From Phreatobacter cathodiphilus (GTDB taxonomy: Bacteria; Pseudomonadota; Alphaproteobacteria; Rhizobiales; Phreatobacteraceae), in assembly GCF_003008515.1 (NCBI RefSeq), contig NZ_CP027668.1, forward strand, positions 860,001 to 924,000: DNA of 64,000 bases. The letters are read 5' to 3'. Under the pieces are notes generated by a model that saw only the letters and a program-made list of their open reading frames with translations, made no database searches and was not told the DNA's origin. Shown here piece after piece: positions 1-64,000 of this stretch (its first letter is position 1; each line of letters opens with the position of its first letter). Both the position numbers and the translations under genes were made by a program.

Positions 1-879
1 CCCGCCGCCGGGCTCGCCCCAGCGCAGGTAGTCGCGCGGCGACAGGCCCATGGTGCGGCGGAACATGGCGCTGAAGGCGCTGGGGCTGTCATAGCCGAGA
101 TCGAGCGCCACGTGGGTCACGGCCTCTCCGGCGGTCAGCCGCGACAGCGCCTCCATCAGCCTGATCTGCTGGCGCCATTGCGCGAAGCTCATGTCCGTCT
201 CCTGCCGGAACAGCCGCGTCAGCGTCCGCCGCCCGAGGCCGCCATAGCGCGCCCAATGGTCGATGCCCTGGTTGTCGCCGGGATTGCGCAGCAGCGCCTC
301 GCAGATGCGGGCGAGCCTGCGGTCGCGCGGCATGGGCGCCGATCGGGCGAGGACGGGTGTGCGGCCGATCTCGACGAGGATGAGGTTGATGATCTGGCCG
401 TCGCGACCGTCGACGTCGTACTCGACCGGCAGCGTCACGGCCTCGTTGACGAGTTCGCGCAGCAGCGGCGACACCTCCATGAGTTGGCAGGTGAGCGGCA
501 GGCCGGCCGCGGCATCGGGCTCGATATAGAGCGTGCGCAGGCTCACCGCGCCCCAGCAGCGCGTCTGGTGCATCACGCCAGGGGGGATCCACAGGGCCTG
601 CTGCGGCGCCACCGCCCAGCTGCCGCCATCGGTGATCACGGTCATGATGCCGGTCAGTCCGAACAGGAACTGCGCCCGCCGGTGGCAATGGCGGGTGCCT
701 ACCTCGCCGTCGGCGAATTCCGCCGCCATGGCCGCCGCCGGCCTCTGCACGTCCTGCAGCGCCTTGGCCCGGATGCCGCTCGCCTTGTGACCGGTGAAGC
801 AGGAGATCGGCACGGGCCTGAGGTCGCGACGCGGTGCCCGCAGGTCGTGGGGAACATAGGGTCTGGCGGCCTCGGCCAT
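1..879 (-). CDS. AraC family transcriptional regulator (C-terminus cut by window edge)
   Basis: This is a one-component regulator with an N-terminal cupin-like sensing half and a C-terminal pair of helix-turn-helix motifs. I read 293 codons with no stop before the left edge. The last part (MSFAQWRQQIRLMEAL, then VALDLGYDSPSAFSAMFRR and the closing GLSPRDYLRW) is the classic AraC DNA-binding domain. The N-terminal half carries a metal-cupin style HCHRRAQF and PPGVMHQTRCW, typical of the AraC group with an AraC_binding domain. I chose ATG at 879; another in-frame ATG lies at 918 but has no ribosome-binding site. The gene is divergent from the peptide importer at 1132 and is the obvious candidate to control it, which is inference. 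Only a few residues should be missing. Confidence 0.9.
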   Translation of the reverse strand, partial: MAEAARPYVPHDLRAPRRDLRPVPISCFTGHKASGIRAKALQDVQRPAAAMAAEFADGEVGTRHCHRRAQFLFGLTGIMTVITDGGSWAVAPQQALWIPPGVMHQTRCWGAVSLRTLYIEPDAAAGLPLTCQLMEVSPLLRELVNEAVTLPVEYDVDGRDGQIINLILVEIGRTPVLARSAPMPRDRRLARICEALLRNPGDNQGIDHWARYGGLGRRTLTRLFRQETDMSFAQWRQQIRLMEALSRLTAGEAVTHVALDLGYDSPSAFSAMFRRTMGLSPRDYLRWGEPGGG

Positions 880-905
880 GGGCGCTATCCGTTTCGAGCC
901 AGGGG

Positions 906-944
906 ATGCATGTTGCATGGTCTGTAGCAGAACAGGACCGGTCC
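906..944. promoter_or_regulatory. Two dyads between araC-type gene and importer
   Basis: In the 252-bp divergent gap there is ATGCA-TGT-TGCAT (906-918), a perfect 5+3+5 inverted repeat, and 16 bp further on GGACCGGTCC (935-944), a perfect palindrome. Either could be an operator for the divergent promoters. No promoter hexamers are clear. This is sequence pattern only. Confidence 0.3.
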
Positions 945-1131
945 GCCCACCAGCCGCTCACGCCTGCAGGCGCTGAAGCACAGATCGGGCCAAGAGGTCC
1001 CTCCTCGTCCGGAGGAAGGCCCGTTCACGACACTTGTCGGCCCTTCGACGCCAGCGCTCGGGCGGAGCGCGCCGGAACATCCTACCCCGGAAGTCCGCAC
1101 CATGCGGACGGCATGATCAAGGGGGTTCGTG

Positions 1132-2721
1132 ATGAACAGGCGCGAATTTGCAAAGCTCTTGTCGGCGGCCGGCGTCGCTGGAGCGACCGACATCGCCTGG
1201 GGCGTCACGCGCGCGGTCGGCCAGACCCGCGGCGGCACGCTCAACACCATCATCCAGCCGGAACCGCCGATGCTGGTCACCGCCATCAATCAGCAGCAGC
1301 CGACGCTCACCATCGGGGGCAAGATCTACGAGAGCCTGCTGCGCTACGGCATCGACCTGAAGCCGATGCCGGGCCTCGCCCAGTCCTGGACCATCTCGCC
1401 GGACGGCAAGGTCTACACGTTCAAGCTCTTCCCCAACATCATCTTCCACGACGGCAAGCCCTGCACCGCCGAGGACGTGATCTTCTCCTGCACCAAGGTG
1501 CTGACCGAGACCCACGCCCGCGCCCGCGGTACCTTCCTGCGCATCGAGAAGGCGGAGGCGCCCGACCCGCTGACCGTGGTCTTCACGCTGAAGGAGCCCT
1601 TCGCGCCCTTCATCAATTCCTTCGACTGCACGACGGCGCCGATCCTGCCGAAGCATGTCTACGAGAACACCGACTTCCGGCAGAATCCGGCCAATGCCCA
1701 GGCCATCGGCACCGGCCCCTTCAAGCTGAAGGAATGGGTGCGCGGTTCGCACATCCATCTCGTCCGCCACGAGGGCTATTACCGCCAGGGCGAGCCGCAC
1801 CTCGACGAAATCTTCTACCGCGTCATCCCGGATGCGGCCTCGCGCTCGGTCGCGCTGGAGAAGGGCACCGTTCAGCTCACCCAGTGGACCGATGTCGAGT
1901 TCTTCGACGTGCCGCGGCTGGCAAAGCTCCCGAACCTCGAAATGACCACCAAGGGCTACGAGTTCTTCGCGCCGCATCTGTGGATCGATATGAACAACCG
2001 CGTCGCTCCGATGAACGACAAGCGGTTCCGCCAGGCGGTGGCCCACGCCCTCGACAAGAAGGCGATCAAGGACCGCATCTATTTCGGCCTCGGCAAGGAG
2101 GCGACCGGTCCGGTGTCCTCGAAGACCCGCTTCTACGAGAAGGACGTCAAGACCTACGATTACTCCCTCGACAAGGCGCGCAAGCTGCTCGACGACATGG
2201 GCCTGAAGGCCGGCGCCGGCGGCAAGCGCGCCACCATCACCTTCCTCGTCCCGCCCTATGGCGAGAGCTGGCAGCGCCTCGGCGAATTCGTGCGCCAGGC
2301 CCTCGGCCGCATCGGCATCGAGGTGGTTCTCCAGGGCGGTGACATCGCCGGTTGGGGCCAGAAGGTCTCCAACTGGGAATACGAGATGACCGCGAACCTG
2401 CTCTATCAGTTCGGCGATCCGGCGCTCGGCGTTACCCGCAGCTACGCCACCTCGAACATCCGCAAGGGCGTGCTCTTCACCAACATGTGCGGCTATTCGA
2501 ACCCCGCGGTGGACAAACTCTTCGACGAGGCGGCGGTCGCCACCACCGACGCCAAGCGCCAGGAGCTCTATTCGCAGGCCCAGAAGATCCTCTGCGAGGA
2601 CGTGCCCGTCGCCTGGATCCTCGAGCAGGACTTCCCCAACTTCTACGACAAGAAGCTGAAGAACGTCATCACCACCGGCATCGGCGTCCACGAGACCTTC
2701 GGAACGGTGTCGTTCGGATGA
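1132..2721 (+). CDS. ABC transporter substrate-binding protein, SBP family 5 (peptide/opine/nickel type)
   Basis: Periplasmic receptor for an Opp/Dpp-type importer, 529 aa, the usual size. The N-terminus has a twin-arginine type signal (NRREF at 2-6, followed by a short hydrophobic stretch and VGQT), so Tat export is likely. Family landmarks are visible: a lobe-I segment with SWTISPDGKVYTFKL, FHDGKPCTAEDV, and IGTGPFKLKEW. ATG at 1132 is preferred over GTG at 1129 because AAGGGGG at 1118-1124 is then correctly spaced. The stop overlaps the next start (ATGA at 2718-2721), so it is the first gene of a four-gene importer operon. The ligand cannot be read from sequence; peptides, opines, amides and glutathione-like compounds are all possible for this family. 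Confidence 0.93.
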   Translation: MNRREFAKLLSAAGVAGATDIAWGVTRAVGQTRGGTLNTIIQPEPPMLVTAINQQQPTLTIGGKIYESLLRYGIDLKPMPGLAQSWTISPDGKVYTFKLFPNIIFHDGKPCTAEDVIFSCTKVLTETHARARGTFLRIEKAEAPDPLTVVFTLKEPFAPFINSFDCTTAPILPKHVYENTDFRQNPANAQAIGTGPFKLKEWVRGSHIHLVRHEGYYRQGEPHLDEIFYRVIPDAASRSVALEKGTVQLTQWTDVEFFDVPRLAKLPNLEMTTKGYEFFAPHLWIDMNNRVAPMNDKRFRQAVAHALDKKAIKDRIYFGLGKEATGPVSSKTRFYEKDVKTYDYSLDKARKLLDDMGLKAGAGGKRATITFLVPPYGESWQRLGEFVRQALGRIGIEVVLQGGDIAGWGQKVSNWEYEMTANLLYQFGDPALGVTRSYATSNIRKGVLFTNMCGYSNPAVDKLFDEAAVATTDAKRQELYSQAQKILCEDVPVAWILEQDFPNFYDKKLKNVITTGIGVHETFGTVSFG

Positions 2722-3740
2722 CGGATATCGCCTCCGGCCGGCAGGGCCACCGCGTCGTCGCGGTGGCCCTCGGCATTCTGGGATGGACGGCGAAGTTCGT
2801 CGCCGTGGTCCTGGTGATCGCCACCATGTCCTTCCTGCTGGTCAGGGCCGCCCCCGGCGACCCCGCCCAGGTCATGGCCGGCCAGACAGGCGCGGCGGAC
2901 GAGAAGATGCTCGCCCAGATCCGCGAGGAATATGGCCTCAACCGCCCCTTCATCGTCCAGCTCGCGACGCATCTGAAGCGGGTCGTCACCCTCGACCTCG
3001 GCCAGTCCTACCGCCAACGCCAGCCGGTGACGACGCTCATCGGCGAGCGCCTGCCGGCGACGCTCATCCTCACCGGCACGGCCTTTCTGCTGGCGCTGGC
3101 ATCCGGCATCCTGCTCGGCACCCTGGCGGCGCTGCGTGCCGGGCGCTGGTCCGACACGCTGCTCACCGTCGTCTCGCTCATTCTCTACGCCATGCCGGTC
3201 TTCTGGCTCGGTCTGATGATGGTGCTGGTCTTCTCCGTGCAACTGGGCTGGGTGCCGGCCTTCGGCTACCAGACGATCGGCGTCGAGATGGGCCCCCTCG
3301 GCCGCGCCCTCGACATCGGTCACCACCTCATCCTGCCGGCGATCTCGCTCGCCGCCGTCTATCTGGCCATCTACACGCGGCTGATGCGCTCCTCGGTCAT
3401 GGAGGTTGCGCAGCAGGACTACATCAAGACCGCGCGGGCCAAGGGCCTAGCCCAGGGCCGCATCATCGCCCGCCACATCCTGCGCAACGCCATCCTGCCC
3501 GTCGTCACCGTCGCCGGCATGCAGGCCGGCGCCCTCGTCGGCGGCGCCGTGGTGGTGGAGACAGTCTTCGCCTGGCCCGGCCTCGGACGGCTCACCTACG
3601 AGGCCGTCCTGCAGCGCGACTATCCCGTCCTCCTCGGACTGTTCCTCGTCATGTCGGTGATCGTCATCCTGTTCAACCTCGCGACCGACGTCCTCTATCG
3701 CTTCATCGATCCGCGCGTGACCACGCAGGCTCAGGGCTGA
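2718..3740 (+). CDS. ABC transporter permease, OppB/DppB type
   Basis: Inner-membrane permease, 340 aa, with an N-terminal membrane segment (about residues 17-37), the OppB-type periplasmic loop (APGDPAQVM, then LDLGQSYR), and further membrane helices. The cytoplasmic EAA-like loop that contacts the ATPase is present (KTARAKGL, near residue 237). The C-terminus ends with the family signature FIDPRV. The start overlaps the receptor stop by four bases, which indicates translational coupling. It pairs with the permease at 3751. Confidence 0.95.
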   Translation: MTDIASGRQGHRVVAVALGILGWTAKFVAVVLVIATMSFLLVRAAPGDPAQVMAGQTGAADEKMLAQIREEYGLNRPFIVQLATHLKRVVTLDLGQSYRQRQPVTTLIGERLPATLILTGTAFLLALASGILLGTLAALRAGRWSDTLLTVVSLILYAMPVFWLGLMMVLVFSVQLGWVPAFGYQTIGVEMGPLGRALDIGHHLILPAISLAAVYLAIYTRLMRSSVMEVAQQDYIKTARAKGLAQGRIIARHILRNAILPVVTVAGMQAGALVGGAVVVETVFAWPGLGRLTYEAVLQRDYPVLLGLFLVMSVIVILFNLATDVLYRFIDPRVTTQAQG

Positions 3741-3750
3741 GGAGCGCACC

Positions 3751-4587
3751 ATGGACACCCTCAAGGCCTTTTCGCGCCATCCCAGCGGCATGCTGGGCCT
3801 CGTCATCCTCATCGCGGTCGTCACTCTCGCCGTGCTCGCCCCCTGGCTCTACCCGGAGGACCCCTGGGAGATGATCGGGCGGCCCTTCGCCCCGCCCTTC
3901 TCGGAAGGATTTCTGCTCGGCACGGACACGCTGGGGCGGGACGTCGCCGCCGGCATCGTCCACGGCACGCGGGTGTCGCTCACCATCGGCGTCGCCTCGA
4001 CGCTGGCCGCGGTCTGCGTCGGCGTCCTCGTCGGCGCCATGGCCGGCTACTGGGGCGGCGGCATCGACGACCTCCTGATGCGCGTCACCGAGCTGTTCCA
4101 GACGATCCCGGGCTTCATTCTCGCCATCCTCATGGTGGCGACACTGGGCCCCTCCATCGTCAACGTCATCATCGCCATCGCCACCGTCAGTTGGCCGCCG
4201 CTGGCGCGGCTGACGCGGGCCGAGTTCCTGCGCCTGCGCGGGCGCGAATACGTCCAGGCCGCCACCTGCCAGGGCGAGCGGCCGCTCCAGGTGGTGCTCG
4301 GCCATATCCTGCCCAATGCGGTCTCGCCGATCATCGTCACCGGCTCGCTCACCATCGCCAGCGCCATCCTCATCGAAAGCGCCCTGTCCTTCATGGGCCT
4401 GGGTGATCCCAACCTCATGTCCTGGGGCTTCATGGTCGGCGCGGCGCGCACGGTGATCCGCCAGGCCTGGTGGATGAGCGTCTTCCCGGGCATCGCCATC
4501 CTGCTCACCGTCCTCGCCATCAACCTGGTGGGGGAGGGGCTGAACGACACGCTCAATCCGCGCAATGCCCGCGCAGGGAGGCATTGA
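3751..4587 (+). CDS. ABC transporter permease, OppC/DppC type
   Basis: Second permease of the importer, 278 aa. It shows the DppC hallmarks LGTDTLGRDVAAGIVHGTR, the helix-loop with ELFQTIPGFILA, and the late ESALSFMGLGDP motif, ending in NDTLNPRNA. It lies 10 bp after oppB with GAGGAG just upstream of the ATG. Its stop shares a base with the next start (TGATG at 4585-4589). The extended N-terminal domain of some DppC proteins is short here. Confidence 0.95.
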   Translation: MDTLKAFSRHPSGMLGLVILIAVVTLAVLAPWLYPEDPWEMIGRPFAPPFSEGFLLGTDTLGRDVAAGIVHGTRVSLTIGVASTLAAVCVGVLVGAMAGYWGGGIDDLLMRVTELFQTIPGFILAILMVATLGPSIVNVIIAIATVSWPPLARLTRAEFLRLRGREYVQAATCQGERPLQVVLGHILPNAVSPIIVTGSLTIASAILIESALSFMGLGDPNLMSWGFMVGAARTVIRQAWWMSVFPGIAILLTVLAINLVGEGLNDTLNPRNARAGRH

Positions 4588-6230
4588 TGGCCGGCGATCC
4601 GTTGCTCGCGGTCGAGAACCTCTCCATCGCCCTCCCCGGCGGCGCCGACCGCGCCCATGCCGTGGAAGACGTCTCCTTCACCGTCGGGGCGAACGAGATC
4701 GTCTGCCTCGTCGGCGAGTCGGGATCGGGCAAGTCGATGACCGCCCACGCCATCCTGTCGCTGCTGCCGGACCGGGTGGGCATTTCGGCCGGCTCGCTGC
4801 GCTTCAAGGGGCGCGACATCGCCGGGCTCGACGAGCCGTCCATGCGGGCGCTGCGCGGCGGCGAGATCTCGATGATCTTCCAGGAGCCCATGTCGGCGCT
4901 GAACCCGCTCGCCCGCATCGGCGAGCAGATCGCCGAGGCCATCGTGACCCATGCCCGCCCGGTTCCGGCCCGCGAGGCTGTCGCCGTCCGGGTCATCGAG
5001 CTCGTCACCTCGGTGGGGCTGCCCGACCCCGCGACCATCGTCCGCAGCTTCCCCTTCCAGCTCTCGGGCGGCCAGCGCCAGCGCGTCATGATCGCCATGG
5101 CCATGGCCAACAATCCCGCGCTGCTGCTCGCCGACGAGCCGACGACGGCGCTCGACGTCACCACCCAGAAGCAGATCCTCACCCTCATCCGCGACCTCCA
5201 GGCCTCGCGTGGCATGGGCGTGCTGCTGATCACCCATGACTTCGGCGTCGTCGCCGACATGGCCGACCGCGTGGTCGTCATGCGCGACGGGCGGATCGTC
5301 GAACAGGGACCGGTCGACGAGGTGCTGCGTCGCCCGTCGCACGAGTACACGCGCAGCCTCATCGCCGCGGTGCCGGGCAGCCGCCCGCCCGACGCGCGCG
5401 TGCGCGAGATCGGCCGCGTCCCCGTGCTCGCCGCCCGCGGCCTCACCAAGACCTTCTCCACCCGCCAGAGCCTCTTCCGCCCCCCGCGGGTCGTCGCCGC
5501 CGTCCGGAACGTCGCGCTGTCGCTGGCGGCGCGGGAGACCGTGGCGGTGGTCGGCGAGTCCGGCTCGGGCAAATCGACCCTCGGCCGGATGATCATGCGC
5601 CTCGTCGAGCCCGATGCCGGCACCGTCGACTTCCGCGGCGAGGATCTGCTGACGCTGCGTGGCGAGCCGCTGCGGCAGATGCGGCGTCGGCTGCAGATCG
5701 TCTTCCAGGATCCTTTCGCCGCCCTCGATCCGCGCCAGCGCGTCGGCGACGCCATCGCCCGCGGGCCCATGGCCTTCGGCACTCCGCGCGAGGACGCGAT
5801 GGCCGAGGCCCGCCGCCTGCTCCAGCGCGTCGGTCTGAAGGAGGGCGCGGCGGACCGTTATCCGCACGAGTTCTCCGGCGGCCAGCGCCAGCGCATCTGC
5901 ATCGCCCGGGCCCTGGCGCTGAAGCCGCAGGTGCTGGTGGCGGACGAGGCGGTCTCCGCCCTCGACGTGTCGGTGCAGGCGACCATCCTGCGCCTGCTCG
6001 CCGAACTGCGCGAGGACCTCAACCTCGCCATCCTCTTCATCACCCACGACCTGCGCGTCGCAGCCGAGATCGCCGATCGCATCGTGGTGATGAAGCGCGG
6101 CGAGGTGGTGGAAGAGGGGGCGACGCGGACGGTCTTCGGCGATCCCGCCCACCCCTATACGCGCGAGCTGCTCGCCGCCGTGCCCGGGAGGCATTTGTTC
6201 CAGGGCCCGCATGCCCTGGCGGCGTCATGA
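4587..6230 (+). CDS. Dual ATP-binding protein of peptide-type ABC importer (OppD-OppF fusion)
   Basis: Two complete nucleotide-binding domains in one 547-aa chain. The first has Walker A GESGSGKSMT, signature LSGGQRQRV and Walker B LLLADEPTTALD. The second has Walker A GESGSGKSTLG, signature FSGGQRQRI and Walker B VLVADEAVSALD. Switch histidines are present in both (LLITHDFG, LFITHDLR). After domain one a short linker (about residues 265-285) replaces the usual separate OppD C-terminus. It drives the permeases at 2718 and 3751. It is convergent with the flavin oxidoreductase gene, whose stop codon abuts this one, leaving no room for a terminator. Confidence 0.95.
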   Translation: MAGDPLLAVENLSIALPGGADRAHAVEDVSFTVGANEIVCLVGESGSGKSMTAHAILSLLPDRVGISAGSLRFKGRDIAGLDEPSMRALRGGEISMIFQEPMSALNPLARIGEQIAEAIVTHARPVPAREAVAVRVIELVTSVGLPDPATIVRSFPFQLSGGQRQRVMIAMAMANNPALLLADEPTTALDVTTQKQILTLIRDLQASRGMGVLLITHDFGVVADMADRVVVMRDGRIVEQGPVDEVLRRPSHEYTRSLIAAVPGSRPPDARVREIGRVPVLAARGLTKTFSTRQSLFRPPRVVAAVRNVALSLAARETVAVVGESGSGKSTLGRMIMRLVEPDAGTVDFRGEDLLTLRGEPLRQMRRRLQIVFQDPFAALDPRQRVGDAIARGPMAFGTPREDAMAEARRLLQRVGLKEGAADRYPHEFSGGQRQRICIARALALKPQVLVADEAVSALDVSVQATILRLLAELREDLNLAILFITHDLRVAAEIADRIVVMKRGEVVEEGATRTVFGDPAHPYTRELLAAVPGRHLFQGPHALAAS

Positions 6231-7223
6231 GCCCGGTGGGGACTTGAGAGCGGGAAGGACCTCGCGCGCGAAGAGGCGCATGGCCGCCAGGGTTGCATCG
6301 GGCCCGAGGCAGCCGTTGCCGTTGAAGACGCAGCGCAGCGCGCCGATCCCGGTACGCGCGGCGAGGCTCCGGATCGCCGTCGTGCAGTCCTCCGGGCTGC
6401 CCCAGAGGAAGCGCTCGGCGAGCAGGGTCTCCCTGTCCACGGTCACCGGACTGCGCCCCTGCTGCCGGGCGAAATGGCGGCGCCGCTCTTCCAGGCCCGC
6501 CAGCAGCGGGTCGAGCAGGCCGGCCGCCGCGTCGCGGTTCGGGCCGATCACCACATAGCGGGAGAGCGAGCTGCGGGCGAGCAGTGGGCGGAGCGTCTCC
6601 TCGGGCGCCAGATCCCGCAGCACCGCGAGTTGCCGGCCCTCCGGCGGCTCGAGGCTGAACAGCAGCGGCAGCGCGTTGGCGACGGCGAAGCCGAGGGTCT
6701 CCGGCGTCGATCCCGCCACGTGGATCGGCGGGTGCGGGTGCTGCACCGGCCGGGGACCGACCGGCGTCTCGCCGAAGCTCCAGGGCCCCTCGTGCGAGGC
6801 GGCCGAGCCGGTGGCGAGGGCCTGGCGGAGAAGAGCGAAACCCGCCTCGAAACGCTCGCGGGCCGCCTGAAGGGGAATTCCGACGGTGGCGAAGGTCTCG
6901 GGCGCCGTGCCGCGGCCGATGCCGACGTCGATGCGCCCGCCGCTCTGATGGTCGAGCTGGCAGATCTCCTCGGCCAGCAGCAGCGGATGGTGCAGCGGCA
7001 GGACGAGGATGGAGGTGCCGACCCTCAGCCGCTCGGTGCGGGCGAAGATCGCCGCCGCCAGCAGGTGGGGCGAGGGATAGGCGATCCGCGGCCGGTGGAA
7101 GTGGAACTCGCTGAACCAGACGCCGTCGAAACCGAGCCGGTCCGCCTCCTCGAACAGGGCGAGGAAGGCGCGGTGGTCCATCTCAGTGGCCTCGCGGGTC
7201 CATCCGGCGAGATCTATCCGCAC
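6225..7223 (-). CDS. LLM-class (luciferase-like) flavin-dependent oxidoreductase
   Basis: Member of the F420/FMN luciferase-like monooxygenase family, 332 aa, a usual length. Visible family features are FDGVWFSEFHFH near residues 35-46, the RLRVGTSILVLPLHHPLLLAEE strand-helix, RIDVGIGRGT, and HPPIHVAGSTPETLGFA. Start GTG at 7223 overlaps the ATPase stop by 10 bp and has GGAGAG at 7229-7234. It is the last gene of the riboswitch-controlled uptake operon. No family I know requires this enzyme for cobalamin import. It may oxidise or reduce the imported ligand or chelator (inference). There is no obvious partner flavin reductase nearby. Confidence 0.88.
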   Translation of the reverse strand: MRIDLAGWTREATEMDHRAFLALFEEADRLGFDGVWFSEFHFHRPRIAYPSPHLLAAAIFARTERLRVGTSILVLPLHHPLLLAEEICQLDHQSGGRIDVGIGRGTAPETFATVGIPLQAARERFEAGFALLRQALATGSAASHEGPWSFGETPVGPRPVQHPHPPIHVAGSTPETLGFAVANALPLLFSLEPPEGRQLAVLRDLAPEETLRPLLARSSLSRYVVIGPNRDAAAGLLDPLLAGLEERRRHFARQQGRSPVTVDRETLLAERFLWGSPEDCTTAIRSLAARTGIGALRCVFNGNGCLGPDATLAAMRLFAREVLPALKSPPGS

Positions 7224-7975
7224 AGGAACTCTCCGATCGCGGGCCGGGCGACGGTGAGCCCGCCATGGACGGCGGTCTCGAAGACGGTGCCGAAGACCTC
7301 GCCCAGGCGACCGGAGGCGACGACCTCCGCCGGCGTTCCCTCCGCCACCACGCCGCCGCCCTCCATCAGCACGAGGCGGTCGCAGAAGGCGGTGGCGAGT
7401 TCCAGGTCGTGCAGCACGGTCACCACGAGGCGCGTGCGGCCGCGCCGCCTCAGGTCCCGCATCAGGGCGATGCGGTGGCGGATGTCGAGGCTGGCGCCGG
7501 GCTCGTCGGCGATCAGGCAGGGCGGATCGGTGACGGTCACGGCGGCAAGCAGGGCCTGTGCCCGCTCCCCTCCCGACAGGCTGGGCCAGGGGCGGTCGGC
7601 CTTGCCAGTGAGCCCCGCGGCGCCGATGGCCGCCTCCACCGCGCCGGGAGGCACGCCGGCGGCGCGGCGTGCGCCCAGGGCGATCAGCATGCGGGCCGTG
7701 ATGTCCCAGTGCGGCTGGAAGGTCTGGGGCAGGTAGCCGATCCGCTCCGCCAGCCGGGCGGGCGCGATGGTGGCGACGTCGGTCCCGTCGACCAGGACCC
7801 GGCCCGTCCGCGCACCCGGCTGTCCCGCCATGGCGCGCGCCAGGGTCGACTTGCCGGCACCGTTCGGGCCGATGATCCCGACGAGCCCGGGCGAGGGGAG
7901 GGCGAGCGTCACCCCCGCGACGACGGCCCGTCCGCCGCGGTGGATGGTAAGGTCGGCGATGTCGATCCGGATCAT
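7214..7975 (-). CDS. ABC transporter ATP-binding protein, FecE/BtuD type
   Basis: Single nucleotide-binding domain of 253 aa for a vitamin B12/siderophore-type importer. Walker A GPNGAGKST, signature LSGGERAQALL, Walker B CLIADEPGASLD and switch HDLELA are all present. The order receptor, permease, ATPase with ATGA overlaps (7972-7975 here) is the standard BtuFCD or FecBCD layout. The upstream cobalamin riboswitch makes cobalamin or a corrinoid the likely cargo, but the protein itself cannot distinguish corrinoids from ferric siderophores. Confidence 0.93.
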   Translation of the reverse strand: MIRIDIADLTIHRGGRAVVAGVTLALPSPGLVGIIGPNGAGKSTLARAMAGQPGARTGRVLVDGTDVATIAPARLAERIGYLPQTFQPHWDITARMLIALGARRAAGVPPGAVEAAIGAAGLTGKADRPWPSLSGGERAQALLAAVTVTDPPCLIADEPGASLDIRHRIALMRDLRRRGRTRLVVTVLHDLELATAFCDRLVLMEGGGVVAEGTPAEVVASGRLGEVFGTVFETAVHGGLTVARPAIGEFLCG

Positions 7976-8985
7976 GTCCGCCACCGCCGCGCGAGGAGCA
8001 TGAGGAAGAACGGCCCGCCGGCCGCCGCGGTGACGAGCCCGAGCGGGATCTCCGCCGGCGGCAGGGCGGATCGGGCGAGGGCATCGGCGAGCACCACGAT
8101 GACGGCGCCGATCAGGGCGGAGGCGGCGAGGAGGGGGCCGTGGAGCGGCCCTACCAGCCTGCGGCCGAGATGGGGAGCGGCGAGGCCGACGAAGGCGACG
8201 AGCCCGCCGAAGGCGACCGCGACCGCGACGATGGCCGAGCCCGTGAGCACGGTGCGCGACACGAAGCGGTCGACGTCGAGACCGAAGCCCCGCGCCGTCT
8301 CCTCGCCGAGGCCGAGGAGGTCGAGGCCCGGTGCTGCCCGCAGCGCGAGGAGGAGGCAGCCGCCGGTCAGGACGAGGAGGCCGGCGAGAGCGGCGGGCGC
8401 CGGCGTCTGGATGCCGCCGAGCACCCAGCCGAGGACCACCTGCAGGCTCACCGTCTCGTCGGACAGGGCCAGCATCAGGAAGGACCGGAGCGACCCCAGC
8501 ATGGCCGCGACGGCGACGCCGGCGAGCAGCAGCCCGGCCGTGTCGGTCATGCCGGAGGCGCGGCCGATGGCGAGGACGAGGACGGTCGCCCCCCAGGCGC
8601 CGAGGAAGGCGAGGACCGGCAGCCCGAGCGCCTGCGGCACGGCGAGCGGCACGAGCAGCGCCACTGTGGCGCCGACCGCCGCGCCGCCCGCCGAGCCCAG
8701 CAGATAGGGCTCGGCCAGCGGGTTGCGGAACAGCCCCTGGAACAGGCAGCCGCCGAGGCCGAGCAGCGCCCCGATGGCGGCGGCGGCGAGGACCCGCGGC
8801 AGCCGCCAGTCGAGGATGAGGCGGCTCTCCAGAGTGCCGTCGCCCGAGAGCGCGACCAGAACCCGCCACGGGGTCGCCCAGTCGTGACCGGCGGCGAGGC
8901 CGATGGCGAGGGCGGCGGCGAGCAGGCCGCCGAGGGCGAGCCAGGGCGTCGCGGCCCTGCGGGTGTCCTGTCCGGTCGGGCTCAT
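7972..8985 (-). CDS. FecCD/BtuC family ABC transporter permease
   Basis: Polytopic permease of 337 aa with about ten predicted hydrophobic segments, as in BtuC. Landmarks are LDWRLPRVLAAAAIGALLGLGG near residues 60-80, FRNPLAEPYLLGSAGGAA near 88-105, and the C-terminal FVGLAAPHLGRRLVGP followed by LPPAEIPLGLVTAAAGGPFFLMLL. It overlaps the receptor gene by four bases (8982-8985) and the ATPase gene by four bases. Confidence 0.95.
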   Translation of the reverse strand: MSPTGQDTRRAATPWLALGGLLAAALAIGLAAGHDWATPWRVLVALSGDGTLESRLILDWRLPRVLAAAAIGALLGLGGCLFQGLFRNPLAEPYLLGSAGGAAVGATVALLVPLAVPQALGLPVLAFLGAWGATVLVLAIGRASGMTDTAGLLLAGVAVAAMLGSLRSFLMLALSDETVSLQVVLGWVLGGIQTPAPAALAGLLVLTGGCLLLALRAAPGLDLLGLGEETARGFGLDVDRFVSRTVLTGSAIVAVAVAFGGLVAFVGLAAPHLGRRLVGPLHGPLLAASALIGAVIVVLADALARSALPPAEIPLGLVTAAAGGPFFLMLLARRWRT

Positions 8986-9890
8986 GAGCGGGTCTCACGG
9001 CGATGGCGGTCGAGGACGGTGGCGAGGGCCTCGATGCCATCGACCACGCGCGGGCCCGGAATGAGGAAGGTGGAGCGGCTGACGGTGACGATCCGCCCTT
9101 CGCGCCGCGCCCGGAGGGCCGACCAGGCGGGGGATGCAAAGACCTCGTCGCGCGCGGCCTCCGTTCCCGCGAAGAGCAGGATGTCGGGGTCGGCGCGCAG
9201 GATCGCTTCCGGCGAGACCTGCGCCAGCACCTGGGGACCGAGGGCGGGCACCGCCCCGGCGAGCCGCACCGCATCGGCGGTGTAGGTTCCGGGCCTGGCG
9301 ATCAGCAACAGGCCGCTCGAAACCCGGCCGGTCACCATCAGCGCCCGCGGAGCGGGCCCCGTCCGGTCGGCGCCGGCGACCGCCCCCAGCCGCGCCTCCA
9401 GCCGGCGCGCCGCGGCCTCGCCCCGCTCCTCGAGGCCGCAGGCGCGGGCGACAAGGCGTAGGTTCGCCAGCACGGCCGCGACCGTCGGATGGGTCAGCAC
9501 CATGACGGGGATGCCGAGCCGTTCCAGCGGGTCGACGAGCTGATGGACGGCCTGGCGCGCCGGCGTGACGACGACGAGATCGGGCGCCAGCCGCGCCACC
9601 CGGTCGACCGAGAAACCGAGGCGCCCGCCCACCAGCGGCAGGTGCGCGACCTCCGGGGGAAAGCGTGTAAAGGCCTCTACCCCGACGATCCGGTCGGCGG
9701 CACCCGCGGCGGCGACCAGCTCCGTGTTGGAGGCGAAGATGGGCACGATCCGCCGTGGCGGCGCGGGCAGAGCCACCCGGCGGCCGAGCGAATCCGTCAG
9801 CACCAGCGAAGAGGCCCGCGCGCCGGGGCCGGCCAGCACCGCGGCGGCCGCGCCCAGGCCCTGGAGGATCCGTCGGCGGCTGCGGATCAC
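8982..9890 (-). CDS. Periplasmic substrate-binding protein, BtuF/FecB type
   Basis: Type III periplasmic receptor, 302 aa. The N-terminus (IRSRRRILQGLGAAAAVLAGPGARAS) is a signal peptide, possibly Tat. The mature part starts with the family pattern LVLTDSLGRRVALPAPPRRIV and has the RLAPDLVVV segment and a late ADPDILLFAG motif, matching the two-lobe helical-backbone receptors of B12 and siderophore importers. Start is GTG at 9890, one base after the TonB-dependent receptor stop, so coupling is likely. Confidence 0.92.
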   Translation of the reverse strand: MIRSRRRILQGLGAAAAVLAGPGARASSLVLTDSLGRRVALPAPPRRIVPIFASNTELVAAAGAADRIVGVEAFTRFPPEVAHLPLVGGRLGFSVDRVARLAPDLVVVTPARQAVHQLVDPLERLGIPVMVLTHPTVAAVLANLRLVARACGLEERGEAAARRLEARLGAVAGADRTGPAPRALMVTGRVSSGLLLIARPGTYTADAVRLAGAVPALGPQVLAQVSPEAILRADPDILLFAGTEAARDEVFASPAWSALRARREGRIVTVSRSTFLIPGPRVVDGIEALATVLDRHRRETRS

Positions 9891-9891
9891 G

Positions 9892-12060
9892 TCAGAACGC
9901 CGCCTTCAGGCCGACGACGATCTCCCGGCCCGGCATGGAGTTGCCGAAGTTGCCGATGCCGTTGGTATTGGCGGCCGAGGTGTTGCCGATGAAGGGTTGC
10001 TGGTGGAGGGCGATGAACAGGGCGTGCTGATTGACGTTGAAGATGTTGTTCATCGCCACATAGGCGGTCAGGCCCTTGCGCAGTTCCCCTTCCAGCCGGG
10101 CGTTCCAGACCCAGAAGGCCGGCTTCTGGTGGATGTAGCTGCTGGACGGTTCCCCGGCGGGAACGGTCAGGCTCTCCTCGGTGTCGTACCAGATCGGACC
10201 GCGCATGATGCCGGTGACGGAGAAAGTCCAGGGAATGGCGACGCCCGCCCGCTGGCCGAATCGCGTGCCGATGGACGCCTGGTACTTGTAGACCCGCTGC
10301 ACCTGCCGAGAATTGGCTGTCGAGGCGGCGCCGAAGTCGCGCATGTCGAAATTGTAGCCGCCATTGGCGAACAGTGACCAGTGCCAGCCGTTCGGCCGGG
10401 CCGCGACGGCGCGCAGCACGTCGAGGCTGGCTTGAACCTCGACACCGCGGATGACGATGTCGCCGGCATTGTTGACGTAGTCGGAAATGTTCAGCGGACC
10501 CGTCCGGCGCTGTGAGATGATCCGGTGCGAGATCGTGTTCTGGAACAGCGCGGCGTCGATGTTGAGGCCGTTCCAGGAGAAGGTGGCGCCGACCTCGTAC
10601 TGGCGGCTGGTCTCCGGCCTCAGGTTCGGATTGCCGAAGATCTGGCCACCCGCGAGCACCGTGTAGTCGCCGGCGAGCTCCGTCGCGGTGGGAGCGCGGA
10701 AGCCGGTGGCGAGGCCGGTGCGGAAGCTGAGGTTCTGCGTCGCCCGGTAGGTGCCGCCCACCGTGTAGGTCGTCGCGGAATAGGGCCGCGACCCCGTCTG
10801 CTGGTTGGCGAGGTTCGGCGTCGCGTCGAAACTGGTCGAGCCGCGGGTATGCCGCACGCCGGCACGGAGCACCACCCGGTCATCGAACAGGCGTTGGCTG
10901 TTCTCGGCGTAGAAGGCCATCAGCGAGTCGGTCTGGTTGGCGTCCTGGGGAGCCACCTGGGCCATGGTGTAGGGCGGATTGATCGCCTCGCGGTAGCGTG
11001 CCGAGCGCAGCCAGCTGCGCTCCAGGTTGAGGCCCAGCAGCAGTTCGTTGCCGGGGAAGAGGTGGACGATCGGCTCGAACTTCGTGCCCATGATGCTCAG
11101 GTGGCGCCGGTTGATGTCGAGCCGCGTACCGCCGCTGCGCGAGGCCCAGCGGAAGATGTCCTGGTCCTCGACCAGATAGCTGTGGGAGGTCCAGCGCGCG
11201 AAATCCGTCGCCGTCCGGCCGGAATAGACGACGTCGAAGGAGGCGTTGGTGCGCTGGTCGCGGTTGAAGGTGCTCCACGAGGAGCCGCGGAATCCGGCAT
11301 CGTAGATGCCGTCGCTGCGGATGGTCACGTCGACCCGGTTGAGGTCGTCGATCTGGTGGCCGAAGGCGCCGGTGGCTCCCAGCCGCTGCCATTGGGTGTT
11401 CGCCATGAGGCCGCCGCCGGATCCCGACGAATAGCTGTCGCGCCGGCCGCCCGCGAGCCCGAGATAATAGTCGCTTTCGCCGAAGCGCCCTGCCGTGTGG
11501 CCCCGCCCCTGCAGCAGCCCCCATGAGCCGCCCTGGATCTCCACGGCGGAACCCTCCGTGTTGCGGCCGTTGCGTAGGATGATGTTGATGACGCCGCCCA
11601 TGGCGCCGGACCCGTAGATGACCGAGGCCGGACCGCGGACGATTTCAATCCGCGCGACGTCGGCCGGCGACAGTTTGGAGATGTTGGCGGTGCCGGCGCG
11701 CCGGCCGTTGATCAGCACCAGCACCTGGCTGCGGAAGTCCTTGCCCTGGCCGTCCGAGGCGCCGCCGCGGATGTTGATCGAGGTCTGGCCCGGGGTCCAT
11801 TCGGAGAAGAAGCCAACGGCGTTCTCGGCGAGGAGCTCCGTCACCGACTGGGCCTGGCTGCGCGCCAGTCGCTCTCCCTCGATGACCTGGACCGTGCCGG
11901 TGATCTGGCTGCGCGGTTCGGGCCGGCCCGTCGAGGTGACGACGATATCGTCGAGCACGGTCGCGGGAGCCTCCTGCCCCGTGGCGATGGAAGGCATGAG
12001 CGCCAGGGCGGCGACGAGGGGTGCCGCGCGGCGGGCTCCGGCTGGATATGCGATCATCAT
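9892..12060 (-). CDS. btuB: TonB-dependent outer-membrane receptor (BtuB-like)
   Basis: Outer-membrane beta-barrel transporter, 722 aa. The signal peptide ends around ATGQ. A TonB-box-like DDIVVTST sits at about residues 36-43, followed by the plug domain (VTELLAENAVGFFSEW, INIRGGAS, RIEIVRGPASVIYGSGAMGGVINI). The remainder is barrel, ending in aromatic KAAF as expected for BAM recognition. The riboswitch upstream and the BtuFCD-like genes downstream argue for cobalamin or a corrinoid. The Zur-like site in the leader leaves a metal chelate as an alternative. GAGGGG at about 12064-12069 fits either ATG 12060 or the adjacent ATG 12057. The gene symbol is a functional guess from context. Confidence 0.9.
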   Translation of the reverse strand: MMIAYPAGARRAAPLVAALALMPSIATGQEAPATVLDDIVVTSTGRPEPRSQITGTVQVIEGERLARSQAQSVTELLAENAVGFFSEWTPGQTSINIRGGASDGQGKDFRSQVLVLINGRRAGTANISKLSPADVARIEIVRGPASVIYGSGAMGGVINIILRNGRNTEGSAVEIQGGSWGLLQGRGHTAGRFGESDYYLGLAGGRRDSYSSGSGGGLMANTQWQRLGATGAFGHQIDDLNRVDVTIRSDGIYDAGFRGSSWSTFNRDQRTNASFDVVYSGRTATDFARWTSHSYLVEDQDIFRWASRSGGTRLDINRRHLSIMGTKFEPIVHLFPGNELLLGLNLERSWLRSARYREAINPPYTMAQVAPQDANQTDSLMAFYAENSQRLFDDRVVLRAGVRHTRGSTSFDATPNLANQQTGSRPYSATTYTVGGTYRATQNLSFRTGLATGFRAPTATELAGDYTVLAGGQIFGNPNLRPETSRQYEVGATFSWNGLNIDAALFQNTISHRIISQRRTGPLNISDYVNNAGDIVIRGVEVQASLDVLRAVAARPNGWHWSLFANGGYNFDMRDFGAASTANSRQVQRVYKYQASIGTRFGQRAGVAIPWTFSVTGIMRGPIWYDTEESLTVPAGEPSSSYIHQKPAFWVWNARLEGELRKGLTAYVAMNNIFNVNQHALFIALHQQPFIGNTSAANTNGIGNFGNSMPGREIVVGLKAAF

Positions 12061-12129
12061 GGTCCCCTCGGGCCGCCACGCGGGCGCCCGGCAATGTCGC
12101 CGGAAGCGTGGGGCTCCGGAGTCGAGATA

Positions 12130-12152
12130 TGGAACGTTATAATATTACATAA
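12130..12152. promoter_or_regulatory. Zur-like inverted repeat / internal promoter upstream of the TonB receptor
   Basis: An AT-rich island in otherwise GC-rich DNA reads GTTATAATATTAC (12136-12148), with flanking CAT. It matches the core of the known proteobacterial Zur box (GTTATAATATAACAT) in 14 of 15 positions as I align it by eye. On the minus strand, TTGCAT lies upstream and could serve as -35 for a TATTAT or TTATAA -10 inside the box. It lies about 75-90 bp upstream of the receptor start and downstream of the riboswitch, so it could drive or repress a riboswitch-independent transcript. Confidence 0.5.
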
Positions 12153-12365
12153 CCGGACGATGCAAGCCGGCCTCGGTCCCTGGCGGGCGCGGCGCCGCGG
12201 GAAGGGCGCGCGACCATGCCGGGGGAGGGCGCTGCGGCGGAGAGTTGGCGTCGTTTTGCATCGGCCGGGTTCCTGTTGGAGCGGGGCCGTGCGAACGGAT
12301 GAACAGCGGCGGACCGCTGTCACACGCACCGCCGGAGCACCCCGCCCGAGGTCGTCTATCTGGTC

Positions 12366-12535
12366 GCGGCAGGTCTCCTGGCTCGCGGGTCGGCGCCGGC
12401 TCCCGTCTTCCCGGACCCCGACGGGTCCAGTGACATGAATGGGAGAAGGCTCGCCGCTGACAGTTGCGGGGGCAGCGCCGGTCTCGCACCGGCTTCCCTC
12501 TTAGCCCCCGATCTTGCGAGTCGGGGGACCGTGAC
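12366..12535 (-). ncRNA. Cobalamin riboswitch
   Basis: Read on the minus strand the region contains the conserved cobalamin-aptamer elements in order. These are ACGGTCCCC, then CTAAGAGGGAAGCCGGTG, CGCTGCCCCCGCAACTGT, the CACTGGACCC...GGGTCCGGGAAG arm, and the terminal GCGAGCCAGGAGACCTGCC (B12 box). It sits upstream of the TonB-dependent receptor operon on the same strand and should lower expression when adenosylcobalamin is abundant. About 300 nt separate it from the receptor start, an unusually long expression platform. Boundaries are approximate to about 10 nt. Confidence 0.95.
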
Positions 12536-12595
12536 GCCGCCAGCTAAGGATCGGTGGCAGGTCCTGTCAACCGCCGCGGCGGCAAGGGGCGCCCG

Positions 12596-13459
12596 TCAGC
12601 CCGCGTAGCGCTTGGCCCCCGCGACGCAGGCGACCACGGCCACGGTCACCGCGATCATAGCCGCGCTGACGGGCTCACCCAGCAGGGTCGCCGCCAGGGT
12701 CAGGCCGAAGAACGGCTGCAGGAGCTGCAACTGTCCGACGGCGCCGATGCCTCCGAGAGCGAGCCCGCGATACCAGAACACGAACCCGATGAGCATGCTG
12801 AACAGCGAAACATAGGCGAGGCTGACCCATTCGGCCGTCGTCACGGCGGCGAAGGAGGGCGGCCAGGCCCAGGCTGCCAGCGCCCCCATGACCGGCAGCG
12901 AGAGCACCAGCGCCCACGAGATGACCTGCCAGCCGCCGAGGCGGCGCGACAGCTTGGCCCCCTCCGCATAGCCGAGGCCGCAGACCAGCACGGCGGCGAG
13001 CATCAGCCCGTCGCCGGCGAGGGTCGATCCGCCGCTGCGCGTCAGGGCGAAACCCGCCACCAGGGCGCTGCCTAGGCCGGAGAACAGCCAGAAGAGGGGC
13101 CGAGGCCGCTCGCCGGCGCGCACCACGCCGAAGGCGGCGGTGGCGAGCGGCAGCATGCCGATGAAGACGATGGAATGGGCCGCGCCGATATGCTGCAAGG
13201 CGAGGGCGGTCAGCAACGGAAAGCCCATCACCACGCCGAGCGAGACCACGGCCAGCGGCAGCAGGTCCGCCGCGCGCGGCAGAGACACCCGGAACAACGC
13301 GATCAAGGCCGCGGCCAGCACCCCGGCGATGGTCGCCCGCATGCCCGTCAGGAAGATGGGCTCGAACGCGGCCACGGCCACGCGCGTCGCCGGCAGTGAG
13401 CCGCTGAAGATGATCACGCCCAGCAGCCCGCTGATCCAGCCGTCCGTCGTCTTGTCCAT
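12596..13459 (-). CDS. EamA/DMT-family transporter
   Basis: Ten-helix drug/metabolite transporter, 287 aa, with two homologous five-helix EamA repeats. The first repeat contains WISGLLGVIIFSGSLPATRVAV and FLTGMRATIAGVLA. The second contains GDGLMLAAVLVCGLGYAEGAKL and the closing LLQPFFGLTLAATLLGEP. Start ATG at 13459; AGGAATT just upstream is a weak ribosome-binding site. It is divergent from a MocR regulator. Such pairs often export or import amino acids, vitamins or their precursors, but the cargo is not readable here. Confidence 0.92.
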   Translation of the reverse strand: MDKTTDGWISGLLGVIIFSGSLPATRVAVAAFEPIFLTGMRATIAGVLAAALIALFRVSLPRAADLLPLAVVSLGVVMGFPLLTALALQHIGAAHSIVFIGMLPLATAAFGVVRAGERPRPLFWLFSGLGSALVAGFALTRSGGSTLAGDGLMLAAVLVCGLGYAEGAKLSRRLGGWQVISWALVLSLPVMGALAAWAWPPSFAAVTTAEWVSLAYVSLFSMLIGFVFWYRGLALGGIGAVGQLQLLQPFFGLTLAATLLGEPVSAAMIAVTVAVVACVAGAKRYAG

Positions 13460-13517
13460 GGCAATTCCTCGAGGGGCGGCACAGGTGGCAGCCCCGCGCT
13501 GGCCGGGCAAGGCACGC

Positions 13518-13555
13518 TTGGGTACAATCCGGAGAAACTGTCTGGTATCAGGGAG
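13518..13555. promoter_or_regulatory. Possible MocR direct-repeat operator between the eamA-type and mocR-type genes
   Basis: The 106-bp divergent gap contains two related half-sites in the same orientation, GGTACAAT (13521-13528) and GGTATCAG (13544-13551), 23 bp apart. MocR regulators are known to bind direct repeats near divergent target genes. The assignment is by pattern and position only. Confidence 0.3.
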
Positions 13556-13565
13556 CAGTACGGAT

Positions 13566-14966
13566 ATGCGCCAGGCCGCCGGCTCCGCAGAAACCCTCAC
13601 CGATCGCGTCATCCGCGAGGTCAAGGACCGCCTGGCGCAGCGGGCCTTGACGCCCGGCACCCGCCTGCCCTCCATCCGCGCCTTCGCGGCCGCGATGAGG
13701 GTGTCGAAGTCCACCGTCGTCGAGGCCTACGAGCGATTGTCCGCGGAGGGGCTCATCGTCTCCCGTCCCGGCTCCGGCTTCTATGTCGACGCGCCGCTGG
13801 CGCCGCTGTCGCTCGCCGACCTCGGTCCGAAACTGGACCAGGAGGTCGATCCGCTCTGGATCACGCGGCAGTCGCTCGGCCGGAACACCGAGCTGCTGAT
13901 GCCCGGATGCGGCTGGCTTCCCGCCTCGTGGATGCCGCAGGACAGCCTGCGTCGTGCCCTGCGCATGCTGGCGCGCGGGGATGCGGTGGGTCTCACCGAC
14001 TACGGCACGCCGCAAGGTTTGCCGGCCCTCCGGCAGTTTCTCGTCCGCCGGATGGCGGGGCAGGGGGTGGAGGCCTCCGCCGACCAGGTCGTCCTCACCG
14101 AGTCCGGCACGCAGGCGCTGGATCTGGCCTGCCGCTTCCTCGTCGAGCCCGGCGACACGGTGCTGGTCGACGACCCCTGTTACTTCAATTTCCACGCCCT
14201 GCTGCGGGCCCATCGCGCCAAGGTGGTCTCGGTGCCCTACACTGCCCAGGGGCCGGACCTGGACCTCTTCGAACAGGCTCTCGCCCGGCACCGCCCGCGC
14301 CTCTACGTGACCAATGCGGGGGTGCACAACCCGACCGGAGCGACCCTCTCCCCCATCGTCGCCCACCGCCTGCTGAAGCTCGCCGAGCGCGCCGACCTGA
14401 CCATCGTCGAAGACGACATCTTCGCCGATTTCGAGACCGAGACGACGCCGCGGCTCGCCGCCTTCGACGGCCTCCACCGGGTGGTCTATTGCGGCAGCTT
14501 CTCGAAGACCCTGTCCGCCGGCTTGCGCTGCGGCTTCCTCGTCGCCCGGCCGTACTGGGTCCAGGGCCTCACCGACCTGAAGATCGCCACCAGCTTCGGT
14601 GGCGCCGGGCTCGCGGCGGAGATGGTGCTGGCGGTCCTGACCGACGGCAGCTACCGGCGCCATGTCGGCGCGCTCCGCGCCCGGCTGGCCCGCGCACGCG
14701 CCGAGACGACCGAGAAGCTCCGCGACCTCGGGCTCACGCCATGGCTCCAGCCCCAGGCCGGCATGTTCCTGTGGTGCCGGTTGCCGGGGGACATGGATGC
14801 GGCCGAGGTCGCGCGCCGCGCTCTCGCCGACGACGTGGTCCTGGCGCCCGGCAACGCCTTCAGCCTGTCGCAGACGGCACGGAGCCACCTGCGCTTCAAC
14901 GTGGCGCAATGTTCGAACGCCCGCATCTTCTCGGTGCTGCGCAAGGCGATCCGCGCCGCGTCCTAG
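13566..14966 (+). CDS. MocR-type (GntR/aminotransferase fusion) transcriptional regulator
   Basis: 466 aa with an N-terminal GntR winged helix (residues about 10-75: LPSIRAFAAAMRVSKSTVVEAYERLSAEGLI) joined to a fold-type I aminotransferase domain. The PLP lysine is K314 in GSFSKTLS. VTNAGVHNPTG (about 248-258) is the usual cofactor loop, with N replacing the more common P...Q in some homologues. These proteins sense PLP or an amino compound and activate or repress a neighbour. The divergent EamA transporter is the natural target. Start ATG 13566 with AGGGAG upstream. Confidence 0.93.
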   Translation: MRQAAGSAETLTDRVIREVKDRLAQRALTPGTRLPSIRAFAAAMRVSKSTVVEAYERLSAEGLIVSRPGSGFYVDAPLAPLSLADLGPKLDQEVDPLWITRQSLGRNTELLMPGCGWLPASWMPQDSLRRALRMLARGDAVGLTDYGTPQGLPALRQFLVRRMAGQGVEASADQVVLTESGTQALDLACRFLVEPGDTVLVDDPCYFNFHALLRAHRAKVVSVPYTAQGPDLDLFEQALARHRPRLYVTNAGVHNPTGATLSPIVAHRLLKLAERADLTIVEDDIFADFETETTPRLAAFDGLHRVVYCGSFSKTLSAGLRCGFLVARPYWVQGLTDLKIATSFGGAGLAAEMVLAVLTDGSYRRHVGALRARLARARAETTEKLRDLGLTPWLQPQAGMFLWCRLPGDMDAAEVARRALADDVVLAPGNAFSLSQTARSHLRFNVAQCSNARIFSVLRKAIRAAS

Positions 14967-15000
14967 GGACTGTTCTGTCGCCGCCCGCATCGCTCTTGCC

Positions 15001-15035
15001 GGCCGGCGCCGCATGGCCCCGCGGTCGCGCCGGCC
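15001..15035. terminator. Inverted repeat between convergent genes
   Basis: GGCCGGCGC (15001-15009) and GCGCCGGCC (15027-15035) form a perfect 9-bp stem with a 17-base loop, 35 bp past the MocR stop. The gap to the HMG-CoA reductase stop (15138) is 171 bp and holds no gene. There is no T-tract, so termination is only a possibility. Confidence 0.25.
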
Positions 15036-15137
15036 TGGCCTTGGCTCCGCCGTCGACCCGCAGGACCCGTCCCGACACGAAGGCGCCGACACCTCCGCTC
15101 GTTCGCACTCTCCTCCGCGGGCCCTCGCCCCGGACGA

Positions 15138-16412
15138 CTAGGACCGGCCCGCCCTGAGTTCGGCGAGAATGGCTTCCGCCCTGTCGAAGCGGACATGCCC
15201 TCCGGTCTTAAGCCGTGCCACCACCGCCTCGATCTCCTCGCCGATGGCGCCGGCTGCGGCTGCGACGTTGCGGGCGTGCAGCGACATGTGCCCCTTCTGG
15301 ATTCCCTCGGCCGCCAGCGCGCGAAGGGCACCCACATTCTGGGCGAGCCCCACCGCGACGACGACCTTCGCGAGCTCCTGTGCGGACGTGACGCCCAGCA
15401 GCTTGACCGCGGCACGGGCCGCGGGGTGGGTCTTTGTCGCGCCGCCGACGAGCCCCACCGCCATCGGGACCTCGAGGGTGCCGACGAGGTGACCGTCATC
15501 GCCGATTTCGAAGTGCGACAGCGAGGTGTAGCGCCCGCTCGCGGCGGCATGGCAATGAGCACCGGCCTCGACCGCGCGGGTGTCGTTGCCCGTCGCCAGC
15601 ACAACCGCGGTAATGCCGTTCATGATCCCCTTGTTGTGGGTCGCCGCGCGGTAGGAGTCCGCCGCCGCGAACCGGTAGGCGTCGACGATGCCGCCGACGA
15701 CGTCGGCGCCACCCAGCGCATCCCGGTCGAAGACGGCACGGACGCGGGCAAGGCGGCGGTCCGCCTTGTTCGTCAGGATGCGCAAGCGAACCCGTCCGCC
15801 AGCGATCTCGGCCACTCGCGGTGCGAGGGCCTCGGCCATCGTGTTGACCGCGTTCGCTCCCATCGCGTCACGCACGTCCACGAGGAGGTGGAGCACCACG
15901 AAGGTCGCGCCGCTGGCCTCGACGATGCGCACCTCGATCCCGCGCGCGCCGCCCCCGAGCTTCACCAGCAGCGGGTCCTGCTCGTTGGCGAGCGCCAGCA
16001 GTTCGGCCTCCGCCTCGTAGAGGCGCAGGCGCGCCGCCCGCGGGTCCGCCACGCCGACGACCTGAACCTGCGAGACCATGATGGGAAGATCGGCCGACGT
16101 GCGGAAGCCCCCGTGCAGGCGGGCCACCGAAGCCATGTTGCTGGCCGCAGCCACCACGGATGGTTCCTCGGTCGCCATCGGAACGAGGTAATCCTTCCCG
16201 TCGATGGTGAAGTTTGCGGCGATCCCCACCGGGATCGACAGGGTCCCGACGACGTTCTCGATCATCCGGTCGGCAATGGCCAGGATGTCCGGCGCCGGCG
16301 CAGCCAGGCTGGACAGGTCGCCGACTGCCAACCCCGAGGCCTCGGTGGCTGCACTGAGCCGCTCTGCGGGCGAAAGCTTGTAGAAGCCGGGAAGGCGGCT
16401 GTTGACGGCCAT
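15138..16412 (-). CDS. mvaA: Hydroxymethylglutaryl-CoA reductase, degradative (class II)
   Basis: 424 aa, close to the 428 aa of Pseudomonas mevalonii MvaA. Class II motifs are ENVVGTLSIPVGIA (52-65), TEEPSVVAAASN with catalytic Glu at 83, THNKGIMNG with the catalytic Lys, GNDTRAVEAG with the catalytic Asp region, and KGHMSLHARN with the C-terminal catalytic His. It probably oxidises mevalonate to HMG-CoA with CoA and NAD(P). Alphaproteobacteria make isoprenoids by the MEP route, so a catabolic role is expected. It follows a GAF/PucR regulator on the same strand. No HMG-CoA lyase is visible in the window, although a CoA transferase and a crotonase lie divergently. Confidence 0.95.
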   Translation of the reverse strand: MAVNSRLPGFYKLSPAERLSAATEASGLAVGDLSSLAAPAPDILAIADRMIENVVGTLSIPVGIAANFTIDGKDYLVPMATEEPSVVAAASNMASVARLHGGFRTSADLPIMVSQVQVVGVADPRAARLRLYEAEAELLALANEQDPLLVKLGGGARGIEVRIVEASGATFVVLHLLVDVRDAMGANAVNTMAEALAPRVAEIAGGRVRLRILTNKADRRLARVRAVFDRDALGGADVVGGIVDAYRFAAADSYRAATHNKGIMNGITAVVLATGNDTRAVEAGAHCHAAASGRYTSLSHFEIGDDGHLVGTLEVPMAVGLVGGATKTHPAARAAVKLLGVTSAQELAKVVVAVGLAQNVGALRALAAEGIQKGHMSLHARNVAAAAGAIGEEIEAVVARLKTGGHVRFDRAEAILAELRAGRS

Positions 16413-16437
16413 GGATGACGAACTCCGCTCTGATCGG

Positions 16438-16455
16438 GCCTCTAGGGTTAGAGGC
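16438..16455. terminator. Short hairpin between the regulator and HMG-CoA reductase genes
   Basis: GCCTCTA-GGGT-TAGAGGC is a perfect 7-bp stem with a 4-base loop in the 114-bp gap. It lies after the regulator stop and just upstream of the reductase start on the minus strand. It could attenuate read-through or act as a binding site; no T-tract follows. Confidence 0.3.
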
Positions 16456-16526
16456 GCGGCGTGGCGGTCCTCAATGGCGGGCGGCCATACAGCGGGTCGC
16501 AGGGGCAGTGTCGTATCTACACCCGT

Positions 16527-18509
16527 TCAACGCGGCAGCGTCTCGGTGAGGCGGTGCAGGCGAAGGGCCATGTGGATTTCCAGGCCGCGACTGGTCTCGG
16601 CCCACCCGGGGCAGAGCGCGGCGATCGAATCGAGGCGCTGACGCATCGTGTTGACATGGATGTCGAGCGCGTCGGCCGCCTTCTGCAGGCTCCGCCCCGT
16701 CTCGAAATAGGCATAGAGGGTGGCGGCCAACTGCGATTTGCGCCGGCGGTCGTGTTCGAGAAGCGGCCCGATCGTGTGGGTGATGAAGGCGAGCGCCGCA
16801 TCTTCACCCTGCCCGTCGAAGAGGAGCCCGTAGAGCGAGAGCGTCTTCTCGGACACGATGCGGGCGTTCTGGCCGAGGCTGCGCAGGAGGGACAGCGCGC
16901 GTCTCAGCTTCCTGTACTCGTCGGCCGCGGACTGGACGTCCGAGACCGGCTGGGACGCCACGATGTTGTAGGTTCCGCGGCCGCTCTCCTCGAGGGCCGT
17001 CGCGATCTTCTCCGCCACGCCCGCCCAATGCTCGCTGCAGGTGATCACGGCCAGATCGCCGTTGAACGCCGCTCCGATGGTCTGTCGGCCTGAGGCGGCG
17101 CTGCGGATGGCCTGCGGCAGGTGGGCGGCAAATCCGTCGCTGCAGGAGACGAGGACGATGGTGGCGGGCCAGGACAGCGAAACACCCACCGGCAAGGCTG
17201 CGGCTCCCTCCGCACGGAACGGGTCCGAGGTGCCCCGCAGCAGCGCGGAGACGATATCCGCGACACTGCGATAGGTGGCTTCCGCCACGCGCTCCATGGA
17301 GAGCAGCACGATTCCGGTGACGAGTGCGGCGCGCTCGAGCGTGCGGATCTCCGGCGAGGACAGGGGCTTCGGTCGCGTGAACACCAGCGCGCCGAGCCGG
17401 GCGCTGCCGCTCGACACCGCCGCCACGGTGACGGTCTGGCCGGAGGCGGCTTCGAAGGTCACGGAGCGCCCGAGGCGGGCACTCTCGATGACCGCGTGGG
17501 CAAGGCCCTGATCCGGAACCGTCTCGGGCGGCACGCCGGCAATCGCTGCGTGGCGTTCGTCGAGAATGGCAGCCTCTCCTCCGAGGAGGCTCGCCACCCT
17601 CTGCCGGAGGTCTTCCAGTGATCCGCCGCGGGCGATGAGTTCGGTCAGCCGCTCGTGAGCAATTGCGGCGCTCTCGATGTCGTCGGCCTTGGCCCGCAGG
17701 GCGGCGTTCGCCTCGCGCGCCATGCTGAGCGCCCGCTGGGCCTCCTCCAGCAGCCTGGCATTCTCGATCGCCAGGGCGGCGAAAGTGCCGAGCGACTGCA
17801 AAATGGAGATTTCCTGCGGGTTGTAGGCGCGCTCGTAGCGGTCGGCGACGAAGAGCACGCCGATGATCTGCAGTTCCAGCGCCAGCGGAATGCCGAGGAT
17901 CGACACCACCCCCTCCGAGAGGATGGCGCGGTCGATATCCGGGTCGTGGTGAAAGCTTCGGTCGGACTTGTACTGGCTGGACTGCCAGGGCCGCCGCGTT
18001 CTGACGACGCTTCCGCAGATGCCCACATCCCGGGGCACGACGATGCTGGCAAAGGCCTCCGAGACCACCCCCTCCGTGGCGCGCACGCGAAAAGGGGTGC
18101 GTTCATCGACGGCCGCGGACAGATAGGCGATGTCGCTGCCGACCAGTTGCCGGGCGCGACGGATGATGGCCTGCAGCACCTGGTCGGTATCGCGCATGGC
18201 CGACAGATCGCGCGCCGTCTCGTTCAGGGCGATCAGTTCGCGCTCGCGCTTCAATTTGTGTTCGACGTTCTCGCGCAGTCGAATGGCGAGGGCGAGGTCA
18301 GCCTCGAGCTGCTCGTGCAGTTCCGGCGGCAGCGTGCGGATATCGCCTCCGGCAGCGTCGAAAGCGGACGGTGTCGCACCCTGTTCGAGCAGCGCCAACA
18401 GGCGGGAATAAAACCCTGCCGCCGGGTCCGGCCTTGCCCATCGCGCGGTCGCCGTCTTCACCCGCTGGTCCACGTGCTTCGCTCCCCCGCATTTCGCTGA
18501 ACACTCCAT
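16527..18509 (-). CDS. GAF-domain, PucR/CdaR-type transcriptional regulator
   Basis: 660 aa. After a coiled N-terminus (ELHEQLEADLALAIRLRENVEHKLKRERELI, about 62-95) there is a GAF sensor (about 100-250: MRDTDQVLQAIIRRARQLVGSDIAYL, VPRDVGICGSVVRTRR, LGTFAALAIENARLLEEA). A diverged nucleotide-cyclase-like middle region follows. The C-terminal helix-turn-helix is of the PucR/CdaR kind (FETGRSLQKAADALDIHVNTMRQRLDSI). It probably senses a catabolite and controls the HMG-CoA reductase downstream and the divergent CoA transferase operon. Start ATG 18509; GTG 18473 with GGGGGAG upstream is an alternative giving 648 aa. Confidence 0.88.
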   Translation of the reverse strand: MECSAKCGGAKHVDQRVKTATARWARPDPAAGFYSRLLALLEQGATPSAFDAAGGDIRTLPPELHEQLEADLALAIRLRENVEHKLKRERELIALNETARDLSAMRDTDQVLQAIIRRARQLVGSDIAYLSAAVDERTPFRVRATEGVVSEAFASIVVPRDVGICGSVVRTRRPWQSSQYKSDRSFHHDPDIDRAILSEGVVSILGIPLALELQIIGVLFVADRYERAYNPQEISILQSLGTFAALAIENARLLEEAQRALSMAREANAALRAKADDIESAAIAHERLTELIARGGSLEDLRQRVASLLGGEAAILDERHAAIAGVPPETVPDQGLAHAVIESARLGRSVTFEAASGQTVTVAAVSSGSARLGALVFTRPKPLSSPEIRTLERAALVTGIVLLSMERVAEATYRSVADIVSALLRGTSDPFRAEGAAALPVGVSLSWPATIVLVSCSDGFAAHLPQAIRSAASGRQTIGAAFNGDLAVITCSEHWAGVAEKIATALEESGRGTYNIVASQPVSDVQSAADEYRKLRRALSLLRSLGQNARIVSEKTLSLYGLLFDGQGEDAALAFITHTIGPLLEHDRRRKSQLAATLYAYFETGRSLQKAADALDIHVNTMRQRLDSIAALCPGWAETSRGLEIHMALRLHRLTETLPR

Positions 18510-18567
18510 CTAACGCACCTGCGGACAGGCGAGAGAACAGAGGTCGGTCACATGAGATCCGGCCTTT

Positions 18568-18584
18568 TGTGGAGTTTGTCCACA
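18568..18584. promoter_or_regulatory. Perfect dyad in the divergent regulator/CoA-transferase promoter
   Basis: TGTGGA-GTTTG-TCCACA is a perfect 6+5+6 inverted repeat in the 194-bp gap between the GAF/PucR regulator and the CoA transferase. It lies 60 bp from the regulator start and is the best operator candidate in the gap. Confidence 0.4.
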
Positions 18585-18703
18585 TATCGCGCGCGATCCT
18601 GTTGGGGGCAAGTTTCACGCTGCGCCGGCGACGTGGCACACGCTGGTCTCGCCGCGGCGGGGCGAGAGGGCCGGTCATGGGGCGACGTTCAGGAGGATGA
18701 GGA

Positions 18704-19945
18704 ATGGCTGATCGGGAGACGCCCGGCGACGCGGCGCGCAGCGACAGGAGGCCCCTGGACGGTATCGTCGTTCTGGATATCACCCGCGTCGTCGCGGGAC
18801 CCTTTTGCGCCATGCTGCTCGCTGACCTCGGCGCCAGCGTCATCAAGGTCGAGCACCCCGACGATCCCGACTATGCCCGCGGCTTTCCCCCGATGGTCGG
18901 CGGCGGTGACGCGGGCGAGAGCGCGTTCTTCACCCAGTTCAATCGCAACAAGCGGGGCATCAGCGTCAATCTGAAGTCGCCCGACGGGAAGGAGCTGTTG
19001 AAGCAGCTCGTCCGCAAGGCCGATGTCCTGGTCGAGAATTTCCGGCCGGGCACGATGGACAAGCTCGGCCTCGGCTATGACGAGCTGCGCCGCTGCAATC
19101 CGCGCCTCGTCTATACCGCCATATCCGGCTTCGGACGCACCGGCCCCAACTCCTCGCGCCCGGCCTTCGACAATACCGGTCAGGCGGTCGGCGGGCTCTG
19201 GTCGATGAACGGCTATGCCGACCGCCCGCCGGTGCGGGTCGGCACCATCATCGGCGATCTCGCGGCCTCGCTCTACGCGACCATCGGCACGCTCGCGGCC
19301 CTGCGCACGGCCGAAAAGACAGGCGAGGGGCAGGTGGTCGACGTCTCGCAGCAGGATTCCATCCTGACGCTGACGGAGAATGCCGTCGTGCGTTACACGA
19401 CCAGGGGCGAGGTCGCCTCGCCCCTCGGCAACGACCACCCCTTCGTCAGGCCCTATGGCCAGTTTCCCTGCAAGGACGGCTACGTCTTCTTCGGCGGCTA
19501 CACCGACAAGTTCTGGCGGCTCACCTGCGAGATGTTCGGCGAGCCGGAGGTGGCGGACGATCCCGAGATCGACACGATGGACAAGCGCTTCGATCCGGAC
19601 GTCGCCGAGCGCCGGGTCAAGCCCTTGCTCGAACGCTGGTTCAGCGCCTACGGCAAGGCGGAACTCGAGGCCATGGCGGGGGACCGCGTGCCGCTCAGCG
19701 CCATCAAGACCATTCCCGAGGTCGTGGAGGACCCGCACGTGGCGGCCCGCAACATGATCGTCGAGGTGCCCGTCGGCGGCGAGACGGTCCGCATGGTTGG
19801 CTCGCCGATCAAGCTGTCGATGACGGGCGAGATCCCGCTCGGCGCCGCGCCGGCTCCCGGGCAGCATACGCGCAGCGTGCTCGCCGAACTCCTCGGCCTC
19901 GACGACGAGGCGATCCGGCGTCTGGCCGGCAGCGGAGCGATCTGA
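18704..19945 (+). CDS. CaiB/BaiF-family (class III) CoA transferase
   Basis: 413 aa, a full-length class III CoA transferase. It shows LDGIVVLDITRVVAGPFCAMLLADLGASVIKVE at the N-terminus, NRNKRGISVNLKSPDGKELL, ENFRPGTMDKLGLGYDEL, and the region with catalytic Asp in RPAFDNTGQAVGG. The enzyme passes CoA from a donor thioester to a carboxylic acid. The donor and acceptor are unknown. With degradative HMG-CoA reductase as neighbour, hydroxymethylglutarate or a related branched dicarboxylate is a fair guess (inference). AGGAGG at 18691-18696 and a second GAGGA support the ATG. The crotonase starts 1 bp after the stop. Confidence 0.93.
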   Translation: MADRETPGDAARSDRRPLDGIVVLDITRVVAGPFCAMLLADLGASVIKVEHPDDPDYARGFPPMVGGGDAGESAFFTQFNRNKRGISVNLKSPDGKELLKQLVRKADVLVENFRPGTMDKLGLGYDELRRCNPRLVYTAISGFGRTGPNSSRPAFDNTGQAVGGLWSMNGYADRPPVRVGTIIGDLAASLYATIGTLAALRTAEKTGEGQVVDVSQQDSILTLTENAVVRYTTRGEVASPLGNDHPFVRPYGQFPCKDGYVFFGGYTDKFWRLTCEMFGEPEVADDPEIDTMDKRFDPDVAERRVKPLLERWFSAYGKAELEAMAGDRVPLSAIKTIPEVVEDPHVAARNMIVEVPVGGETVRMVGSPIKLSMTGEIPLGAAPAPGQHTRSVLAELLGLDDEAIRRLAGSGAI

Positions 19946-19946
19946 C

Positions 19947-20702
19947 ATGGCGATCGAGGTCGAGCGCGACGGAGCCGTCGCAACCATTCGCATTGCGCGC
20001 CCCGACAAGCTGAACGCCCTGTCGCTGGCCATGTATGACGATCTCGGGCGCGCCTTTGCCGAGGCCGCGCACGACGACGCCGTCCGCGCGGTCATTCTCG
20101 CGGGGGCGGGCGAGCGCGCCTTCTGCGTCGGGGCAGACCTGACCGAATCGATCCCAGCTCTCGCCAGCGACCGGTTCGACATCAGCGCCTGGGATCCGGC
20201 TCACCTGAAGAACGTCCCGCTGTACAAGCCGGTCGTCGCGGCCATCCGCGGCCTCTGCGTCGGCGGCGGCTTCGAGATCATGCTGGCGACCGATATCCGC
20301 ATCGCCTCGACCGATGCGATCTTCCAGCTCCCCGAGCCGATCCATGGTTTCGTTCCCGCCGGCGGGACTTTGGTGCGCCTCGTCCGCCAGATCGGCCATG
20401 CCCACGCCATGGAGATTCTGCTGACCGCGCAGCGTTTCTCCAGCGCCGACATGCTGGCGAAGGGAGTGGTCAACCGCGTGCTGCCGGCAGCGGAGGTCGA
20501 GCCGGCCGCGAAGGAGCTCGCCGCCCGCATGGCGGCCCTGAGCGCCAGCGCCGTGCAGACGATCAAGGAGGCCGTCCTCACGCTGCAGGATCTGCCCTAT
20601 CGCGAGGCCTTCGCCGCGGAGGCGAGGCTCGGCCAGCGCACTTTCACCAGCGAGGATGCGAAGCGCGGCCTCGCGGCCTTCGCGGCGCGCGACAAGCGCT
20701 GA
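19947..20702 (+). CDS. Enoyl-CoA hydratase/isomerase (crotonase) family protein
   Basis: 251 aa, standard crotonase length. The oxyanion-hole segments are AFCVGADL (59-65) and CVGGGFEI (104-111). Both glutamates used by true hydratases are present (E110 in GGGFEI, E130 in LPEP), so water addition or elimination on an enoyl-CoA is likely rather than simple isomerisation. It is translationally linked to the CoA transferase. With HMG-CoA chemistry next door, a methylglutaconyl-CoA-type hydratase is one possibility, not shown by sequence. Confidence 0.92.
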   Translation: MAIEVERDGAVATIRIARPDKLNALSLAMYDDLGRAFAEAAHDDAVRAVILAGAGERAFCVGADLTESIPALASDRFDISAWDPAHLKNVPLYKPVVAAIRGLCVGGGFEIMLATDIRIASTDAIFQLPEPIHGFVPAGGTLVRLVRQIGHAHAMEILLTAQRFSSADMLAKGVVNRVLPAAEVEPAAKELAARMAALSASAVQTIKEAVLTLQDLPYREAFAAEARLGQRTFTSEDAKRGLAAFAARDKR

Positions 20703-20839
20703 CGCACCCGACCTGTCAGATACCCACACCCGTCCGAACCGCGGATGTCGGCTGTGGACGTTGAGAAGGGGGCAGATCCGCCCCGAGACTGTCGAACAAT
20801 GCCGGCGTCGACCGGCTGGCAATCTCGGGAGGAATAACG

Positions 20840-22072
20840 ATGCGTCTCACCAGGAGAAGGTTTGCTCTGGCCGCGGCAGGGGCCATGGCCGCGGGGCCGT
20901 TCTCGGCGCGGGCCCAGTCGGTCGCAATCTCCGACGACGTCGTTCGCATCGGGCTGATCGAGGACATGGCCGGCGTCTATGCCGACATCACCGGCACGGG
21001 TTGCGTCACCGCGGCGCAGATGGCCATCGACGAGTTCGGCGGCCGGGTGCTGGGCAAACCCGTGGAGCTCGTCTTCGCCGATCACCAGAACAAGCCGGAT
21101 GTCGCCGCTTCGATCGCCCGGCAATGGCTCGACGAGCGCAAGGTCGACGCCATCCTGGACGTCGCCTCCTCCTCGCCCGCGCTGGCGGTGATCGAAATCG
21201 CCAAGGAGAAGGGAAAAATCATCACGCTGTCGTCGCCCGGCTCCACCCGCATCACCAACGAGAACTGCGGCCCCTTCGTCGTCCACTGGGCCTACGACAC
21301 CTACGCCATCGCCCAGAGCACGGCCCAGGCCCTGGTGCGACAAGGCTTCGACACCTGGTTCTTTGTCACCGCGGACTATGCCTTCGGTCACGGGCTGCAG
21401 GAGCAGTCGACGCGGGTCGTCAGCGAAAACAACGGCCGGGTCCTCGGCAGCGTCCGGCTGCCGGTCGGCACGGCGGATTTCGCATCGGCGCTCCTGCGGG
21501 CTCAGTCCTCGGGGGCGAAGGTCGTCGCGCTGGCCAATGCCGGCACCGACACGATCAACTCCATCAAGCAGGCGTCCCAGTTCGGCCTGACGCAGGGCGG
21601 GCAGAAGCTTGCGACTCTCGCCGGCTTCATCAACGACATCCACGGCCTGGGCCTCGCCGAGGCGCAGGGGCTGACCATCACCGAGGCATCCTACTGGGAC
21701 AGCAGCGACGAGACGCGCGCCTGGTCCCGAAAGTTCTTCGACAAGGTCAAGGCCATGCCGAACATGCTGCAGACCGGGACCTACTCGTCGACCCTGCACT
21801 ATCTGAAGGCGGTGACCGCGGCGAAGACCGACGCGTCCGGTCCGGTCATGGAGGCGATGCGCGCCATTCCCGTCGACGACATCTTCTACAAGAACGGAAA
21901 AATCCGGCCGGACGGCCGCATGGTGCACGACAGCATGAGCCTGTTCGAGGTCAAGACGCCGGCCGAGTCCAAGGGCCCTTGGGACTACTACAAGCGGCTG
22001 GCGACGATCCCGGGCGACCAGGCGTTCCAGCCGCTGCCGGCATCGACCTGCACTCTCGTGCGCCGCCCCTAG
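20840..22072 (+). CDS. Branched-chain amino acid type ABC substrate-binding protein (orphan)
   Basis: 410 aa periplasmic receptor of the LivJ/Peripla_BP_6 class. It has a Tat-like signal (LTRRRFALAAAGAMAAGPFSARAQS), then IRIGLIEDMAGVYADITG and the VDAILDVASSSPALAV and GAKVVALANAGTD strands of the two-lobe fold. GGGAGGAATAACG upstream supports ATG 20840. No LivH, LivM, LivG or LivF homologue occurs in the window, so it must use permeases elsewhere. It is 137 bp after the crotonase and probably belongs to that module. Related orphan receptors bind aromatic or dicarboxylic acids as well as amino acids. Confidence 0.9.
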   Translation: MRLTRRRFALAAAGAMAAGPFSARAQSVAISDDVVRIGLIEDMAGVYADITGTGCVTAAQMAIDEFGGRVLGKPVELVFADHQNKPDVAASIARQWLDERKVDAILDVASSSPALAVIEIAKEKGKIITLSSPGSTRITNENCGPFVVHWAYDTYAIAQSTAQALVRQGFDTWFFVTADYAFGHGLQEQSTRVVSENNGRVLGSVRLPVGTADFASALLRAQSSGAKVVALANAGTDTINSIKQASQFGLTQGGQKLATLAGFINDIHGLGLAEAQGLTITEASYWDSSDETRAWSRKFFDKVKAMPNMLQTGTYSSTLHYLKAVTAAKTDASGPVMEAMRAIPVDDIFYKNGKIRPDGRMVHDSMSLFEVKTPAESKGPWDYYKRLATIPGDQAFQPLPASTCTLVRRP

Positions 22073-22169
22073 GCGCGGAGGGCGGGCCGGCTGCGACCCT
22101 GCTCCACCTCGCCTGTGGCGGCGGGTCGCGGGAGACCACCGCCGTTTTATTCACGTCGTGCGGCCAAAG

Positions 22170-22193
22170 GCGACCGTGTTGTCACACGGTCGC
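22170..22193. terminator. Strong hairpin between convergent genes
   Basis: GCGACCGTGT-TGTC-ACACGGTCGC is a perfect 10-bp stem with a 4-base loop, midway between the receptor stop (22072) and the oxidoreductase stop (22211). It likely terminates both transcripts, although it lacks a long T-run. Confidence 0.6.
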
Positions 22194-22210
22194 GACGCCG
22201 CGGTCCCCTG

Positions 22211-23230
22211 TCAGCCCCAGCCCTCCACGACGATCTTGCCGCGCATCGCGCCGCTCTCGACGCGGCGATGGGCCTCCGCCAGGGTTCCGGGAGAGATGGG
22301 CGACAGCGTTGCGGTGAGGGTGCTGCGCATCCGACCCGCGTCGACGAGGTCCGCCACGCGCTCAAGCAATCGTCCCTGCTCATCCATATCAGCGGTCTGG
22401 AACAGCGGGCGGGTGAACATCAGCTCCCAGTGCACCGACACCGACTTCCGCTTGAACGGCAGGATGTCGAGGTGCATCGGATCGTCGATGAGGGCGAAGC
22501 GCCCCTGCGGGGCGATCAACGCCGCGATATCCGAGAGATGCCGGTCCGTCTGGGTGGTCGAGAAGACGAAGGCCGGGGCACCGAGGCCGAGCGCCGCAAC
22601 CTCGGCCGCGATAGGCCGGCCGTGGTCCACGACGTGATGGGCGCCGAGGGAACGCACCCATTCGCGCGTCTCCGGCCGTGACGCCGTTGCGATGACGGTC
22701 AGGTCGGTCAGTGCCCTCGCGAGCTGGATGGCAACCGATCCCACGCCACCGGCCCCGCCGATCACGAGAACGGCCGGCGCGGCGCCCGGTACCGGCTCGC
22801 CGACGCGCAGCCGGTCGAACAGCGTCTCCCATGCGGTGATGCTGGTCAGGGGCAGGGCAGCGGCCTCGGCGAAGGAGAGCTTGGCCGGTTTGCGGCCGAC
22901 GATCCGCTCGTCGACGAGATGGTATTCGGCATTGCTGCCGTCGCGCGCGATGCTGCCGGCGTAGGCCACTGCGTCGCCGGGCATGAAACGGGTGACCTCC
23001 GGTCCGACTGCGGCGACGATGCCCGCCGCGTCCCAGCCGAGGATGCGTTCGGCCCGCCCCGCGAACGGGGCGGATCCCGCGCGAAGCTTGGTGTCCACGG
23101 GATTGACCGAAACGGCCTTCACCTCGACGAGGATGTCGCGCCGCGTCGGTTCGGGACGCGGCATGTCGATGGCGACGAGGGCGTCCGGAGCATCGATCGG
23201 TCCGGGCTGGCGATAGGCGATGGCGCGCAT
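22211..23230 (-). CDS. NAD(P)H:quinone oxidoreductase, zeta-crystallin-like MDR family
   Basis: 339 aa medium-chain dehydrogenase without zinc ligands. It has a GroES-like N-terminal part (VSVNPVDTKLR, ILGWDAAGIVAAVG) and a Rossmann motif GGAGGVGSVAIQLA at about 158-171. The enzyme likely reduces quinones or alpha,beta-unsaturated carbonyls with NADPH. Start ATG 23230 is set by AGAGGAG seven bases upstream; a longer frame runs to 23302 but lacks such a site. It is divergent from an HxlR-type redox regulator, a layout known for quinone-inducible reductases. Confidence 0.92.
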   Translation of the reverse strand: MRAIAYRQPGPIDAPDALVAIDMPRPEPTRRDILVEVKAVSVNPVDTKLRAGSAPFAGRAERILGWDAAGIVAAVGPEVTRFMPGDAVAYAGSIARDGSNAEYHLVDERIVGRKPAKLSFAEAAALPLTSITAWETLFDRLRVGEPVPGAAPAVLVIGGAGGVGSVAIQLARALTDLTVIATASRPETREWVRSLGAHHVVDHGRPIAAEVAALGLGAPAFVFSTTQTDRHLSDIAALIAPQGRFALIDDPMHLDILPFKRKSVSVHWELMFTRPLFQTADMDEQGRLLERVADLVDAGRMRSTLTATLSPISPGTLAEAHRRVESGAMRGKIVVEGWG

Positions 23231-23308
23231 GGAAGGCTCCTCTTGGGCTGGCGTGGCGCCTGATGTAGTCTCATCGCCAAAACCTGACGTACGCACATCC
23301 ATCGCCAG

Positions 23309-23328
23309 TAGTGTCGAAAATGATACTA
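23309..23328. promoter_or_regulatory. Candidate HxlR operator
   Basis: TAGTGTC-GAAAAT-GATACTA is a 7+6+7 inverted repeat with one mismatch, 22 bp upstream of the HxlR start codon and 79 bp from the oxidoreductase start. HxlR/DUF24 proteins bind such dyads in divergent promoters. Confidence 0.5.
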
Positions 23329-23349
23329 TTGGAGGATCGGGAGATTTCC

Positions 23350-23706
23350 ATGGCCAAGGCTCGCCATTCCCGCCTCGACTGCGCCCCCGGCTGCGCGGTG
23401 GAGGCCGCCATCAGCCTGATCGACGGCAAGTGGAAGGCCGTCATTCTGCATCACTTGCAGGAGGGGCCCCTGCGCTTCGGCGAGTTGCGCCGCCGTGCCG
23501 GCGACGTCACCCAGCGGATGCTGACCAACCAGTTGCGCGAGCTGGAGGCCGACGGCCTCATCGATCGCGCGGTCTTCGCGCAAGTGCCGCCGCGCGTGGA
23601 GTACAGCCTGTCGCCGCGCGGCCGGTCGCTGTCGCCGATCATCGAGGCGCTGCGCGTCTGGGGCGACGCCAACATGGACCTGTTCCAGCGCCGCCGCGCG
23701 GCGTGA
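23350..23706 (+). CDS. HxlR (DUF24) family redox-responsive regulator
   Basis: 118-aa MarR-like winged helix with the HxlR signature (LIDGKWKAVILHHLQEGPLRFGELRR, VTQRMLTNQLRELEADGLIDR). Cysteines at 11 and 15 (DCAPGC) sit where YodB/QorR-type members carry their sensing cysteine, so oxidation or quinone alkylation may release it from DNA. ATG 23350 follows GGGAG; the in-frame ATG at 23311 would place the candidate operator inside the gene and is less likely. The target is very probably the divergent quinone oxidoreductase. Confidence 0.92.
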   Translation: MAKARHSRLDCAPGCAVEAAISLIDGKWKAVILHHLQEGPLRFGELRRRAGDVTQRMLTNQLRELEADGLIDRAVFAQVPPRVEYSLSPRGRSLSPIIEALRVWGDANMDLFQRRRAA

Positions 23707-23731
23707 GGCCGTCGCCCAGGGTGCACCCGCT

Positions 23732-24679
23732 TCAGTCGAGGAGCCAGGGCGGGTTGCGGAAGCGCTGGCTCAGCATGTCCACGAAGTAGCGCACCTTCGG
23801 CGCGATGTGCCGGCTGTGGGTGAAGGCGACGTAGATGCCCGCCTCCGGAATGCTGCTCCAGTCAGTGAGCAGAGGCACGAGCTCGCCGCGACGGATGCTG
23901 TCATGGCACAGATAGGCCGCGATGATGGAGATGCCGGCGCCGCGCCGCGTCGCCTCGAACACGGCCTCGGAATTGTCCGAGCGGAAGTCGCCGCCGACCT
24001 TGACGACCTCGACCTCGTCGCCGCGCTGGAAGCGCCAGACGTTTCCGCCCGCCGAATAGTGGGTGAAGCTCATGCAGCTGTGGCCCGAGAGGTCCGACGG
24101 CGTCGTCGGCGTGCCGTGGCGGGCGAGATAGCCGGGGGAGGCGACCACCCAGCGCTTGTTGGCCGCGATCTTGCGGATGATGAGGTTGGAATCCGGCAGA
24201 TGGCCTATCCGCACGACGAGGTCGTAGGCCTCCTCGATCAGGTTGACGAACCGGTCGGAGTAATTCGCCTCCACCCGGACCTCCGGATATTGCTCCATGA
24301 AGTCGAGGATCGCAGAGGAGAGATGCAGCCGGCCGAAGGCGACGGGAATGCTGATCCTGAGCAGGCCCCGCGGCTCCGAGCTGAGTGACTCGACCAGAGC
24401 CTCGGCTTGGGCGAGCCCGCCGAGCACCGTCACGCATTGTTCATAGTAGAGGCGTCCTGCCTCCGTCATCGCCACCCGTCGCGTCGTGCGCTCCAGGAGC
24501 CGGGTGCCGAGGGAGTCCTCCAACCGGGTGACCTTGCGGCTCACCGTCGACGGCGTCTGTCCCAGCGCCTGCGCGGCATCGACGAAACTCAGATGTTCTG
24601 CGACCGCGACGAACGAGGTGATCAGGCCGAGGCGCTCGACGTCGATGGCCGCCTTCTGCTTCGCGTGGATGAAGTTCAT
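23732..24679 (-). CDS. LysR family transcriptional regulator
   Basis: 315 aa. N-terminal LysR helix-turn-helix (LGLITSFVAVAEHLSFVDAAQALGQTPSTVSRKVTRLEDSLGTRLLERTTR, about 14-65) and C-terminal effector domain of the CrgA-like subgroup (EPRGLLRISIPVAFGRLHL, DLVVRIGHLPDSNLI). Start ATG 24679 opens just before the helix-turn-helix; the open frame continues upstream to 24844 but into the terminator and receptor gene. It lies downstream of the hyu operon on the same strand and may regulate it, or the HxlR-side genes. Confidence 0.9.
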   Translation of the reverse strand: MNFIHAKQKAAIDVERLGLITSFVAVAEHLSFVDAAQALGQTPSTVSRKVTRLEDSLGTRLLERTTRRVAMTEAGRLYYEQCVTVLGGLAQAEALVESLSSEPRGLLRISIPVAFGRLHLSSAILDFMEQYPEVRVEANYSDRFVNLIEEAYDLVVRIGHLPDSNLIIRKIAANKRWVVASPGYLARHGTPTTPSDLSGHSCMSFTHYSAGGNVWRFQRGDEVEVVKVGGDFRSDNSEAVFEATRRGAGISIIAAYLCHDSIRRGELVPLLTDWSSIPEAGIYVAFTHSRHIAPKVRYFVDMLSQRFRNPPWLLD

Positions 24680-24759
24680 TGCGGCCCTCGCATCGCCCAA
24701 CACCAACGCGGGAAGCGGAGCAATTTGGGGACCAAACCCCACGAGGTGGTCGCAAGGCT

Positions 24760-24787
24760 GCCCTCTGCGCATCGCTTGGCAGAGGGC
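24760..24787 (-). terminator. Terminator hairpin after the hyu-operon receptor gene
   Basis: GCCCTCTGC (24760-24768) and GCAGAGGGC (24779-24787) make a perfect 9-bp stem with a 10-base loop, beginning 8 bases beyond the receptor stop on the minus strand. It likely ends the hyuA-hyuB-hyuB-receptor transcript and separates it from lysR. No T-tract is seen. Confidence 0.5.
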
Positions 24788-24794
24788 CTCGGCA

Positions 24795-26447
24795 TCACTC
24801 GGCCATGAAGGCCTTGGAGAAGGTGCCTTCGAACCCTTCCGCATTCACCGTGTGGCCTTGCGCCGCCACATGGTGGATCGTCTGCCAGGTCGCCATGGCC
24901 AGCGGAAGGTTCGGCAATTCGGTCTTGACGATTTCCTGCACGCGCATCCAGGCCGTGATGCGCTTGTCCTTGTCCGGCTCGATGCTCGCCTGCTCGAGCA
25001 GCGCGTCCACCTCGGCATTGCTGTAGTGCGTGCCGTTGGAGAAGGGCACGCCGCGCAGGTAGTTCTTCGACCAGTAGAGGCGCTGCACGCCGACATTCGG
25101 ATCGAACAGATTGCTAATGGAGGCGAGATGAACGCCGAAATCGCGGTCGGTGTAGACGCGCCTCACGAGCGTGCCCATGTCCTGGCTGCGCAGGTCGAGG
25201 CCGATCCCCGCGCGAGCCAGCGACGAGCGGAGGAACTCGGCCACCGGCCGCTGGTCTTCGCCGGTGTAGTCGATGTTGATCGTGAAGCGCATGGCGTTGC
25301 CGCGACGCGGATAACCGGCCTCGTCGAGCAGCTTCTGCGCGGCGTTGACGTTGAACGGGTAGGGTGACGGGCGGGCGTCGTGGAAGTCCTTGTGATAGGG
25401 CACCACGGGAGAGGCCGAGGGCAAGGCGTTGCCGAAGAACACGATCCGGCACAGGGCGGCCCGGTCCACGCAATGGGCGATCGCCTGGCGAACCTTGAGA
25501 TTCTTCAGGTAGGGATTGTCGAGGTTGAACTCGGCGATGATGATGTTCGGCGGGTCGTAGGCATAGCCCTTGGGCTCGAAGCGGATGTGGGGCAGGGCCT
25601 TCAGCCGTTCGACGTCGCGATGGGGCACCGGCGTGCGGTAGCCCACATGCACGCTGCTGGTTTCGAAGGCGATGGTGCGGGCGGCCGGATCGAGAATGAA
25701 CCGGACGATCAGCCTGTCGAGATAGGCGCCGTCCTTGTCCCAGTAGTCGGGGTTGCGCTCCCAGATCGCGTGGCTGCCACGCACCCATTCCTTGAAGACG
25801 TAGGGACCGGTGCCGATGGGCGCGGTATTGTTGGGGTGCGACAAGGGGTCGGCGTCGCCGTAGACGTGCTTGGGGACGATGGCGGTCTCCATCGCCGCCA
25901 GCGCCGTCAGCAGGAACGGGGTCGGCTTCGACAGTTTCAGGACGACCGTATGCGGCGTCGGCGCCTCGATGCTGGAGACGAACTGGAAGGTCGAGCGTCC
26001 GCGGGGATGCAGGCGTTTCACCGTCTGGATGGAGAAGATGACGTCCTCCGCGGTGAAGTCCTTGCCGTCGTGCCATTTGACGCCCTGACGTAGCTGGAAC
26101 GTGTAGGTCAGCCCGTCCGGTGAAACCTCCCAGGCCGTCGCCAGCGAGGGCAGCGGCTTCAGGTTGTCGTCATATTGCAGCAGCCCCTCGGTGGTGCGCC
26201 CCGTCAGGGCGATACTGCTCGAGTTGACGAAGGAGAGCAGGGCCGGGGGCTCCGACTGCATGACCATGATCATCGTGCCGCCCTTCCTGGGGGCGGCCTG
26301 CGCGGCCGCCGGAGAGGCGCGGCCCGCAAGGCCCGCGGCCGGCAGGGTCGACAGGGCGGCAACGACCGAGCGTCGCGTCAGGTGTGTGGTGGGCTTCGTC
26401 AAGGTCCTCTCCTGTGCGTCGGCGGTACTGGGGATGTCGGCGTTCAT
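24795..26447 (-). CDS. ABC substrate-binding protein, SBP family 5, of the hydantoinase module
   Basis: Peptide-type periplasmic receptor, 550 aa from ATG 26447. Core motifs are AWEVSPDGLTYTFQLRQGVKWHDGKDFTAEDVIFS, IVPKHVYGDADP and IGTGPYVFKEWVRGS. A Tat-like signal (HLTRRSVVAALSTLPAAGLAG) lies inside the N-terminus. ATG 26447 overlaps the hyuB stop by ATGA. TTG 26402, which would place translation just before the Tat signal, has a much better ribosome-binding site (AGGAGAGG at 26406-26413) and may be the real start. No permease lies on this strand. The permeases and ATPases at 32503-36380 transcribed divergently are probable partners. Confidence 0.92.
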   Translation of the reverse strand: MNADIPSTADAQERTLTKPTTHLTRRSVVAALSTLPAAGLAGRASPAAAQAAPRKGGTMIMVMQSEPPALLSFVNSSSIALTGRTTEGLLQYDDNLKPLPSLATAWEVSPDGLTYTFQLRQGVKWHDGKDFTAEDVIFSIQTVKRLHPRGRSTFQFVSSIEAPTPHTVVLKLSKPTPFLLTALAAMETAIVPKHVYGDADPLSHPNNTAPIGTGPYVFKEWVRGSHAIWERNPDYWDKDGAYLDRLIVRFILDPAARTIAFETSSVHVGYRTPVPHRDVERLKALPHIRFEPKGYAYDPPNIIIAEFNLDNPYLKNLKVRQAIAHCVDRAALCRIVFFGNALPSASPVVPYHKDFHDARPSPYPFNVNAAQKLLDEAGYPRRGNAMRFTINIDYTGEDQRPVAEFLRSSLARAGIGLDLRSQDMGTLVRRVYTDRDFGVHLASISNLFDPNVGVQRLYWSKNYLRGVPFSNGTHYSNAEVDALLEQASIEPDKDKRITAWMRVQEIVKTELPNLPLAMATWQTIHHVAAQGHTVNAEGFEGTFSKAFMAE

Positions 26448-28102
26448 GCCGTTTGATCGAAGCGGTAGAGGGTGCGTGCGGCTTCTGGGGTGATGCGGCC
26501 CTCGACCAGATCGGCCTCGACCAGTGCGCGTGGCCGGTCGGCGGGATCGCCGAGGCCGCCGCCCCCGGGCGTGCGGACGATCAGGCGGTCGCCGGGTGCC
26601 ACGTGATAGCGGGCCGCGGGCCGGATATCCGGGTCGGACCGCAGCTCGATCCGGCCCAGAGCGCCGTCCTTGCCGCCGCCATAGCCGCGCGCCGGGTACT
26701 CCTGGCGGCCGATGCGCGCCTGATACATGAAGGGCTGGTCGATGCTGTTCTCGACCTCGATGATCTGGCCGAGGCCGCCGCGCGTCGCACCGGCACCGCC
26801 GCTGTCGGGGCGCAGCTCCTTGCGCCAGACGATGACGGTGGACATGGACTCGAAGATCTCGATCGGACCCCCGCGCACGCCGCTGGGATAACCGGTCGCC
26901 GACAGCCCGTCCCTACCCGGAAGAGCACCCATGCCGCCGTTGGTCAGCACGTTGACCGCATAGGTCTGGTCGATCCGCGCCGGACTGGTGCGGGGGCCGC
27001 GCGCATTGATGCGCCAGAGCACCGAGGTGTTCTCGGCCGGCACCCGGTCGGGCACCGCCTGCCGGAGACAGCCGAAGACGAGGTCCGGCATCATCATGCC
27101 GATGGTGGCGCGTCCGAAGACTGCCGCAGGCTTCAGCGCGTTGACGATGCAGCCCGGCGGCGCCGAGATGGTGAGCGGCGCGAGCGAACCGGCATTGTTC
27201 GGGATGCCGTGCGAGACGATGCAGCCGAGGCCGAAGCTCGTATAGGCGAGCGTGTAGCAGATCGGCACGTTGATGTTGTACTTCACCATGCCGTCCGTGC
27301 CGGTGAAATCCACGTGGATGCCGCTGTCGGACACGGTCAGGGCCGCCGCCAGCCGGATCGGCTCGCTCGCCCCGTCGACCAGCATGCTGTTGTGCCAGGT
27401 GCCCCGCGGCAGCTTGCGGATTTCGGCCAGGACCGCCTCGCGCGAGGTGTCGATGACGTAATCGGCGAGTTGGTCGAGCTCGTCGATCCCGAACTCGTCC
27501 ATCATCTCCAGGAGACGTTCGCAGCCGACATCGTTGCAGGAGACGAGCGAGTAGACGTCGCCGACCGTCTCCACCGGCTCGCGCGTGTTGGCGCGGATCA
27601 CCTCGAACAGGGTCTCGTTGATCACGCCCGCGTCGACAATCTTCAGGATGGGCAGGTAGAGCCCCTCCATGAAGACGTCGGTGGTGTCCATGAACGGCAC
27701 GGCACCGCCGATATCGAACACATGGCAGTTGCAGGCAACGATCCCGATCAGCCGTCCGTCGCGAAAGCACGGCGTGGTCAGCGAGATGTCGTTGGTGTGG
27801 CCGGTGCCCATCCAGGGGTCGTTGTGCACGAAGACGTCTCCGGGCCTCATCGTCTCGACCGGGAATTTCGCGATCACGTGGCCGACCGCCAACGCCATGG
27901 AATTGATGTGTCCCGGCGTGCCGGTCACCGCCTGGGCAAGCATCCGCCCCTTGGCGTCGAAGACGCCGGCGGCGAGGTCGCCTGACTCCCGCACGATGGT
28001 GGAGAAGGCGGTCCGCTGCAGCGCCTGGGCCTGTTCCTCCACCACCGCGATCAGACGGTTCCACATGATCTGGAGATCGATCAGGCCGATGCTTGCGCTC
28101 AT
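26444..28102 (-). CDS. hyuB: Hydantoinase B/oxoprolinase family protein (second copy)
   Basis: 552 aa, full-length HyuB. It shows the start LQIMWNRLIAVVEEQAQALQRTAFSTIVRESGDLAAGVFD, then MRPGDVFVHNDPWMGTGHTNDIS and the late GGAGATRGGLGQ and TPGGGGLGDP. HyuB subunits pair with HyuA for ATP-dependent opening of hydantoin or 5-oxoproline-like rings; acetone carboxylase relatives also exist. Start ATG 28102 has GGGGAG upstream and matches the start of the paralogue at 29811; GTG 28141 would overlap the previous stop. It is roughly two-thirds identical by eye to the adjacent HyuB. Confidence 0.92.
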   Translation of the reverse strand: MSASIGLIDLQIMWNRLIAVVEEQAQALQRTAFSTIVRESGDLAAGVFDAKGRMLAQAVTGTPGHINSMALAVGHVIAKFPVETMRPGDVFVHNDPWMGTGHTNDISLTTPCFRDGRLIGIVACNCHVFDIGGAVPFMDTTDVFMEGLYLPILKIVDAGVINETLFEVIRANTREPVETVGDVYSLVSCNDVGCERLLEMMDEFGIDELDQLADYVIDTSREAVLAEIRKLPRGTWHNSMLVDGASEPIRLAAALTVSDSGIHVDFTGTDGMVKYNINVPICYTLAYTSFGLGCIVSHGIPNNAGSLAPLTISAPPGCIVNALKPAAVFGRATIGMMMPDLVFGCLRQAVPDRVPAENTSVLWRINARGPRTSPARIDQTYAVNVLTNGGMGALPGRDGLSATGYPSGVRGGPIEIFESMSTVIVWRKELRPDSGGAGATRGGLGQIIEVENSIDQPFMYQARIGRQEYPARGYGGGKDGALGRIELRSDPDIRPAARYHVAPGDRLIVRTPGGGGLGDPADRPRALVEADLVEGRITPEAARTLYRFDQTA

Positions 28103-28137
28103 TCGGGGCTCCCCGAGGTAGGATCGGAAGGGCTGGC

Positions 28138-29811
28138 TCACACCGCGGCCCGGTCGGTCGCCAGGCCGTAAAGGCTGTGCGCCGCCTCGGGCGAGATCAG
28201 TTCGTTGGCGAGGTCGGCCGCCACTGCGGCCGGGTCGCGGTGGCGCGGATCGCCGATGCCGCCGCCTCCGGGCGACCGGATGTGAAGCCGGATGCCCGGC
28301 GGAATGGGAAAGCGTCCCTTGCCCGGCAGGCTCTTGCCGTCTGACCGGGCGACGACGCCCGGCGCGCCGGCCAGGCCGCCGTCGAACCCCGCGGCGGGGT
28401 GGATCAGGCGCTCGTAGGAACAGGCCAGCTCGAAGGGTTCGGGGATGCCGTTCTCGATCTCGATGTCCTGGCCGAGGCCGCCACGCTGGCGGCCCGCGCC
28501 ACCGCTGTCCTGGCGGTACTGCTTGCGCCAGACGATGACGGTGGACATGGATTCATAGATCTCGACCGGCCCGCCCCGCACGCCGCTCGGAAAGCCGGTG
28601 GCCGAAAGCCCGTCGCGCAGCGGCAGCGCGCCCATGCCGCCCGTCGTCACGATGCCGACGACGAAGCTGTCGTCATGGCGCGGCGGGCTGACCCTCGGGC
28701 CGCTGATGTTGATGCCCCAGAGCACGCCGGCGCCTTCGGCGGGGACCCGGTCGGGGATGGCCTGGCGCAGGCATCCGAAGACGAGATCGGGAAGCATCAG
28801 GCCGACGAGATGCCGCGCGACGACGGCCGCCGGCTTGAGCGCGTTGACCACCGACCCGGGCGGCGCCGCGACCGTGCGTGGCTCCAGCGATCCCGCATTG
28901 TTCGGAATGTCGCGGGCGACGATGCAGCCGAGGGCGTAGGAGGTATAGGCGATGGTGTAGCAGAGCGGCACGTTGAAGTTCTGCTTCACCATGCCCGCCG
29001 AGCCGGCATAGTCGACGTGGATGCCGCCGTCCGAGATGGTCAGGGCCGCCTTCAGCGCCAGCGGGCCGTCGAATCCGTCGAGCGTCAGCGTGCTGGACCA
29101 GGTGCCTTTGGGCAGTGCGCGGATATTGGCGAGGACGGCCGCGCGCGAGGTGTCGATGATGTGGTCGGCCACCGGCCCGAGATCGTCGATTCCAAACTCT
29201 GCCATCGTCTCGACGAGGCGCTCGCAGCCGACATCGTTGCAGGCGATCAGCGAATAGACGTCCCCCTCCGTCTCGACCGGCAGCCGGGTGTTGGCCCGGA
29301 TGAGCTCCATAAGGGTCTCGTTGACGACGCCGGCTTCGACGATCCGCAGGATCGGCAGGTAGAGCCCTTCCATGAAGACGTCGATGGAACCGGACATGCG
29401 CGGCACGCCGCCGATATCCATGAGATGGCTGTTGCAGGCGAATATCGCGACCAGTTTCCCGTCGCGGAAACAGGGCGTGGTGACCGAGAAGTCGTTGGTG
29501 TGGCCGGTGCCCATCCAGGGATCGTTGTGGATGAAGACGTCGCCCGGCCGCATCGCCTCCGCAGGGTAGCGCTCCAGCACATGGCCGACCGCCAGGGCCA
29601 TGGAGTTGATGTGCCCCGGGGTTCCGGTCACCGCCTGGGCCAGCATGCGGCCGCGGACGTCGAACACCCCGGCGGCGAGGTCGCCGGATTCGCGGACGAT
29701 GGTGGAGAAGGCCGTGCGTTGCAGGGTCTGGGCCTGCTCTTCCACCACGGCGATCAGCCGGTTCCAGAGGATCTGCTTGTCGATCAACCCGAGCGGCACG
29801 GTCTGGATCAT
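28138..29811 (-). CDS. hyuB: Hydantoinase B/oxoprolinase family protein (first copy)
   Basis: 557 aa, same architecture as the neighbour at 26444-28102: LIDKQILWNRLIAVVEEQAQ at the start, MRPGDVFIHNDPWMGTGHTND, and SPGGGGIGDP near the end. It starts on an ATGA overlap with hyuA, so hyuA and this hyuB are surely co-translated and most likely form the primary enzyme. The region around residues 440-510 (ELACSYERLIHPAAGFDGGLAGAPG) differs most from the second copy and may set substrate choice. Confidence 0.93.
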   Translation of the reverse strand: MIQTVPLGLIDKQILWNRLIAVVEEQAQTLQRTAFSTIVRESGDLAAGVFDVRGRMLAQAVTGTPGHINSMALAVGHVLERYPAEAMRPGDVFIHNDPWMGTGHTNDFSVTTPCFRDGKLVAIFACNSHLMDIGGVPRMSGSIDVFMEGLYLPILRIVEAGVVNETLMELIRANTRLPVETEGDVYSLIACNDVGCERLVETMAEFGIDDLGPVADHIIDTSRAAVLANIRALPKGTWSSTLTLDGFDGPLALKAALTISDGGIHVDYAGSAGMVKQNFNVPLCYTIAYTSYALGCIVARDIPNNAGSLEPRTVAAPPGSVVNALKPAAVVARHLVGLMLPDLVFGCLRQAIPDRVPAEGAGVLWGINISGPRVSPPRHDDSFVVGIVTTGGMGALPLRDGLSATGFPSGVRGGPVEIYESMSTVIVWRKQYRQDSGGAGRQRGGLGQDIEIENGIPEPFELACSYERLIHPAAGFDGGLAGAPGVVARSDGKSLPGKGRFPIPPGIRLHIRSPGGGGIGDPRHRDPAAVAADLANELISPEAAHSLYGLATDRAAV

Positions 29812-31937
29812 GCCGGTACTCCTTCCCGGGCCGCCAGCGCGCCGGTGGAGGCCGGCTCCTTGTGATCCAGGACGATGGAGCCGGCCGCGTCGATCCACGC
29901 TTCGAAACTGTCGGTGATGAAGGTCGAGGTTTCGGCCTCCGCGATCACTGCGGGACCGGCGACCCGGGCGCCCGGCTCGAGGGCGACGCGGTTGTAGCGC
30001 GGAATGGTGATGACCTTGCCGGAGCGGCCGTCGAAGAAGGGGGTGAAGCCCTCGGCCGGCGGCGAGGCCTTGGGACTGACCGGGCCGATCGCCTCCGGCA
30101 GCACCTGGCGGGTCGATACCGCCACCGACCACGCCATGATCTCGATCGCCGCATGGGGGATGATCCGCTTGAACAGGATCTTGTAGGCCGCCTCGTACTC
30201 GGCCCGGAACACGGCTTCGTCGGCCTGGGTGAGCGCGCGGTTCGGCAACTCGACCGGAATTTCGTGCCCCTGTCCGACATAGCGCATGTAGGCCACGCGC
30301 TTTTCCTCGAGCGGGGCGCCCTTCGCCGCGCTGGAGACCCAGGCATGAATGTCGCGCGAGGTCTCGGCCAGCAGCGCGCTCGCCGCCGCGGCGTCGAATT
30401 CGGAGCCGAGCCGCATGTAGTTCGTGCGCACGAGTTCGAAGGAGATCGGTGCCGCGAGGAAGCCCACCGCGGAGCCGACGCCGGCATTGGCCGGAACGAT
30501 CACGCGCCGCGCGCCGATCTTCTCCGCGACGCGCGCGACGTGAAGCGGTGCCGCGCCGCCGAAGGCGATCACCGTGTGCTGGCTCGCCACCGCGCCGCGT
30601 TCCACCGCATGGACGCGGGCGGCGCTCGCCATGTTTTCGCAGACCATCTCGTACACGCCATAGGCCGCCATGGTGGCGTTCATGCCCAGCGGCGCCCCGA
30701 CATGGGTTTCGAGCGCCCTGGCGGCGAGTTCGGGTTTCAGCGTGATGCTGCCGCCGGCGAACGCCACGGGGTCGATGAGGCCCAGCACCACATTCGCGTC
30801 GGTGACCGCCGGCCGCTCGCCGCCGAGCCCGTAGCAGGCCGGGCCCGGATCGGACGAGGCGCTCTCGGGGCCGACCGTCACCCGGTTCAGCCGGTCGACC
30901 CGCGCGATCGAGCCGCCCCCGGCGCCGATCTCGACCATCTCGATCACCGGAATGCGGACCGGCAGGCCGCTGCCCTTCAGGAAGCGCGCCGCGCGGTCCA
31001 CCTCGAACATGCGGACGGTCTCGGACTTGAAATCGTTGATCAGGCTGATCTTGGCGGTCGTACCGCCCATGTCGAATGCGATGACCTTGGGCTCGCCCAG
31101 CCGCGCGGCGATCTGGGCCGCGAAAATCGAGCCTCCGGCCGGGCCGGACTCGACCAGCCGTACCGGGAAGCGCCTGGCGATGTCCACCGAGGTGAGGCCG
31201 CCGCCCGAGGTCATCAGGCAGAGGAAGCCGCGGAAGCCGTCGGCGGCCAGTCTGGACTCCATGCGGGTCAGATAGCCGTCCATCATGGGCTGGACATAGG
31301 CATTGGCCACCGCCGTGGAGGTCCGCTCATACTCGCGGATTTCCGGGCAGACCTCGCTGGAAAGCGTAATCGCGAGGCCCGGCATGGCGCCGCGCAGCAG
31401 CTCCGCCGCGCGCTTCTCGTGCTCGGGGTTGAGGTAGGAGTGCATGAAGGCGATGGCGACGCTGGTGATGCCCTTGTCCTTCAGCGTGGAGGCGAGGGCG
31501 ACGACGTCGCTTTCCACCAGTGGCAGGCGGACCACGCCGCGCGCGTCGATCCGCTCGCGGACGGTGAAACGCAGCGGCCGCGCGACCAAGGGCTTGGGCC
31601 GTTCGAGCGCCAGTTCATACTGGTCGTAACGGCTCTCGGTGCCGATCTCGATCACGTCGCGGAAGCCGTCGGTCGCGATGAGTGCCGTCGGGGCGCCGCG
31701 GCGCTCGATGATGGCGTTGGTCGCCAACGTCGTGCCGTGCACGAAGGTGTCGATATCGCTCAGCGCCTTGCCCGCCTGAGCGAGAATGTCTGCAACCCCC
31801 TTGAGAATCCCGTCCTCGGGGGAGGCGGGGGTGGTGAGCACCTTGGTCGTCCAGCGTTTGGCGCCCAGTTCGAGCACCACGTCGGTGAAGGTGCCGCCGA
31901 CATCGACGGAGAGTTTCAGCAGCTCAGCATCGCCCAC
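29808..31937 (-). CDS. hyuA: Hydantoinase/oxoprolinase subunit A
   Basis: 709 aa, the usual HyuA size. It has an ASKHA-type ATPase fold with phosphate loop DVGGTFTD near residues 12-19 and second phosphate motif AFDMGGTTAKISLI near residue 285. GAGGGSIARVD follows, and then AFGGAAPLHVARVAEKIGARR. The subunit activates the ring carbonyl with ATP so that HyuB can hydrolyse it. GTG 31937 gives a start close to the conserved LSVDVGG; a TTG at 31979 extends the frame without a good ribosome-binding site. First gene of the hyuA-hyuB-hyuB-receptor operon. Confidence 0.93.
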   Translation of the reverse strand: MGDAELLKLSVDVGGTFTDVVLELGAKRWTTKVLTTPASPEDGILKGVADILAQAGKALSDIDTFVHGTTLATNAIIERRGAPTALIATDGFRDVIEIGTESRYDQYELALERPKPLVARPLRFTVRERIDARGVVRLPLVESDVVALASTLKDKGITSVAIAFMHSYLNPEHEKRAAELLRGAMPGLAITLSSEVCPEIREYERTSTAVANAYVQPMMDGYLTRMESRLAADGFRGFLCLMTSGGGLTSVDIARRFPVRLVESGPAGGSIFAAQIAARLGEPKVIAFDMGGTTAKISLINDFKSETVRMFEVDRAARFLKGSGLPVRIPVIEMVEIGAGGGSIARVDRLNRVTVGPESASSDPGPACYGLGGERPAVTDANVVLGLIDPVAFAGGSITLKPELAARALETHVGAPLGMNATMAAYGVYEMVCENMASAARVHAVERGAVASQHTVIAFGGAAPLHVARVAEKIGARRVIVPANAGVGSAVGFLAAPISFELVRTNYMRLGSEFDAAAASALLAETSRDIHAWVSSAAKGAPLEEKRVAYMRYVGQGHEIPVELPNRALTQADEAVFRAEYEAAYKILFKRIIPHAAIEIMAWSVAVSTRQVLPEAIGPVSPKASPPAEGFTPFFDGRSGKVITIPRYNRVALEPGARVAGPAVIAEAETSTFITDSFEAWIDAAGSIVLDHKEPASTGALAAREGVPA

Positions 31938-32502
31938 GGTCGGATACCTCGTCCTGTGAGAGGGCTCGACGGAAGGCAACTCCCGCCGGCGGCGCGGAAG
32001 GCCGTCGGGCGCCCACGTGATGAAAGTATTGCATCAAGCATTTGGGGTCGGTACGGCGATAATCCGCATGGTCCATTGCATTGATCGATGCAATCGGAAT
32101 GCAGATATCGCCGCTGTTTGCCGAGAATGGCGTCAGGCTGCCCGTTTAGCGGCGCAACCTGCATAATCTTGAGGCGAGGTCGCTATTGACGGGTAAGTGA
32201 AATCGCTCTCAGGATCAATGGTGACTGATGGTCGGGGATGCGATTACTTTTCAGGTCGCGTCCGCCTTCAAAGGTTTGGTCGGGTCGAGCCCGGTCTGGT
32301 CCAAGGACTCTGCGACGTCATCTGCCCGGGAGCGAGCAATCATGAAGAGATGGCCCACCCGCTTTACGCTGCCCGACAGGCGTTTTTCGGCCGGCCATCG
32401 GTCTGCGCGGCCTGTTGCAGTGCAGCAAATCTGGAGCCGGCGGGCCGGAGGGTGCCTCGATATTGACCCGTCGCGCCGGTTTTCCGCAGCGGAGCGATCG
32501 GC
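31938..32502. other. 565-bp divergent intergenic region, hyu operon / importer operon
   Basis: No convincing gene lies here; short open frames at 32197-32506 lack family motifs and good start sites. The part near 32020-32110 is AT-richer than its surroundings and holds the candidate operator described separately. The part from 32200 to 32500 probably contains the importer promoter and leader. Confidence 0.6.
32028..32094. promoter_or_regulatory. Repeated ATTGCAT half-sites upstream of hyuA
   Basis: ATTGCAT-TGATCG-ATGCAAT (32075-32094) is a perfect 7-bp inverted repeat with a 6-bp spacer. A further ATTGCAT occurs at 32028-32034, 47 bp away, followed by a related AGCAT. The arrangement suggests a two-site operator for the regulator of the hyu operon, possibly the LysR protein or an unseen GntR protein. 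Confidence 0.45.
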
Positions 32503-33489
32503 ATGAGCGCGCTCGCCCGCACCGCCAAGACCCTCAGGCGGACCGCGGTCCAGGCGGTGCCGACCATCGCCGGCATCATCGTGCTGAATTTCCTGTTCCT
32601 GAACCTGATGCCCGGCGATGCCGCCGACGCCATCGCCGGCCGTGCGGGTTCGGCGACCGCCGAGACCATGGAGGCGCTACGCCAGTCGCTGGGGCTCGAC
32701 CAGTCGCTGCTGACCCGCCTCTTCGTCTATCTCGGCGATCTCGCGTCCTTCAATCTGGGCCGGTCCGCAACCTACAACGTGCCGGTGTCCGCGCTCATCG
32801 CCGAGCGCCTGCCCAACACCATGCTGCTGATGTTCACCGCGCTGACGCTCGCCCTGACCTTCGGCATCGGTTTCGGATGGATCATGGCGGTGTTCGCCAG
32901 CAAGTGGCCGGATCGCCTCCTCACCGCCCTGGTGCTCCTGTTCTACTCCGCTCCGGCCTTCTGGCTCGGCCTGATGACGATCGTCATGTTCTCGGCCTGG
33001 CTCGGCTGGCTGCCCAGCAGCGGCAACACCTCGCTCGGCCGCAATCTCACCGGGCTCGCCGGCCTCAAGGATCGCATTCAGCATCTCATCCTGCCGGCCA
33101 CCGCCATGGCCATCAATTTCGTCGCCATCTACGCGCGCCTCACCCGCGCGGCGATGCTCGATGTGCTCAGGCAGGACTTCATGCGGACGGCGGCCGCCAA
33201 GGGGCTGCATCCGCTGGTGCTGCAGTTCCGCCACGCCATGCGCAATGCGCTGATCCCGGTGACGACCGTCGCCGGCATGCATCTGGCCAACCTCCTCGGG
33301 GGTGCCGTCGTCATCGAGACGGTCTTCGGCTGGCCCGGCATCGGCCGCCTCACCCTCGATGCCGTCCTCGCCCGTGACTACAACGTGCTGCTGGGAATCC
33401 TGCTCCTGTCGTCGGTGATCGTGATCGTCGTCAACATGCTGATCGAGATCATCGTCTCGTGGCTCGATCCGCGTATCCAGGCGAGGTGA
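32503..33489 (+). CDS. ABC transporter permease, OppB/DppB type
   Basis: 328 aa permease. N-terminal membrane segment at about 17-35 with NLMPGDAADAIAGRAG, then LASFNLGRSATYNVPV, the coupling loop FMRTAAAKGL, ETVFGWPGIGRL and the terminal WLDPRI. First gene of a four-gene importer set without its own receptor. The receptor of the divergent hyu operon (24795-26447) is the best partner. Confidence 0.94.
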   Translation: MSALARTAKTLRRTAVQAVPTIAGIIVLNFLFLNLMPGDAADAIAGRAGSATAETMEALRQSLGLDQSLLTRLFVYLGDLASFNLGRSATYNVPVSALIAERLPNTMLLMFTALTLALTFGIGFGWIMAVFASKWPDRLLTALVLLFYSAPAFWLGLMTIVMFSAWLGWLPSSGNTSLGRNLTGLAGLKDRIQHLILPATAMAINFVAIYARLTRAAMLDVLRQDFMRTAAAKGLHPLVLQFRHAMRNALIPVTTVAGMHLANLLGGAVVIETVFGWPGIGRLTLDAVLARDYNVLLGILLLSSVIVIVVNMLIEIIVSWLDPRIQAR

Positions 33490-33494
33490 GCGCG

Positions 33495-34451
33495 ATGGCC
33501 GGACCGACGCTCCAGGACATCAAGGCCGGCGCGATCGCGGCCGCCGTGCCGCCGGCTGCGGCGGCGGTTCGTCCGGCTCTTGCCGGCTCGGCCCGCCCCT
33601 CGTCGCGGCCGTCGGGCTTCCGGTCCCGCTTCCGCGCCTATCTGCGCGATCCGTTCTTCGCCACCGCCTGCGCGATCCTGCTGACCATGGCTTTCCTCGC
33701 CCTGTCGGCGGACCTGCTGGTCCCCCATGATCCCATGGACATGGTCGCGGCCCCGCTGCTCTGGCCCGGCCAGGACCTCGGCTACCCGCTCGGCACGGAT
33801 GCCCTCGGCCGTGACCTTCTCGCCGGCGTCGTTCACGGATCGCGGGCATCGCTCATGGTCGGCCTCTCGGCGGCCTCGATCGGCCTGCTGATCGGCGCCA
33901 CGATCGGGGCCGTCGCCGGCTATTTCGGCGGCTTCGTCGACAACGCGCTGATGCGGCTCGCCGAGCTGTTCCAGACCGTGCCCTCGATCCTGCTGGTCAT
34001 CGCCATCCTGTCCATCGGCGAGCCCTCCCTGGCGCTCATCGCCTTCGCGATCGGACTGGCCTCATGGCCGATGGTGGCCCGCCTCGTCCGGTCCCAGTTC
34101 CTCACGCTGCGCGAGTCCGACTTCGTGCTCGCCGCCCGCAGTCTCGGCTACGGCACCGGCCGGATCATCGTCGGCGAGATCCTTCCGAACGCCCTTCCGA
34201 CCGTCATCGTCGCGACCTCCGTCATGGTCGCCAACGGGATCCTCGCCGAGGCGGGCCTGTCCTTCCTCGGACTCGGCGACAACAACCTCGTCAGCTGGGG
34301 AAGCATGGTCGGCAACGGCCGGCAGGTCCTGCGTTCGGAATGGTACGTTTCGGCCATTCCCGGCTTCGCCATCGTCCTCACCGTCCTGTCCTTCAACATC
34401 CTCGGCGACCGGCTGAACGACATCCTCAATCCGCGGGCGGAGCCGGCATGA
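33495..34451 (+). CDS. ABC transporter permease, OppC/DppC type
   Basis: 318 aa. The first 45 residues are an Ala/Pro-rich cytoplasmic extension. The OppC core follows (LGTDALGRDLLAGVVHGSR, RLAELFQTVPSILLVIAI, EAGLSFLGLGDNN, LNDILNPRAE). ATG 33495 has GAGGTGAG upstream; an in-frame start at 33459 would overlap oppB by 31 bases. The stop overlaps the ATPase start (ATGA 34448-34451). Confidence 0.94.
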   Translation: MAGPTLQDIKAGAIAAAVPPAAAAVRPALAGSARPSSRPSGFRSRFRAYLRDPFFATACAILLTMAFLALSADLLVPHDPMDMVAAPLLWPGQDLGYPLGTDALGRDLLAGVVHGSRASLMVGLSAASIGLLIGATIGAVAGYFGGFVDNALMRLAELFQTVPSILLVIAILSIGEPSLALIAFAIGLASWPMVARLVRSQFLTLRESDFVLAARSLGYGTGRIIVGEILPNALPTVIVATSVMVANGILAEAGLSFLGLGDNNLVSWGSMVGNGRQVLRSEWYVSAIPGFAIVLTVLSFNILGDRLNDILNPRAEPA

Positions 34452-35437
34452 GCATCCATCGCCCTCATCCCGTTCTGGAGATTCTCGACCTCTCCGTCGG
34501 CTTCGGCGACCGGCCGGTGGTGCGAGGCATCAGCCTGGCGATCCGCAACGGCGAAACCCTGGCACTGGTCGGCGAGAGCGGCTGCGGCAAGTCCATGACC
34601 GCCTTCTCGATCCTCCGGCTTCTCCCCCCCGGCGCGGCCATTCTCGGCGGGCAGATCGTGCTCGACGGCATCGATCTCGCGTCGGTCGGGCCGCGGCAGC
34701 TACGGGACATCCGCGGCAAAGGCATCTCGCTGATCCTTCAGGAGCCGATGACGTCGCTCAATCCGGTGCTCTCGATCGGCACCCAGATCCGCGAGGTCAT
34801 CAGCCGCCACGAAAGGCTGTCCAAGGCGGCCGCCAGACAGCGTGTCATCGAGCTTCTGGACCTCGTCGGCATCGCCGAGCCGCATCGGCGATACGATGAA
34901 TATCCGCACAATTTCTCGGGCGGCATGCGCCAGCGCGTCATGATCGCCATGGCGGTCGCCTGCAACCCGCAACTCCTCATCGCCGACGAGCCGACCACAG
35001 CCCTCGACGTCACCATCCAGGCGCAGGTCATGGATCTGCTGGATCGGCTGCGCAAGCAGCTTTCCATGGCCATGCTGCTGATCACCCACGATCTCGGTGC
35101 GGTCGCCCAATGGGCAGACAGGGTGGCCGTCATGTATGCCGGCCGCATCGTCGAACAGGCTCCCGTCGCCGAGTTCTTCGCGGGGCCCCGGCACCCCTAT
35201 TCGGTGGGCCTTCTGGCTTCCTCCATCTCGGAGGTGGAGGAATGGCACTACACAAACCACCGGCTCGCCGAAATTCCCGGCTCGGTGGCCTCGTCGGCGG
35301 GGGTGACGGGCTGCGCCTTCGCGCCCCGCTGTGGGCGGCGCGTGGCAGCCTGCGACGCCATTCCCCCGCTCGCCCAGGTGGCGCCCCAACGGACGGCGGC
35401 CTGTTTTCATCTTGTGGCCGGGCCCGCGGCGGCATGA
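34448..35437 (+). CDS. ABC transporter ATP-binding protein, OppD/DppD type
   Basis: 329 aa. Walker A GESGCGKSMT, signature FSGGMRQRV, Walker B LLIADEPTTALD and H-loop LLITHDLG. The C-terminal oligopeptide-binding extension carries GCAFAPRC, a further Cys (ACDA) and AACFH; in homologues such cysteines form a small cysteine-rich or Fe-S motif. Separate OppD and OppF genes here contrast with the fused ATPases of the importers at 4587 and 47528. Confidence 0.95.
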   Translation: MSIHRPHPVLEILDLSVGFGDRPVVRGISLAIRNGETLALVGESGCGKSMTAFSILRLLPPGAAILGGQIVLDGIDLASVGPRQLRDIRGKGISLILQEPMTSLNPVLSIGTQIREVISRHERLSKAAARQRVIELLDLVGIAEPHRRYDEYPHNFSGGMRQRVMIAMAVACNPQLLIADEPTTALDVTIQAQVMDLLDRLRKQLSMAMLLITHDLGAVAQWADRVAVMYAGRIVEQAPVAEFFAGPRHPYSVGLLASSISEVEEWHYTNHRLAEIPGSVASSAGVTGCAFAPRCGRRVAACDAIPPLAQVAPQRTAACFHLVAGPAAA

Positions 35438-35447
35438 GGAGCGCATC

Positions 35448-36380
35448 GTGACCCTGCTCGCCATCGAGGGACTGCACACAACCTACCGGTCCGGCACGCG
35501 CCTCGTCCACGCCGTCGACGGTGTCTCGCTGGAGGTCGGCGAGCGGGAAACTGTCGGACTGGTCGGCGAATCCGGCTGCGGCAAGTCCACGCTGGGCAAG
35601 ACGATCATGCGTCTTCTCGACCCGAGCCGGGGCAGCATCCGTCTCGACGGCACCGAGATTGCCGACCTCGACGACCGGAGCATGCGTTCGCACCGGCGCA
35701 AGATGCAGATGGTGTTCCAGGATCCCTTCGCGTCCCTCAATCCGCGCCAGACCGTCTTCAGGCTCCTCGACACGCCGCTGAAGGTGCACGGCGTGACCGA
35801 TGCGCAGGAGCGGCGCCGCCGGGTCGTCGACATGGCCGGGCGCGTCGGCCTCGCACCGGACGCGCTCGAGCGCTACCCCCACGAATTCTCCGGCGGGCAA
35901 CGACAGCGTATCGGCATCGCCCGCGCGCTGATCCTGAGCCCGCGACTGGTCGTCTGCGACGAGCCGGTTTCCGCACTGGACCTGTCCATCCAGGCCCAGA
36001 TCCTCAACCTTCTCGTGGACCTGAAGCGCGATCTCGGGCTCGCCTATCTCTTCATCTCGCACGACCTGTCCGTGGTGCGATACTTCGTCGACCGGGTGCT
36101 GGTCATGTATCTCGGCAAGATCGTCGAGAGCGCCGACCATGTCAGTCTGTGGCGCGACCCCAAGCACCCGTATACGCGCGCTCTGCTGGCGGCCGTTCCC
36201 TCGCGCGATCCCGCGCGCAAGGCTTCGGCCTCCCTGAAGGGCGAGATATCGACGGCAGTGCAGCCGGGTGGCTGCCGCTTCCGCGGACGCTGCCCCCTGG
36301 CCATGGAGCGCTGCGCGACCGAGGAACCGCAACTGCGCCGCACGTCCGACAGCCAGATGGTGGCCTGCCACCTGGCCTGA
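35448..36380 (+). CDS. ABC transporter ATP-binding protein, OppF/DppF type
   Basis: 310 aa. Walker A GESGCGKSTLG, MQMVFQDPFASLNPR Q-loop region, signature FSGGQRQRI, Walker B LVVCDEPVSALD, H-loop LFISHDLS. The C-terminal extension has GCRFRGRCPLAMERC and ACHLA with the same cysteine pattern as OppD. GTG 35448 is preceded by GAGGAG. Heterodimer partner of the protein at 34448. Confidence 0.95.
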   Translation: MTLLAIEGLHTTYRSGTRLVHAVDGVSLEVGERETVGLVGESGCGKSTLGKTIMRLLDPSRGSIRLDGTEIADLDDRSMRSHRRKMQMVFQDPFASLNPRQTVFRLLDTPLKVHGVTDAQERRRRVVDMAGRVGLAPDALERYPHEFSGGQRQRIGIARALILSPRLVVCDEPVSALDLSIQAQILNLLVDLKRDLGLAYLFISHDLSVVRYFVDRVLVMYLGKIVESADHVSLWRDPKHPYTRALLAAVPSRDPARKASASLKGEISTAVQPGGCRFRGRCPLAMERCATEEPQLRRTSDSQMVACHLA

Positions 36381-36448
36381 GAGATGGGCCCGAGACACGG
36401 GCCTGCCGAACGGCCTGAGAACGAAGACGATCGAGAGAGGAGGCCGGC

Positions 36449-37672
36449 ATGGCGCTCGCTGCCGCATTGACCGCTGCCATGGAGCCGCCGGCGGACAACA
36501 GCTTCGACCTGAGTGAAGCCAGCCTCCGCCGGCTCCACAACGCCAAATGGAACCAGTATGGGCCCGACGTGCTGCCGGCCTTCGTCGCCGAGATGGACTT
36601 CGCGGTCGCCGAGCCGATCCAGCGGGCCGTGCAGAGCCTGGTGGAGCGCAGCGACTACGGCTATCCGCGGCGTGACGGCGGCAAGGCCGGACTGGCCGTC
36701 GCCAAGGCCTTCGCCCACCGGATGAAGGACAGGTTCGACTGGGACGTCGACCCCGCCCTGATCGTACCGGTGGCCGATCTGGTCCAGGGCACCTATGCGC
36801 CGGTCCTCGCCTTCACCGAACCGGGTGACGGCATCATCCTTCAGGTGCCGAACTACCCGCCGTTCCGCGAGGTGATCCGCACCACCGAGCGCAATCTCAT
36901 CTCCCTGCCGATGATGGACAGCGGCAGCGGCTATCTCTGCAACACCGAGCAGATCGTCGACCAGATCGACGGGCGGACGCGGATGTTCGTGCTGTGCAAT
37001 CCGCATAATCCCACCGGCCGTGTCTTCAGTCGGAACGAACTGCTCGACATCGGTCGCTTCTGCATCGAGCACGAGCTGATCGTGCTGTCGGACGAGATTC
37101 ACTCCGACCTCGTCTATCCCGGCCGCAGGCACATTCCCTTCGCGTCGCTCTCGCCCGAACTCGCCGCGCGCACGGTGACGCTCAACTCTCCGACCAAGAG
37201 CTTCAACATTCCCGGCCTGCGCTGCGCCGTCCTGCACTTCGGCTCGCCGGAGCTGCGCGAGCGTTTCGGCAAGCGGATCCCCCAACGACTGCTCGGAGAC
37301 CCCAACGCCATCGGCGTGGACGCCGCGGTGGCCGCCTGGACCGAGAGCCAGCCCTGGCTCGACGCCGTGATGGGACATCTGACCGCCACCCGCGATCACG
37401 TGCTGCGGCGGATCGAGACCGAGCTCCCGGAAATTCAGTTCCGAGTGCCGGAGGGCACCTATCTCGCCTGGCTCGATTGTTCCGGGCTCATGCTCAACAC
37501 CTCGGCCTTCGACTTCTTCCACGAGCGGGCCCGTGTGGCGTTCAGCCCCGGCGAGAACTTTGAGCCCAACTGCAGCGCCTTCGTCAGGTTCAACTTCGCG
37601 ACGTCCCGCGTGATCGCCGACGAGATCGTGGACCGCATGGTCGCAGCGGTGAAGACGCTGCGGGTTTGCTAG
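36449..37672 (+). CDS. MalY/PatB-type PLP-dependent lyase or aminotransferase
   Basis: 407 aa fold-type I PLP enzyme. The MalY/PatB signature YGPDVLPAFVAEMDF (37-51) is clear. HNPTGRVF (186-193) is the cofactor loop, DEIHSDLV has D215, and TLNSPTKSFNIPGLR has the PLP lysine K250. These enzymes cleave C-S bonds (cystathionine beta-lyase) or act as class I aminotransferases. It is 68 bp after oppF with GAGAGGAGG upstream, probably in the same operon, which suggests that it processes an amino acid released by HyuAB. Confidence 0.92.
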   Translation: MALAAALTAAMEPPADNSFDLSEASLRRLHNAKWNQYGPDVLPAFVAEMDFAVAEPIQRAVQSLVERSDYGYPRRDGGKAGLAVAKAFAHRMKDRFDWDVDPALIVPVADLVQGTYAPVLAFTEPGDGIILQVPNYPPFREVIRTTERNLISLPMMDSGSGYLCNTEQIVDQIDGRTRMFVLCNPHNPTGRVFSRNELLDIGRFCIEHELIVLSDEIHSDLVYPGRRHIPFASLSPELAARTVTLNSPTKSFNIPGLRCAVLHFGSPELRERFGKRIPQRLLGDPNAIGVDAAVAAWTESQPWLDAVMGHLTATRDHVLRRIETELPEIQFRVPEGTYLAWLDCSGLMLNTSAFDFFHERARVAFSPGENFEPNCSAFVRFNFATSRVIADEIVDRMVAAVKTLRVC

Positions 37673-37801
37673 CATCCGGTGTCGCTGTCATGCGGCGGCC
37701 ACTGCTGTTTTCGCGACGCCCCGGGTCTGTGACGCATGACGCAGATCCGGGCGACGTCGTCGACAGGCTCGGTCCGGAACGATGCCGTCACGCGGACCCG
37801 G

Positions 37802-37817
37802 CCGGGGTGTTCCCCGG
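37802..37817. terminator. Hairpin between convergent genes
   Basis: CCGGGG-TGTT-CCCCGG, a perfect 6-bp stem, lies 2 bases beyond the receptor stop on the minus strand and about 130 bases beyond the lyase stop on the plus strand. A weak bidirectional terminator is possible; no T-tract is present. Confidence 0.3.
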
Positions 37818-37819
37818 TC

Positions 37820-39364
37820 TCAGCGCTTGGTGACGCCCCAGGTGATCGGCTGGCCCGCCGGCCAGGGCCGGTAGCCCTGCACGCGGGGGTGGCTCGCCTC
37901 CACATTGGGGTTGAAGTAGAGGCCGATGATCGGGACGTCCGTGCGGATCTTCGCGTGAAGCTGCGCGAACAGCCCGGCCCGCGCCCGGTCGTCGGCCGTC
38001 CGCTCGCTCTCCGCCAGCAGCCGGATGGCCTCGGCATCGCCGTACTGGGCGGTCTTGATCTGGCTCTTGTCGGCGATGAAGGTCGCGTACATCAGCCCCG
38101 GGTCGAACCGCGCAGAGAAGCCGAAGGACTGCATCTGGAATCGGCCGTTGAGGTAGTTCGACAGCTGCGTAGCCCAGTCGATCACCTCGAGCTGCACCTT
38201 GAAGCCCGCGGCGGTCAGCATCGCCTCGGCCATGACGGCGTTCTGATACATGTTGGCATATTGCCGGTTGGTCTGGATCTTCAGCGGCTCGCCGCGATAT
38301 CCCGCCTCGCGCAGCAGCGCCTGGGCGCGGGCCGGGTCATGGGCCGGCCACTGCAGGTAGCCCGGCCCGAAGAAGGCCGTCGCCTCGCTCACGGACGACG
38401 GATTGGCCTCCGCCATGCCGAGGTTGCGGGCCTCCGCGATCTGCTTGAGGTCGAGGGCGTGGGCGATGGCCTGGCGGATCTTGACGTTGGACAGCAGCGG
38501 GTCGTCGGTCTGCAGCAGCAGCGTGGACCAGCTCAGCCCCGGGGCCGAGGTCACCGTCATGCCCCGCTGCTTCAGCGTGTCGATCTGCTGCGGCTCGATC
38601 TGGTGCACGACGTCCACGGCGCCCGTCACCAGCGCCGCCTCGCGGGCGCTGCTGTCGGGGATGATGCGGAACTGGACCTGGTCCACCTGCATGACCCTGG
38701 CGCCGGAGAAACCGTCGGCCGGCGCCGCGGAGGGGCTGTATCCGGGGGCCTTGTCGAGGAGCACGTACTCCGCCCGGCGCCATTCGCGGAGGCTGAGGGG
38801 CCCGGACCCGATCGGCGTCGTCCACTTGCCCTCCGCGTCGACGCTGTCGGGATGGGCGGCCACCACATGGCACTGGATGTTGGCGAGCTGCTTGAGAAAG
38901 ACGCCGCTGGCGCGGTCGAGGCGGAACACCACCGTCCGCGGATCGGGGGCCTCCACCGCCGTGACCCGCGCGCCCGAGCGGCCGTCGAAGACGGCGCGGC
39001 AGGCCCAGGTAGAGGCGCCGATCAGCCGGTCCCACATCCACTTCACCTCGGCCGAGGTCACCGGCTTGCCGTTGTGGAACGTGGCGCCCTCCCTCAGCGT
39101 GAAGGTGTAGGTGCGCCCCTCGTCCGAGACCTGCCACGCGTCCGCCAGCGCCGGGCCGACCGTGAGGTCGCGGCGATAGGCGACGAGGCCCTCGAAGATC
39201 TGGTGGATGACGGTGTCGGTGTTCGAGTCGCGGTTGACCCCCGGCTCGAGGCTGCGGATGTCCGCGTTCATGCCCACCACCAGGCGGCTCGGCGTCTGTG
39301 CCGCGGCAGGCAGGGTCGATGCGAGCACAGCCACCAGCGACAGGCTCCAAAAGGCGCGGATCAT
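37820..39364 (-). CDS. ABC substrate-binding protein, SBP family 5, in an amidase operon
   Basis: 514 aa with a Sec signal (MIRAFWSLSLVAVLASTLPAAAQ). Core motifs are AWQVSDEGRTYTFTLREGATFHNGKPVTSAEV, IGSGPLSLREW and QAIAHALDLKQI. ATG 39364 has GGAGAG at correct spacing; ATG 39370 does not. It is the third gene after an amidase and an alpha/beta hydrolase on the same strand. The nearest receptor-less importer is at 45772-49210, so the two are probable partners. Confidence 0.93.
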   Translation of the reverse strand: MIRAFWSLSLVAVLASTLPAAAQTPSRLVVGMNADIRSLEPGVNRDSNTDTVIHQIFEGLVAYRRDLTVGPALADAWQVSDEGRTYTFTLREGATFHNGKPVTSAEVKWMWDRLIGASTWACRAVFDGRSGARVTAVEAPDPRTVVFRLDRASGVFLKQLANIQCHVVAAHPDSVDAEGKWTTPIGSGPLSLREWRRAEYVLLDKAPGYSPSAAPADGFSGARVMQVDQVQFRIIPDSSAREAALVTGAVDVVHQIEPQQIDTLKQRGMTVTSAPGLSWSTLLLQTDDPLLSNVKIRQAIAHALDLKQIAEARNLGMAEANPSSVSEATAFFGPGYLQWPAHDPARAQALLREAGYRGEPLKIQTNRQYANMYQNAVMAEAMLTAAGFKVQLEVIDWATQLSNYLNGRFQMQSFGFSARFDPGLMYATFIADKSQIKTAQYGDAEAIRLLAESERTADDRARAGLFAQLHAKIRTDVPIIGLYFNPNVEASHPRVQGYRPWPAGQPITWGVTKR

Positions 39365-39377
39365 CGGCATCTCTCCG

Positions 39378-40247
39378 TCACGGTCGGGGGGTGGTCGGGG
39401 AAGGCGCGAGGCGAGACATCTGCTCGCCGAGGAAATCCTTGACGGCCGGCATCAGGCCGTCCCAGCGGTGGGACACGCCGGGCACGCTGTCGTGGCGCAC
39501 GGCGATGCCGTACCGCGTCAGGCTCGCTCCGAGCGAGGCCAGCCGCTCCGGGCGGTTGCTGCCCGCCAGGTCCCAGTCGGGTCGCCAGCCGGGATGGGTG
39601 GGCGTGATGGTGATCTCCCAGGTGTCGAGGTCGTCGGCGCCGATGACCGTCTGGACCGCCACGGTCCGCATGGTGTCGAGATCGATCGGACGGCCCCACA
39701 CCGCCGCGAAGTCGCGCACGCCCACCCAGTAGTCGCGCTCCCGGTCGAGCAGCGTCACGATCCCGGGCGCGCCGATCGACACCGCATGCAGCCTTTCGGG
39801 GTGCAGGTAGAAGAACCGGTGGGCGAAATGTCCGCCGCCCGAAAAGCCGAACAGGCTGAACCGCGACCCGGCGAGGCGGTAGCGCGCGCCGATCTCCTCG
39901 ATCATGTCGAGAAGGGCGAGGTCGTAGCGCGGGGAGCAGGGCAGCATCAGCTTGTAGGACGAGACGTCGGTCGGGCCGGTGATGCCGGCGGGAAAGAGCG
40001 GCGCCAGCACGATGCAGGAATGGGCCTCGGCGAAGTCCGCGAAGGCGTCGCGGCTCGCCGTGGCGTCGCGCAGCGTGCCGTGCACGACCACGACCAGCGG
40101 ATAGCGCTCCGCGCCGTCCTCGTCGTAGCCGAGCGGCACATAGGCGCAGTAGGACAGGCGGGGATCGAAACGGCTGGCATAGACCGTCGTCCTGCCGAAA
40201 TCGTAGGACGACAGCCGCCTGCCGTGGACGCGCCGCGTCGGGGTCAT
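39378..40247 (-). CDS. Alpha/beta hydrolase (esterase/dienelactone hydrolase-like)
   Basis: 289 aa. The oxyanion HG at YPLVVVVHGTLRD (about 49-61), nucleophile elbow GFSGGGH with S136, and a late GVSHRWDG histidine fit an alpha/beta hydrolase of the PHB-depolymerase/Poly-E family. No signal peptide is seen, so it is cytoplasmic. It overlaps the amidase by four bases (40244-40247) and lies 13 bases from the receptor gene. It probably cleaves an ester or amide of the compound imported by this module. Confidence 0.88.
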   Translation of the reverse strand: MTPTRRVHGRRLSSYDFGRTTVYASRFDPRLSYCAYVPLGYDEDGAERYPLVVVVHGTLRDATASRDAFADFAEAHSCIVLAPLFPAGITGPTDVSSYKLMLPCSPRYDLALLDMIEEIGARYRLAGSRFSLFGFSGGGHFAHRFFYLHPERLHAVSIGAPGIVTLLDRERDYWVGVRDFAAVWGRPIDLDTMRTVAVQTVIGADDLDTWEITITPTHPGWRPDWDLAGSNRPERLASLGASLTRYGIAVRHDSVPGVSHRWDGLMPAVKDFLGEQMSRLAPSPTTPRP

Positions 40248-41716
40248 GCCGGGCTCCAGGCTGGCGAGACGGGAGTGCGGGGCGTGCCGTGGGCCTCGAT
40301 CACCTCGGCCGCGTCGAAGATGAGGTCCTCGCGGAAGCGGCCGGCGACCACCTGGACGCCCGTCGGGATGGTGCCGGCGAGGCCGATCGGCACCGCGAGC
40401 CCGGGCAGTCCCATGACGGAGATCGCCATCATCGGCCCCTGCGCCTCCAGAACCCGCGCGGTGGTCGGGGCATCCGTCAGGTCGAAGCCGACCCGATAGG
40501 GGAGGTCGTAGGAGACCGGCATGACCACCACGGGATAGGTCTCGAGGAACATCTGCCAGTCGCGCAGGGCCGCCGAGCGTTCGCCGAGGGCCGTCAGCAC
40601 GTCCTGCGGGCCGTATGAGGGCAGGACCTCGTGCCAGAGGGCGACCGCGCGCCGGATGCCGTCGTCGCCGTTCGTGTCGATGAGCGGCTGGAGGCCCGCC
40701 ATCACGTCGGGCATGGCCATCTTCGCCCAGATCCGCGCGATGGCGTCGATGCGCGGCGGCGCGACCTCCTCGACCAGATAGCCGCCGGCGGCCAGCCGCC
40801 GCCCCGCTTCACGCACGGCGTCCGACACCTCCGGCGCGACACTCGCCTCCGCCGATCCGGTGACCAGGGCGACCCGCACGGGGCGCTCCAGCGGCGGAAA
40901 CGGCGCGGGGACCACGCAGCGCGTGTCGAGCGGGCTCGGCTGGGCCATGGCGGCGAAGGCGAGGCGCATGTCGCGCATGGAGCGGGTGAGGGGGCCCTGC
41001 ACGGCCATGAGCTGCGAGGAGACCGGCGCGAGACCGGTGGCCGTGCCGTTGCTCGACGGGATGCGGCCGAAGCTCGGACGCAGTCCGAACAGGCCGCAGC
41101 AATAGGCGGGGTAGCGCACCGAGCCGGCGATGTCGTTGCCGTGGGCGATCGGACCGATCCCGGCGGCGACCGCGGAGCCGGCCCCGCCGGAGGAGCCGCC
41201 CGGGGTCACGTCCCTGTCCCAGGGATTGAAGGTCTGCCCGTGCAGGGCGTTGTCGGTGTGCCAGCGCATCGAATAGCCCGGCGTGTTGGTGCGCCCGATG
41301 ACGATGGCGCCAGCGCGACGCAGGTTGGCGACCACCGGATTGTCGCTGGCGGCGACGAGATCGCGGTAGGCGACGATGCCGCCGTCGGTCGGGTGTCCCT
41401 TCTGGTCGATGTTGACCTTGATGGTGACGGGGACACCGTGGAGCGGACCGACAGGCTCGCCGCTGCGGAGCGCCGCGTCGGCGCGCGCGGCGTCGGCCAG
41501 GGCCTCTTCGTCGAAGCGCCGGACGACGGCGTTGAGGGCTCCGTTGACGGCGTCCATGCGTTGCAGACAGGCCGCGACCGCCTCCCGGCTGGATACCGCC
41601 CCGGCCCGGATCAGTGCCGCGAGTTCGGCGGCCTCCAGCTTCCAGAGGCCGGAACCGGCTGACGTCGCGCCCGTGCGGGGCGTCTCCAGGGGGTGAGCGG
41701 ACGTAACTGCAGGCAT
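40244..41716 (-). CDS. Amidase, amidase-signature family
   Basis: 490 aa. The Ser-Ser-Lys triad is visible: K100 in PVTIKVNID, cis-Ser in PGGSSGGAG (175/176) and nucleophile S199 in GNDIAGSVRYPA. It hydrolyses a carboxylic amide to acid plus ammonia or amine; substrate unknown. ATG 41716 has GGAGGGA upstream. It is divergent from a GntR regulator and opens a three-gene operon (amidase, hydrolase, receptor). Confidence 0.95.
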   Translation of the reverse strand: MPAVTSAHPLETPRTGATSAGSGLWKLEAAELAALIRAGAVSSREAVAACLQRMDAVNGALNAVVRRFDEEALADAARADAALRSGEPVGPLHGVPVTIKVNIDQKGHPTDGGIVAYRDLVAASDNPVVANLRRAGAIVIGRTNTPGYSMRWHTDNALHGQTFNPWDRDVTPGGSSGGAGSAVAAGIGPIAHGNDIAGSVRYPAYCCGLFGLRPSFGRIPSSNGTATGLAPVSSQLMAVQGPLTRSMRDMRLAFAAMAQPSPLDTRCVVPAPFPPLERPVRVALVTGSAEASVAPEVSDAVREAGRRLAAGGYLVEEVAPPRIDAIARIWAKMAMPDVMAGLQPLIDTNGDDGIRRAVALWHEVLPSYGPQDVLTALGERSAALRDWQMFLETYPVVVMPVSYDLPYRVGFDLTDAPTTARVLEAQGPMMAISVMGLPGLAVPIGLAGTIPTGVQVVAGRFREDLIFDAAEVIEAHGTPRTPVSPAWSPA

Positions 41717-41906
41717 CGGTCTTCCCTCCGGATTGCCATGGAGGACGATGATATGTATTTTGTCAACTCATGAGACACATGCTGCGAAGAGCGTCATCGG
41801 ATCGGCGGGTCCTGGCGGTTCCGATGCCCGTCGCCGATGCGGCTCTCCGGCCTTGGTCCTGCCTCTTCGCTGCGGACCGGGTTCGGGCTATTCCTGAAAC
41901 CCGTTC

Positions 41907-42899
41907 ATGACGTCCCCGCCGGCACCCATGTCTCCAAAGCCCAGACCGCCAGCCGCCAGGCCGCCCCGCAGCAAGCCGCGCTCCACCGCCGCCGCGCCGC
42001 CGGCGGCCCCGATCGCGTCGGCGGAACCGCCGAGCCGGCTGCAACGCGATCTCCTGCCGCGGATCGTGGAACTGCTGCGCCTCGACGGGGCTGAACCCGG
42101 TCATCGCATCACCGAGGCGGCGATGGCGCGGCGCCTGCAGGTCTCCCGGACGCCGGTCCGTGCAGCCCTCAAGCACCTTGCGGAGCGGGGTGTGCTCGCC
42201 GCCTTGCCCGGCGGGGGCCTGACGCCTGCCCGCCCGCTCGACCAGGTGGCGGACGCGGAATTCGCGTCCGTCGGGGTGGAGATCGACGTCTGGTGCTCGC
42301 GCATGGCACGCGATCGGCTGTCCGGCGCCCTCCCGCCTCAGGTCTCGGAGGCGGATCTGATGCGGCGCTACGATCTCGGCCGTCCGCTGCTGCTGCGCAT
42401 CCTCAACAAGCTCGCCGAGGTTGGCCTCGTCGAACGGCTCCCGGGCCACGGTTGGCTCTTCTCACCGGTCAACGATCCCGCCGCCATCGCCGAAAGCTAC
42501 GCTTTTCGCCGCCTCATCGAGCCGGCGTCCCTCCTCGAGGCCGGTACCCGCATCGATCGCGCCTGGCTCGCCGAGATGCGTCGCCGGCACGAGGACATGC
42601 TGACCCGGACCTGGAGCGAGGCCCTGGCGGTCTCGCTGTTCGAGATGAACGCGGATTTCCACGAGGGGCTCGTCGCCGCATCGGGCAACCGCTACCTGCT
42701 GCTCGCGATCCAGCAGCAGACGCGGCTCAGGCGCTACACCAACTACGAATGGCGCTATGGCCCGGAGCGGGTGAAGGTGTCGTGCCGGCAGCATCTGGAG
42801 ATCATCGCGCGGCTCGAGGCGGGGGAGGTCGAGGTCGCCGCCGCCCTTCTGCGCCAGCATCTCGATCTCGCACGGACCGTCAGCCTCGGGCCGCGCTGA
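41907..42899 (+). CDS. GntR/FadR-like regulator with two winged-helix domains
   Basis: 330 aa. After a 40-residue Pro/Ala/Arg-rich tail there is a first winged helix (about 45-105: RIVELLRLDGAEPGHRITEAAMARRLQVSRTPVRAALKHLAERGVL). A second follows (about 130-190: VSEADLMRRYDLGRPLLLRILNKLAEVGLVERLPGHGWLFSP), and then an FCD-type effector domain (AFRRLIEPASLLEAGTRID, EMNADFHEGLVAASGNRYLL, QHLEIIARLEAGEVEVAAALLRQHL). Normal GntR/FCD proteins have one winged helix and about 230 aa. It probably controls the divergent amidase operon and the following omega-aminotransferase. ATG 41928 is an alternative start. Confidence 0.88.
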   Translation: MTSPPAPMSPKPRPPAARPPRSKPRSTAAAPPAAPIASAEPPSRLQRDLLPRIVELLRLDGAEPGHRITEAAMARRLQVSRTPVRAALKHLAERGVLAALPGGGLTPARPLDQVADAEFASVGVEIDVWCSRMARDRLSGALPPQVSEADLMRRYDLGRPLLLRILNKLAEVGLVERLPGHGWLFSPVNDPAAIAESYAFRRLIEPASLLEAGTRIDRAWLAEMRRRHEDMLTRTWSEALAVSLFEMNADFHEGLVAASGNRYLLLAIQQQTRLRRYTNYEWRYGPERVKVSCRQHLEIIARLEAGEVEVAAALLRQHLDLARTVSLGPR

Positions 42900-43087
42900 C
42901 CATTGCCGCCCGGGGCGCGATCCCATATCGGGCCCTTGCGTCGTGTTCTTTATCGCATCATAGTACATTGCATGGCATGAGCCTCCCCCGTTGTGGGGGA
43001 GGCCGCCTGGCATGGCCGGTCGCGGCGTGCCGTCCCCTCGCGCCGGTCCTCGACGTCCGGATGCGACAGCCGGATCAGGTATTGGCG

Positions 43088-44422
43088 ATGACGATTGCTC
43101 CCCAGCTCAATCTCAGCCGCGAGGCGCTCGAACCCTACTGGATGCCGTTCACGGCCAACCGCGCCTTCAAGGCCAATCCGCGCCTGATGATCGCGGCCAA
43201 GGGCATGTATTACACCACCGCCGAGGGGCGGCAGGTGCTCGACGCCATGGCGGGCCTGTGGTGCGTCAACGCCGGTCACGGCCAGCAGCGCATCACCGAC
43301 GCCATCCGCGAGCAGGCAGGCCACCTCGACTACGTCTCCTCCTTCCAGATGGGCCACCCGATCGCCTTCAAGGCGGCCGAGCGCATCGCCGGCCTGACGC
43401 CCGCGGGAATGGACCACGTCTTCTTCGTCAATTCCGGCTCCGAAGCGGTGGACACCGCGCTGAAGATCGCCCGCGCCTATCACCGCATGCGCGGGGAGGG
43501 GCACCGCACGCGCCTGATCGGCCGGGCCAAGGGCTATCACGGCATGGGGTTCGGCGGCCTGTCGGTCGCCGGCATCGGCCGCCACCGCCGCGACTTCGGG
43601 CCGCTCCTGCCCGACGTCGCCCATCTTCCCCACACCTACTCGCGCGAGCACCAGGCCTTTTCCCGCGGCCAGCCGGACTGGGGCGCCCATCTCGCCGACG
43701 AGTTGGAGGCCATCGCCCAGATCAACGATCCCTCGACGATCGCCGCCGTCATCGTCGAGCCGGTGACGGGTTCGGGCGGCGTCCTGCCGCCGCCCAAGGG
43801 CTATCTCGAGCGCCTGCGGGCCATCTGCGACAAATACGGCATCCTGCTCATCTTCGACGAGGTGATCACCGGCTACGGCCGCCTCGGAACGCCCTTCGGC
43901 TCGGCGGCGCTCGGCGTCACGCCCGACATCATCACCTGCGCCAAGGGCATGACCAACGGCGCGGTGCCGATGGGCGGCGTCATCGCCTCGGACAAGGTCT
44001 ACGACGCCTTCATGGCCGGCCCCGAGGGCGCCGTCGAACTGATGCACGGCTACACCTATTCGGGCCATCCGCTCGCCTGCGCGGCGGCCATCGCCTCGAT
44101 CGACGTCTACGAGGAGCAGGACATCTTCGCCAACTGCGCCCGCGCCTCGGCGCGCTGGGAGGACCAGGCCCATTCCCTCCAGGGCGAGCCCCACGTGGTC
44201 GACGTCCGGAACATCGGGCTCCTCGCGGCAATCGAGATCGCGCCGAAGCCCGGCGAGCCCGGCGGGCGGGCGTTGGCCGCCGGCAATATCTGCTTCGAGG
44301 CCGGCGTGCTGGTCCGCACCGCCGGCGACGCCCTCGTCCTGTCTCCGCCGCTGATCATCACCGACGGCGAAATCGACCGGATCTTCGAGACGATCCGCGG
44401 CGCCGTCCGGGCCCTCGCCTGA
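43088..44422 (+). CDS. Omega-amino acid:pyruvate aminotransferase (class III)
   Basis: 444 aa. The N-terminal LEPYWMPFTANRAFKANPRLM matches the Pseudomonas beta-alanine/omega-amino acid:pyruvate aminotransferase group. FFVNSGSEAVDTALKIARAYH is the PLP phosphate region. FDEVITGYGRLG has Asp257, and ITCAKGMTNGAVPMGG has the PLP lysine K286. It transfers an omega-amino group (beta-alanine, GABA or an amine) to pyruvate. It lies 188 bp after the GntR gene. The position between an amidase and a C45 hydrolase suggests that it consumes the amine they release. Confidence 0.94.
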   Translation: MTIAPQLNLSREALEPYWMPFTANRAFKANPRLMIAAKGMYYTTAEGRQVLDAMAGLWCVNAGHGQQRITDAIREQAGHLDYVSSFQMGHPIAFKAAERIAGLTPAGMDHVFFVNSGSEAVDTALKIARAYHRMRGEGHRTRLIGRAKGYHGMGFGGLSVAGIGRHRRDFGPLLPDVAHLPHTYSREHQAFSRGQPDWGAHLADELEAIAQINDPSTIAAVIVEPVTGSGGVLPPPKGYLERLRAICDKYGILLIFDEVITGYGRLGTPFGSAALGVTPDIITCAKGMTNGAVPMGGVIASDKVYDAFMAGPEGAVELMHGYTYSGHPLACAAAIASIDVYEEQDIFANCARASARWEDQAHSLQGEPHVVDVRNIGLLAAIEIAPKPGEPGGRALAAGNICFEAGVLVRTAGDALVLSPPLIITDGEIDRIFETIRGAVRALA

Positions 44423-44429
44423 GGTTCGT

Positions 44430-44454
44430 CCGGCAGGCGCTCCGCGCCTGCCGG
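44430..44454. terminator. Strong hairpin between convergent aminotransferase and C45 hydrolase
   Basis: CCGGCAGGCGC-TCC-GCGCCTGCCGG is a perfect 11-bp stem with a 3-base loop, starting 7 bases after the aminotransferase stop and 10 bases from the opposite stop. Position and strength indicate a shared terminator. Confidence 0.7.
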
Positions 44455-44464
44455 CCCTGACGAC

Positions 44465-45619
44465 CTATTCCGCGGCGCGCAGCACGCGGCCGTCGCGGGT
44501 TCCCTCGAAGGCCGCCTCCTCCATGTCCAGGCGGTAGGCGGTGAACGTCCGGTCCGCCGCCGGCAGCATGGCTACCTCCATGCGGCCGAGAGAGGGCGTC
44601 ATCACCACCATCGCCACCGTCGCAGTCACCATGCCCGACAGGGACGGGAAGGGCGGTCGGCAGACGGAACGCGGCGACTGGAAGGTGTCGAGCAGCGCCG
44701 CCTTGACGTGGTCGCTCGTCACCCGGCCGCGGTGGGGCGTGATGAGCTGGCGCACCCGGAGGTCGCGATAGAGCGAGTCGGGCGTCGTCGCGACGCCGGT
44801 ATCCTTCAGCTTCGACAGGGCGACCGGGCTCTGCCAGTGATTGGCGTGGGCCAGGATGCCGTCGTCGGGGAAGACCTGGAACGTCTCGTCGGGCGCGCAT
44901 TCGAAATCGATGACGATCCCGGCGGGATGGCTGATGATCATGTTGTTCGACGCCGATTTCGGCGTCGCATAGACCGCGTGCATGGCCATCGCCAGATTGT
45001 CCTGCTGCAGGGCCTTCCGCCGGATCAGGGCGAGGGGGACGCCGGTCTGGCTATAGTCCCGGTCGGACTGGAGGTAGTTGGCCGTGATGGCGATTCCCGC
45101 GGCGTTGAAGCCGGAGCGCGCCAGGCCGCCGGCCTCGGTGAAGGTGAGGATGTCGGGTCCGTCGGCGCGCCGGATCTTCAACACGACGGCGGTCTCGGCG
45201 CAGTCCACCTTCCAGTCCCAGTTCTGGGCGTGGATCAGCCGCCCGTCGGCCGTCGCCTCCCCCGTCACGACGAGACCGGTGCATTCCATATCCGCGGCCG
45301 CTGCGGCGGCGCGGCGGCGGGAGCCCAGCTTGAGGATTTCCGTGCGGGCGTTCAGCAGCACCACGTCCTCGAAGGCGACGCCGGCACCGCGCGCGATGCC
45401 CTGCATTTCCGGCACGTAATCGGCGTCGAAACGCTGGATCGTCGGCAGGAAGCCGCCCACCAGTCCGTGAATGTCGGCGACGGCGAGATCGGATCCGGCG
45501 AGCTGCTGCTGGTAGTGGGCGATGCCGAGCCTGACGCGGTCACGGGCGGCCTCGCCGTACTGTTCGCCCCGTTCCTGGGGTGAGCCGGAGACCTCGATCA
45601 GCGGCGCCGGGGTTGCCAT
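44465..45619 (-). CDS. C45-family autoproteolytic acyltransferase/hydrolase
   Basis: 384 aa, of the acyl-coenzyme A:6-aminopenicillanic acid acyltransferase (Ntn-hydrolase) family. EMQGIARGAGVAFEDVVLLNARTE precedes the self-cleavage site. The processed nucleophile should be C113 in DMECTGLVV, followed by DGRLIHAQNWDW and the late NNMIISHPAGIVIDFE. Such enzymes cleave or make amide bonds to amino acids, beta-lactam nuclei or lipoamino acids. No signal peptide is evident. It is divergent from the importer at 45772 and likely belongs to the same catabolic set. Confidence 0.9.
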   Translation of the reverse strand: MATPAPLIEVSGSPQERGEQYGEAARDRVRLGIAHYQQQLAGSDLAVADIHGLVGGFLPTIQRFDADYVPEMQGIARGAGVAFEDVVLLNARTEILKLGSRRRAAAAAADMECTGLVVTGEATADGRLIHAQNWDWKVDCAETAVVLKIRRADGPDILTFTEAGGLARSGFNAAGIAITANYLQSDRDYSQTGVPLALIRRKALQQDNLAMAMHAVYATPKSASNNMIISHPAGIVIDFECAPDETFQVFPDDGILAHANHWQSPVALSKLKDTGVATTPDSLYRDLRVRQLITPHRGRVTSDHVKAALLDTFQSPRSVCRPPFPSLSGMVTATVAMVVMTPSLGRMEVAMLPAADRTFTAYRLDMEEAAFEGTRDGRVLRAAE

Positions 45620-45634
45620 GGGAGCCCTCGTTGT

Positions 45635-45650
45635 TTTTTGTCGACATGAA
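45635..45650. promoter_or_regulatory. AT-rich dyad in divergent promoter of the C45/importer pair
   Basis: The 152-bp gap contains TGTCGACA (45639-45646), a perfect palindrome flanked by T-rich and A-rich arms (TTTT...GAAAA). It lies within the most AT-rich stretch, 16 bp from the C45 start. It is a reasonable operator or promoter element for either direction. Confidence 0.35.
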
Positions 45651-45771
45651 AACCATTATCGTTGATGATGAGTGGGAGCAAGGAGATGGGGCGATGTTTT
45701 TTCGTTGCAGCGAGAGCGCAGGAGTGCGGGACTGCCGACCGATCGGCGGGCGGGGCTGAAGGGGCGGACCC

Positions 45772-46719
45772 ATGGCCGGCTACATCGCCCGTCGCCTTTT
45801 GCTGACGATCCCGACCCTGGTTCTCGTCGCGCTCGCCGTCTTCGCGCTGATCCGCATGGTTCCCGGCGATCCCGCCCAGCTCATGCTCGGCGACAGCGCC
45901 GATGCCGAGACGCTGGAGGCCCTCCGCAAGGCGATGGGCCACGACCGGTCCCTCGCCGCGCAGTTCCTGCACTGGGGCGGCAGGGTCCTGGCCGGCGACC
46001 TCGGGCTCTCGATCACCAGCCGCGAACCCGTCCTTCCGCTGATCCTGACGCGCTTCGCCGTCACCGCCCAGATCGTCGTCGTCGCCGTCGTCCTGTCGAG
46101 CCTCATCGCCGTCCCGCTCGGCATGATCGCCGCCTGGCGGCAGAATTCCGGCCTCGACCTCGGCATCACCGCCTTCTCCACGCTGATGGTCTCCCTGCCG
46201 AGCTTCTGGCTCGGCCTGATCCTGCTGCTGGTCTTCGGTGTCTGGCTGCAATGGCTGCCCATCGTCGGCTATGTCAGCCTCGCCGAGGATCCGCTGCGGT
46301 CGCTGAGCTTCGTCGTCCTGCCGGTGCTGACGCTGGTCCTGATCGAGGTCGGCGTGCTCACGCGCATGGCGCGCGCCGCGACCATCGACGTCCTCGGCCT
46401 CGAATACGTCGCCCACGCCCGCGCCAAGGGCGTCTCCGAGGCCGGCGTCATGGTGCGCCACGTCCTGCCCAACGCCTTTGCGCCGACCCTGACCTTGATC
46501 GGCGTCGTCCTCGGCAACCTCCTCGGCGGCATCGCGGTCATCGAGACCGTCTTCACCCTGCCGGGGCTCGGTCGCCTGATGGTCGATGCGATCTTCCAGC
46601 GCGACTATCCGGTGGTCCAGGGCGTGATGCTGTTCATCGCCACGACCTATGTCCTGGTGAACCTCGCCGTCGATCTCGCCTATCCCCTGTTCGATCCCCG
46701 CGTGGCGGCGGAGGCGTGA
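45772..46719 (+). CDS. ABC transporter permease, OppB/DppB type
   Basis: 315 aa. MVPGDPAQLMLG, LAGDLGLSITSREPV, the coupling loop ARAKGV, ETVFTLPGLGRL and PLFDPRV are all OppB features. AAGGGGCGG precedes the ATG. The stop codon shares a base with the next start. First gene of an importer with two permeases and a fused ATPase but no receptor. Confidence 0.94.
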   Translation: MAGYIARRLLLTIPTLVLVALAVFALIRMVPGDPAQLMLGDSADAETLEALRKAMGHDRSLAAQFLHWGGRVLAGDLGLSITSREPVLPLILTRFAVTAQIVVVAVVLSSLIAVPLGMIAAWRQNSGLDLGITAFSTLMVSLPSFWLGLILLLVFGVWLQWLPIVGYVSLAEDPLRSLSFVVLPVLTLVLIEVGVLTRMARAATIDVLGLEYVAHARAKGVSEAGVMVRHVLPNAFAPTLTLIGVVLGNLLGGIAVIETVFTLPGLGRLMVDAIFQRDYPVVQGVMLFIATTYVLVNLAVDLAYPLFDPRVAAEA

Positions 46720-47531
46720 TGCGCGCGCGGCTCAACCTGATCATTGGCGGCACGCTGGTCTCCGCTCTCGTCGCCATGGCGGCCACGGCGATCGTCTGGA
46801 CGCCGGCGAGCCCCGTGCGCGTCAACATCCGCGCCCGGCTGCAGCCGCCCTCCGGCCAGTACTGGCTCGGCACCGACGAATTCGGCCGCGACGTGCTGTC
46901 CCGGCTGATGACCGGCGCCCAGACCAGCCTCACCGTGGCCGTCACCACGGTCGTGGTGGCCATGGCCATCGGCATCGCCGTGGGGGTGACGAGCGGCTTC
47001 TTCCGCGGCTGGGTCGACCGCGTGCTGATGATGGCCAACGACGCGCTGCTGGCCTTCCCCGGCATCCTCCTGGCGCTGGGTCTGCTCGCGGTCATCGGCC
47101 CATCGCAATGGGGCATCGTGGTGGCGCTCGGCCTCGCCTATGCGCCGACCGTCGCCCGCGTCGTGCGCGGGCAGGTTCTGTCCCTGCGCGAACGCGAGTT
47201 CGTCGAAGCGTCGCGGGCCCTCGGCAACAGCCAGGCCTACACCCTCGTCCGCCATGTTCTGCCCCATACGGTGTCGCCGCTCATCGTGCTGGCGACGTCG
47301 ATGTGCGGCTGGGTCATCCTCGCCGAGAGCGCGCTGTCCTTCCTCGGCCTCGGCGTGCCGCCACCGGCACCGACCTGGGGCAACATGCTCTCGGCGGCCC
47401 GGCCCTTCATGGAGACGGCGCCCCAGCTCGCCATCGTGCCGGGCGTGATGATCGCGCTCTGCCTGCTCGGTGCCAACCTGCTGGGGGACGCCCTGCGCGA
47501 CCTCCTCGACCCGAGGATGCTCGGCCGATGA
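46719..47531 (+). CDS. ABC transporter permease, OppC/DppC type
   Basis: 270 aa, a short member without the long N-terminal extension. LGTDEFGRDVLSRLMTGAQ, ALLAFPGILLALGLL, the coupling loop EASRALGNSQAY, ESALSFLGLGVPPPAPTWGNML and RDLLDPRM are present. TGATG junction upstream and ATGA overlap with the ATPase downstream. Confidence 0.94.
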   Translation: MRARLNLIIGGTLVSALVAMAATAIVWTPASPVRVNIRARLQPPSGQYWLGTDEFGRDVLSRLMTGAQTSLTVAVTTVVVAMAIGIAVGVTSGFFRGWVDRVLMMANDALLAFPGILLALGLLAVIGPSQWGIVVALGLAYAPTVARVVRGQVLSLREREFVEASRALGNSQAYTLVRHVLPHTVSPLIVLATSMCGWVILAESALSFLGLGVPPPAPTWGNMLSAARPFMETAPQLAIVPGVMIALCLLGANLLGDALRDLLDPRMLGR

Positions 47532-49210
47532 CCGCGACACCTGCATCGATGCCCGTCGTCTCGCCGCCCGTCCTCGCCGTGCGCGACCTCCGTGTGGGAA
47601 CGCCGTCCGGCTTCACCGCCGTGGCCGGCGTCAGCTTCGACATCGGCGCGGGAGAGATCGTGGCGGTGGTCGGCGAATCCGGCTCCGGCAAGACCGCCAC
47701 CGGCCGCGCCGTGATCGGCCTGCTGCCGAGGGGCCTTTCCGTCACCGGCGGCTCCATCGCGATCGCCGGCGAGGAGGTGACGACCTTCGGCCAGGGGCAG
47801 TTGCGGTCCATCCGCGGCGCGGTCGTCGGCATGGTCTTCCAGGAGCCGATGGTCTCGCTCAACCCGGCGCTGAGCATCGGTCTCCAGATGTCCGAGGCCA
47901 TGCGGATCCACACCACCATGCCGGACGCCGAAATCCGGCAGGCGATCCTCGCCATGCTCGCGCGCGTCGGCATCGCCGATCCCGAGGGCTGCCTCGCCGC
48001 CTATCCACACGAGTTCTCGGGCGGCATGCGCCAGCGGATCATGCTGGCGAGCGTCATGCTGCTGAAGCCGCGGCTCCTCATCGCCGACGAGCCTACCACC
48101 GCCCTCGACACCTTGTCGCAGGCCGAGGTGCTCGACCTCATGGTGGAGCTGACGCGCGAGAGCGGCACGGCGGTGATGCTGATCACCCATAATCTCGGCC
48201 TGGTCGCCCGCTATGCCGACCGCGCCCTCGTCATGCGCCAGGGCGAGATCGTCGAAGAGGGGCCGGCGCGGCGTCTTCTCGCGGAACCGCGCCACGTCTA
48301 TACGCGCGCCCTCGTCGATGCCCTGCCGCGCCGCACGGCGCGCCCGCTGGTGCCCGTGGCCCGCGATCCCGTGATCCGCGCGGAGGGCCTTTCCGTCCGC
48401 TTCGCCTCGGGCGGCGCCTGGCTGCGGCCGCGGCGGATCGTGCGCGCGGTCGACGGGGTCGATCTCTCCGTCCATGCCGGCGAGACGGTCTCGCTGGTCG
48501 GCGGCTCGGGCTCGGGCAAGACCACCCTCGGGCGGGCCATGCTGCGGCTGGTCGAGCCGAGCGCCGGTCGTATCCTCTTTCGGGGCGAGGACGTCTCGGC
48601 CTTGAAGGGACGCGGGCTGTTGCCCTTCAGGCTGGCGTGCCAGATCGTTTTCCAGGACCCCTATTCCTCGCTCGACCCGCGCATGAGGGTCGGGGCGATC
48701 GTCCAGGAGCCGCTCCGGCTGGTGCCCGGCCTCGACGCGGCGGAGATCACGCGGCGCGTCGCGGCGATCCTCGACGACGTCGGCCTCACCGGTCTCGAGG
48801 CACGCTATCCGCACCAGCTCTCGGGCGGCCAGCGTCAGCGCGTGGCGATCGCCCGCGCGCTGGTCCGGCGCCCCGATTTCGTCGTGGCGGACGAGCCGGT
48901 CTCCGCCCTCGACATGACCATCCAGAAGCAGATCCTCGCCCTGTTCAGGTCGCTGCAGCAGTCCTACGGCTTCGCCTGCCTCTTCGTCAGCCACGACCTG
49001 GCCGCCGTCGAGGAAATCTCCGACCGCGTGATCGTCATGCAGGAGGGCAAGATCGTCGAGGAAGGCCCGCGCGACGCCGTCTACGACAATCCCCGGCACG
49101 CCTACACGCAGCGCCTGCTGGCAGCCTCTCCGCGTCTCGACGGCGAGCCGCCTGCGGCCAGAGGAGCGATGACGAGCGAGCCCCACGCGATCACGACCAA
49201 CCTCTATTAG
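47528..49210 (+). CDS. Dual ATP-binding protein of peptide-type ABC importer
   Basis: 560 aa with two nucleotide-binding domains. N-terminal: GESGSGKTATG, FSGGMRQRI, LLIADEPTTALD, with LITHNLG as an H-loop. C-terminal: GGSGSGKTTLG, LSGGQRQRV, VVADEPVSALD, with LFVSHDLA. Same fusion layout as the protein at 4587 but diverged. This ATPase could also serve the ATPase-less permeases at 56038-57883 (inference). Confidence 0.95.
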   Translation: MTATPASMPVVSPPVLAVRDLRVGTPSGFTAVAGVSFDIGAGEIVAVVGESGSGKTATGRAVIGLLPRGLSVTGGSIAIAGEEVTTFGQGQLRSIRGAVVGMVFQEPMVSLNPALSIGLQMSEAMRIHTTMPDAEIRQAILAMLARVGIADPEGCLAAYPHEFSGGMRQRIMLASVMLLKPRLLIADEPTTALDTLSQAEVLDLMVELTRESGTAVMLITHNLGLVARYADRALVMRQGEIVEEGPARRLLAEPRHVYTRALVDALPRRTARPLVPVARDPVIRAEGLSVRFASGGAWLRPRRIVRAVDGVDLSVHAGETVSLVGGSGSGKTTLGRAMLRLVEPSAGRILFRGEDVSALKGRGLLPFRLACQIVFQDPYSSLDPRMRVGAIVQEPLRLVPGLDAAEITRRVAAILDDVGLTGLEARYPHQLSGGQRQRVAIARALVRRPDFVVADEPVSALDMTIQKQILALFRSLQQSYGFACLFVSHDLAAVEEISDRVIVMQEGKIVEEGPRDAVYDNPRHAYTQRLLAASPRLDGEPPAARGAMTSEPHAITTNLY

Positions 49211-49349
49211 CCGCCTCGGGGTCCTCCTCCCGACCCGACGACGGACCTTCCGCCCGACACGCTGGGTCGCAGTGCCGCGCGATCATGTGCGGGCTCTGTC
49301 GTGGCAGATCGCGTCGGACGGCGGCGCAGCGCTGGACAACCCTCAGCCG

Positions 49350-49362
49350 AATGTTGAACATT
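49350..49362. promoter_or_regulatory. Perfect dyad upstream of the CoA-transferase operon
   Basis: AATGTT-G-AACATT is a perfect 6+1+6 palindrome, extended imperfectly by CCG on the left and TCCGG on the right, in the 296-bp gap between the ATPase and the CoA transferase. It lies 145 bp before the CoA-transferase start. IclR- or LysR-type regulators of beta-ketoadipate genes could use such a site, but no regulator gene is adjacent. The gap holds no other gene. Confidence 0.4.
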
Positions 49363-49506
49363 TCCGGCCGACGTGACACGAGAACGCCGCGGATTCGCGC
49401 CGAGCGATCCCGCGGACCGTTCTCGACGCCCGCCGGTTTCAGGTCCGGGGCCGCGTCGAAATCGGCACCATTTCGCCAGCCCCCCGGGAAAGTGGGTCCC
49501 AGAGAG

Positions 49507-50238
49507 ATGACAAGCCCAGCCTACGCCGGAGTGTTGAAGCCGGTGCTCTCCATCGCCGACGCGCTGTCGGTCGTCGAGGACGGCATGACCGTCATGATCG
49601 GCGGATTCGGGGGCGCCGGATCGCCGGTCGAACTCGTTCACGGCCTGATCGATACCGGCAAGCGCGACCTGGTGGTGGTGAACAACAATGCGGGGAACGG
49701 TCAGGTCGGCCTGGCCGCCCTCATCCGCGAGAAGCGCGTCCGCAAGATGATCTGCTCGTTTCCGCGGTCGTCCGATTCCAGCGCCTTCCGCGAACTCTAC
49801 GAGGCGGGCGAGATCGAGCTCGAGGTGGTCCCCCAGGGGACCCTCGCCGAGCGCATCCGCGCGGCGGGTGCGGGCGTTCCCGCCTTCTTCACGCCGACCG
49901 GCTTCGGAACGCCGCTCGCGGCCGGCAAGGAGGCCCGAGAATTCGGCGGCCGCACCTACATCATGGAGCACGCCCTTCACGCGGACATCGCCCTGGTCAA
50001 GGCCGCCCGGGCCGACCGGGCCGGGAACCTGACCTTCAGCAAGTCGGCCCGCAATTTCGGACCGATCATGTGTGCCGCCGCCGCGGTGTCCATCGTGCAG
50101 GCCGGCGACGTCGTCGATGCCGGAGCGATCGATCCGGAAATCGTCGTGACGCCCGGCATCTTCGTCGATCGTCTCGTTCATGTCCCCGATCCGAGCCAGG
50201 AAGAGGATCTCGTGGCAAAGGGAGTGCGCTATCCATGA
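49507..50238 (+). CDS. 3-oxoacid CoA-transferase subunit A
   Basis: 243 aa, class I CoA transferase alpha chain. The glycine-rich signature is VEDGMTVMIGGFGGAGSPVELVHGL (24-48). FFTPTGFGTPLAAGKE and the DIALVKAARADRAGNLTF loop follow. It resembles PcaI (succinyl-CoA:3-oxoadipate) and ScoA/AtoD (acetoacetate) equally by eye. The following subunit overlaps by ATGA. It is monocistronic with subunit B as far as seen, with no other beta-ketoadipate gene near. Confidence 0.93.
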   Translation: MTSPAYAGVLKPVLSIADALSVVEDGMTVMIGGFGGAGSPVELVHGLIDTGKRDLVVVNNNAGNGQVGLAALIREKRVRKMICSFPRSSDSSAFRELYEAGEIELEVVPQGTLAERIRAAGAGVPAFFTPTGFGTPLAAGKEAREFGGRTYIMEHALHADIALVKAARADRAGNLTFSKSARNFGPIMCAAAAVSIVQAGDVVDAGAIDPEIVVTPGIFVDRLVHVPDPSQEEDLVAKGVRYP

Positions 50239-50915
50239 CCGACACGGTGGCACGATTGACGCGCCGTCAGATGGCCTGGCGCGCCGCCCAGGACATCGCC
50301 GACGGCAGCTATGTGAACCTCGGCATCGGCATTCCGGAGCTCTGCGCCAATTTCGTCCCCGAGGGGCGCCGGGTGACCTATCACACCGAAAACGGCATTC
50401 TCGGCTTCGGTGAGGCGCCTGCGAAGGACCTGGTCGACTTCGACCTCATCAACGCCGGCAAGAAGCCCGTGTCGCTGCTGCCCGGGGCCGCGATCTTCGA
50501 TCACGCCATGAGCTTTTCGATGATCCGCGGCAAGCATATCGATCTGGCGATCCTCGGCGCCTTCCAGGTTTCGGCGCAGGGTGACCTCGCCAACTGGAGC
50601 ACGGGCGACAATTCGGTTCCCGCCGTCGGCGGGGCCATGGATCTCGTCGTCGGCGCCCGTGACATCTACATCATCACCGAGCATACGACGCGCACCGGCG
50701 AACCCAAGCTTCTGGATGCCTGCAGCTATCCCCTGACCGGGATCGGCGTCGTGCGCCGGGTCTTCACCGATCTCGCGGTCATCGACGTGACGGGTGACGG
50801 CTTCGTCGTCTCGGAGATCGTCGCGGGCATGTCTCTGGACGAGTTGCGGGCGAAGACCGGGTCTCCGCTGGCCGCTCACCGGGACCTCCGCAGCATGCAG
50901 GCGCCTGCCCTGTGA
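50235..50915 (+). CDS. 3-oxoacid CoA-transferase subunit B
   Basis: 226 aa, class I CoA transferase beta chain. GSYVNLGIGIPELCANF leads to TENGILG with the catalytic glutamate E52 that forms the CoA thioester. GGAMDLVVGAR and EHTTRTGEPKLLDACSYPLTG are typical of PcaJ/ScoB. It works with the product at 49507 to move CoA from succinyl-CoA to a 3-oxoacid. Confidence 0.93.
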   Translation: MTDTVARLTRRQMAWRAAQDIADGSYVNLGIGIPELCANFVPEGRRVTYHTENGILGFGEAPAKDLVDFDLINAGKKPVSLLPGAAIFDHAMSFSMIRGKHIDLAILGAFQVSAQGDLANWSTGDNSVPAVGGAMDLVVGARDIYIITEHTTRTGEPKLLDACSYPLTGIGVVRRVFTDLAVIDVTGDGFVVSEIVAGMSLDELRAKTGSPLAAHRDLRSMQAPAL

Positions 50916-51062
50916 GGCCGGTGGCCTGATCGCCTGCCGGACCTGACGCGGCGGGCGTTGCCCGGCAACGGCACGAGCCGCAGGCGCTCGGCGCGCGGCC
51001 GCACGTTGAGACCGGAGGCCATGGTCTTGGCTACGGTCGCCACAGATGGACGGTGCCCCGCG

Positions 51063-51512
51063 TCAGGGGGCGGCGATGACGCCCTTGCGCAGGAGGAAGC
51101 AGCCGTATGGCCGGGGGTCGCCGACCTGCACGACGGCGAAGGCGCTCTCCGCCGCCGCGTAGAAGGCGAAGCGCTCCAGCCCCGCCATGACGGGCGGAGG
51201 GTCTGCGATGGAAGCGAGCAGGGCCGCCACCTCCCGCTGCACGAGCGGGATCGCGTCGTCGTCGCCGACCACCGCCATCCGCCGGACCGGCGAGGCTTCG
51301 AAATCGTCCAGCGGCAACAGGGTCAGGATCGCTCCGAGGACACGGGCCATGGTCAGGCCGGGCACGCGCACCAGCCGTTTCGAGGCGGTCGCGGCGGCGA
51401 TCCGCTCGGCCGGATGATTGGCATCGACGACGGCGAGGTCGTCCCCATGCCCCATGGCGGCGAGGATCCAGAGGAGATCCGGCCCGAGTACGGGATCAAG
51501 GCCCTTCAGCAC
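51063..51512 (-). CDS. fucU: RbsD/FucU family sugar mutarotase
   Basis: 149 aa, normal length. LKGLDPVLGPDLLWILAAMGHGDDLAVVDANHP carries the conserved His22 in GHGD and Asp30. The tail ends with YGCFLLRKG, as in FucU. It interconverts the anomers of L-fucose or a related sugar. Start GTG 51512 with GGAG upstream, overlapping the amidohydrolase end by 17 bp. Last gene of the LacI-type operon. FucU is favoured over RbsD by context with fuconolactonase-like and fucose-dehydrogenase-like genes. Confidence 0.88.
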   Translation of the reverse strand: MLKGLDPVLGPDLLWILAAMGHGDDLAVVDANHPAERIAAATASKRLVRVPGLTMARVLGAILTLLPLDDFEASPVRRMAVVGDDDAIPLVQREVAALLASIADPPPVMAGLERFAFYAAAESAFAVVQVGDPRPYGCFLLRKGVIAAP

Positions 51513-52377
51513 GGTGGTCTCCGGATGTTGGCCGCAGGGCCCGGCGGCCGCGGGTGGTGAGATAGATGCGGGCGGCGTTGCCGCCGAAGATCGCGGTCCG
51601 CTGCGCCTCGTCGAGCGCGGCGGTGAGCACGGTGGCAGCCTCCCACCAGGCGTCATAGCCGCCGGCGACGTTCACCACCGGCCAGTCGCTTCCCCAGATC
51701 AGCCTGTCAGGGCCGAAGCAGTCGAGGAGGTGGGCGGCATAGGGTGCGAGATCCGCGGCGGACCAGGACGGGGAGGCCTCGGTGACGAAGCCCGAGAGCT
51801 TGCAGGTGACATGGCCGCGGGCGGCGAGGGCGGCCATGTCGGCGCGCCAGGGGTCGAGGCACCCGGTGCGGATGAAGGGCTTGGCGCCGTGATCGACGAC
51901 GATGGACAGGCCGGGATGTCGATCCGCCACCACGAGCAGGCGCGACAGGTGCCGCGGCAGGACGAGGGCGTCGAAGACGAGGCCGAGCCGGGCCATGGTC
52001 TCGAGCGCCGGAGCGAGCCGGGGGTCGAGGAGGAAGTCGTCGTCGGCGAGGTCCTGCACCATGGGGCGCAGGCCGACGAGCAGGGGATCCTCGGCCATCA
52101 GGCCGATGGCCCCGGCTGCGTCCGGCGCGAGAAGGTCGGCCCAGCCGACGACGCCCGCGACGGTCTCGCTGTCCTGCGCCAGGGCGAGGAGGAAAGCGGT
52201 TTCGGCGATGGTCGGCGCCGCCTGGACGAGAATGGTCGCGGCGATGCCGTGCCGGGCGAGCAGGGGGGCGAGGTCGGAGGGCAGGTGATCGCGCCGCAGC
52301 ACCTCCGGGGCGGCATCCAGCCAGCCGTAGTCGCCGCGGTCCATCCGCCAGAAGTGCTGGTGCGCGTCGATCCGCAT
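51496..52377 (-). CDS. Amidohydrolase, L-fuconolactonase-like
   Basis: 293 aa of the TIM-barrel amidohydrolase group that contains L-fuconate lactonase and 2-pyrone-4,6-dicarboxylate hydrolase. IDAHQHFWRM at the N-terminus provides the HxH metal site. IVVDHGAKPF, HVTCKLSGF and RLIWGSDWPVVN carry the other ligands and catalytic Asp. In oxidative L-fucose degradation this enzyme opens the lactone made by the dehydrogenase. Start ATG 52377, two bases after the aldo-keto reductase stop. Confidence 0.9.
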   Translation of the reverse strand: MRIDAHQHFWRMDRGDYGWLDAAPEVLRRDHLPSDLAPLLARHGIAATILVQAAPTIAETAFLLALAQDSETVAGVVGWADLLAPDAAGAIGLMAEDPLLVGLRPMVQDLADDDFLLDPRLAPALETMARLGLVFDALVLPRHLSRLLVVADRHPGLSIVVDHGAKPFIRTGCLDPWRADMAALAARGHVTCKLSGFVTEASPSWSAADLAPYAAHLLDCFGPDRLIWGSDWPVVNVAGGYDAWWEAATVLTAALDEAQRTAIFGGNAARIYLTTRGRRALRPTSGDHRAEGP

Positions 52378-52379
52378 CG

Positions 52380-53414
52380 TCACGCCGGTGTGGGTGCGTG
52401 AGGAGGGATGAGTCCCGCCGCGCGGAGGTCGCTCCACAGGGCGGACGGAGGCGGCATGGCGAGGGCGGCGATGTTGGCGGCGATCTCGTCCGGGCGGACC
52501 GCGCCGATCACCAGGGCCGCCACCGCCGGATGCGCAGCCGCGAAGGCGAGGGCGGCGCGGCGCAGCTCCACGCCGTGGGCGGCGCAGACCTCCGCGAGCG
52601 CCTTCACCCGTCCGGCGATCTCGGGCGTCGCCGAGCGGTAGTTGTACGGGGCGCCGACGCCGCCGGCGAGGATGCCAGAATTGAAGACACCCGCGAGCAT
52701 GACGCCGATCCCCTTCTCGGACGCCAGCGGCAGGAAGGAGTCGAGCGCTCCCTGCTCGAGCAGCGTGTAGCGCCCGGCGAGCATCATCACGTCGAAGTCG
52801 CCCGCGCGCGCGAAGCGCTCGCACATCTCCGCCTCGTTCACCCCCACCCCGATGGCCTTGACGGCGCCGGAGGCGCGCAAGCGGTCGAGGGCGCGGTAAG
52901 CGCCGTCCATGGCCTCGGCGAAGCGGCGCTCGACCTCCGCCCCATGGGTCCAGGCGTCCACGTCGTGGATGAGGAGGATGTCGATGTGGTCGGTGCCCAG
53001 CCGCAGCAGCGACTGCTCGAAGGACCGCATGGCGCCGTCGTAGGAGTAGTCGATCACGGCCCCGTGCGGCAGGCCGCCGGCATAGCCCGACCTGTCGCCG
53101 GGGCTCGCCGACGGGTCCATCCAGCGGCCGACCTTGGTCGACAGCACCACGCGGTCGCGCGGAACCTGTCTCAGGGCGGCGCCGATCCGGTGCTCGGACA
53201 GGCCGTGTCCGTAGAGCGGCGAGGTGTCGATGAGGTCGATGCCGGCGGCGAGGGCGCCGGTCACCGTCTCCTGTGCTTGGCGCTCGTCCAGCGCCGCGTA
53301 GAGGTCGCCGAGGGGCGCGCCGCCGAAGCCGATCTGCCCGACCTCCAGTCCGGAAGCCAGCCGCCGGCGGGGCAGAGCCGCGCGAATGGGCGCGAGGGCA
53401 GGGAGCACGGTCAT
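52380..53414 (-). CDS. Aldo/keto reductase, L-fucose (D-threo-aldose) dehydrogenase-like
   Basis: 344 aa. The AKR tetrad is readable: Asp in LIDTSPLYGHG, Tyr in the same motif, Lys in VVLSTKVGRW, His in DILLIHDVD. The D-threo-aldose dehydrogenase subgroup shows GLEVGQIGFGGAPLGDLY at the start. It probably oxidises L-fucose, L-galactose or D-arabinose to the lactone with NAD(P). It overlaps the amidase stop by four bases. Confidence 0.9.
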   Translation of the reverse strand: MTVLPALAPIRAALPRRRLASGLEVGQIGFGGAPLGDLYAALDERQAQETVTGALAAGIDLIDTSPLYGHGLSEHRIGAALRQVPRDRVVLSTKVGRWMDPSASPGDRSGYAGGLPHGAVIDYSYDGAMRSFEQSLLRLGTDHIDILLIHDVDAWTHGAEVERRFAEAMDGAYRALDRLRASGAVKAIGVGVNEAEMCERFARAGDFDVMMLAGRYTLLEQGALDSFLPLASEKGIGVMLAGVFNSGILAGGVGAPYNYRSATPEIAGRVKALAEVCAAHGVELRRAALAFAAAHPAVAALVIGAVRPDEIAANIAALAMPPPSALWSDLRAAGLIPPHAPTPA

Positions 53415-54814
53415 CGTGGATCGACGGGTCCCGTGGGGAGAGCGAGCTCGCGCTCGATCCAGGCCGCGAGCCGAAACAGGTCGGCCTCGCGCCCGCCGTG
53501 GGTCAGGATCTGCACGCCGATGGGAAGCCCCTCCGGCGAGAAGCCGATGGGAACGGAGATGGCCGGCAGGCCGCTGAGGGACCAGATCGCCGTGATGGCG
53601 ATCCAGCCGAGGTAATCCGGCATCGTCTCGCCCGCGACCGTTTCCGGCGCGAGGATATCGGCCGCGAAGGGCATGGTCTGGGTCGCCGGGCAGACGAGGA
53701 ATTCGTGGGTGTCGAGGAAGTCGACGGCGCGGCGGTAGAAGTCGGTGCGGACGCGGTTCGCCGCGGCGATGGCGCGGCCGGGCTGGTCGCGGCCCCGCAG
53801 GATGTCGCCCATGACGGCAGGGGGAAACAGGTCCCGGTGCCGGTCGAGGAGCGGCTCCCAGGTGGCGAAGAAACTCTCGCCGCGCAGCACGCGGAACGCG
53901 TCCATGGCACCGGTCGTGGCGGGATAACCGCGATGCACCGCGACGCCGGCCCGTTCGAGAGTGTCGGCGAAGATCTCGACGGCCGCCCTGACCGGCGTCT
54001 CCACGGGGAGGCCGAGGTCGGGCGAGATCGCGATGCGCGCCGGCCTGCGTGGGTCTCGTGCGGCGGCGAAAGCCGGCGGGCCGGAGGCGGGCCGGGAGAG
54101 AAAGTCGCCGGGGTCGTAGCCGACCATAGCGTCGAAGAGCAGAGCGAGATCGTCCACCGAGCGCGCCATCGGCCCCTCGACGAAGATGGTGTCGAAGGGG
54201 TCCGTCAGGCGCTTGCGGGGCACGCGGCCGGGCGTCGGACGCAGGCCCAGCACATTGCAGAAGGCGGCGGGGATGCGCAGGCTGCCGCCATAGTCGTTGC
54301 CGTGCGCCAGCCAGGCCTCGCCGGTCGCCAGCGCCACCGCCGAGCCGCCGGACGAGCCGCCGCAGGTGAGGCGGGTGTCGTAGGGGTTCAGCGTGGTGCC
54401 GTGCACCGCGTTGGTCGTCTGCGCGCCGCCGAGCTCGGAAAGGTTGGCCTTGCCGAGGACGACGGCGCCGTTCGTCTCCATCTGCGCCACGGTGCGGTCG
54501 GAGGTCGCGGAGACGCGGTCGCGGAAGATCGGCGTGCCGCCGGTGTTCCGGGTGCCGGCGACGTCGTTGTTGTCCTTCACCACGATGGGAATGCCGGAAA
54601 GGATCGTGTCGTGCCCGGCGCGCCGCGCGACGTCCGCCGCGCGCGCCTGGTCCATGGCGCGGTCGAGGCAGAGCGTCGGGACGGCGTTGACCTTCGGCTC
54701 CACCACGGCGATCCGGTCGGCGGCGGCCTCCACGAGTTCGACGGAGGTGATCTCTCCCGCCCGCAGGAGCGTGCGGACGGCGGTGGCGGACAGGGCGATC
54801 AGGTCATGCGACAT
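53411..54814 (-). CDS. Amidase, amidase-signature family
   Basis: 467 aa. Triad residues K80 (PIVVKDNND), cis-Ser in CGGSSGGSA (154/155) and S178 in GNDYGGSLRIPA. It is not close to the amidase at 40244 beyond the family core. Its place inside a deoxy-sugar oxidation operon is unusual, suggesting that the imported substrate is an N-linked sugar derivative or a sugar acid amide (inference). Overlaps lacI by 11 bp. Confidence 0.94.
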   Translation of the reverse strand: MSHDLIALSATAVRTLLRAGEITSVELVEAAADRIAVVEPKVNAVPTLCLDRAMDQARAADVARRAGHDTILSGIPIVVKDNNDVAGTRNTGGTPIFRDRVSATSDRTVAQMETNGAVVLGKANLSELGGAQTTNAVHGTTLNPYDTRLTCGGSSGGSAVALATGEAWLAHGNDYGGSLRIPAAFCNVLGLRPTPGRVPRKRLTDPFDTIFVEGPMARSVDDLALLFDAMVGYDPGDFLSRPASGPPAFAAARDPRRPARIAISPDLGLPVETPVRAAVEIFADTLERAGVAVHRGYPATTGAMDAFRVLRGESFFATWEPLLDRHRDLFPPAVMGDILRGRDQPGRAIAAANRVRTDFYRRAVDFLDTHEFLVCPATQTMPFAADILAPETVAGETMPDYLGWIAITAIWSLSGLPAISVPIGFSPEGLPIGVQILTHGGREADLFRLAAWIERELALPTGPVDPR

Positions 54815-55841
54815 GGGGGGTCCCGGAGGGGGTGACGGCGGGCGCGCCGCAGGATCGGCGGACGATGAGCTTCGGCGCCATCACGACGACCTCGCCCGGG
54901 CCGAGGCGGCTTCCCGCGATCCGCTCGGCGACGAGCGCCAGCGCCCGCTCGCCGATCTCGCGCACCGGCTGGGCGACGGCGGTGAGGCGCGGCGACACCG
55001 AATCGGCCCAGGGCAGGTCGTCGATGCCGATGATCGAGACGTCCTCGGGGCAGCGCAGGCCGAGATCGGCGAGGGCCCGGATGGCGCCGACGGTCATCAG
55101 GTTGTTGGTGGCGAAGATCGCGGTGGGGGGATCGTCGGTCGCCAGCAGATCGGCCACGGCCCGGCAGGCGGGCGCCTCCTGAAAGCCGGCGTCGCGCACG
55201 AGGGCGGGGTCAAGGGGAATCCCGGCGGTCAGCAGCGCCTCGCGATAGCCGCGCAGACGGTCCGCGGCGGTGCGCACGACCTCCGGACCGTTGACGAGCG
55301 CGATGCGGCGATGGCCGGCGGCGATCAGGTGGCGTGTCGCCTCGAAGGCGGCCCGGTGGTTGTCCAGGACCACGGCGTCATAGCCCAGCCCGTCCATGGC
55401 GCGGTCGACGAGCACGACCGGCACCTCGAGCTGCGCGAGAAGGGCGGCGCGGTTCATCGACACCGCGCCGGTGGGGGCCAGGATGAGCCCGTCGATGCGC
55501 TGGCTGCGCAGCATCTTCAGGTGGGCCTCTTCGCGCTCGACCCGTTCCGAGGAGTTGCAGAGGAGCACGAGATAGCCGCTGGCGGCGGCGGCGTCCTCGA
55601 CCGCCGCGAAGAGGTCGGAGAAGAACGGGTTGGTGATGTCGCCGACCACCAGGCCGAGCAGCCCGCTGGATCGCTTGCGCAGAGAGCGGGCCGCGGGATG
55701 GGGCGCATAGCCGAGTTTGTCCACGGCCGCGAGGACGCGGGCGCGCAGCTCCCCGCTGACGCGGTCGGCGCTGTTCAGCGCGTTCGACACGGTCGCGACG
55801 GACACGTTCGCCAGCCGCGCGACGTCCCGGATCGTGGCCAT
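54804..55841 (-). CDS. LacI family transcriptional regulator
   Basis: 345 aa. N-terminal LacI helix-turn-helix and hinge (ATIRDVARLANVSVATVSNALN, then GYAPHPAARSLRKR at 45-58), followed by the type I periplasmic-binding-like effector domain (GLVVGDITNPFFSDL, RIALVNGPE, DLPWADSVSPRLTAVAQP). First gene of a five-gene minus-strand operon and divergent from permeases at 56038. Two identical operators in the gap indicate that it controls both directions and itself. Likely inducer: a sugar-type substrate. Confidence 0.95.
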   Translation of the reverse strand: MATIRDVARLANVSVATVSNALNSADRVSGELRARVLAAVDKLGYAPHPAARSLRKRSSGLLGLVVGDITNPFFSDLFAAVEDAAAASGYLVLLCNSSERVEREEAHLKMLRSQRIDGLILAPTGAVSMNRAALLAQLEVPVVLVDRAMDGLGYDAVVLDNHRAAFEATRHLIAAGHRRIALVNGPEVVRTAADRLRGYREALLTAGIPLDPALVRDAGFQEAPACRAVADLLATDDPPTAIFATNNLMTVGAIRALADLGLRCPEDVSIIGIDDLPWADSVSPRLTAVAQPVREIGERALALVAERIAGSRLGPGEVVVMAPKLIVRRSCGAPAVTPSGTPHVA

Positions 55842-55853
55842 CCATTCTCCCTG

Positions 55854-55866
55854 TGAAACGTTTTAC
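55854..55866. promoter_or_regulatory. LacI-type operator O1
   Basis: TGAAACGTTTTAC, with the palindromic core AAACGTTT, starts 13 bp upstream of the lacI start codon. An identical 13-mer occurs at 55962. LacI-family proteins of this kind recognise such CG-centred dyads. Confidence 0.75.
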
Positions 55867-55961
55867 TCTTGCGGCCCATTCTTTCAATGTCGCGACGGCA
55901 TTGCAACAGATGGGCGAAAATTTTGCGCTTGAAGCAGCCGTGAGCCTGTGTAAGCCTATTT

Positions 55962-55974
55962 TGAAACGTTTTAC
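55962..55974. promoter_or_regulatory. LacI-type operator O2
   Basis: TGAAACGTTTTAC, the second identical copy, 64 bp upstream of the permease operon start and 108 bp from O1. The spacing allows looping between the two divergent promoters. Confidence 0.75.
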
Positions 55975-56037
55975 AAAAACCCGTCGAGGAAACCCCGCCG
56001 TGCTGCGCTTCCGTGCCTCCTCCGCGAGGCCGCACCC

Positions 56038-56979
56038 ATGATGCCCTACATTCTCCGGCGGGTGGCCGCGACGATCCCCGTGCTCGTCTTCGTGGCCCTC
56101 TTTGTCTTCTTCCTGCTGCGGCTGACGCCGGGGGATCCCGCTGTGCTGATCGCCGGCGACCAGGCGACGGAGGCGCAGATCGAGACGATCCGCCGGCAGC
56201 TCGGGCTCGACAGGCCGATCCTCGAACAACTCGTCGCCTGGACGGGACGCATCCTCTCCGGCGACCTCGGCCGGTCCGTCTTCTCCGACATGGAGGTGAC
56301 GCGGTTGGTCGCCATGCGGATCGAGCCCACCGCCCTTCTGGCCCTGGTCGCCATCGTCATGGCGCTGGTCATCGCGCTGCCGCTGGGGACGCTCGCCGCC
56401 GTGACGGCGGGCAGCCGCATCGACCGCGCGGTCATGGCCTTCGCCATGCTCGGGTTTTCGTCGCCCGTCTTCGTCGTCGCCTTCCTGCTCGTCTATGTCT
56501 TCGCGCTGACGCTCGGCTGGTTCCCGACGCAAGGTTATGTCCCGCTCGCCGACGGTGTCTGGGCCTGTCTCAACAGCCTCATTCTGCCGGGCATGGCGCT
56601 GGCCATGCTCTATGCGGCGCTTCTGGCGCGCATCACCCGGACGAGCCTCCTCGAGGTGCTGTCGGAGGACTATGTCCGCACCGCCCGCGCCAAGGGGTTG
56701 ATGCCGCTGCGCGTGCTGGTCCGCCACGCCCTGCAGAACGCCGCCATTCCCATCGTCACCGTCGTCGGCGTCGGTATCGCGGCGCTGCTCGGCGGGGTGG
56801 TGGTGACCGAGACGGTGTTCAACATCCCCGGCCTCGGCCGCCTGACGACGGACGCCATCCTGCGCCGCGACTATCCCGTGGTGCAGGGGCTCATCCTGAT
56901 CTTTTCGGGCGTCTACGTGCTCATCAACCTGCTGGTCGACCTCAGCTATGTGCTGTTCGACCCGCGCGTGCGCTATTGA
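56038..56979 (+). CDS. ABC transporter permease, OppB/DppB type
   Basis: 313 aa. LTPGDPAVLIAGDQAT, ILSGDLGRSVFSDMEV, the coupling loop RTARAKGL, ETVFNIPGLGRLTTDAILRRDYPVVQG and VLFDPRVRY are OppB features. Two ATGs lie in tandem (56038, 56041). First gene of the plus-strand arm of the LacI regulon. Confidence 0.94.
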   Translation: MMPYILRRVAATIPVLVFVALFVFFLLRLTPGDPAVLIAGDQATEAQIETIRRQLGLDRPILEQLVAWTGRILSGDLGRSVFSDMEVTRLVAMRIEPTALLALVAIVMALVIALPLGTLAAVTAGSRIDRAVMAFAMLGFSSPVFVVAFLLVYVFALTLGWFPTQGYVPLADGVWACLNSLILPGMALAMLYAALLARITRTSLLEVLSEDYVRTARAKGLMPLRVLVRHALQNAAIPIVTVVGVGIAALLGGVVVTETVFNIPGLGRLTTDAILRRDYPVVQGLILIFSGVYVLINLLVDLSYVLFDPRVRY

Positions 56980-56986
56980 GGGCGAG

Positions 56987-57883
56987 ATGGCGATGACCGA
57001 CGCCTCTCCGCGGAGCGCCACGCCCCTCCAGTCCCTCGCCGAGACGGTGGGTCGGCTCGGCGCCTTCCTGCGCGCCAATCCCGTAGTCGCCACCGGCCTC
57101 ATCGTGCTCCTCGTCTTCGCACTGGTGGCGCTGCTCGCGCCGCTGATCTTCGTCGATCCGGCACGGGTCAACCCGCTGCAGCGGCTGCGCCCGCCGAGCC
57201 TCGCCCATCCCTTCGGTACCGATCAGATCGGCCGCTCGACCCTGTCGCGGACGTTCAACGGCACCGCCATCTCGCTGACGGTCGGTGCGCTGGTCACCGC
57301 CGTCGTCGTCGTCTTCGGCCTCCTCATCGGCCTCGTCTCCGGCTTCGTGCGCTGGCTCGACGGGATCGCCATGCGGGTGATGGACGGCATGATGGCCATC
57401 CCGGGCATCCTGCTCGCCATCGCGCTGATGTCGCTGTTCGGCTCGGGCGTGCGCAACGTCATCATCGCCATCGCGATCGCCGAGATCCCGCGCATGGCGC
57501 GGATCGTCCGCTCCTCCGTGCTGGTGATCCGCGAGCAGCCCTATGTGGAGGCGGCGCGCGCCGCAGGCACCCGCACGCCGCGGCTTCTCGTCCAGCACAT
57601 CCTGCCGAACGTCGCGGCGCCCGTGATCGTCCAGGCGACCTACGTCTTCGCCTCCGCGATGATCGTGGAATCGGTCCTGTCCTTCCTCGGTGCCGGCACG
57701 CCGCCGACCGTTCCGAGCTGGGGCAACATGCTGGCCGAGGGACGCGCCTTCATGCAGCGCGCGCCGTGGATGATCGCCTTCCCCGGCGTCGCGCTCGCGC
57801 TGCTGGTGCTGACCGTCAACGTGCTGGGCGACGCGCTGCGCGACGCCATCGATCCGAAACTCGCGCGGCAACTGCGCACCTGA
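56987..57883 (+). CDS. ABC transporter permease, OppC/DppC type
   Basis: 298 aa. A cytoplasmic N-terminus of about 45 residues precedes the first helix. FGTDQIGRSTLSRTFNGT, MDGMMAIPGILLAIALM, ESVLSFLGAGTPPTVPSWGNML and RDAIDPKLA follow. The usual GRD of the motif is replaced by GRS. ATG 56987 has GAGGGCGAG upstream; ATG 56993 is an alternative. Confidence 0.93.
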   Translation: MAMTDASPRSATPLQSLAETVGRLGAFLRANPVVATGLIVLLVFALVALLAPLIFVDPARVNPLQRLRPPSLAHPFGTDQIGRSTLSRTFNGTAISLTVGALVTAVVVVFGLLIGLVSGFVRWLDGIAMRVMDGMMAIPGILLAIALMSLFGSGVRNVIIAIAIAEIPRMARIVRSSVLVIREQPYVEAARAAGTRTPRLLVQHILPNVAAPVIVQATYVFASAMIVESVLSFLGAGTPPTVPSWGNMLAEGRAFMQRAPWMIAFPGVALALLVLTVNVLGDALRDAIDPKLARQLRT

Positions 57884-57957
57884 TTGCCCCGCCACGCGGG
57901 CAAGAGCGCCGGGCAACGGCGCCATACGACGAAACGACAGAGCGGGAGGAGACGGGA

Positions 57958-59514
57958 ATGACCCACTGGACACGACGACTGACGACGGCCGCCACAGCGG
58001 CCATGCTCATCATGACGGCTCTGCCGGCCATGGCGCAGACGGTGCTGAAGGTGCGCCCCTTCGGCGACCTGCGCACCATCGACCCGATCACCACGTCGGA
58101 CTACATGGTCCGCAACCACGGCTACATGGTCTACGACACGCTGTTCGCTCAGGACGGTTCCGGCGCCATCAAGCCGCAGATGGTGGAGCGCCACACGGTC
58201 TCGGACGACGGCAAGACCTGGACCTTCGTGCTGCGCGAGGGCCTGAAGTTCCACGACAACCAGCCGGTCACGGCGGAGGACGTCGTCGCCTCGCTCAAGC
58301 GCTGGGGCGAGCGCGACGGGCTCGGTCAGCAGCTCATGGGGCAGACGGCCTCGCTCACCGCCACCGACGCCAGGACGGTGACGCTCGTCCTGAAGGAGCG
58401 CTGGGGCCTCGTGCTGGAGGCCCTCGGCAAGCCGAGCTCGATGGTGCCCTTCATCATGCCGGCGCGGATCGCCGCCACGCCGGCCAACCAGAACATCACC
58501 GATCCCATCGGCTCCGGCCCCTTCATGATGATCAGGGCCGAATGGTCGCCGGGCGCGAAGATCGTCTATGCCCGCGCGCCGATGTACGTGCCCCGCGCCG
58601 AACCGGCCGACGGCCTCGCCGGGGGCAAGCGGGCTCAGGTCGACCGCGTCGAGTGGATCATCATGCCCGACGCGCAGACCGCACTGAACGCGCTGCAGGC
58701 GGGCGAGATCGACATTTTCGAGGAGTTGCCGCCCGACATGATCCCGCTGGTGAAGTCCAACGCGCGGATCGCCATCAGCAGGCTGTCGGCGCTCCAGGGC
58801 GTCATGCGCATGAACCAGCTCCAGCCACCCTTCAACAACGCGAAGCTGCGGCAGGCGATCCTGCGCCTCGTCGATCAGGAGCAGACGCTCAGGGCCTATG
58901 TCGACGACAAGGCCCTCTACACGAACTGCCCGTCGTTCTTTATGTGCGACTCGCCCTATTTCACGAATGCGGCCTGGAAGCCCGCCGACGTTGCCGCGGC
59001 GCGCGCCCTGGTGCGCGAGAGCGGCTACAACGGCGAAAAGATCGTGCTGCTCGACGCCACCGAGACGGCGCTGAGCCCGGCCACCTTGGTGGTGGCACAG
59101 GCCATGCGCGACATCGGCCTCAACGTCGACTACCAGGCGATGGACTGGGGCACGCTGTCGAGCCGCCGCACCTCGAAGAACCCGGTCGCGCAAGGGGGCT
59201 GGTCGGCCTTCCTGTCGGGTCCCGCGGCCCCCGACATGTGGGAGCCGGTCGGGCACCTGGCGCTCCGCTCGAACTGCGACCGCGCCTGGTTCGGCTGGCC
59301 TTGCGATGAGGCCATCGAGAAGCTCCGCGCCGCCTTCACCACCGCGCCGGACCTCGCCGGCCGGCAGGCCATCGCCCGGCAGATCCAGGAGCGGGCGGTT
59401 GAAACGGTGCCCTATGTGCCGGTCGGCCAGTTCTGGCTGGTGCGTGGCCACCAGGCGAGCCTCAAGGGTCTGCTGACGGCGGGGCTGCCGGTCTACTGGA
59501 ACATCAGCAAGTGA
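57958..59514 (+). CDS. ABC substrate-binding protein, SBP family 5, of the LacI regulon
   Basis: 518 aa with a Sec signal (TTAATAAMLIMTALPAMAQ). Core motifs are HTVSDDGKTWTFVLREGLKFHDNQPVTAEDVVASL, ITDPIGSGPFMMIRAEW and KLRQAILRLVDQEQTL. GGGAGGAGA precedes ATG 57958. It follows the permeases by 74 bp and is the last gene before a double hairpin. No ATPase gene exists in this operon. Receptors of this family also bind sugars and oligosaccharides, fitting the fucose-like enzymes opposite. Confidence 0.93.
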   Translation: MTHWTRRLTTAATAAMLIMTALPAMAQTVLKVRPFGDLRTIDPITTSDYMVRNHGYMVYDTLFAQDGSGAIKPQMVERHTVSDDGKTWTFVLREGLKFHDNQPVTAEDVVASLKRWGERDGLGQQLMGQTASLTATDARTVTLVLKERWGLVLEALGKPSSMVPFIMPARIAATPANQNITDPIGSGPFMMIRAEWSPGAKIVYARAPMYVPRAEPADGLAGGKRAQVDRVEWIIMPDAQTALNALQAGEIDIFEELPPDMIPLVKSNARIAISRLSALQGVMRMNQLQPPFNNAKLRQAILRLVDQEQTLRAYVDDKALYTNCPSFFMCDSPYFTNAAWKPADVAAARALVRESGYNGEKIVLLDATETALSPATLVVAQAMRDIGLNVDYQAMDWGTLSSRRTSKNPVAQGGWSAFLSGPAAPDMWEPVGHLALRSNCDRAWFGWPCDEAIEKLRAAFTTAPDLAGRQAIARQIQERAVETVPYVPVGQFWLVRGHQASLKGLLTAGLPVYWNISK

Positions 59515-59522
59515 CGACGTCG

Positions 59523-59583
59523 GGAGCCGGACCGCGTCGTGCGGCCCGGCTCCAAAGGGGCGCCGGCGTCTTGCCCTTTGGTG
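59523..59583. terminator. Two nested hairpins between receptor and soxA
   Basis: GGAGCCGG (59523-59530) pairs with CCGGCTCC (59546-59553), with CCGC/GCGG inside and a 5-base loop. It is followed by CCAAAGGG (59552-59559) pairing with CCCTTTGG (ending near 59581). The first starts 8 bases after the receptor stop. The pair separates the LacI regulon from the convergent sox operon. Confidence 0.65.
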
Positions 59584-59640
59584 ATGCCGGAGGGATCGCC
59601 TGGCCCCTGTGACAGCCCGCGTGTCCTCGCGGCCCTGCGA

Positions 59641-60390
59641 CTAGCGACGCAGGCCCGGAGATTCGACCGGCAGGCCGCGGGCACGTACGGCGAGATAGAG
59701 CTCGAGCGCCAGATATTCCGCCGATCCATAGGAAAACTGGGTCGCCCTGACGCCGAGCGAGCAGGCGCGCAGCCGGCGGTGCAGCGAGCCCATCGTGTTC
59801 CATTCGAGCCGGTAGGCGGGAAATCCGGTGCCGACCCCGCTGGAGATGACGTCGCCGCGCAGGCGACGGCCGACGTTCGCCTCGTGGCAATGGGCGCAGG
59901 ACAGGTTGAGCTGGCCCATGCGCGTCTCGAACAGCCGCCGTCCCTCGGCGACGAAGGATGCGGCCGGTCCGTCGGTGGCGACAGCCGTCGGCAGCCCGCG
60001 CGACTGCACCGCCACCGCCGCGGTGAGGGCAAGCAGGTCGTCGCTCTCATAGCCGAAGGCCGGCGCCTGCTGGTGGCGGCTGCGGCATGTCTCGATGCGG
60101 CCTTCGAGATTGAGAAGGCGCCCGTCACCGGCCACCTGCGGATAGCGGGTCGCCGCGCCGCGCATCCCGCCGATGTCGCCGTGGCAGCCCTGGCAGGACG
60201 GGCGTCCGCCCGCCGGCGCCGCCCGCCAGAGCGTCTCGCCCGAATCCACCCACAGCCAGCCCGGGTGGCGGGAGGGATCGTCCTGCAACGCCCGGAGGTC
60301 CGGCGACAGGAAGGTCGCGGGCGCGCGCACCTCGCCGGCGCCGGCCGCCGTCGCCGCGAGCATCAGGGCGAAAGCGATCGTCGCCCTCAT
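59641..60390 (-). CDS. soxA: Sulfur-oxidation diheme cytochrome c SoxA
   Basis: 249 aa with a short Sec signal (MRATIAFALMLAATAAGAG). Two heme sites, CQGCH (66-70) and CAHCH (165-169), mark a diheme SoxA. The third key cysteine, C210 in LRACSLGVRATQF, matches the position of the active heme-ligating cysteine persulfide. With SoxX it should attach a sulfane or related group to the SoxY cysteine. Overlaps soxZ by four bases. No soxB follows; the next feature is a terminator. Confidence 0.93.
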   Translation of the reverse strand: MRATIAFALMLAATAAGAGEVRAPATFLSPDLRALQDDPSRHPGWLWVDSGETLWRAAPAGGRPSCQGCHGDIGGMRGAATRYPQVAGDGRLLNLEGRIETCRSRHQQAPAFGYESDDLLALTAAVAVQSRGLPTAVATDGPAASFVAEGRRLFETRMGQLNLSCAHCHEANVGRRLRGDVISSGVGTGFPAYRLEWNTMGSLHRRLRACSLGVRATQFSYGSAEYLALELYLAVRARGLPVESPGLRR

Positions 60391-60716
60391 GTCACCGTCA
60401 GGCTCTGGCGGCGCTCGTAGGTGACGCCGCCGTCCTCGATCCATTCGAACACGAGTTCGCCGCTGCGCTCGGCGCGGGTGGTGAAGGCGACATAGGGATT
60501 GGCGGCGATGCCGGGCGAAAGCTCTATGCGGAAGAGCTCCTGCCCCTCCTGGGTCACGCGCAGCGTGTGGATGATCTTGCGCGCCACTGGTCTCAGCCCC
60601 GGCGCGTCGATGGCGCGCTCCATCGGATGGCGAGCGAGCACGCGGATCTCGACGATCTCGCTGCGGCGGGCCTCTGCCGGCATGGTGATGCGGGCGGGAA
60701 GGGTGGCGCTGGCCAT
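60387..60716 (-). CDS. soxZ: Sulfur carrier complex subunit SoxZ
   Basis: 109 aa, standard for SoxZ. Immunoglobulin-like fold with EIVEIRVLARHPMERAI, ELFRIELSPGIAANPYVAFTTRAERSGELVFEWIEDGG. Its role is to form the SoxYZ carrier heterodimer in the periplasm. It has no signal peptide and would be carried out with the Tat-exported SoxY. GGAGG upstream of ATG 60716, 3 bp from the soxY stop. Confidence 0.94.
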   Translation of the reverse strand: MASATLPARITMPAEARRSEIVEIRVLARHPMERAIDAPGLRPVARKIIHTLRVTQEGQELFRIELSPGIAANPYVAFTTRAERSGELVFEWIEDGGVTYERRQSLTVT

Positions 60717-60719
60717 GGC

Positions 60720-61199
60720 TCAGCCTCCGTCCACGCAGGCGCCGAGGATGACGATGACCTCGCGGCTGCCGCGATGGACGACGCCGCGGCTCGTCTCGGC
60801 GAGCACCACGATGGTCTGCGTCTCCGCCAGGCGGATCCGCGTGGCGACGTCGGCGCGGCCGGCCTGCGGGCCGATGTGGAAAGTCGCGATCCGCGGGAAG
60901 GGGTTCTTCTCGGCCAGGATGTGAATGCGGGCGACATGGTCCTCGGCGCTCATCGGGCTGTCGATCCTGACCGCGATGTCCACAGCATTGCCGTTCTCCG
61001 AGAGCTGCGGCATCTCGATGGACAGGCCCGCCGCCGCCGGCTCGCGCCCGGCGAGGATCGCCCGCTCCGCGGCGGCGAAGGTCTCGGCTGATGCCGCCTG
61101 GCCCGAAGCCGCGGCGGGAGCGAGGGCGACAGCGGCCGCCGCGGCGATGGCGACGCGCCGCGTCAGGAGATCCGGCCGTTCAGGGGAAGGTTTGGGCAT
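60720..61199 (-). CDS. soxY: Sulfur carrier subunit SoxY
   Basis: 159 aa with a Tat signal (LLTRRVAIAAAAAVALAPAAASG, RR at 14-15). The SoxY core includes LSENGNAVDIAVRIDSPMS and HVARIHILAEKNPFPRIATFHIGP. The substrate-carrying cysteine is C155 in a tail that reads GACVDGG, unlike the canonical GGCGG arm. The extra bulk and charge (V-D) next to the cysteine is a notable variation. AAGGAG lies six bases before ATG 61199, overlapping the soxX stop. Confidence 0.94.
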   Translation of the reverse strand: MPKPSPERPDLLTRRVAIAAAAAVALAPAAASGQAASAETFAAAERAILAGREPAAAGLSIEMPQLSENGNAVDIAVRIDSPMSAEDHVARIHILAEKNPFPRIATFHIGPQAGRADVATRIRLAETQTIVVLAETSRGVVHRGSREVIVILGACVDGG

Positions 61200-61202
61200 G
61201 GT

Positions 61203-61643
61203 TCACTCCTTCAGGGCGGACAGATAGGCGACCACGTCCTCGATCTCCTGAGCGGAGAGCACCGGCCGTCCCCGCCAGCGCTCGTCGACATGGGCAAGGC
61301 CCGCAACGCGATGATAGGCCGGCATCACCGCCGCGGGGTTGGCGAGCGTCGGATCGATGACCCGCAGCCTGATCTGGCCGGGGGTGAGGCGGGCGCCGAC
61401 ACCCGCGAGCAGCGGCCCCACCTCGCCCATGAACGTCTCCGCCGGATCGGGGATCGTGTGGCAGATGAGACAATTGGCCGTCTCCCGGTTGCGGACGATC
61501 CGCGCGCCGCGCTCGGCCGATCCGGTGAGCCCGCCGAGCGGCGCCGCCACGGCATCGCCCGAGACGACGAAGGGCGCAACCTCCTGTCCCGCCGCCGGTG
61601 CGGCGAGGCCGAGGACGACCAGGGCGGCGCGGAAGCCCCTCAC
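61203..61643 (-). CDS. soxX: Sulfur-oxidation monoheme cytochrome c SoxX
   Basis: 146 aa with an N-terminal signal (RGFRAALVVLGLAAPAAGQ) and one heme site CLICH at 58-62. The pattern ERGARIVRNRETANCLICH and the LANPAAVMPAYHRV segment with the axial Met fit SoxX. It starts at GTG 61643, overlapping the molybdenum hydroxylase stop (GTGA), which puts it in the same operon. Confidence 0.9.
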   Translation of the reverse strand: MRGFRAALVVLGLAAPAAGQEVAPFVVSGDAVAAPLGGLTGSAERGARIVRNRETANCLICHTIPDPAETFMGEVGPLLAGVGARLTPGQIRLRVIDPTLANPAAVMPAYHRVAGLAHVDERWRGRPVLSAQEIEDVVAYLSALKE

Positions 61644-63814
61644 GCCCGCCTGAGGTCCTGGTCCTTCAGCGGCACCGAGCGGATGCGCTTGCCCGTGGCG
61701 GCGAAGATCGCGTTCAGCACGGCCGGCGCCGCCACCATGATGGTCGGCTCGCCGACGCCGCCCCAGAAGCCGCCGGAGGGCATGACGATGGTCTCGACCT
61801 TCGGCATCTCGTCCATGCGCAGGACGTTGTAGCTGTCGAAATTGGTCTCGACGATCTGCCCGTCCTTCACCGTGCAGGCGCCGTAGAGCAGGGCCGAGAG
61901 GCCGTAGACGAAGGAGCCCTCCACCTGCATCTCGATCTGCCGCGGGTTGACGGCATGGCCGCAGTCGGTGGCCGCCACGATGCGGTGCATGCGCAGCTTG
62001 CCCGCCGCATCGACCGAGACCTCGGCAGCGGCGGCCACATAGCTGCCGAAGCCCATCTGCTGGGCGATGCCGCGGTGGACGCCTGCCGGCGGCGGCTTGT
62101 CCCAGCCGATCCTCTCGGCCACCGCGTTCAGCACGGCGAGGTGGCGGGGATGGTTGCCCATCAGCTTGCGGCGGAAGGCGAGGGGATCCTGCCCCGCCGC
62201 GTGGGCGAGCTCGTCGAGGAAGCACTCCAGGTAGATGGCATTCTGGTTGTGGTTCACGCCCCGCCAGAAATGCGGCGGCACGTGGGTGTTCCGCATGGCG
62301 TGGTCGATCAGCAGGTTGGGGAAGGAATAGCCGATCTGGCTGTCGTTGCCGCCGGCGTTCAGCCCCTGGAACTGCACGGGATCGCGGCCGCTCTGCAGCG
62401 CCGTGGGGAAAACGTAGGAGAGGATCGACTGGCCGGAGATGCGCATGTGCAGACCGACGACGTTTCCCTGTGCGTCGAGGCCGCCGGTGAGCTTGCACAT
62501 GGTGACGGGGTGGTAGCGCCCCTGCACCATGTCCTCCTCGCGCGTCCATTGCGTCTTGATCGGCACGCCCGGCACCTGCCTGGCGATGGTGACGGCCTGG
62601 ATGAGCCAGTCGTGGGTGGTTCGCCGGCCGAAGCCGCCGCCGAGATCGACGCGGTGCACGTCGCACGCCGTCTGCGGCAGGCCGGCGGCCTGGGCGGTCG
62701 CGGCCAGCGCCGCCTCGCCGTTCTGGGTGGGGCACCAGACGTCACAGCGCGTCGGTGTCCACACCACCGTGGCGTTCATCGGCTCCATCGGCGCGTGATT
62801 CTGGAAGGGGTACTCGTAGACGGCCTCCAGCTTCCGGGCCGCCCCGGCGATGGCGGCGCGGGCGTCGCCGTTGGTGTTGCCGACGAAGGCCTCCTGCGCA
62901 TCGAGCCCCTCGCGCAACTGCGCCGCGATGGTTTCGGAGGACACCGCCCGGTTCGGCCCGTAGTCCCAGGTGACGGGCAGGGCGTCGAGGGCGGTCTTCG
63001 CCTGCCAGAACGTGTCGGCCACCACGGCGACCGCGGTGTCGGCGACCTTCAGCACGTGCCGCACGCCGGGCATGGAGGAGACCTTGGCGGCGTCGAAGGA
63101 CGCGACCTTGCCGCCGAACACGGGGCATTCCTTCGGTACGGCCACCAGCATGCCGGGCATCTTCAGGTCCGAGCCGTAGACAAGCGCGCCGGTGGTCTTC
63201 GCGGCGGTATCGAGACGCTTCGCCGAGGTGCCGATGACGGTCCAGTCCTTCGGGTCCTTCAAGGGCACGTTGGCGGGCGGCGTCAGGCGGGCGGCGGCGG
63301 CCGCGACCTGCCCGTAGCGCACGGACCGGCCGGACGCGGCGTGGGTGATGACGCTGTCCTTGGCGGTGCACTGCGCGGCCGGTACGCCCCAGGCGTCGGC
63401 GGCCGCCTGGATCAGCATGACGCGGGCGGTGGCGCCGCCGCGGCGGACGTATTCGTGGCTCTGGCGGATGCCCTGGCTGCCGGCGGTGAGGAAGGCGCCC
63501 CAGGCGCGGTTGCGGGCGAGGGACTGGCCGGGCGTCACGTATTCGGTGACGATCTTCGACCAGTCGCAGTGCAGCTCCTCCGCGATCATCTGGCAGAGCC
63601 CGGTGCGCGTGCCCTGGCCCATCTCGGAGCGCGCCATGCGCAGCACCACCGTGTCGTCGGGACGGATGACGACCCAGGCGTTGATCTCAGGGGTTGCGGC
63701 GGGCGCCGGCTGCTGGGCGAAGGCATCGGTCGGCAGGCAGAAGCCGACGGTGAGGCCGGCGGCGGCCTTGAGGACGGCGCGGCGGGAGGCGGTCGTGGTC
63801 TCGATGAGCGTCAT
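61640..63814 (-). CDS. Molybdenum hydroxylase large subunit, isoquinoline 1-oxidoreductase beta (IorB)-like
   Basis: 724 aa with a Tat signal (ASRRAVLKAAAGLTVGFCL), so it acts in the periplasm. Xanthine-dehydrogenase family motifs are EMGQGTRTGLCQMIAEEL, DLGGGFGRR, FWRGVNHNQN, and GGVGEPTIMVAAPAVLNAI with the catalytic Glu that activates the Mo ligand. The IorB-type subfamily normally pairs with a small 2Fe-2S subunit and passes electrons to a cytochrome c. ATG 63814 has GAGGGAGG five bases upstream. The substrate is unknown: N-heterocycles or aldehydes are typical. Confidence 0.92.
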   Translation of the reverse strand: MTLIETTTASRRAVLKAAAGLTVGFCLPTDAFAQQPAPAATPEINAWVVIRPDDTVVLRMARSEMGQGTRTGLCQMIAEELHCDWSKIVTEYVTPGQSLARNRAWGAFLTAGSQGIRQSHEYVRRGGATARVMLIQAAADAWGVPAAQCTAKDSVITHAASGRSVRYGQVAAAAARLTPPANVPLKDPKDWTVIGTSAKRLDTAAKTTGALVYGSDLKMPGMLVAVPKECPVFGGKVASFDAAKVSSMPGVRHVLKVADTAVAVVADTFWQAKTALDALPVTWDYGPNRAVSSETIAAQLREGLDAQEAFVGNTNGDARAAIAGAARKLEAVYEYPFQNHAPMEPMNATVVWTPTRCDVWCPTQNGEAALAATAQAAGLPQTACDVHRVDLGGGFGRRTTHDWLIQAVTIARQVPGVPIKTQWTREEDMVQGRYHPVTMCKLTGGLDAQGNVVGLHMRISGQSILSYVFPTALQSGRDPVQFQGLNAGGNDSQIGYSFPNLLIDHAMRNTHVPPHFWRGVNHNQNAIYLECFLDELAHAAGQDPLAFRRKLMGNHPRHLAVLNAVAERIGWDKPPPAGVHRGIAQQMGFGSYVAAAAEVSVDAAGKLRMHRIVAATDCGHAVNPRQIEMQVEGSFVYGLSALLYGACTVKDGQIVETNFDSYNVLRMDEMPKVETIVMPSGGFWGGVGEPTIMVAAPAVLNAIFAATGKRIRSVPLKDQDLRRA

Positions 63815-63825
63815 GTCGGCCTCCC

Positions 63826-64000
63826 TCAGCCCTGGCGGTTCGCGGCGGCCTGCTTGATGCCGGCGCGGACGCGGTTGTAGGTGCCGCACCGGCAGATGTT
63901 GGTCATCGCATTGTCGATGTCCTCGTCCGTCGGGTTCGGCTTCTCCGCGAGCAGGGCGGCGGCGGCCATGATCATGCCGGACTGGCAATAGCCGCACTGG
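63826..64000 (-). CDS. 2Fe-2S subunit of the molybdenum hydroxylase, IorA-like (N-terminus cut by window edge)
   Basis: The last 57 residues are readable up to the right edge. [16 protein letters not shown] and [15 protein letters not shown] are the second 2Fe-2S cluster motifs of the CoxS/IorA small subunit. It transfers electrons from the Mo site. It is 11 bp upstream of the large subunit gene on the same strand. The first cluster domain lies outside the window. Confidence 0.92.

Follow-up and report, generated by a model that had tools for sequence, protein, structure and literature searches.

The window, the whole stretch of 64,000 nucleotides analyzed here (Phreatobacter cathodiphilus contig NZ_CP027668.1, positions 860,001 to 924,000), closes with an operon on the minus strand in which a [2Fe-2S] subunit, a molybdenum hydroxylase large subunit (MoL), soxX, soxY, soxZ, and soxA follow each other in this order.

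About 63826-64000, minus strand: 3' end of the [2Fe-2S] subunit gene, which runs on beyond the window
About C1:923826-924284 (L005:7830-8312), minus strand: the whole [2Fe-2S] subunit gene, GTG start assumed
61640-63814, minus strand: MoL, xanthine oxidase family, with a twin-arginine signal (Pfam MoCoBD_1 and MoCoBD_2)
61203-61643, minus strand: soxX, a monoheme cytochrome c whose GTG start overlaps the MoL stop (TIGR04485, 72.5 bits; cutoff, 61)
60720-61199, minus strand: soxY variant, the carrier subunit, with a twin-arginine signal assigned by eye (Pfam SoxY, 109.1 bits)
60723-60743, minus strand: swinging arm GACVDGG of the SoxY variant, carrier cysteine at residue 155 (read from the sequence)
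60387-60716, minus strand: soxZ (Pfam SoxZ, 65 bits)
59641-60390, minus strand: soxA, a diheme cytochrome c with CQGCH, CAHCH, and RRLRAC (TIGR04484, 200.9 bits; cutoff, 110)
About 59523-59553, minus strand: hairpin 3' of soxA with a 13-pair stem and no U-tract (fold of a 126-base stretch, z -3.3)

These coordinates confirm the initial annotation in placing the four sox genes and the Mo subunit in a single operon, all on the minus strand. The 2Fe-2S partner that it listed is there as well, with its 3' end in the window and the rest upstream in the genome. Its description of the junctions as overlapping is true of two of them, namely, the 4-base overlaps MoL/soxX and soxZ/soxA, whereas the [2Fe-2S]/MoL, soxX/soxY, and soxY/soxZ junctions are short gaps. 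Likewise, the terminator that it proposed right after soxA is a strong hairpin without a U-tract, and a terminator scan 3' of soxA returned none. The Mo pair has the features of the xanthine oxidase family (MoCoBD domains, a [2Fe-2S] subunit, and the GxGEP glutamate); the small subunit matches NCBIfam 2Fe-2S subunit models with up to 138 bits, its cysteine motifs are near-invariant in an alignment of 103 rows, and GGVGEPTI is found in 101 of 105 MoL sequences. SoxX and SoxA score above the canonical family cutoffs, and SoxA matches the solved chain 1h31_A (E 3e-49). SoxZ passes Pfam SoxZ but stays below the cutoff of NCBIfam TIGR04490 (57.4 bits; cutoff, 76). SoxY ends in ...LGACVDGG, not in GGCGG, and scores 100.3 bits against TIGR04488, the model of canonical SoxY with the GGCGG arm (cutoff, 125). 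Its best NCBIfam model is TIGR04487 (SoxY_para_1, "SoxY-related AACIE arm protein"), which describes a protein family only; the window copy lies below the cutoff of 172 with 129.8 bits, and three members of the genus Phreatobacter that carry the module pass it.

The initial annotation had named confinement to a single genome as a finding that would speak against its proposal. Instead, the linkage of MoL with soxXYZA is fixed across Alpha- and Betaproteobacteria: among the best 80 of 156 MoL relatives, 67 have soxXYZA complete and in order downstream of MoL, 12 of the remaining 13 loci are interrupted by a contig end, and the genome of the 13th (Reyranella, L113) carries a complete second module. 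Five loci from Phreatobacter genomes that are repeated among the genus loci (L052 to L055 and L068) are included in this best-80 count and excluded from the module set. The converse search gave the same picture, as all 14 SoxY matches above the TIGR04487 cutoff in a sample of 398 genomes, and the next five of five in rank, adjoin the [2Fe-2S]-MoL pair; in all 14 genomes over the cutoff the protein belongs to the module.

Ala-Cys is present in the SoxY arm of 96 of 97 module copies, the single miss being a mis-extended row, and GGCGG occurs in none of the 97, versus all 19 canonical copies chosen among the fetched loci. The window arm reads GACVD; rows with AACxE and GACxD/E share one side of the SoxYZ tree. 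One branch splits module SoxYZ from the canonical copies, and the same holds for module SoxA (the SoxYZ trees exclude L126, and the SoxA tree excludes one short row). With eight extra SoxY sequences added (L160 with GGCGG, plus seven GGCLT-armed copies next to an FCSD gene), a branch still set the module apart (SH-aLRT, 100). All 92 module SoxA rows retain two CxxCH motifs, and 90 of them have an RRLRxC-like motif. The module resembles the canonical Sox system in SoxX, SoxY, SoxZ, and a diheme-type SoxA, yet differs from it in the Ala-Cys arm, the separate branch, and a cluster that holds a Mo hydroxylase instead of SoxB and SoxCD. SoxC, too, belongs to the Mo enzymes.

The statement that the system lacks soxB holds for the operon, from which soxB and soxCD are absent, but not for the genome, which also has a complete sox locus about 0.8 Mb from the operon.

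C1:1724563-1726248: soxB of the canonical locus (845 bits)

This locus comprises soxX, soxA / soxYZBCD and an FCSD-like flavoprotein; its SoxC scores 630.6 bits, and its SoxD is named from position, the protein scoring as cytochrome c only. For this genome, therefore, the first of the findings that the initial annotation had listed against its proposal was made as far as the presence of a second locus goes. It is not general, however, since no SoxB over the cutoff was found in 30 of 62 module genomes (present in 32, including the genome of the window), and SoxC is found in none of these 30 versus 28 of the 62 overall, again including the genome of the window. The search set consisted of this genome plus 61 others, isolates being taken first and then MAGs on larger contigs, which correspond to 50 of the 80 loci and to 11 genus genomes covering the 5 Phreatobacter loci. 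Five of the 30 SoxB-less genomes are MAGs by title (G041, G045, G046, G047, and G060), in which absence is less trustworthy. Matches of about 100 to 150 bits were counted as 5'-nucleotidase relatives because the same sub-cutoff signal appears in 10 of 14 controls, Escherichia coli included; a 337-bit SoxB-like match in G026, one of the 30 (34% to SoxB over 413 residues), was likewise counted as not SoxB. In an evenly drawn sample, SoxB is absent from 4 of 19 module genomes and present in 15.

Sox genes are often read as a sign of thiosulfate oxidation. With no SoxB found in 34 of the 81 searched carriers (30/62 plus 4/19), soxXYZA calls in those genomes probably signify something else, and the module can be tested directly in isolates without SoxB from Duganella, Pseudoduganella, and Roseomonas. 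Together with the fixed association, the SoxY arm, and the separate branch, occurrence in genomes without SoxB and SoxC supports the proposal of a distinct Sox variant, and we regard the module as a widespread, so far uncharacterized one. One could argue that the module supplies isoenzymes that let the canonical thiosulfate pathway accept more substrates and that pass sulfur to SoxB/SoxCD in trans, as the SoxB-containing majority of the even sample and the 32 of 62 genomes would allow; given the carriers without SoxB and the very low expression of a comparable cluster on thiosulfate (see below), we consider this quite unlikely.

That cluster is the second sox cluster of Starkeya novella, soxX2Y2Z2A2F2, which comes with a Mo enzyme of the xanthine oxidase family (Snov_1975-1982; Kappler et al. 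2013, PMC3797975). As described there, it combines copies of SoxAX and SoxYZ with the Mo enzyme in a single operon, has a SoxF-like flavocytochrome, lacks SoxB and SoxCD, and coexists with a complete sox cluster elsewhere in the genome; judged by this published description, it is probably orthologous to the module. The account, which in the parts at hand treats neither the SoxY arm nor the distribution, concerns one organism, assigns no function, and reports that the cluster was expressed at very low levels with glucose, methanol, and thiosulfate, with SoxAX and SoxYZ of the cluster undetected under the conditions tried; nonfunctional duplicates are offered there as one possibility (PMC3797975). 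Applied to the module as a whole, we find that possibility very improbable, for although it would agree with the undetected S. novella proteins, all six genes are under purifying selection (dN/dS of 0.06 to 0.41 in four within-genus comparisons), the motifs are intact across about 100 loci, and the module is retained in genomes of 1.7 to 2.1 Mb. Within a partial coverage of the literature, an association of a Mo hydroxylase with Sox was found only in PMC3797975; the accessible parts of PMC11237559 (SoxY expansion) and PMC11582611 (SoxT) and a term search of the accessible text of PMC4003848 (Congregibacter Sox) gave no mention of it. Advenella SoxYZ on mercaptosuccinate (PMC5373536, available in part) was set aside as a parallel because the setting is different.

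The fixed gene set points to a so far uncharacterized oxidation pathway. MoL is homologous along its full length to the membrane-bound aldehyde dehydrogenase of Gluconobacter (8gy3), whose chain 8gy3_C is its closest solved relative (E 1.5e-79; TM 0.80 and 28% identity in the fold match with predicted model m08920887aba2); MoL itself therefore gives no pointer to a sulfur-bearing substrate. In the Gluconobacter enzyme, the cytochrome c subunit is the electron acceptor. The window operon differs from that type of complex in having no dedicated multiheme cytochrome subunit, CxxCH being found only in SoxX and SoxA. In some lineages a cytochrome c stands in place of the Sox part: in L212, L223, and L224, a gene for a cytochrome c of about 130 residues directly precedes [2Fe-2S]-MoL on its upstream side, no sox genes lie in the stretch examined, and the three rows are not monophyletic in the MoL tree (AU p 0.0007, computed in the 42-row set, where L212 sits on a long branch; trees were built from chosen rows, n=67 and n=42). 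In G200, a single contig carries [2Fe-2S]-MoL-soxX-soxA, and SoxY is absent (best score, 12.9 bits). Such replacement by cytochrome c, or reduction to soxXA, favors SoxXA as the electron acceptor of the Mo enzyme, one of two roles suggested in the initial annotation. Second copies in G353 and G442 and the copy in G248 have neither sox genes in the stretch examined nor, within 4.5 kb of [2Fe-2S]-MoL, any gene with CxxCH on the same strand, so that the partner can also be missing in cis.

The other suggested role, hydroxylation of a group loaded on SoxYZ, is weakened, as close MoL relatives persist without SoxYZ alongside. In the fullest form of this idea, SoxXA would couple an organic thiol to the arm of SoxYZ. 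While the thiol is tethered, the Mo enzyme would hydroxylate the carbon adjacent to its sulfur, releasing the carbon moiety as an aldehyde and leaving a persulfide on SoxYZ. The presence of a Mo enzyme in the place that SoxB and SoxCD take in the canonical operon and the variation of the residues around the carrier cysteine with the partner (Ala-Cys versus GGCGG) would suit such chemistry, but six relatives nested within the MoL tree have no SoxYZ in cis (L210, L211, L212, L213, L223, and L224) and G200 has no SoxY at all. We thus hold it unlikely, and an organic-sulfur Sox system that cleaves C-S bonds on a retuned SoxYZ in the periplasm, independently of SoxB/SoxCD, seems equally doubtful to us. 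Alternatively, the Sox proteins might do no more than exchange electrons with an ordinary dehydrogenase of aldehydes or N-heterocycles, with no sulfur oxidized. This would account for the kinship of MoL with the Gluconobacter subunit and for the three loci with a plain cytochrome c in place of SoxXYZA; however, SoxYZ has no heme motif, the RRLRxC-like cysteine of SoxA and the SoxY cysteine are conserved, and FccB, whose sequence marks it as a sulfide dehydrogenase flavoprotein (5n1t, E 3e-151), lies near the module in 25 of 67 full loci (none within the examined stretch in 42), which makes this explanation improbable in our view.

We tentatively prefer, without considering it established, a self-contained periplasmic oxidation module in which SoxXA takes the electrons of MoL and the variant SoxYZ takes the sulfur product. 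The Tat-exported [2Fe-2S]-MoL pair would hydroxylate a small, free substrate, with water supplying the oxygen, and electrons would presumably pass through the [2Fe-2S] centers to the c-type hemes of SoxX and SoxA and from there to the cytochrome c pool. SoxXA may also couple a thiol or sulfide, either freed by the reaction or borne by the substrate, to the carrier cysteine of variant SoxYZ, and FccAB, where present, might reactivate or unload this carrier; we take FccAB to correspond in kind to SoxEF. In this view the substrate would carry sulfur. Its identification would give new access to periplasmic oxidation, most likely that of sulfur compounds, and reveal how the arm of SoxYZ is fitted to its enzymes.

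FccB and FccA are the only recurrent neighbors with a steady place, and FccB is encoded somewhere in 61 of 62 module genomes. An ABC-type ATPase recurred at 21 loci and a solute-binding-like protein at 19, both in scattered positions; they appeared lineage specific by eye and were discarded as substrate clues. The GntR gene upstream of the window operon was not found in genus loci L040 to L051, some of which are shortened, and no phage record matched SoxY. According to record titles, module carriers come from ponds, groundwater, and plant roots, and some copies are on plasmids. A plasmid protein of Roseomonas marmotae, 67% identical to the window SoxY, is annotated as an ordinary SoxY.

Six genes run on the minus strand at 59641-64000 of the window, in the order [2Fe-2S] subunit (FeS, most of it past the window end), Mo hydroxylase large subunit (MoL), soxX, soxY, soxZ and soxA, with 4-base overlaps at the MoL/soxX and soxZ/soxA junctions, bearing out the operon of soxXYZA and a Mo enzyme described in the initial annotation. 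The host is a Phreatobacter, as the closest records in the genome collection bear that name. CxxCH motifs occur in the operon only in SoxX and SoxA. Both of these proteins pass their NCBIfam cut-offs, while SoxZ and SoxY fall below the cut-off of the "true" models; SoxY scores highest with the paralogue family TIGR04487, yet under that model's cut-off. In four pairwise comparisons within the genus, FeS and MoL had dN/dS values of 0.06-0.12 and the sox genes values of 0.13-0.41, and given these low values the genes of the module look like working, apparently functional genes. A hairpin sits between this operon and a convergent one (56038-59514), which encodes dipeptide-type ABC transporter permeases and a solute-binding protein (named by eye) and ends shortly before soxA. 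The stretch upstream (fetched locus L005, 8706-16000) encodes a GntR regulator and, in divergent orientation, an ABC transporter of the amino-acid type accompanied by M20 peptidase-like, enolase-superfamily and M24-like genes, all identified by eye.

The initial annotation had also noted that soxB and soxCD are missing from the operon; the same genome has them at another locus:

C1:1711000-1730900, both strands, complete canonical sox locus (L003) of the window's genome (G000)
C1:1724563-1726248, strand opposite to soxX and soxA, soxB (845 bits)

One strand of this locus carries soxX and soxA, and the opposite strand soxY, soxZ, soxB, soxC, a cytochrome gene occupying the soxD position, and a gene for an FCSD-like flavoprotein. 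A further cytochrome c gene and, by eye, a YeeE-like and a small DsrE-like gene are also present. The two sets of carrier genes differ: SoxY ends in GGCGG at the canonical locus versus GACVDGG in the window, and SoxA has one CxxCH versus two, with the two SoxA proteins sharing about 28% identity.

MoL lies directly before soxXYZA in 9 of 12 Phreatobacter genomes, the window's included; the other three have the order FeS-MoL, FccAB (an FCSD-type sulfide dehydrogenase flavocytochrome), soxXYZA. Scanning 84,980 species, each represented by one genome, yielded 156 MoL relatives, and we surveyed the loci of the best 80, five of which come from Phreatobacter genomes already counted in the genus survey. 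Complete soxX, Y, Z and A follow MoL in order in 67 of these best 80 of 156, so the adjacency, far from being confined to a single genome, is carried by many Alpha- and Betaproteobacteria (by record title). In 12 of the 80 a contig ends within ~1.4 kb of MoL; the last, from Reyranella (L113), has the FCSD flavoprotein FccB by MoL and no sox genes there, and a complete FeS-MoL-FccAB-soxXYZA module ~145 kb off. A reverse test used an even sample of 398 genomes from the phylum: FeS-MoL adjoins SoxY in all 14 genomes whose SoxY exceeds the TIGR04487 cut-off and in the 5/5 ranking next below it. Conversely, among 24 MoL matches at ≥58% identity in this sample, 20 are accompanied by soxXYZA and one by just soxX and soxA; the stretch fetched around the other three contains no sox gene. 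Thus, the variant SoxYZ is always found with MoL in the sample, whereas MoL is not always found with Sox.

The variant carrier has its own arm. Ala-Cys is present in 96 of 97 module SoxY rows (the remaining row is mis-extended), with an acidic residue two positions after the Cys in 92/97; GGCGG occurs in none of the 97 and in 19/19 canonical SoxY. In quick trees without bootstrap, one branch parts 95 module from 19 canonical rows for SoxYZ without the arm (SH-aLRT 99), a separation kept with eight extra SoxYZ (SH-aLRT 100), with a long-branch warning for both; the SoxA tree parts 92 from 19 rows (SH-aLRT 86). A third SoxY kind in the genus has a GGCLT arm (L032, L033, L035-L039), with an FCSD flavoprotein adjoining.

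SoxB was found in 32 of 62 module genomes (one copy split over two contigs) and SoxC in 28; because this set was picked by similarity to the window MoL, the 30/62 lacking SoxB is not a phylum-wide frequency. All 30 also lack SoxC. They comprise three Phreatobacter (G001, 100% complete in one contig; G002, 99%; G009, 97%), 22 genomes titled as isolates and five MAGs. SoxB is absent from 4 of 19 module genomes in the even sample; the four belong to a single family and each has a listed completeness of 100%. Judged by gene content, the module can do without SoxB and SoxC. One genome (G026:C45:99824-101161, L221) encodes a SoxB-like protein (337 bits) intermediate between SoxB and 5'-nucleotidase relatives, and in SoxB-less G001 the aligned part of the FccB match (C1:3693325-3694596) contains a single stop codon.

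The arrangement is already known from at least one organism. Starkeya novella is reported to have a second sox cluster which, like the module, joins sox genes to a xanthine oxidase-family Mo enzyme without SoxB and SoxCD. With glucose, methanol or thiosulfate its transcript levels were very low, and its SoxAX and SoxYZ were undetected; the authors suggest that the cluster either lacks functional significance or matters under conditions other than these (Kappler et al. 2013, PMC3797975). A partial literature search gave no report of such an arrangement beyond S. novella (PMC3797975). What we add is its breadth, the arm change, the separate branch and the module's apparent independence of SoxB.

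MoL is a xanthine oxidase-family large subunit that resembles the Gluconobacter aldehyde dehydrogenase large subunit (8gy3_C), its nearest solved chain by sequence (E 1.5e-79) and, for the predicted model (pLDDT 78), also by fold (TM 0.80). GGVGEPTI, which we take to be the site of the family's catalytic glutamate, is present in 101 of 105 MoL, and a loose regular expression finds a twin-arginine pattern in 90/105. FccB, whose sequence marks it as an FCSD flavoprotein (5n1t, E 3e-151), is found beside the module at 25 of the 67 full loci: between MoL and soxX in seven, right after soxA on the same strand in 12 or the opposite strand in four, and ~3 kb beyond in two. An FccB-like protein is encoded somewhere in 61/62 module genomes.

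Some lineages have lost all or part of Sox:

L210:5783-9910, FeS-MoL-soxX-soxA of G200, a one-contig genome
L223:7040-10160, cytochrome c, 2Fe-2S and MoL relatives, Sinorhizobium plasmid
L224:7032-10145, the same set, Sinorhizobium plasmid (these plasmids include S. meliloti psymA)

G200 keeps the haem motifs and the SoxA cysteine, and no SoxY was found in its whole genome (best match 12.9 bits). On the Sinorhizobium plasmids (MoL 62-65% to the window's) and in G360 (L212), a cytochrome c of ~130 residues immediately precedes FeS-MoL, and the fetched stretch contains no sox gene; second copies in G353 and G442, plus G248, have neither sox genes nor cytochrome c beside FeS-MoL there. In MoL trees these rows are nested among Sox-linked rows, except the G442 copy, whose placement is ambiguous. 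A single clade of the three cytochrome rows, which were grouped by gene content after a quick MoL tree had been seen, is rejected (AU p 0.0007), with L212 on a long branch. Read most simply, the Sox part was lost repeatedly and a plain cytochrome c took over at least twice, which on this reading makes SoxXA the natural electron acceptor of FeS-MoL. On the same reading, MoL can work without SoxYZ. That the Mo enzyme instead hydroxylates a group tethered to SoxYZ seems to us unlikely.

In the Sox pathway, SoxXA and SoxYZ act in disulfide formation and FccAB/SoxEF in carrier activation. We argue that the module's sulfur chemistry is real because the SoxA and SoxY cysteines are kept and FccAB is frequent, and not from the MoL family alone. 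We tentatively favor a model in which FeS-MoL would oxidize a free substrate and pass the electrons to SoxXA, which would additionally load a sulfur product onto SoxYZ; as a whole, it stays a little short of probable.

The module also occurs outside chromosomes: Methylobacterium sp. NMS14P carries a complete one on a plasmid. Plasmid records matching MoL at E 1e-100 number 205. A Roseomonas marmotae plasmid with a MoL relative (H1) encodes a SoxY that shares 67% identity with that of the window (NZ_CP061094.1:37954-38280), annotated as an ordinary thiosulfate carrier SoxY.
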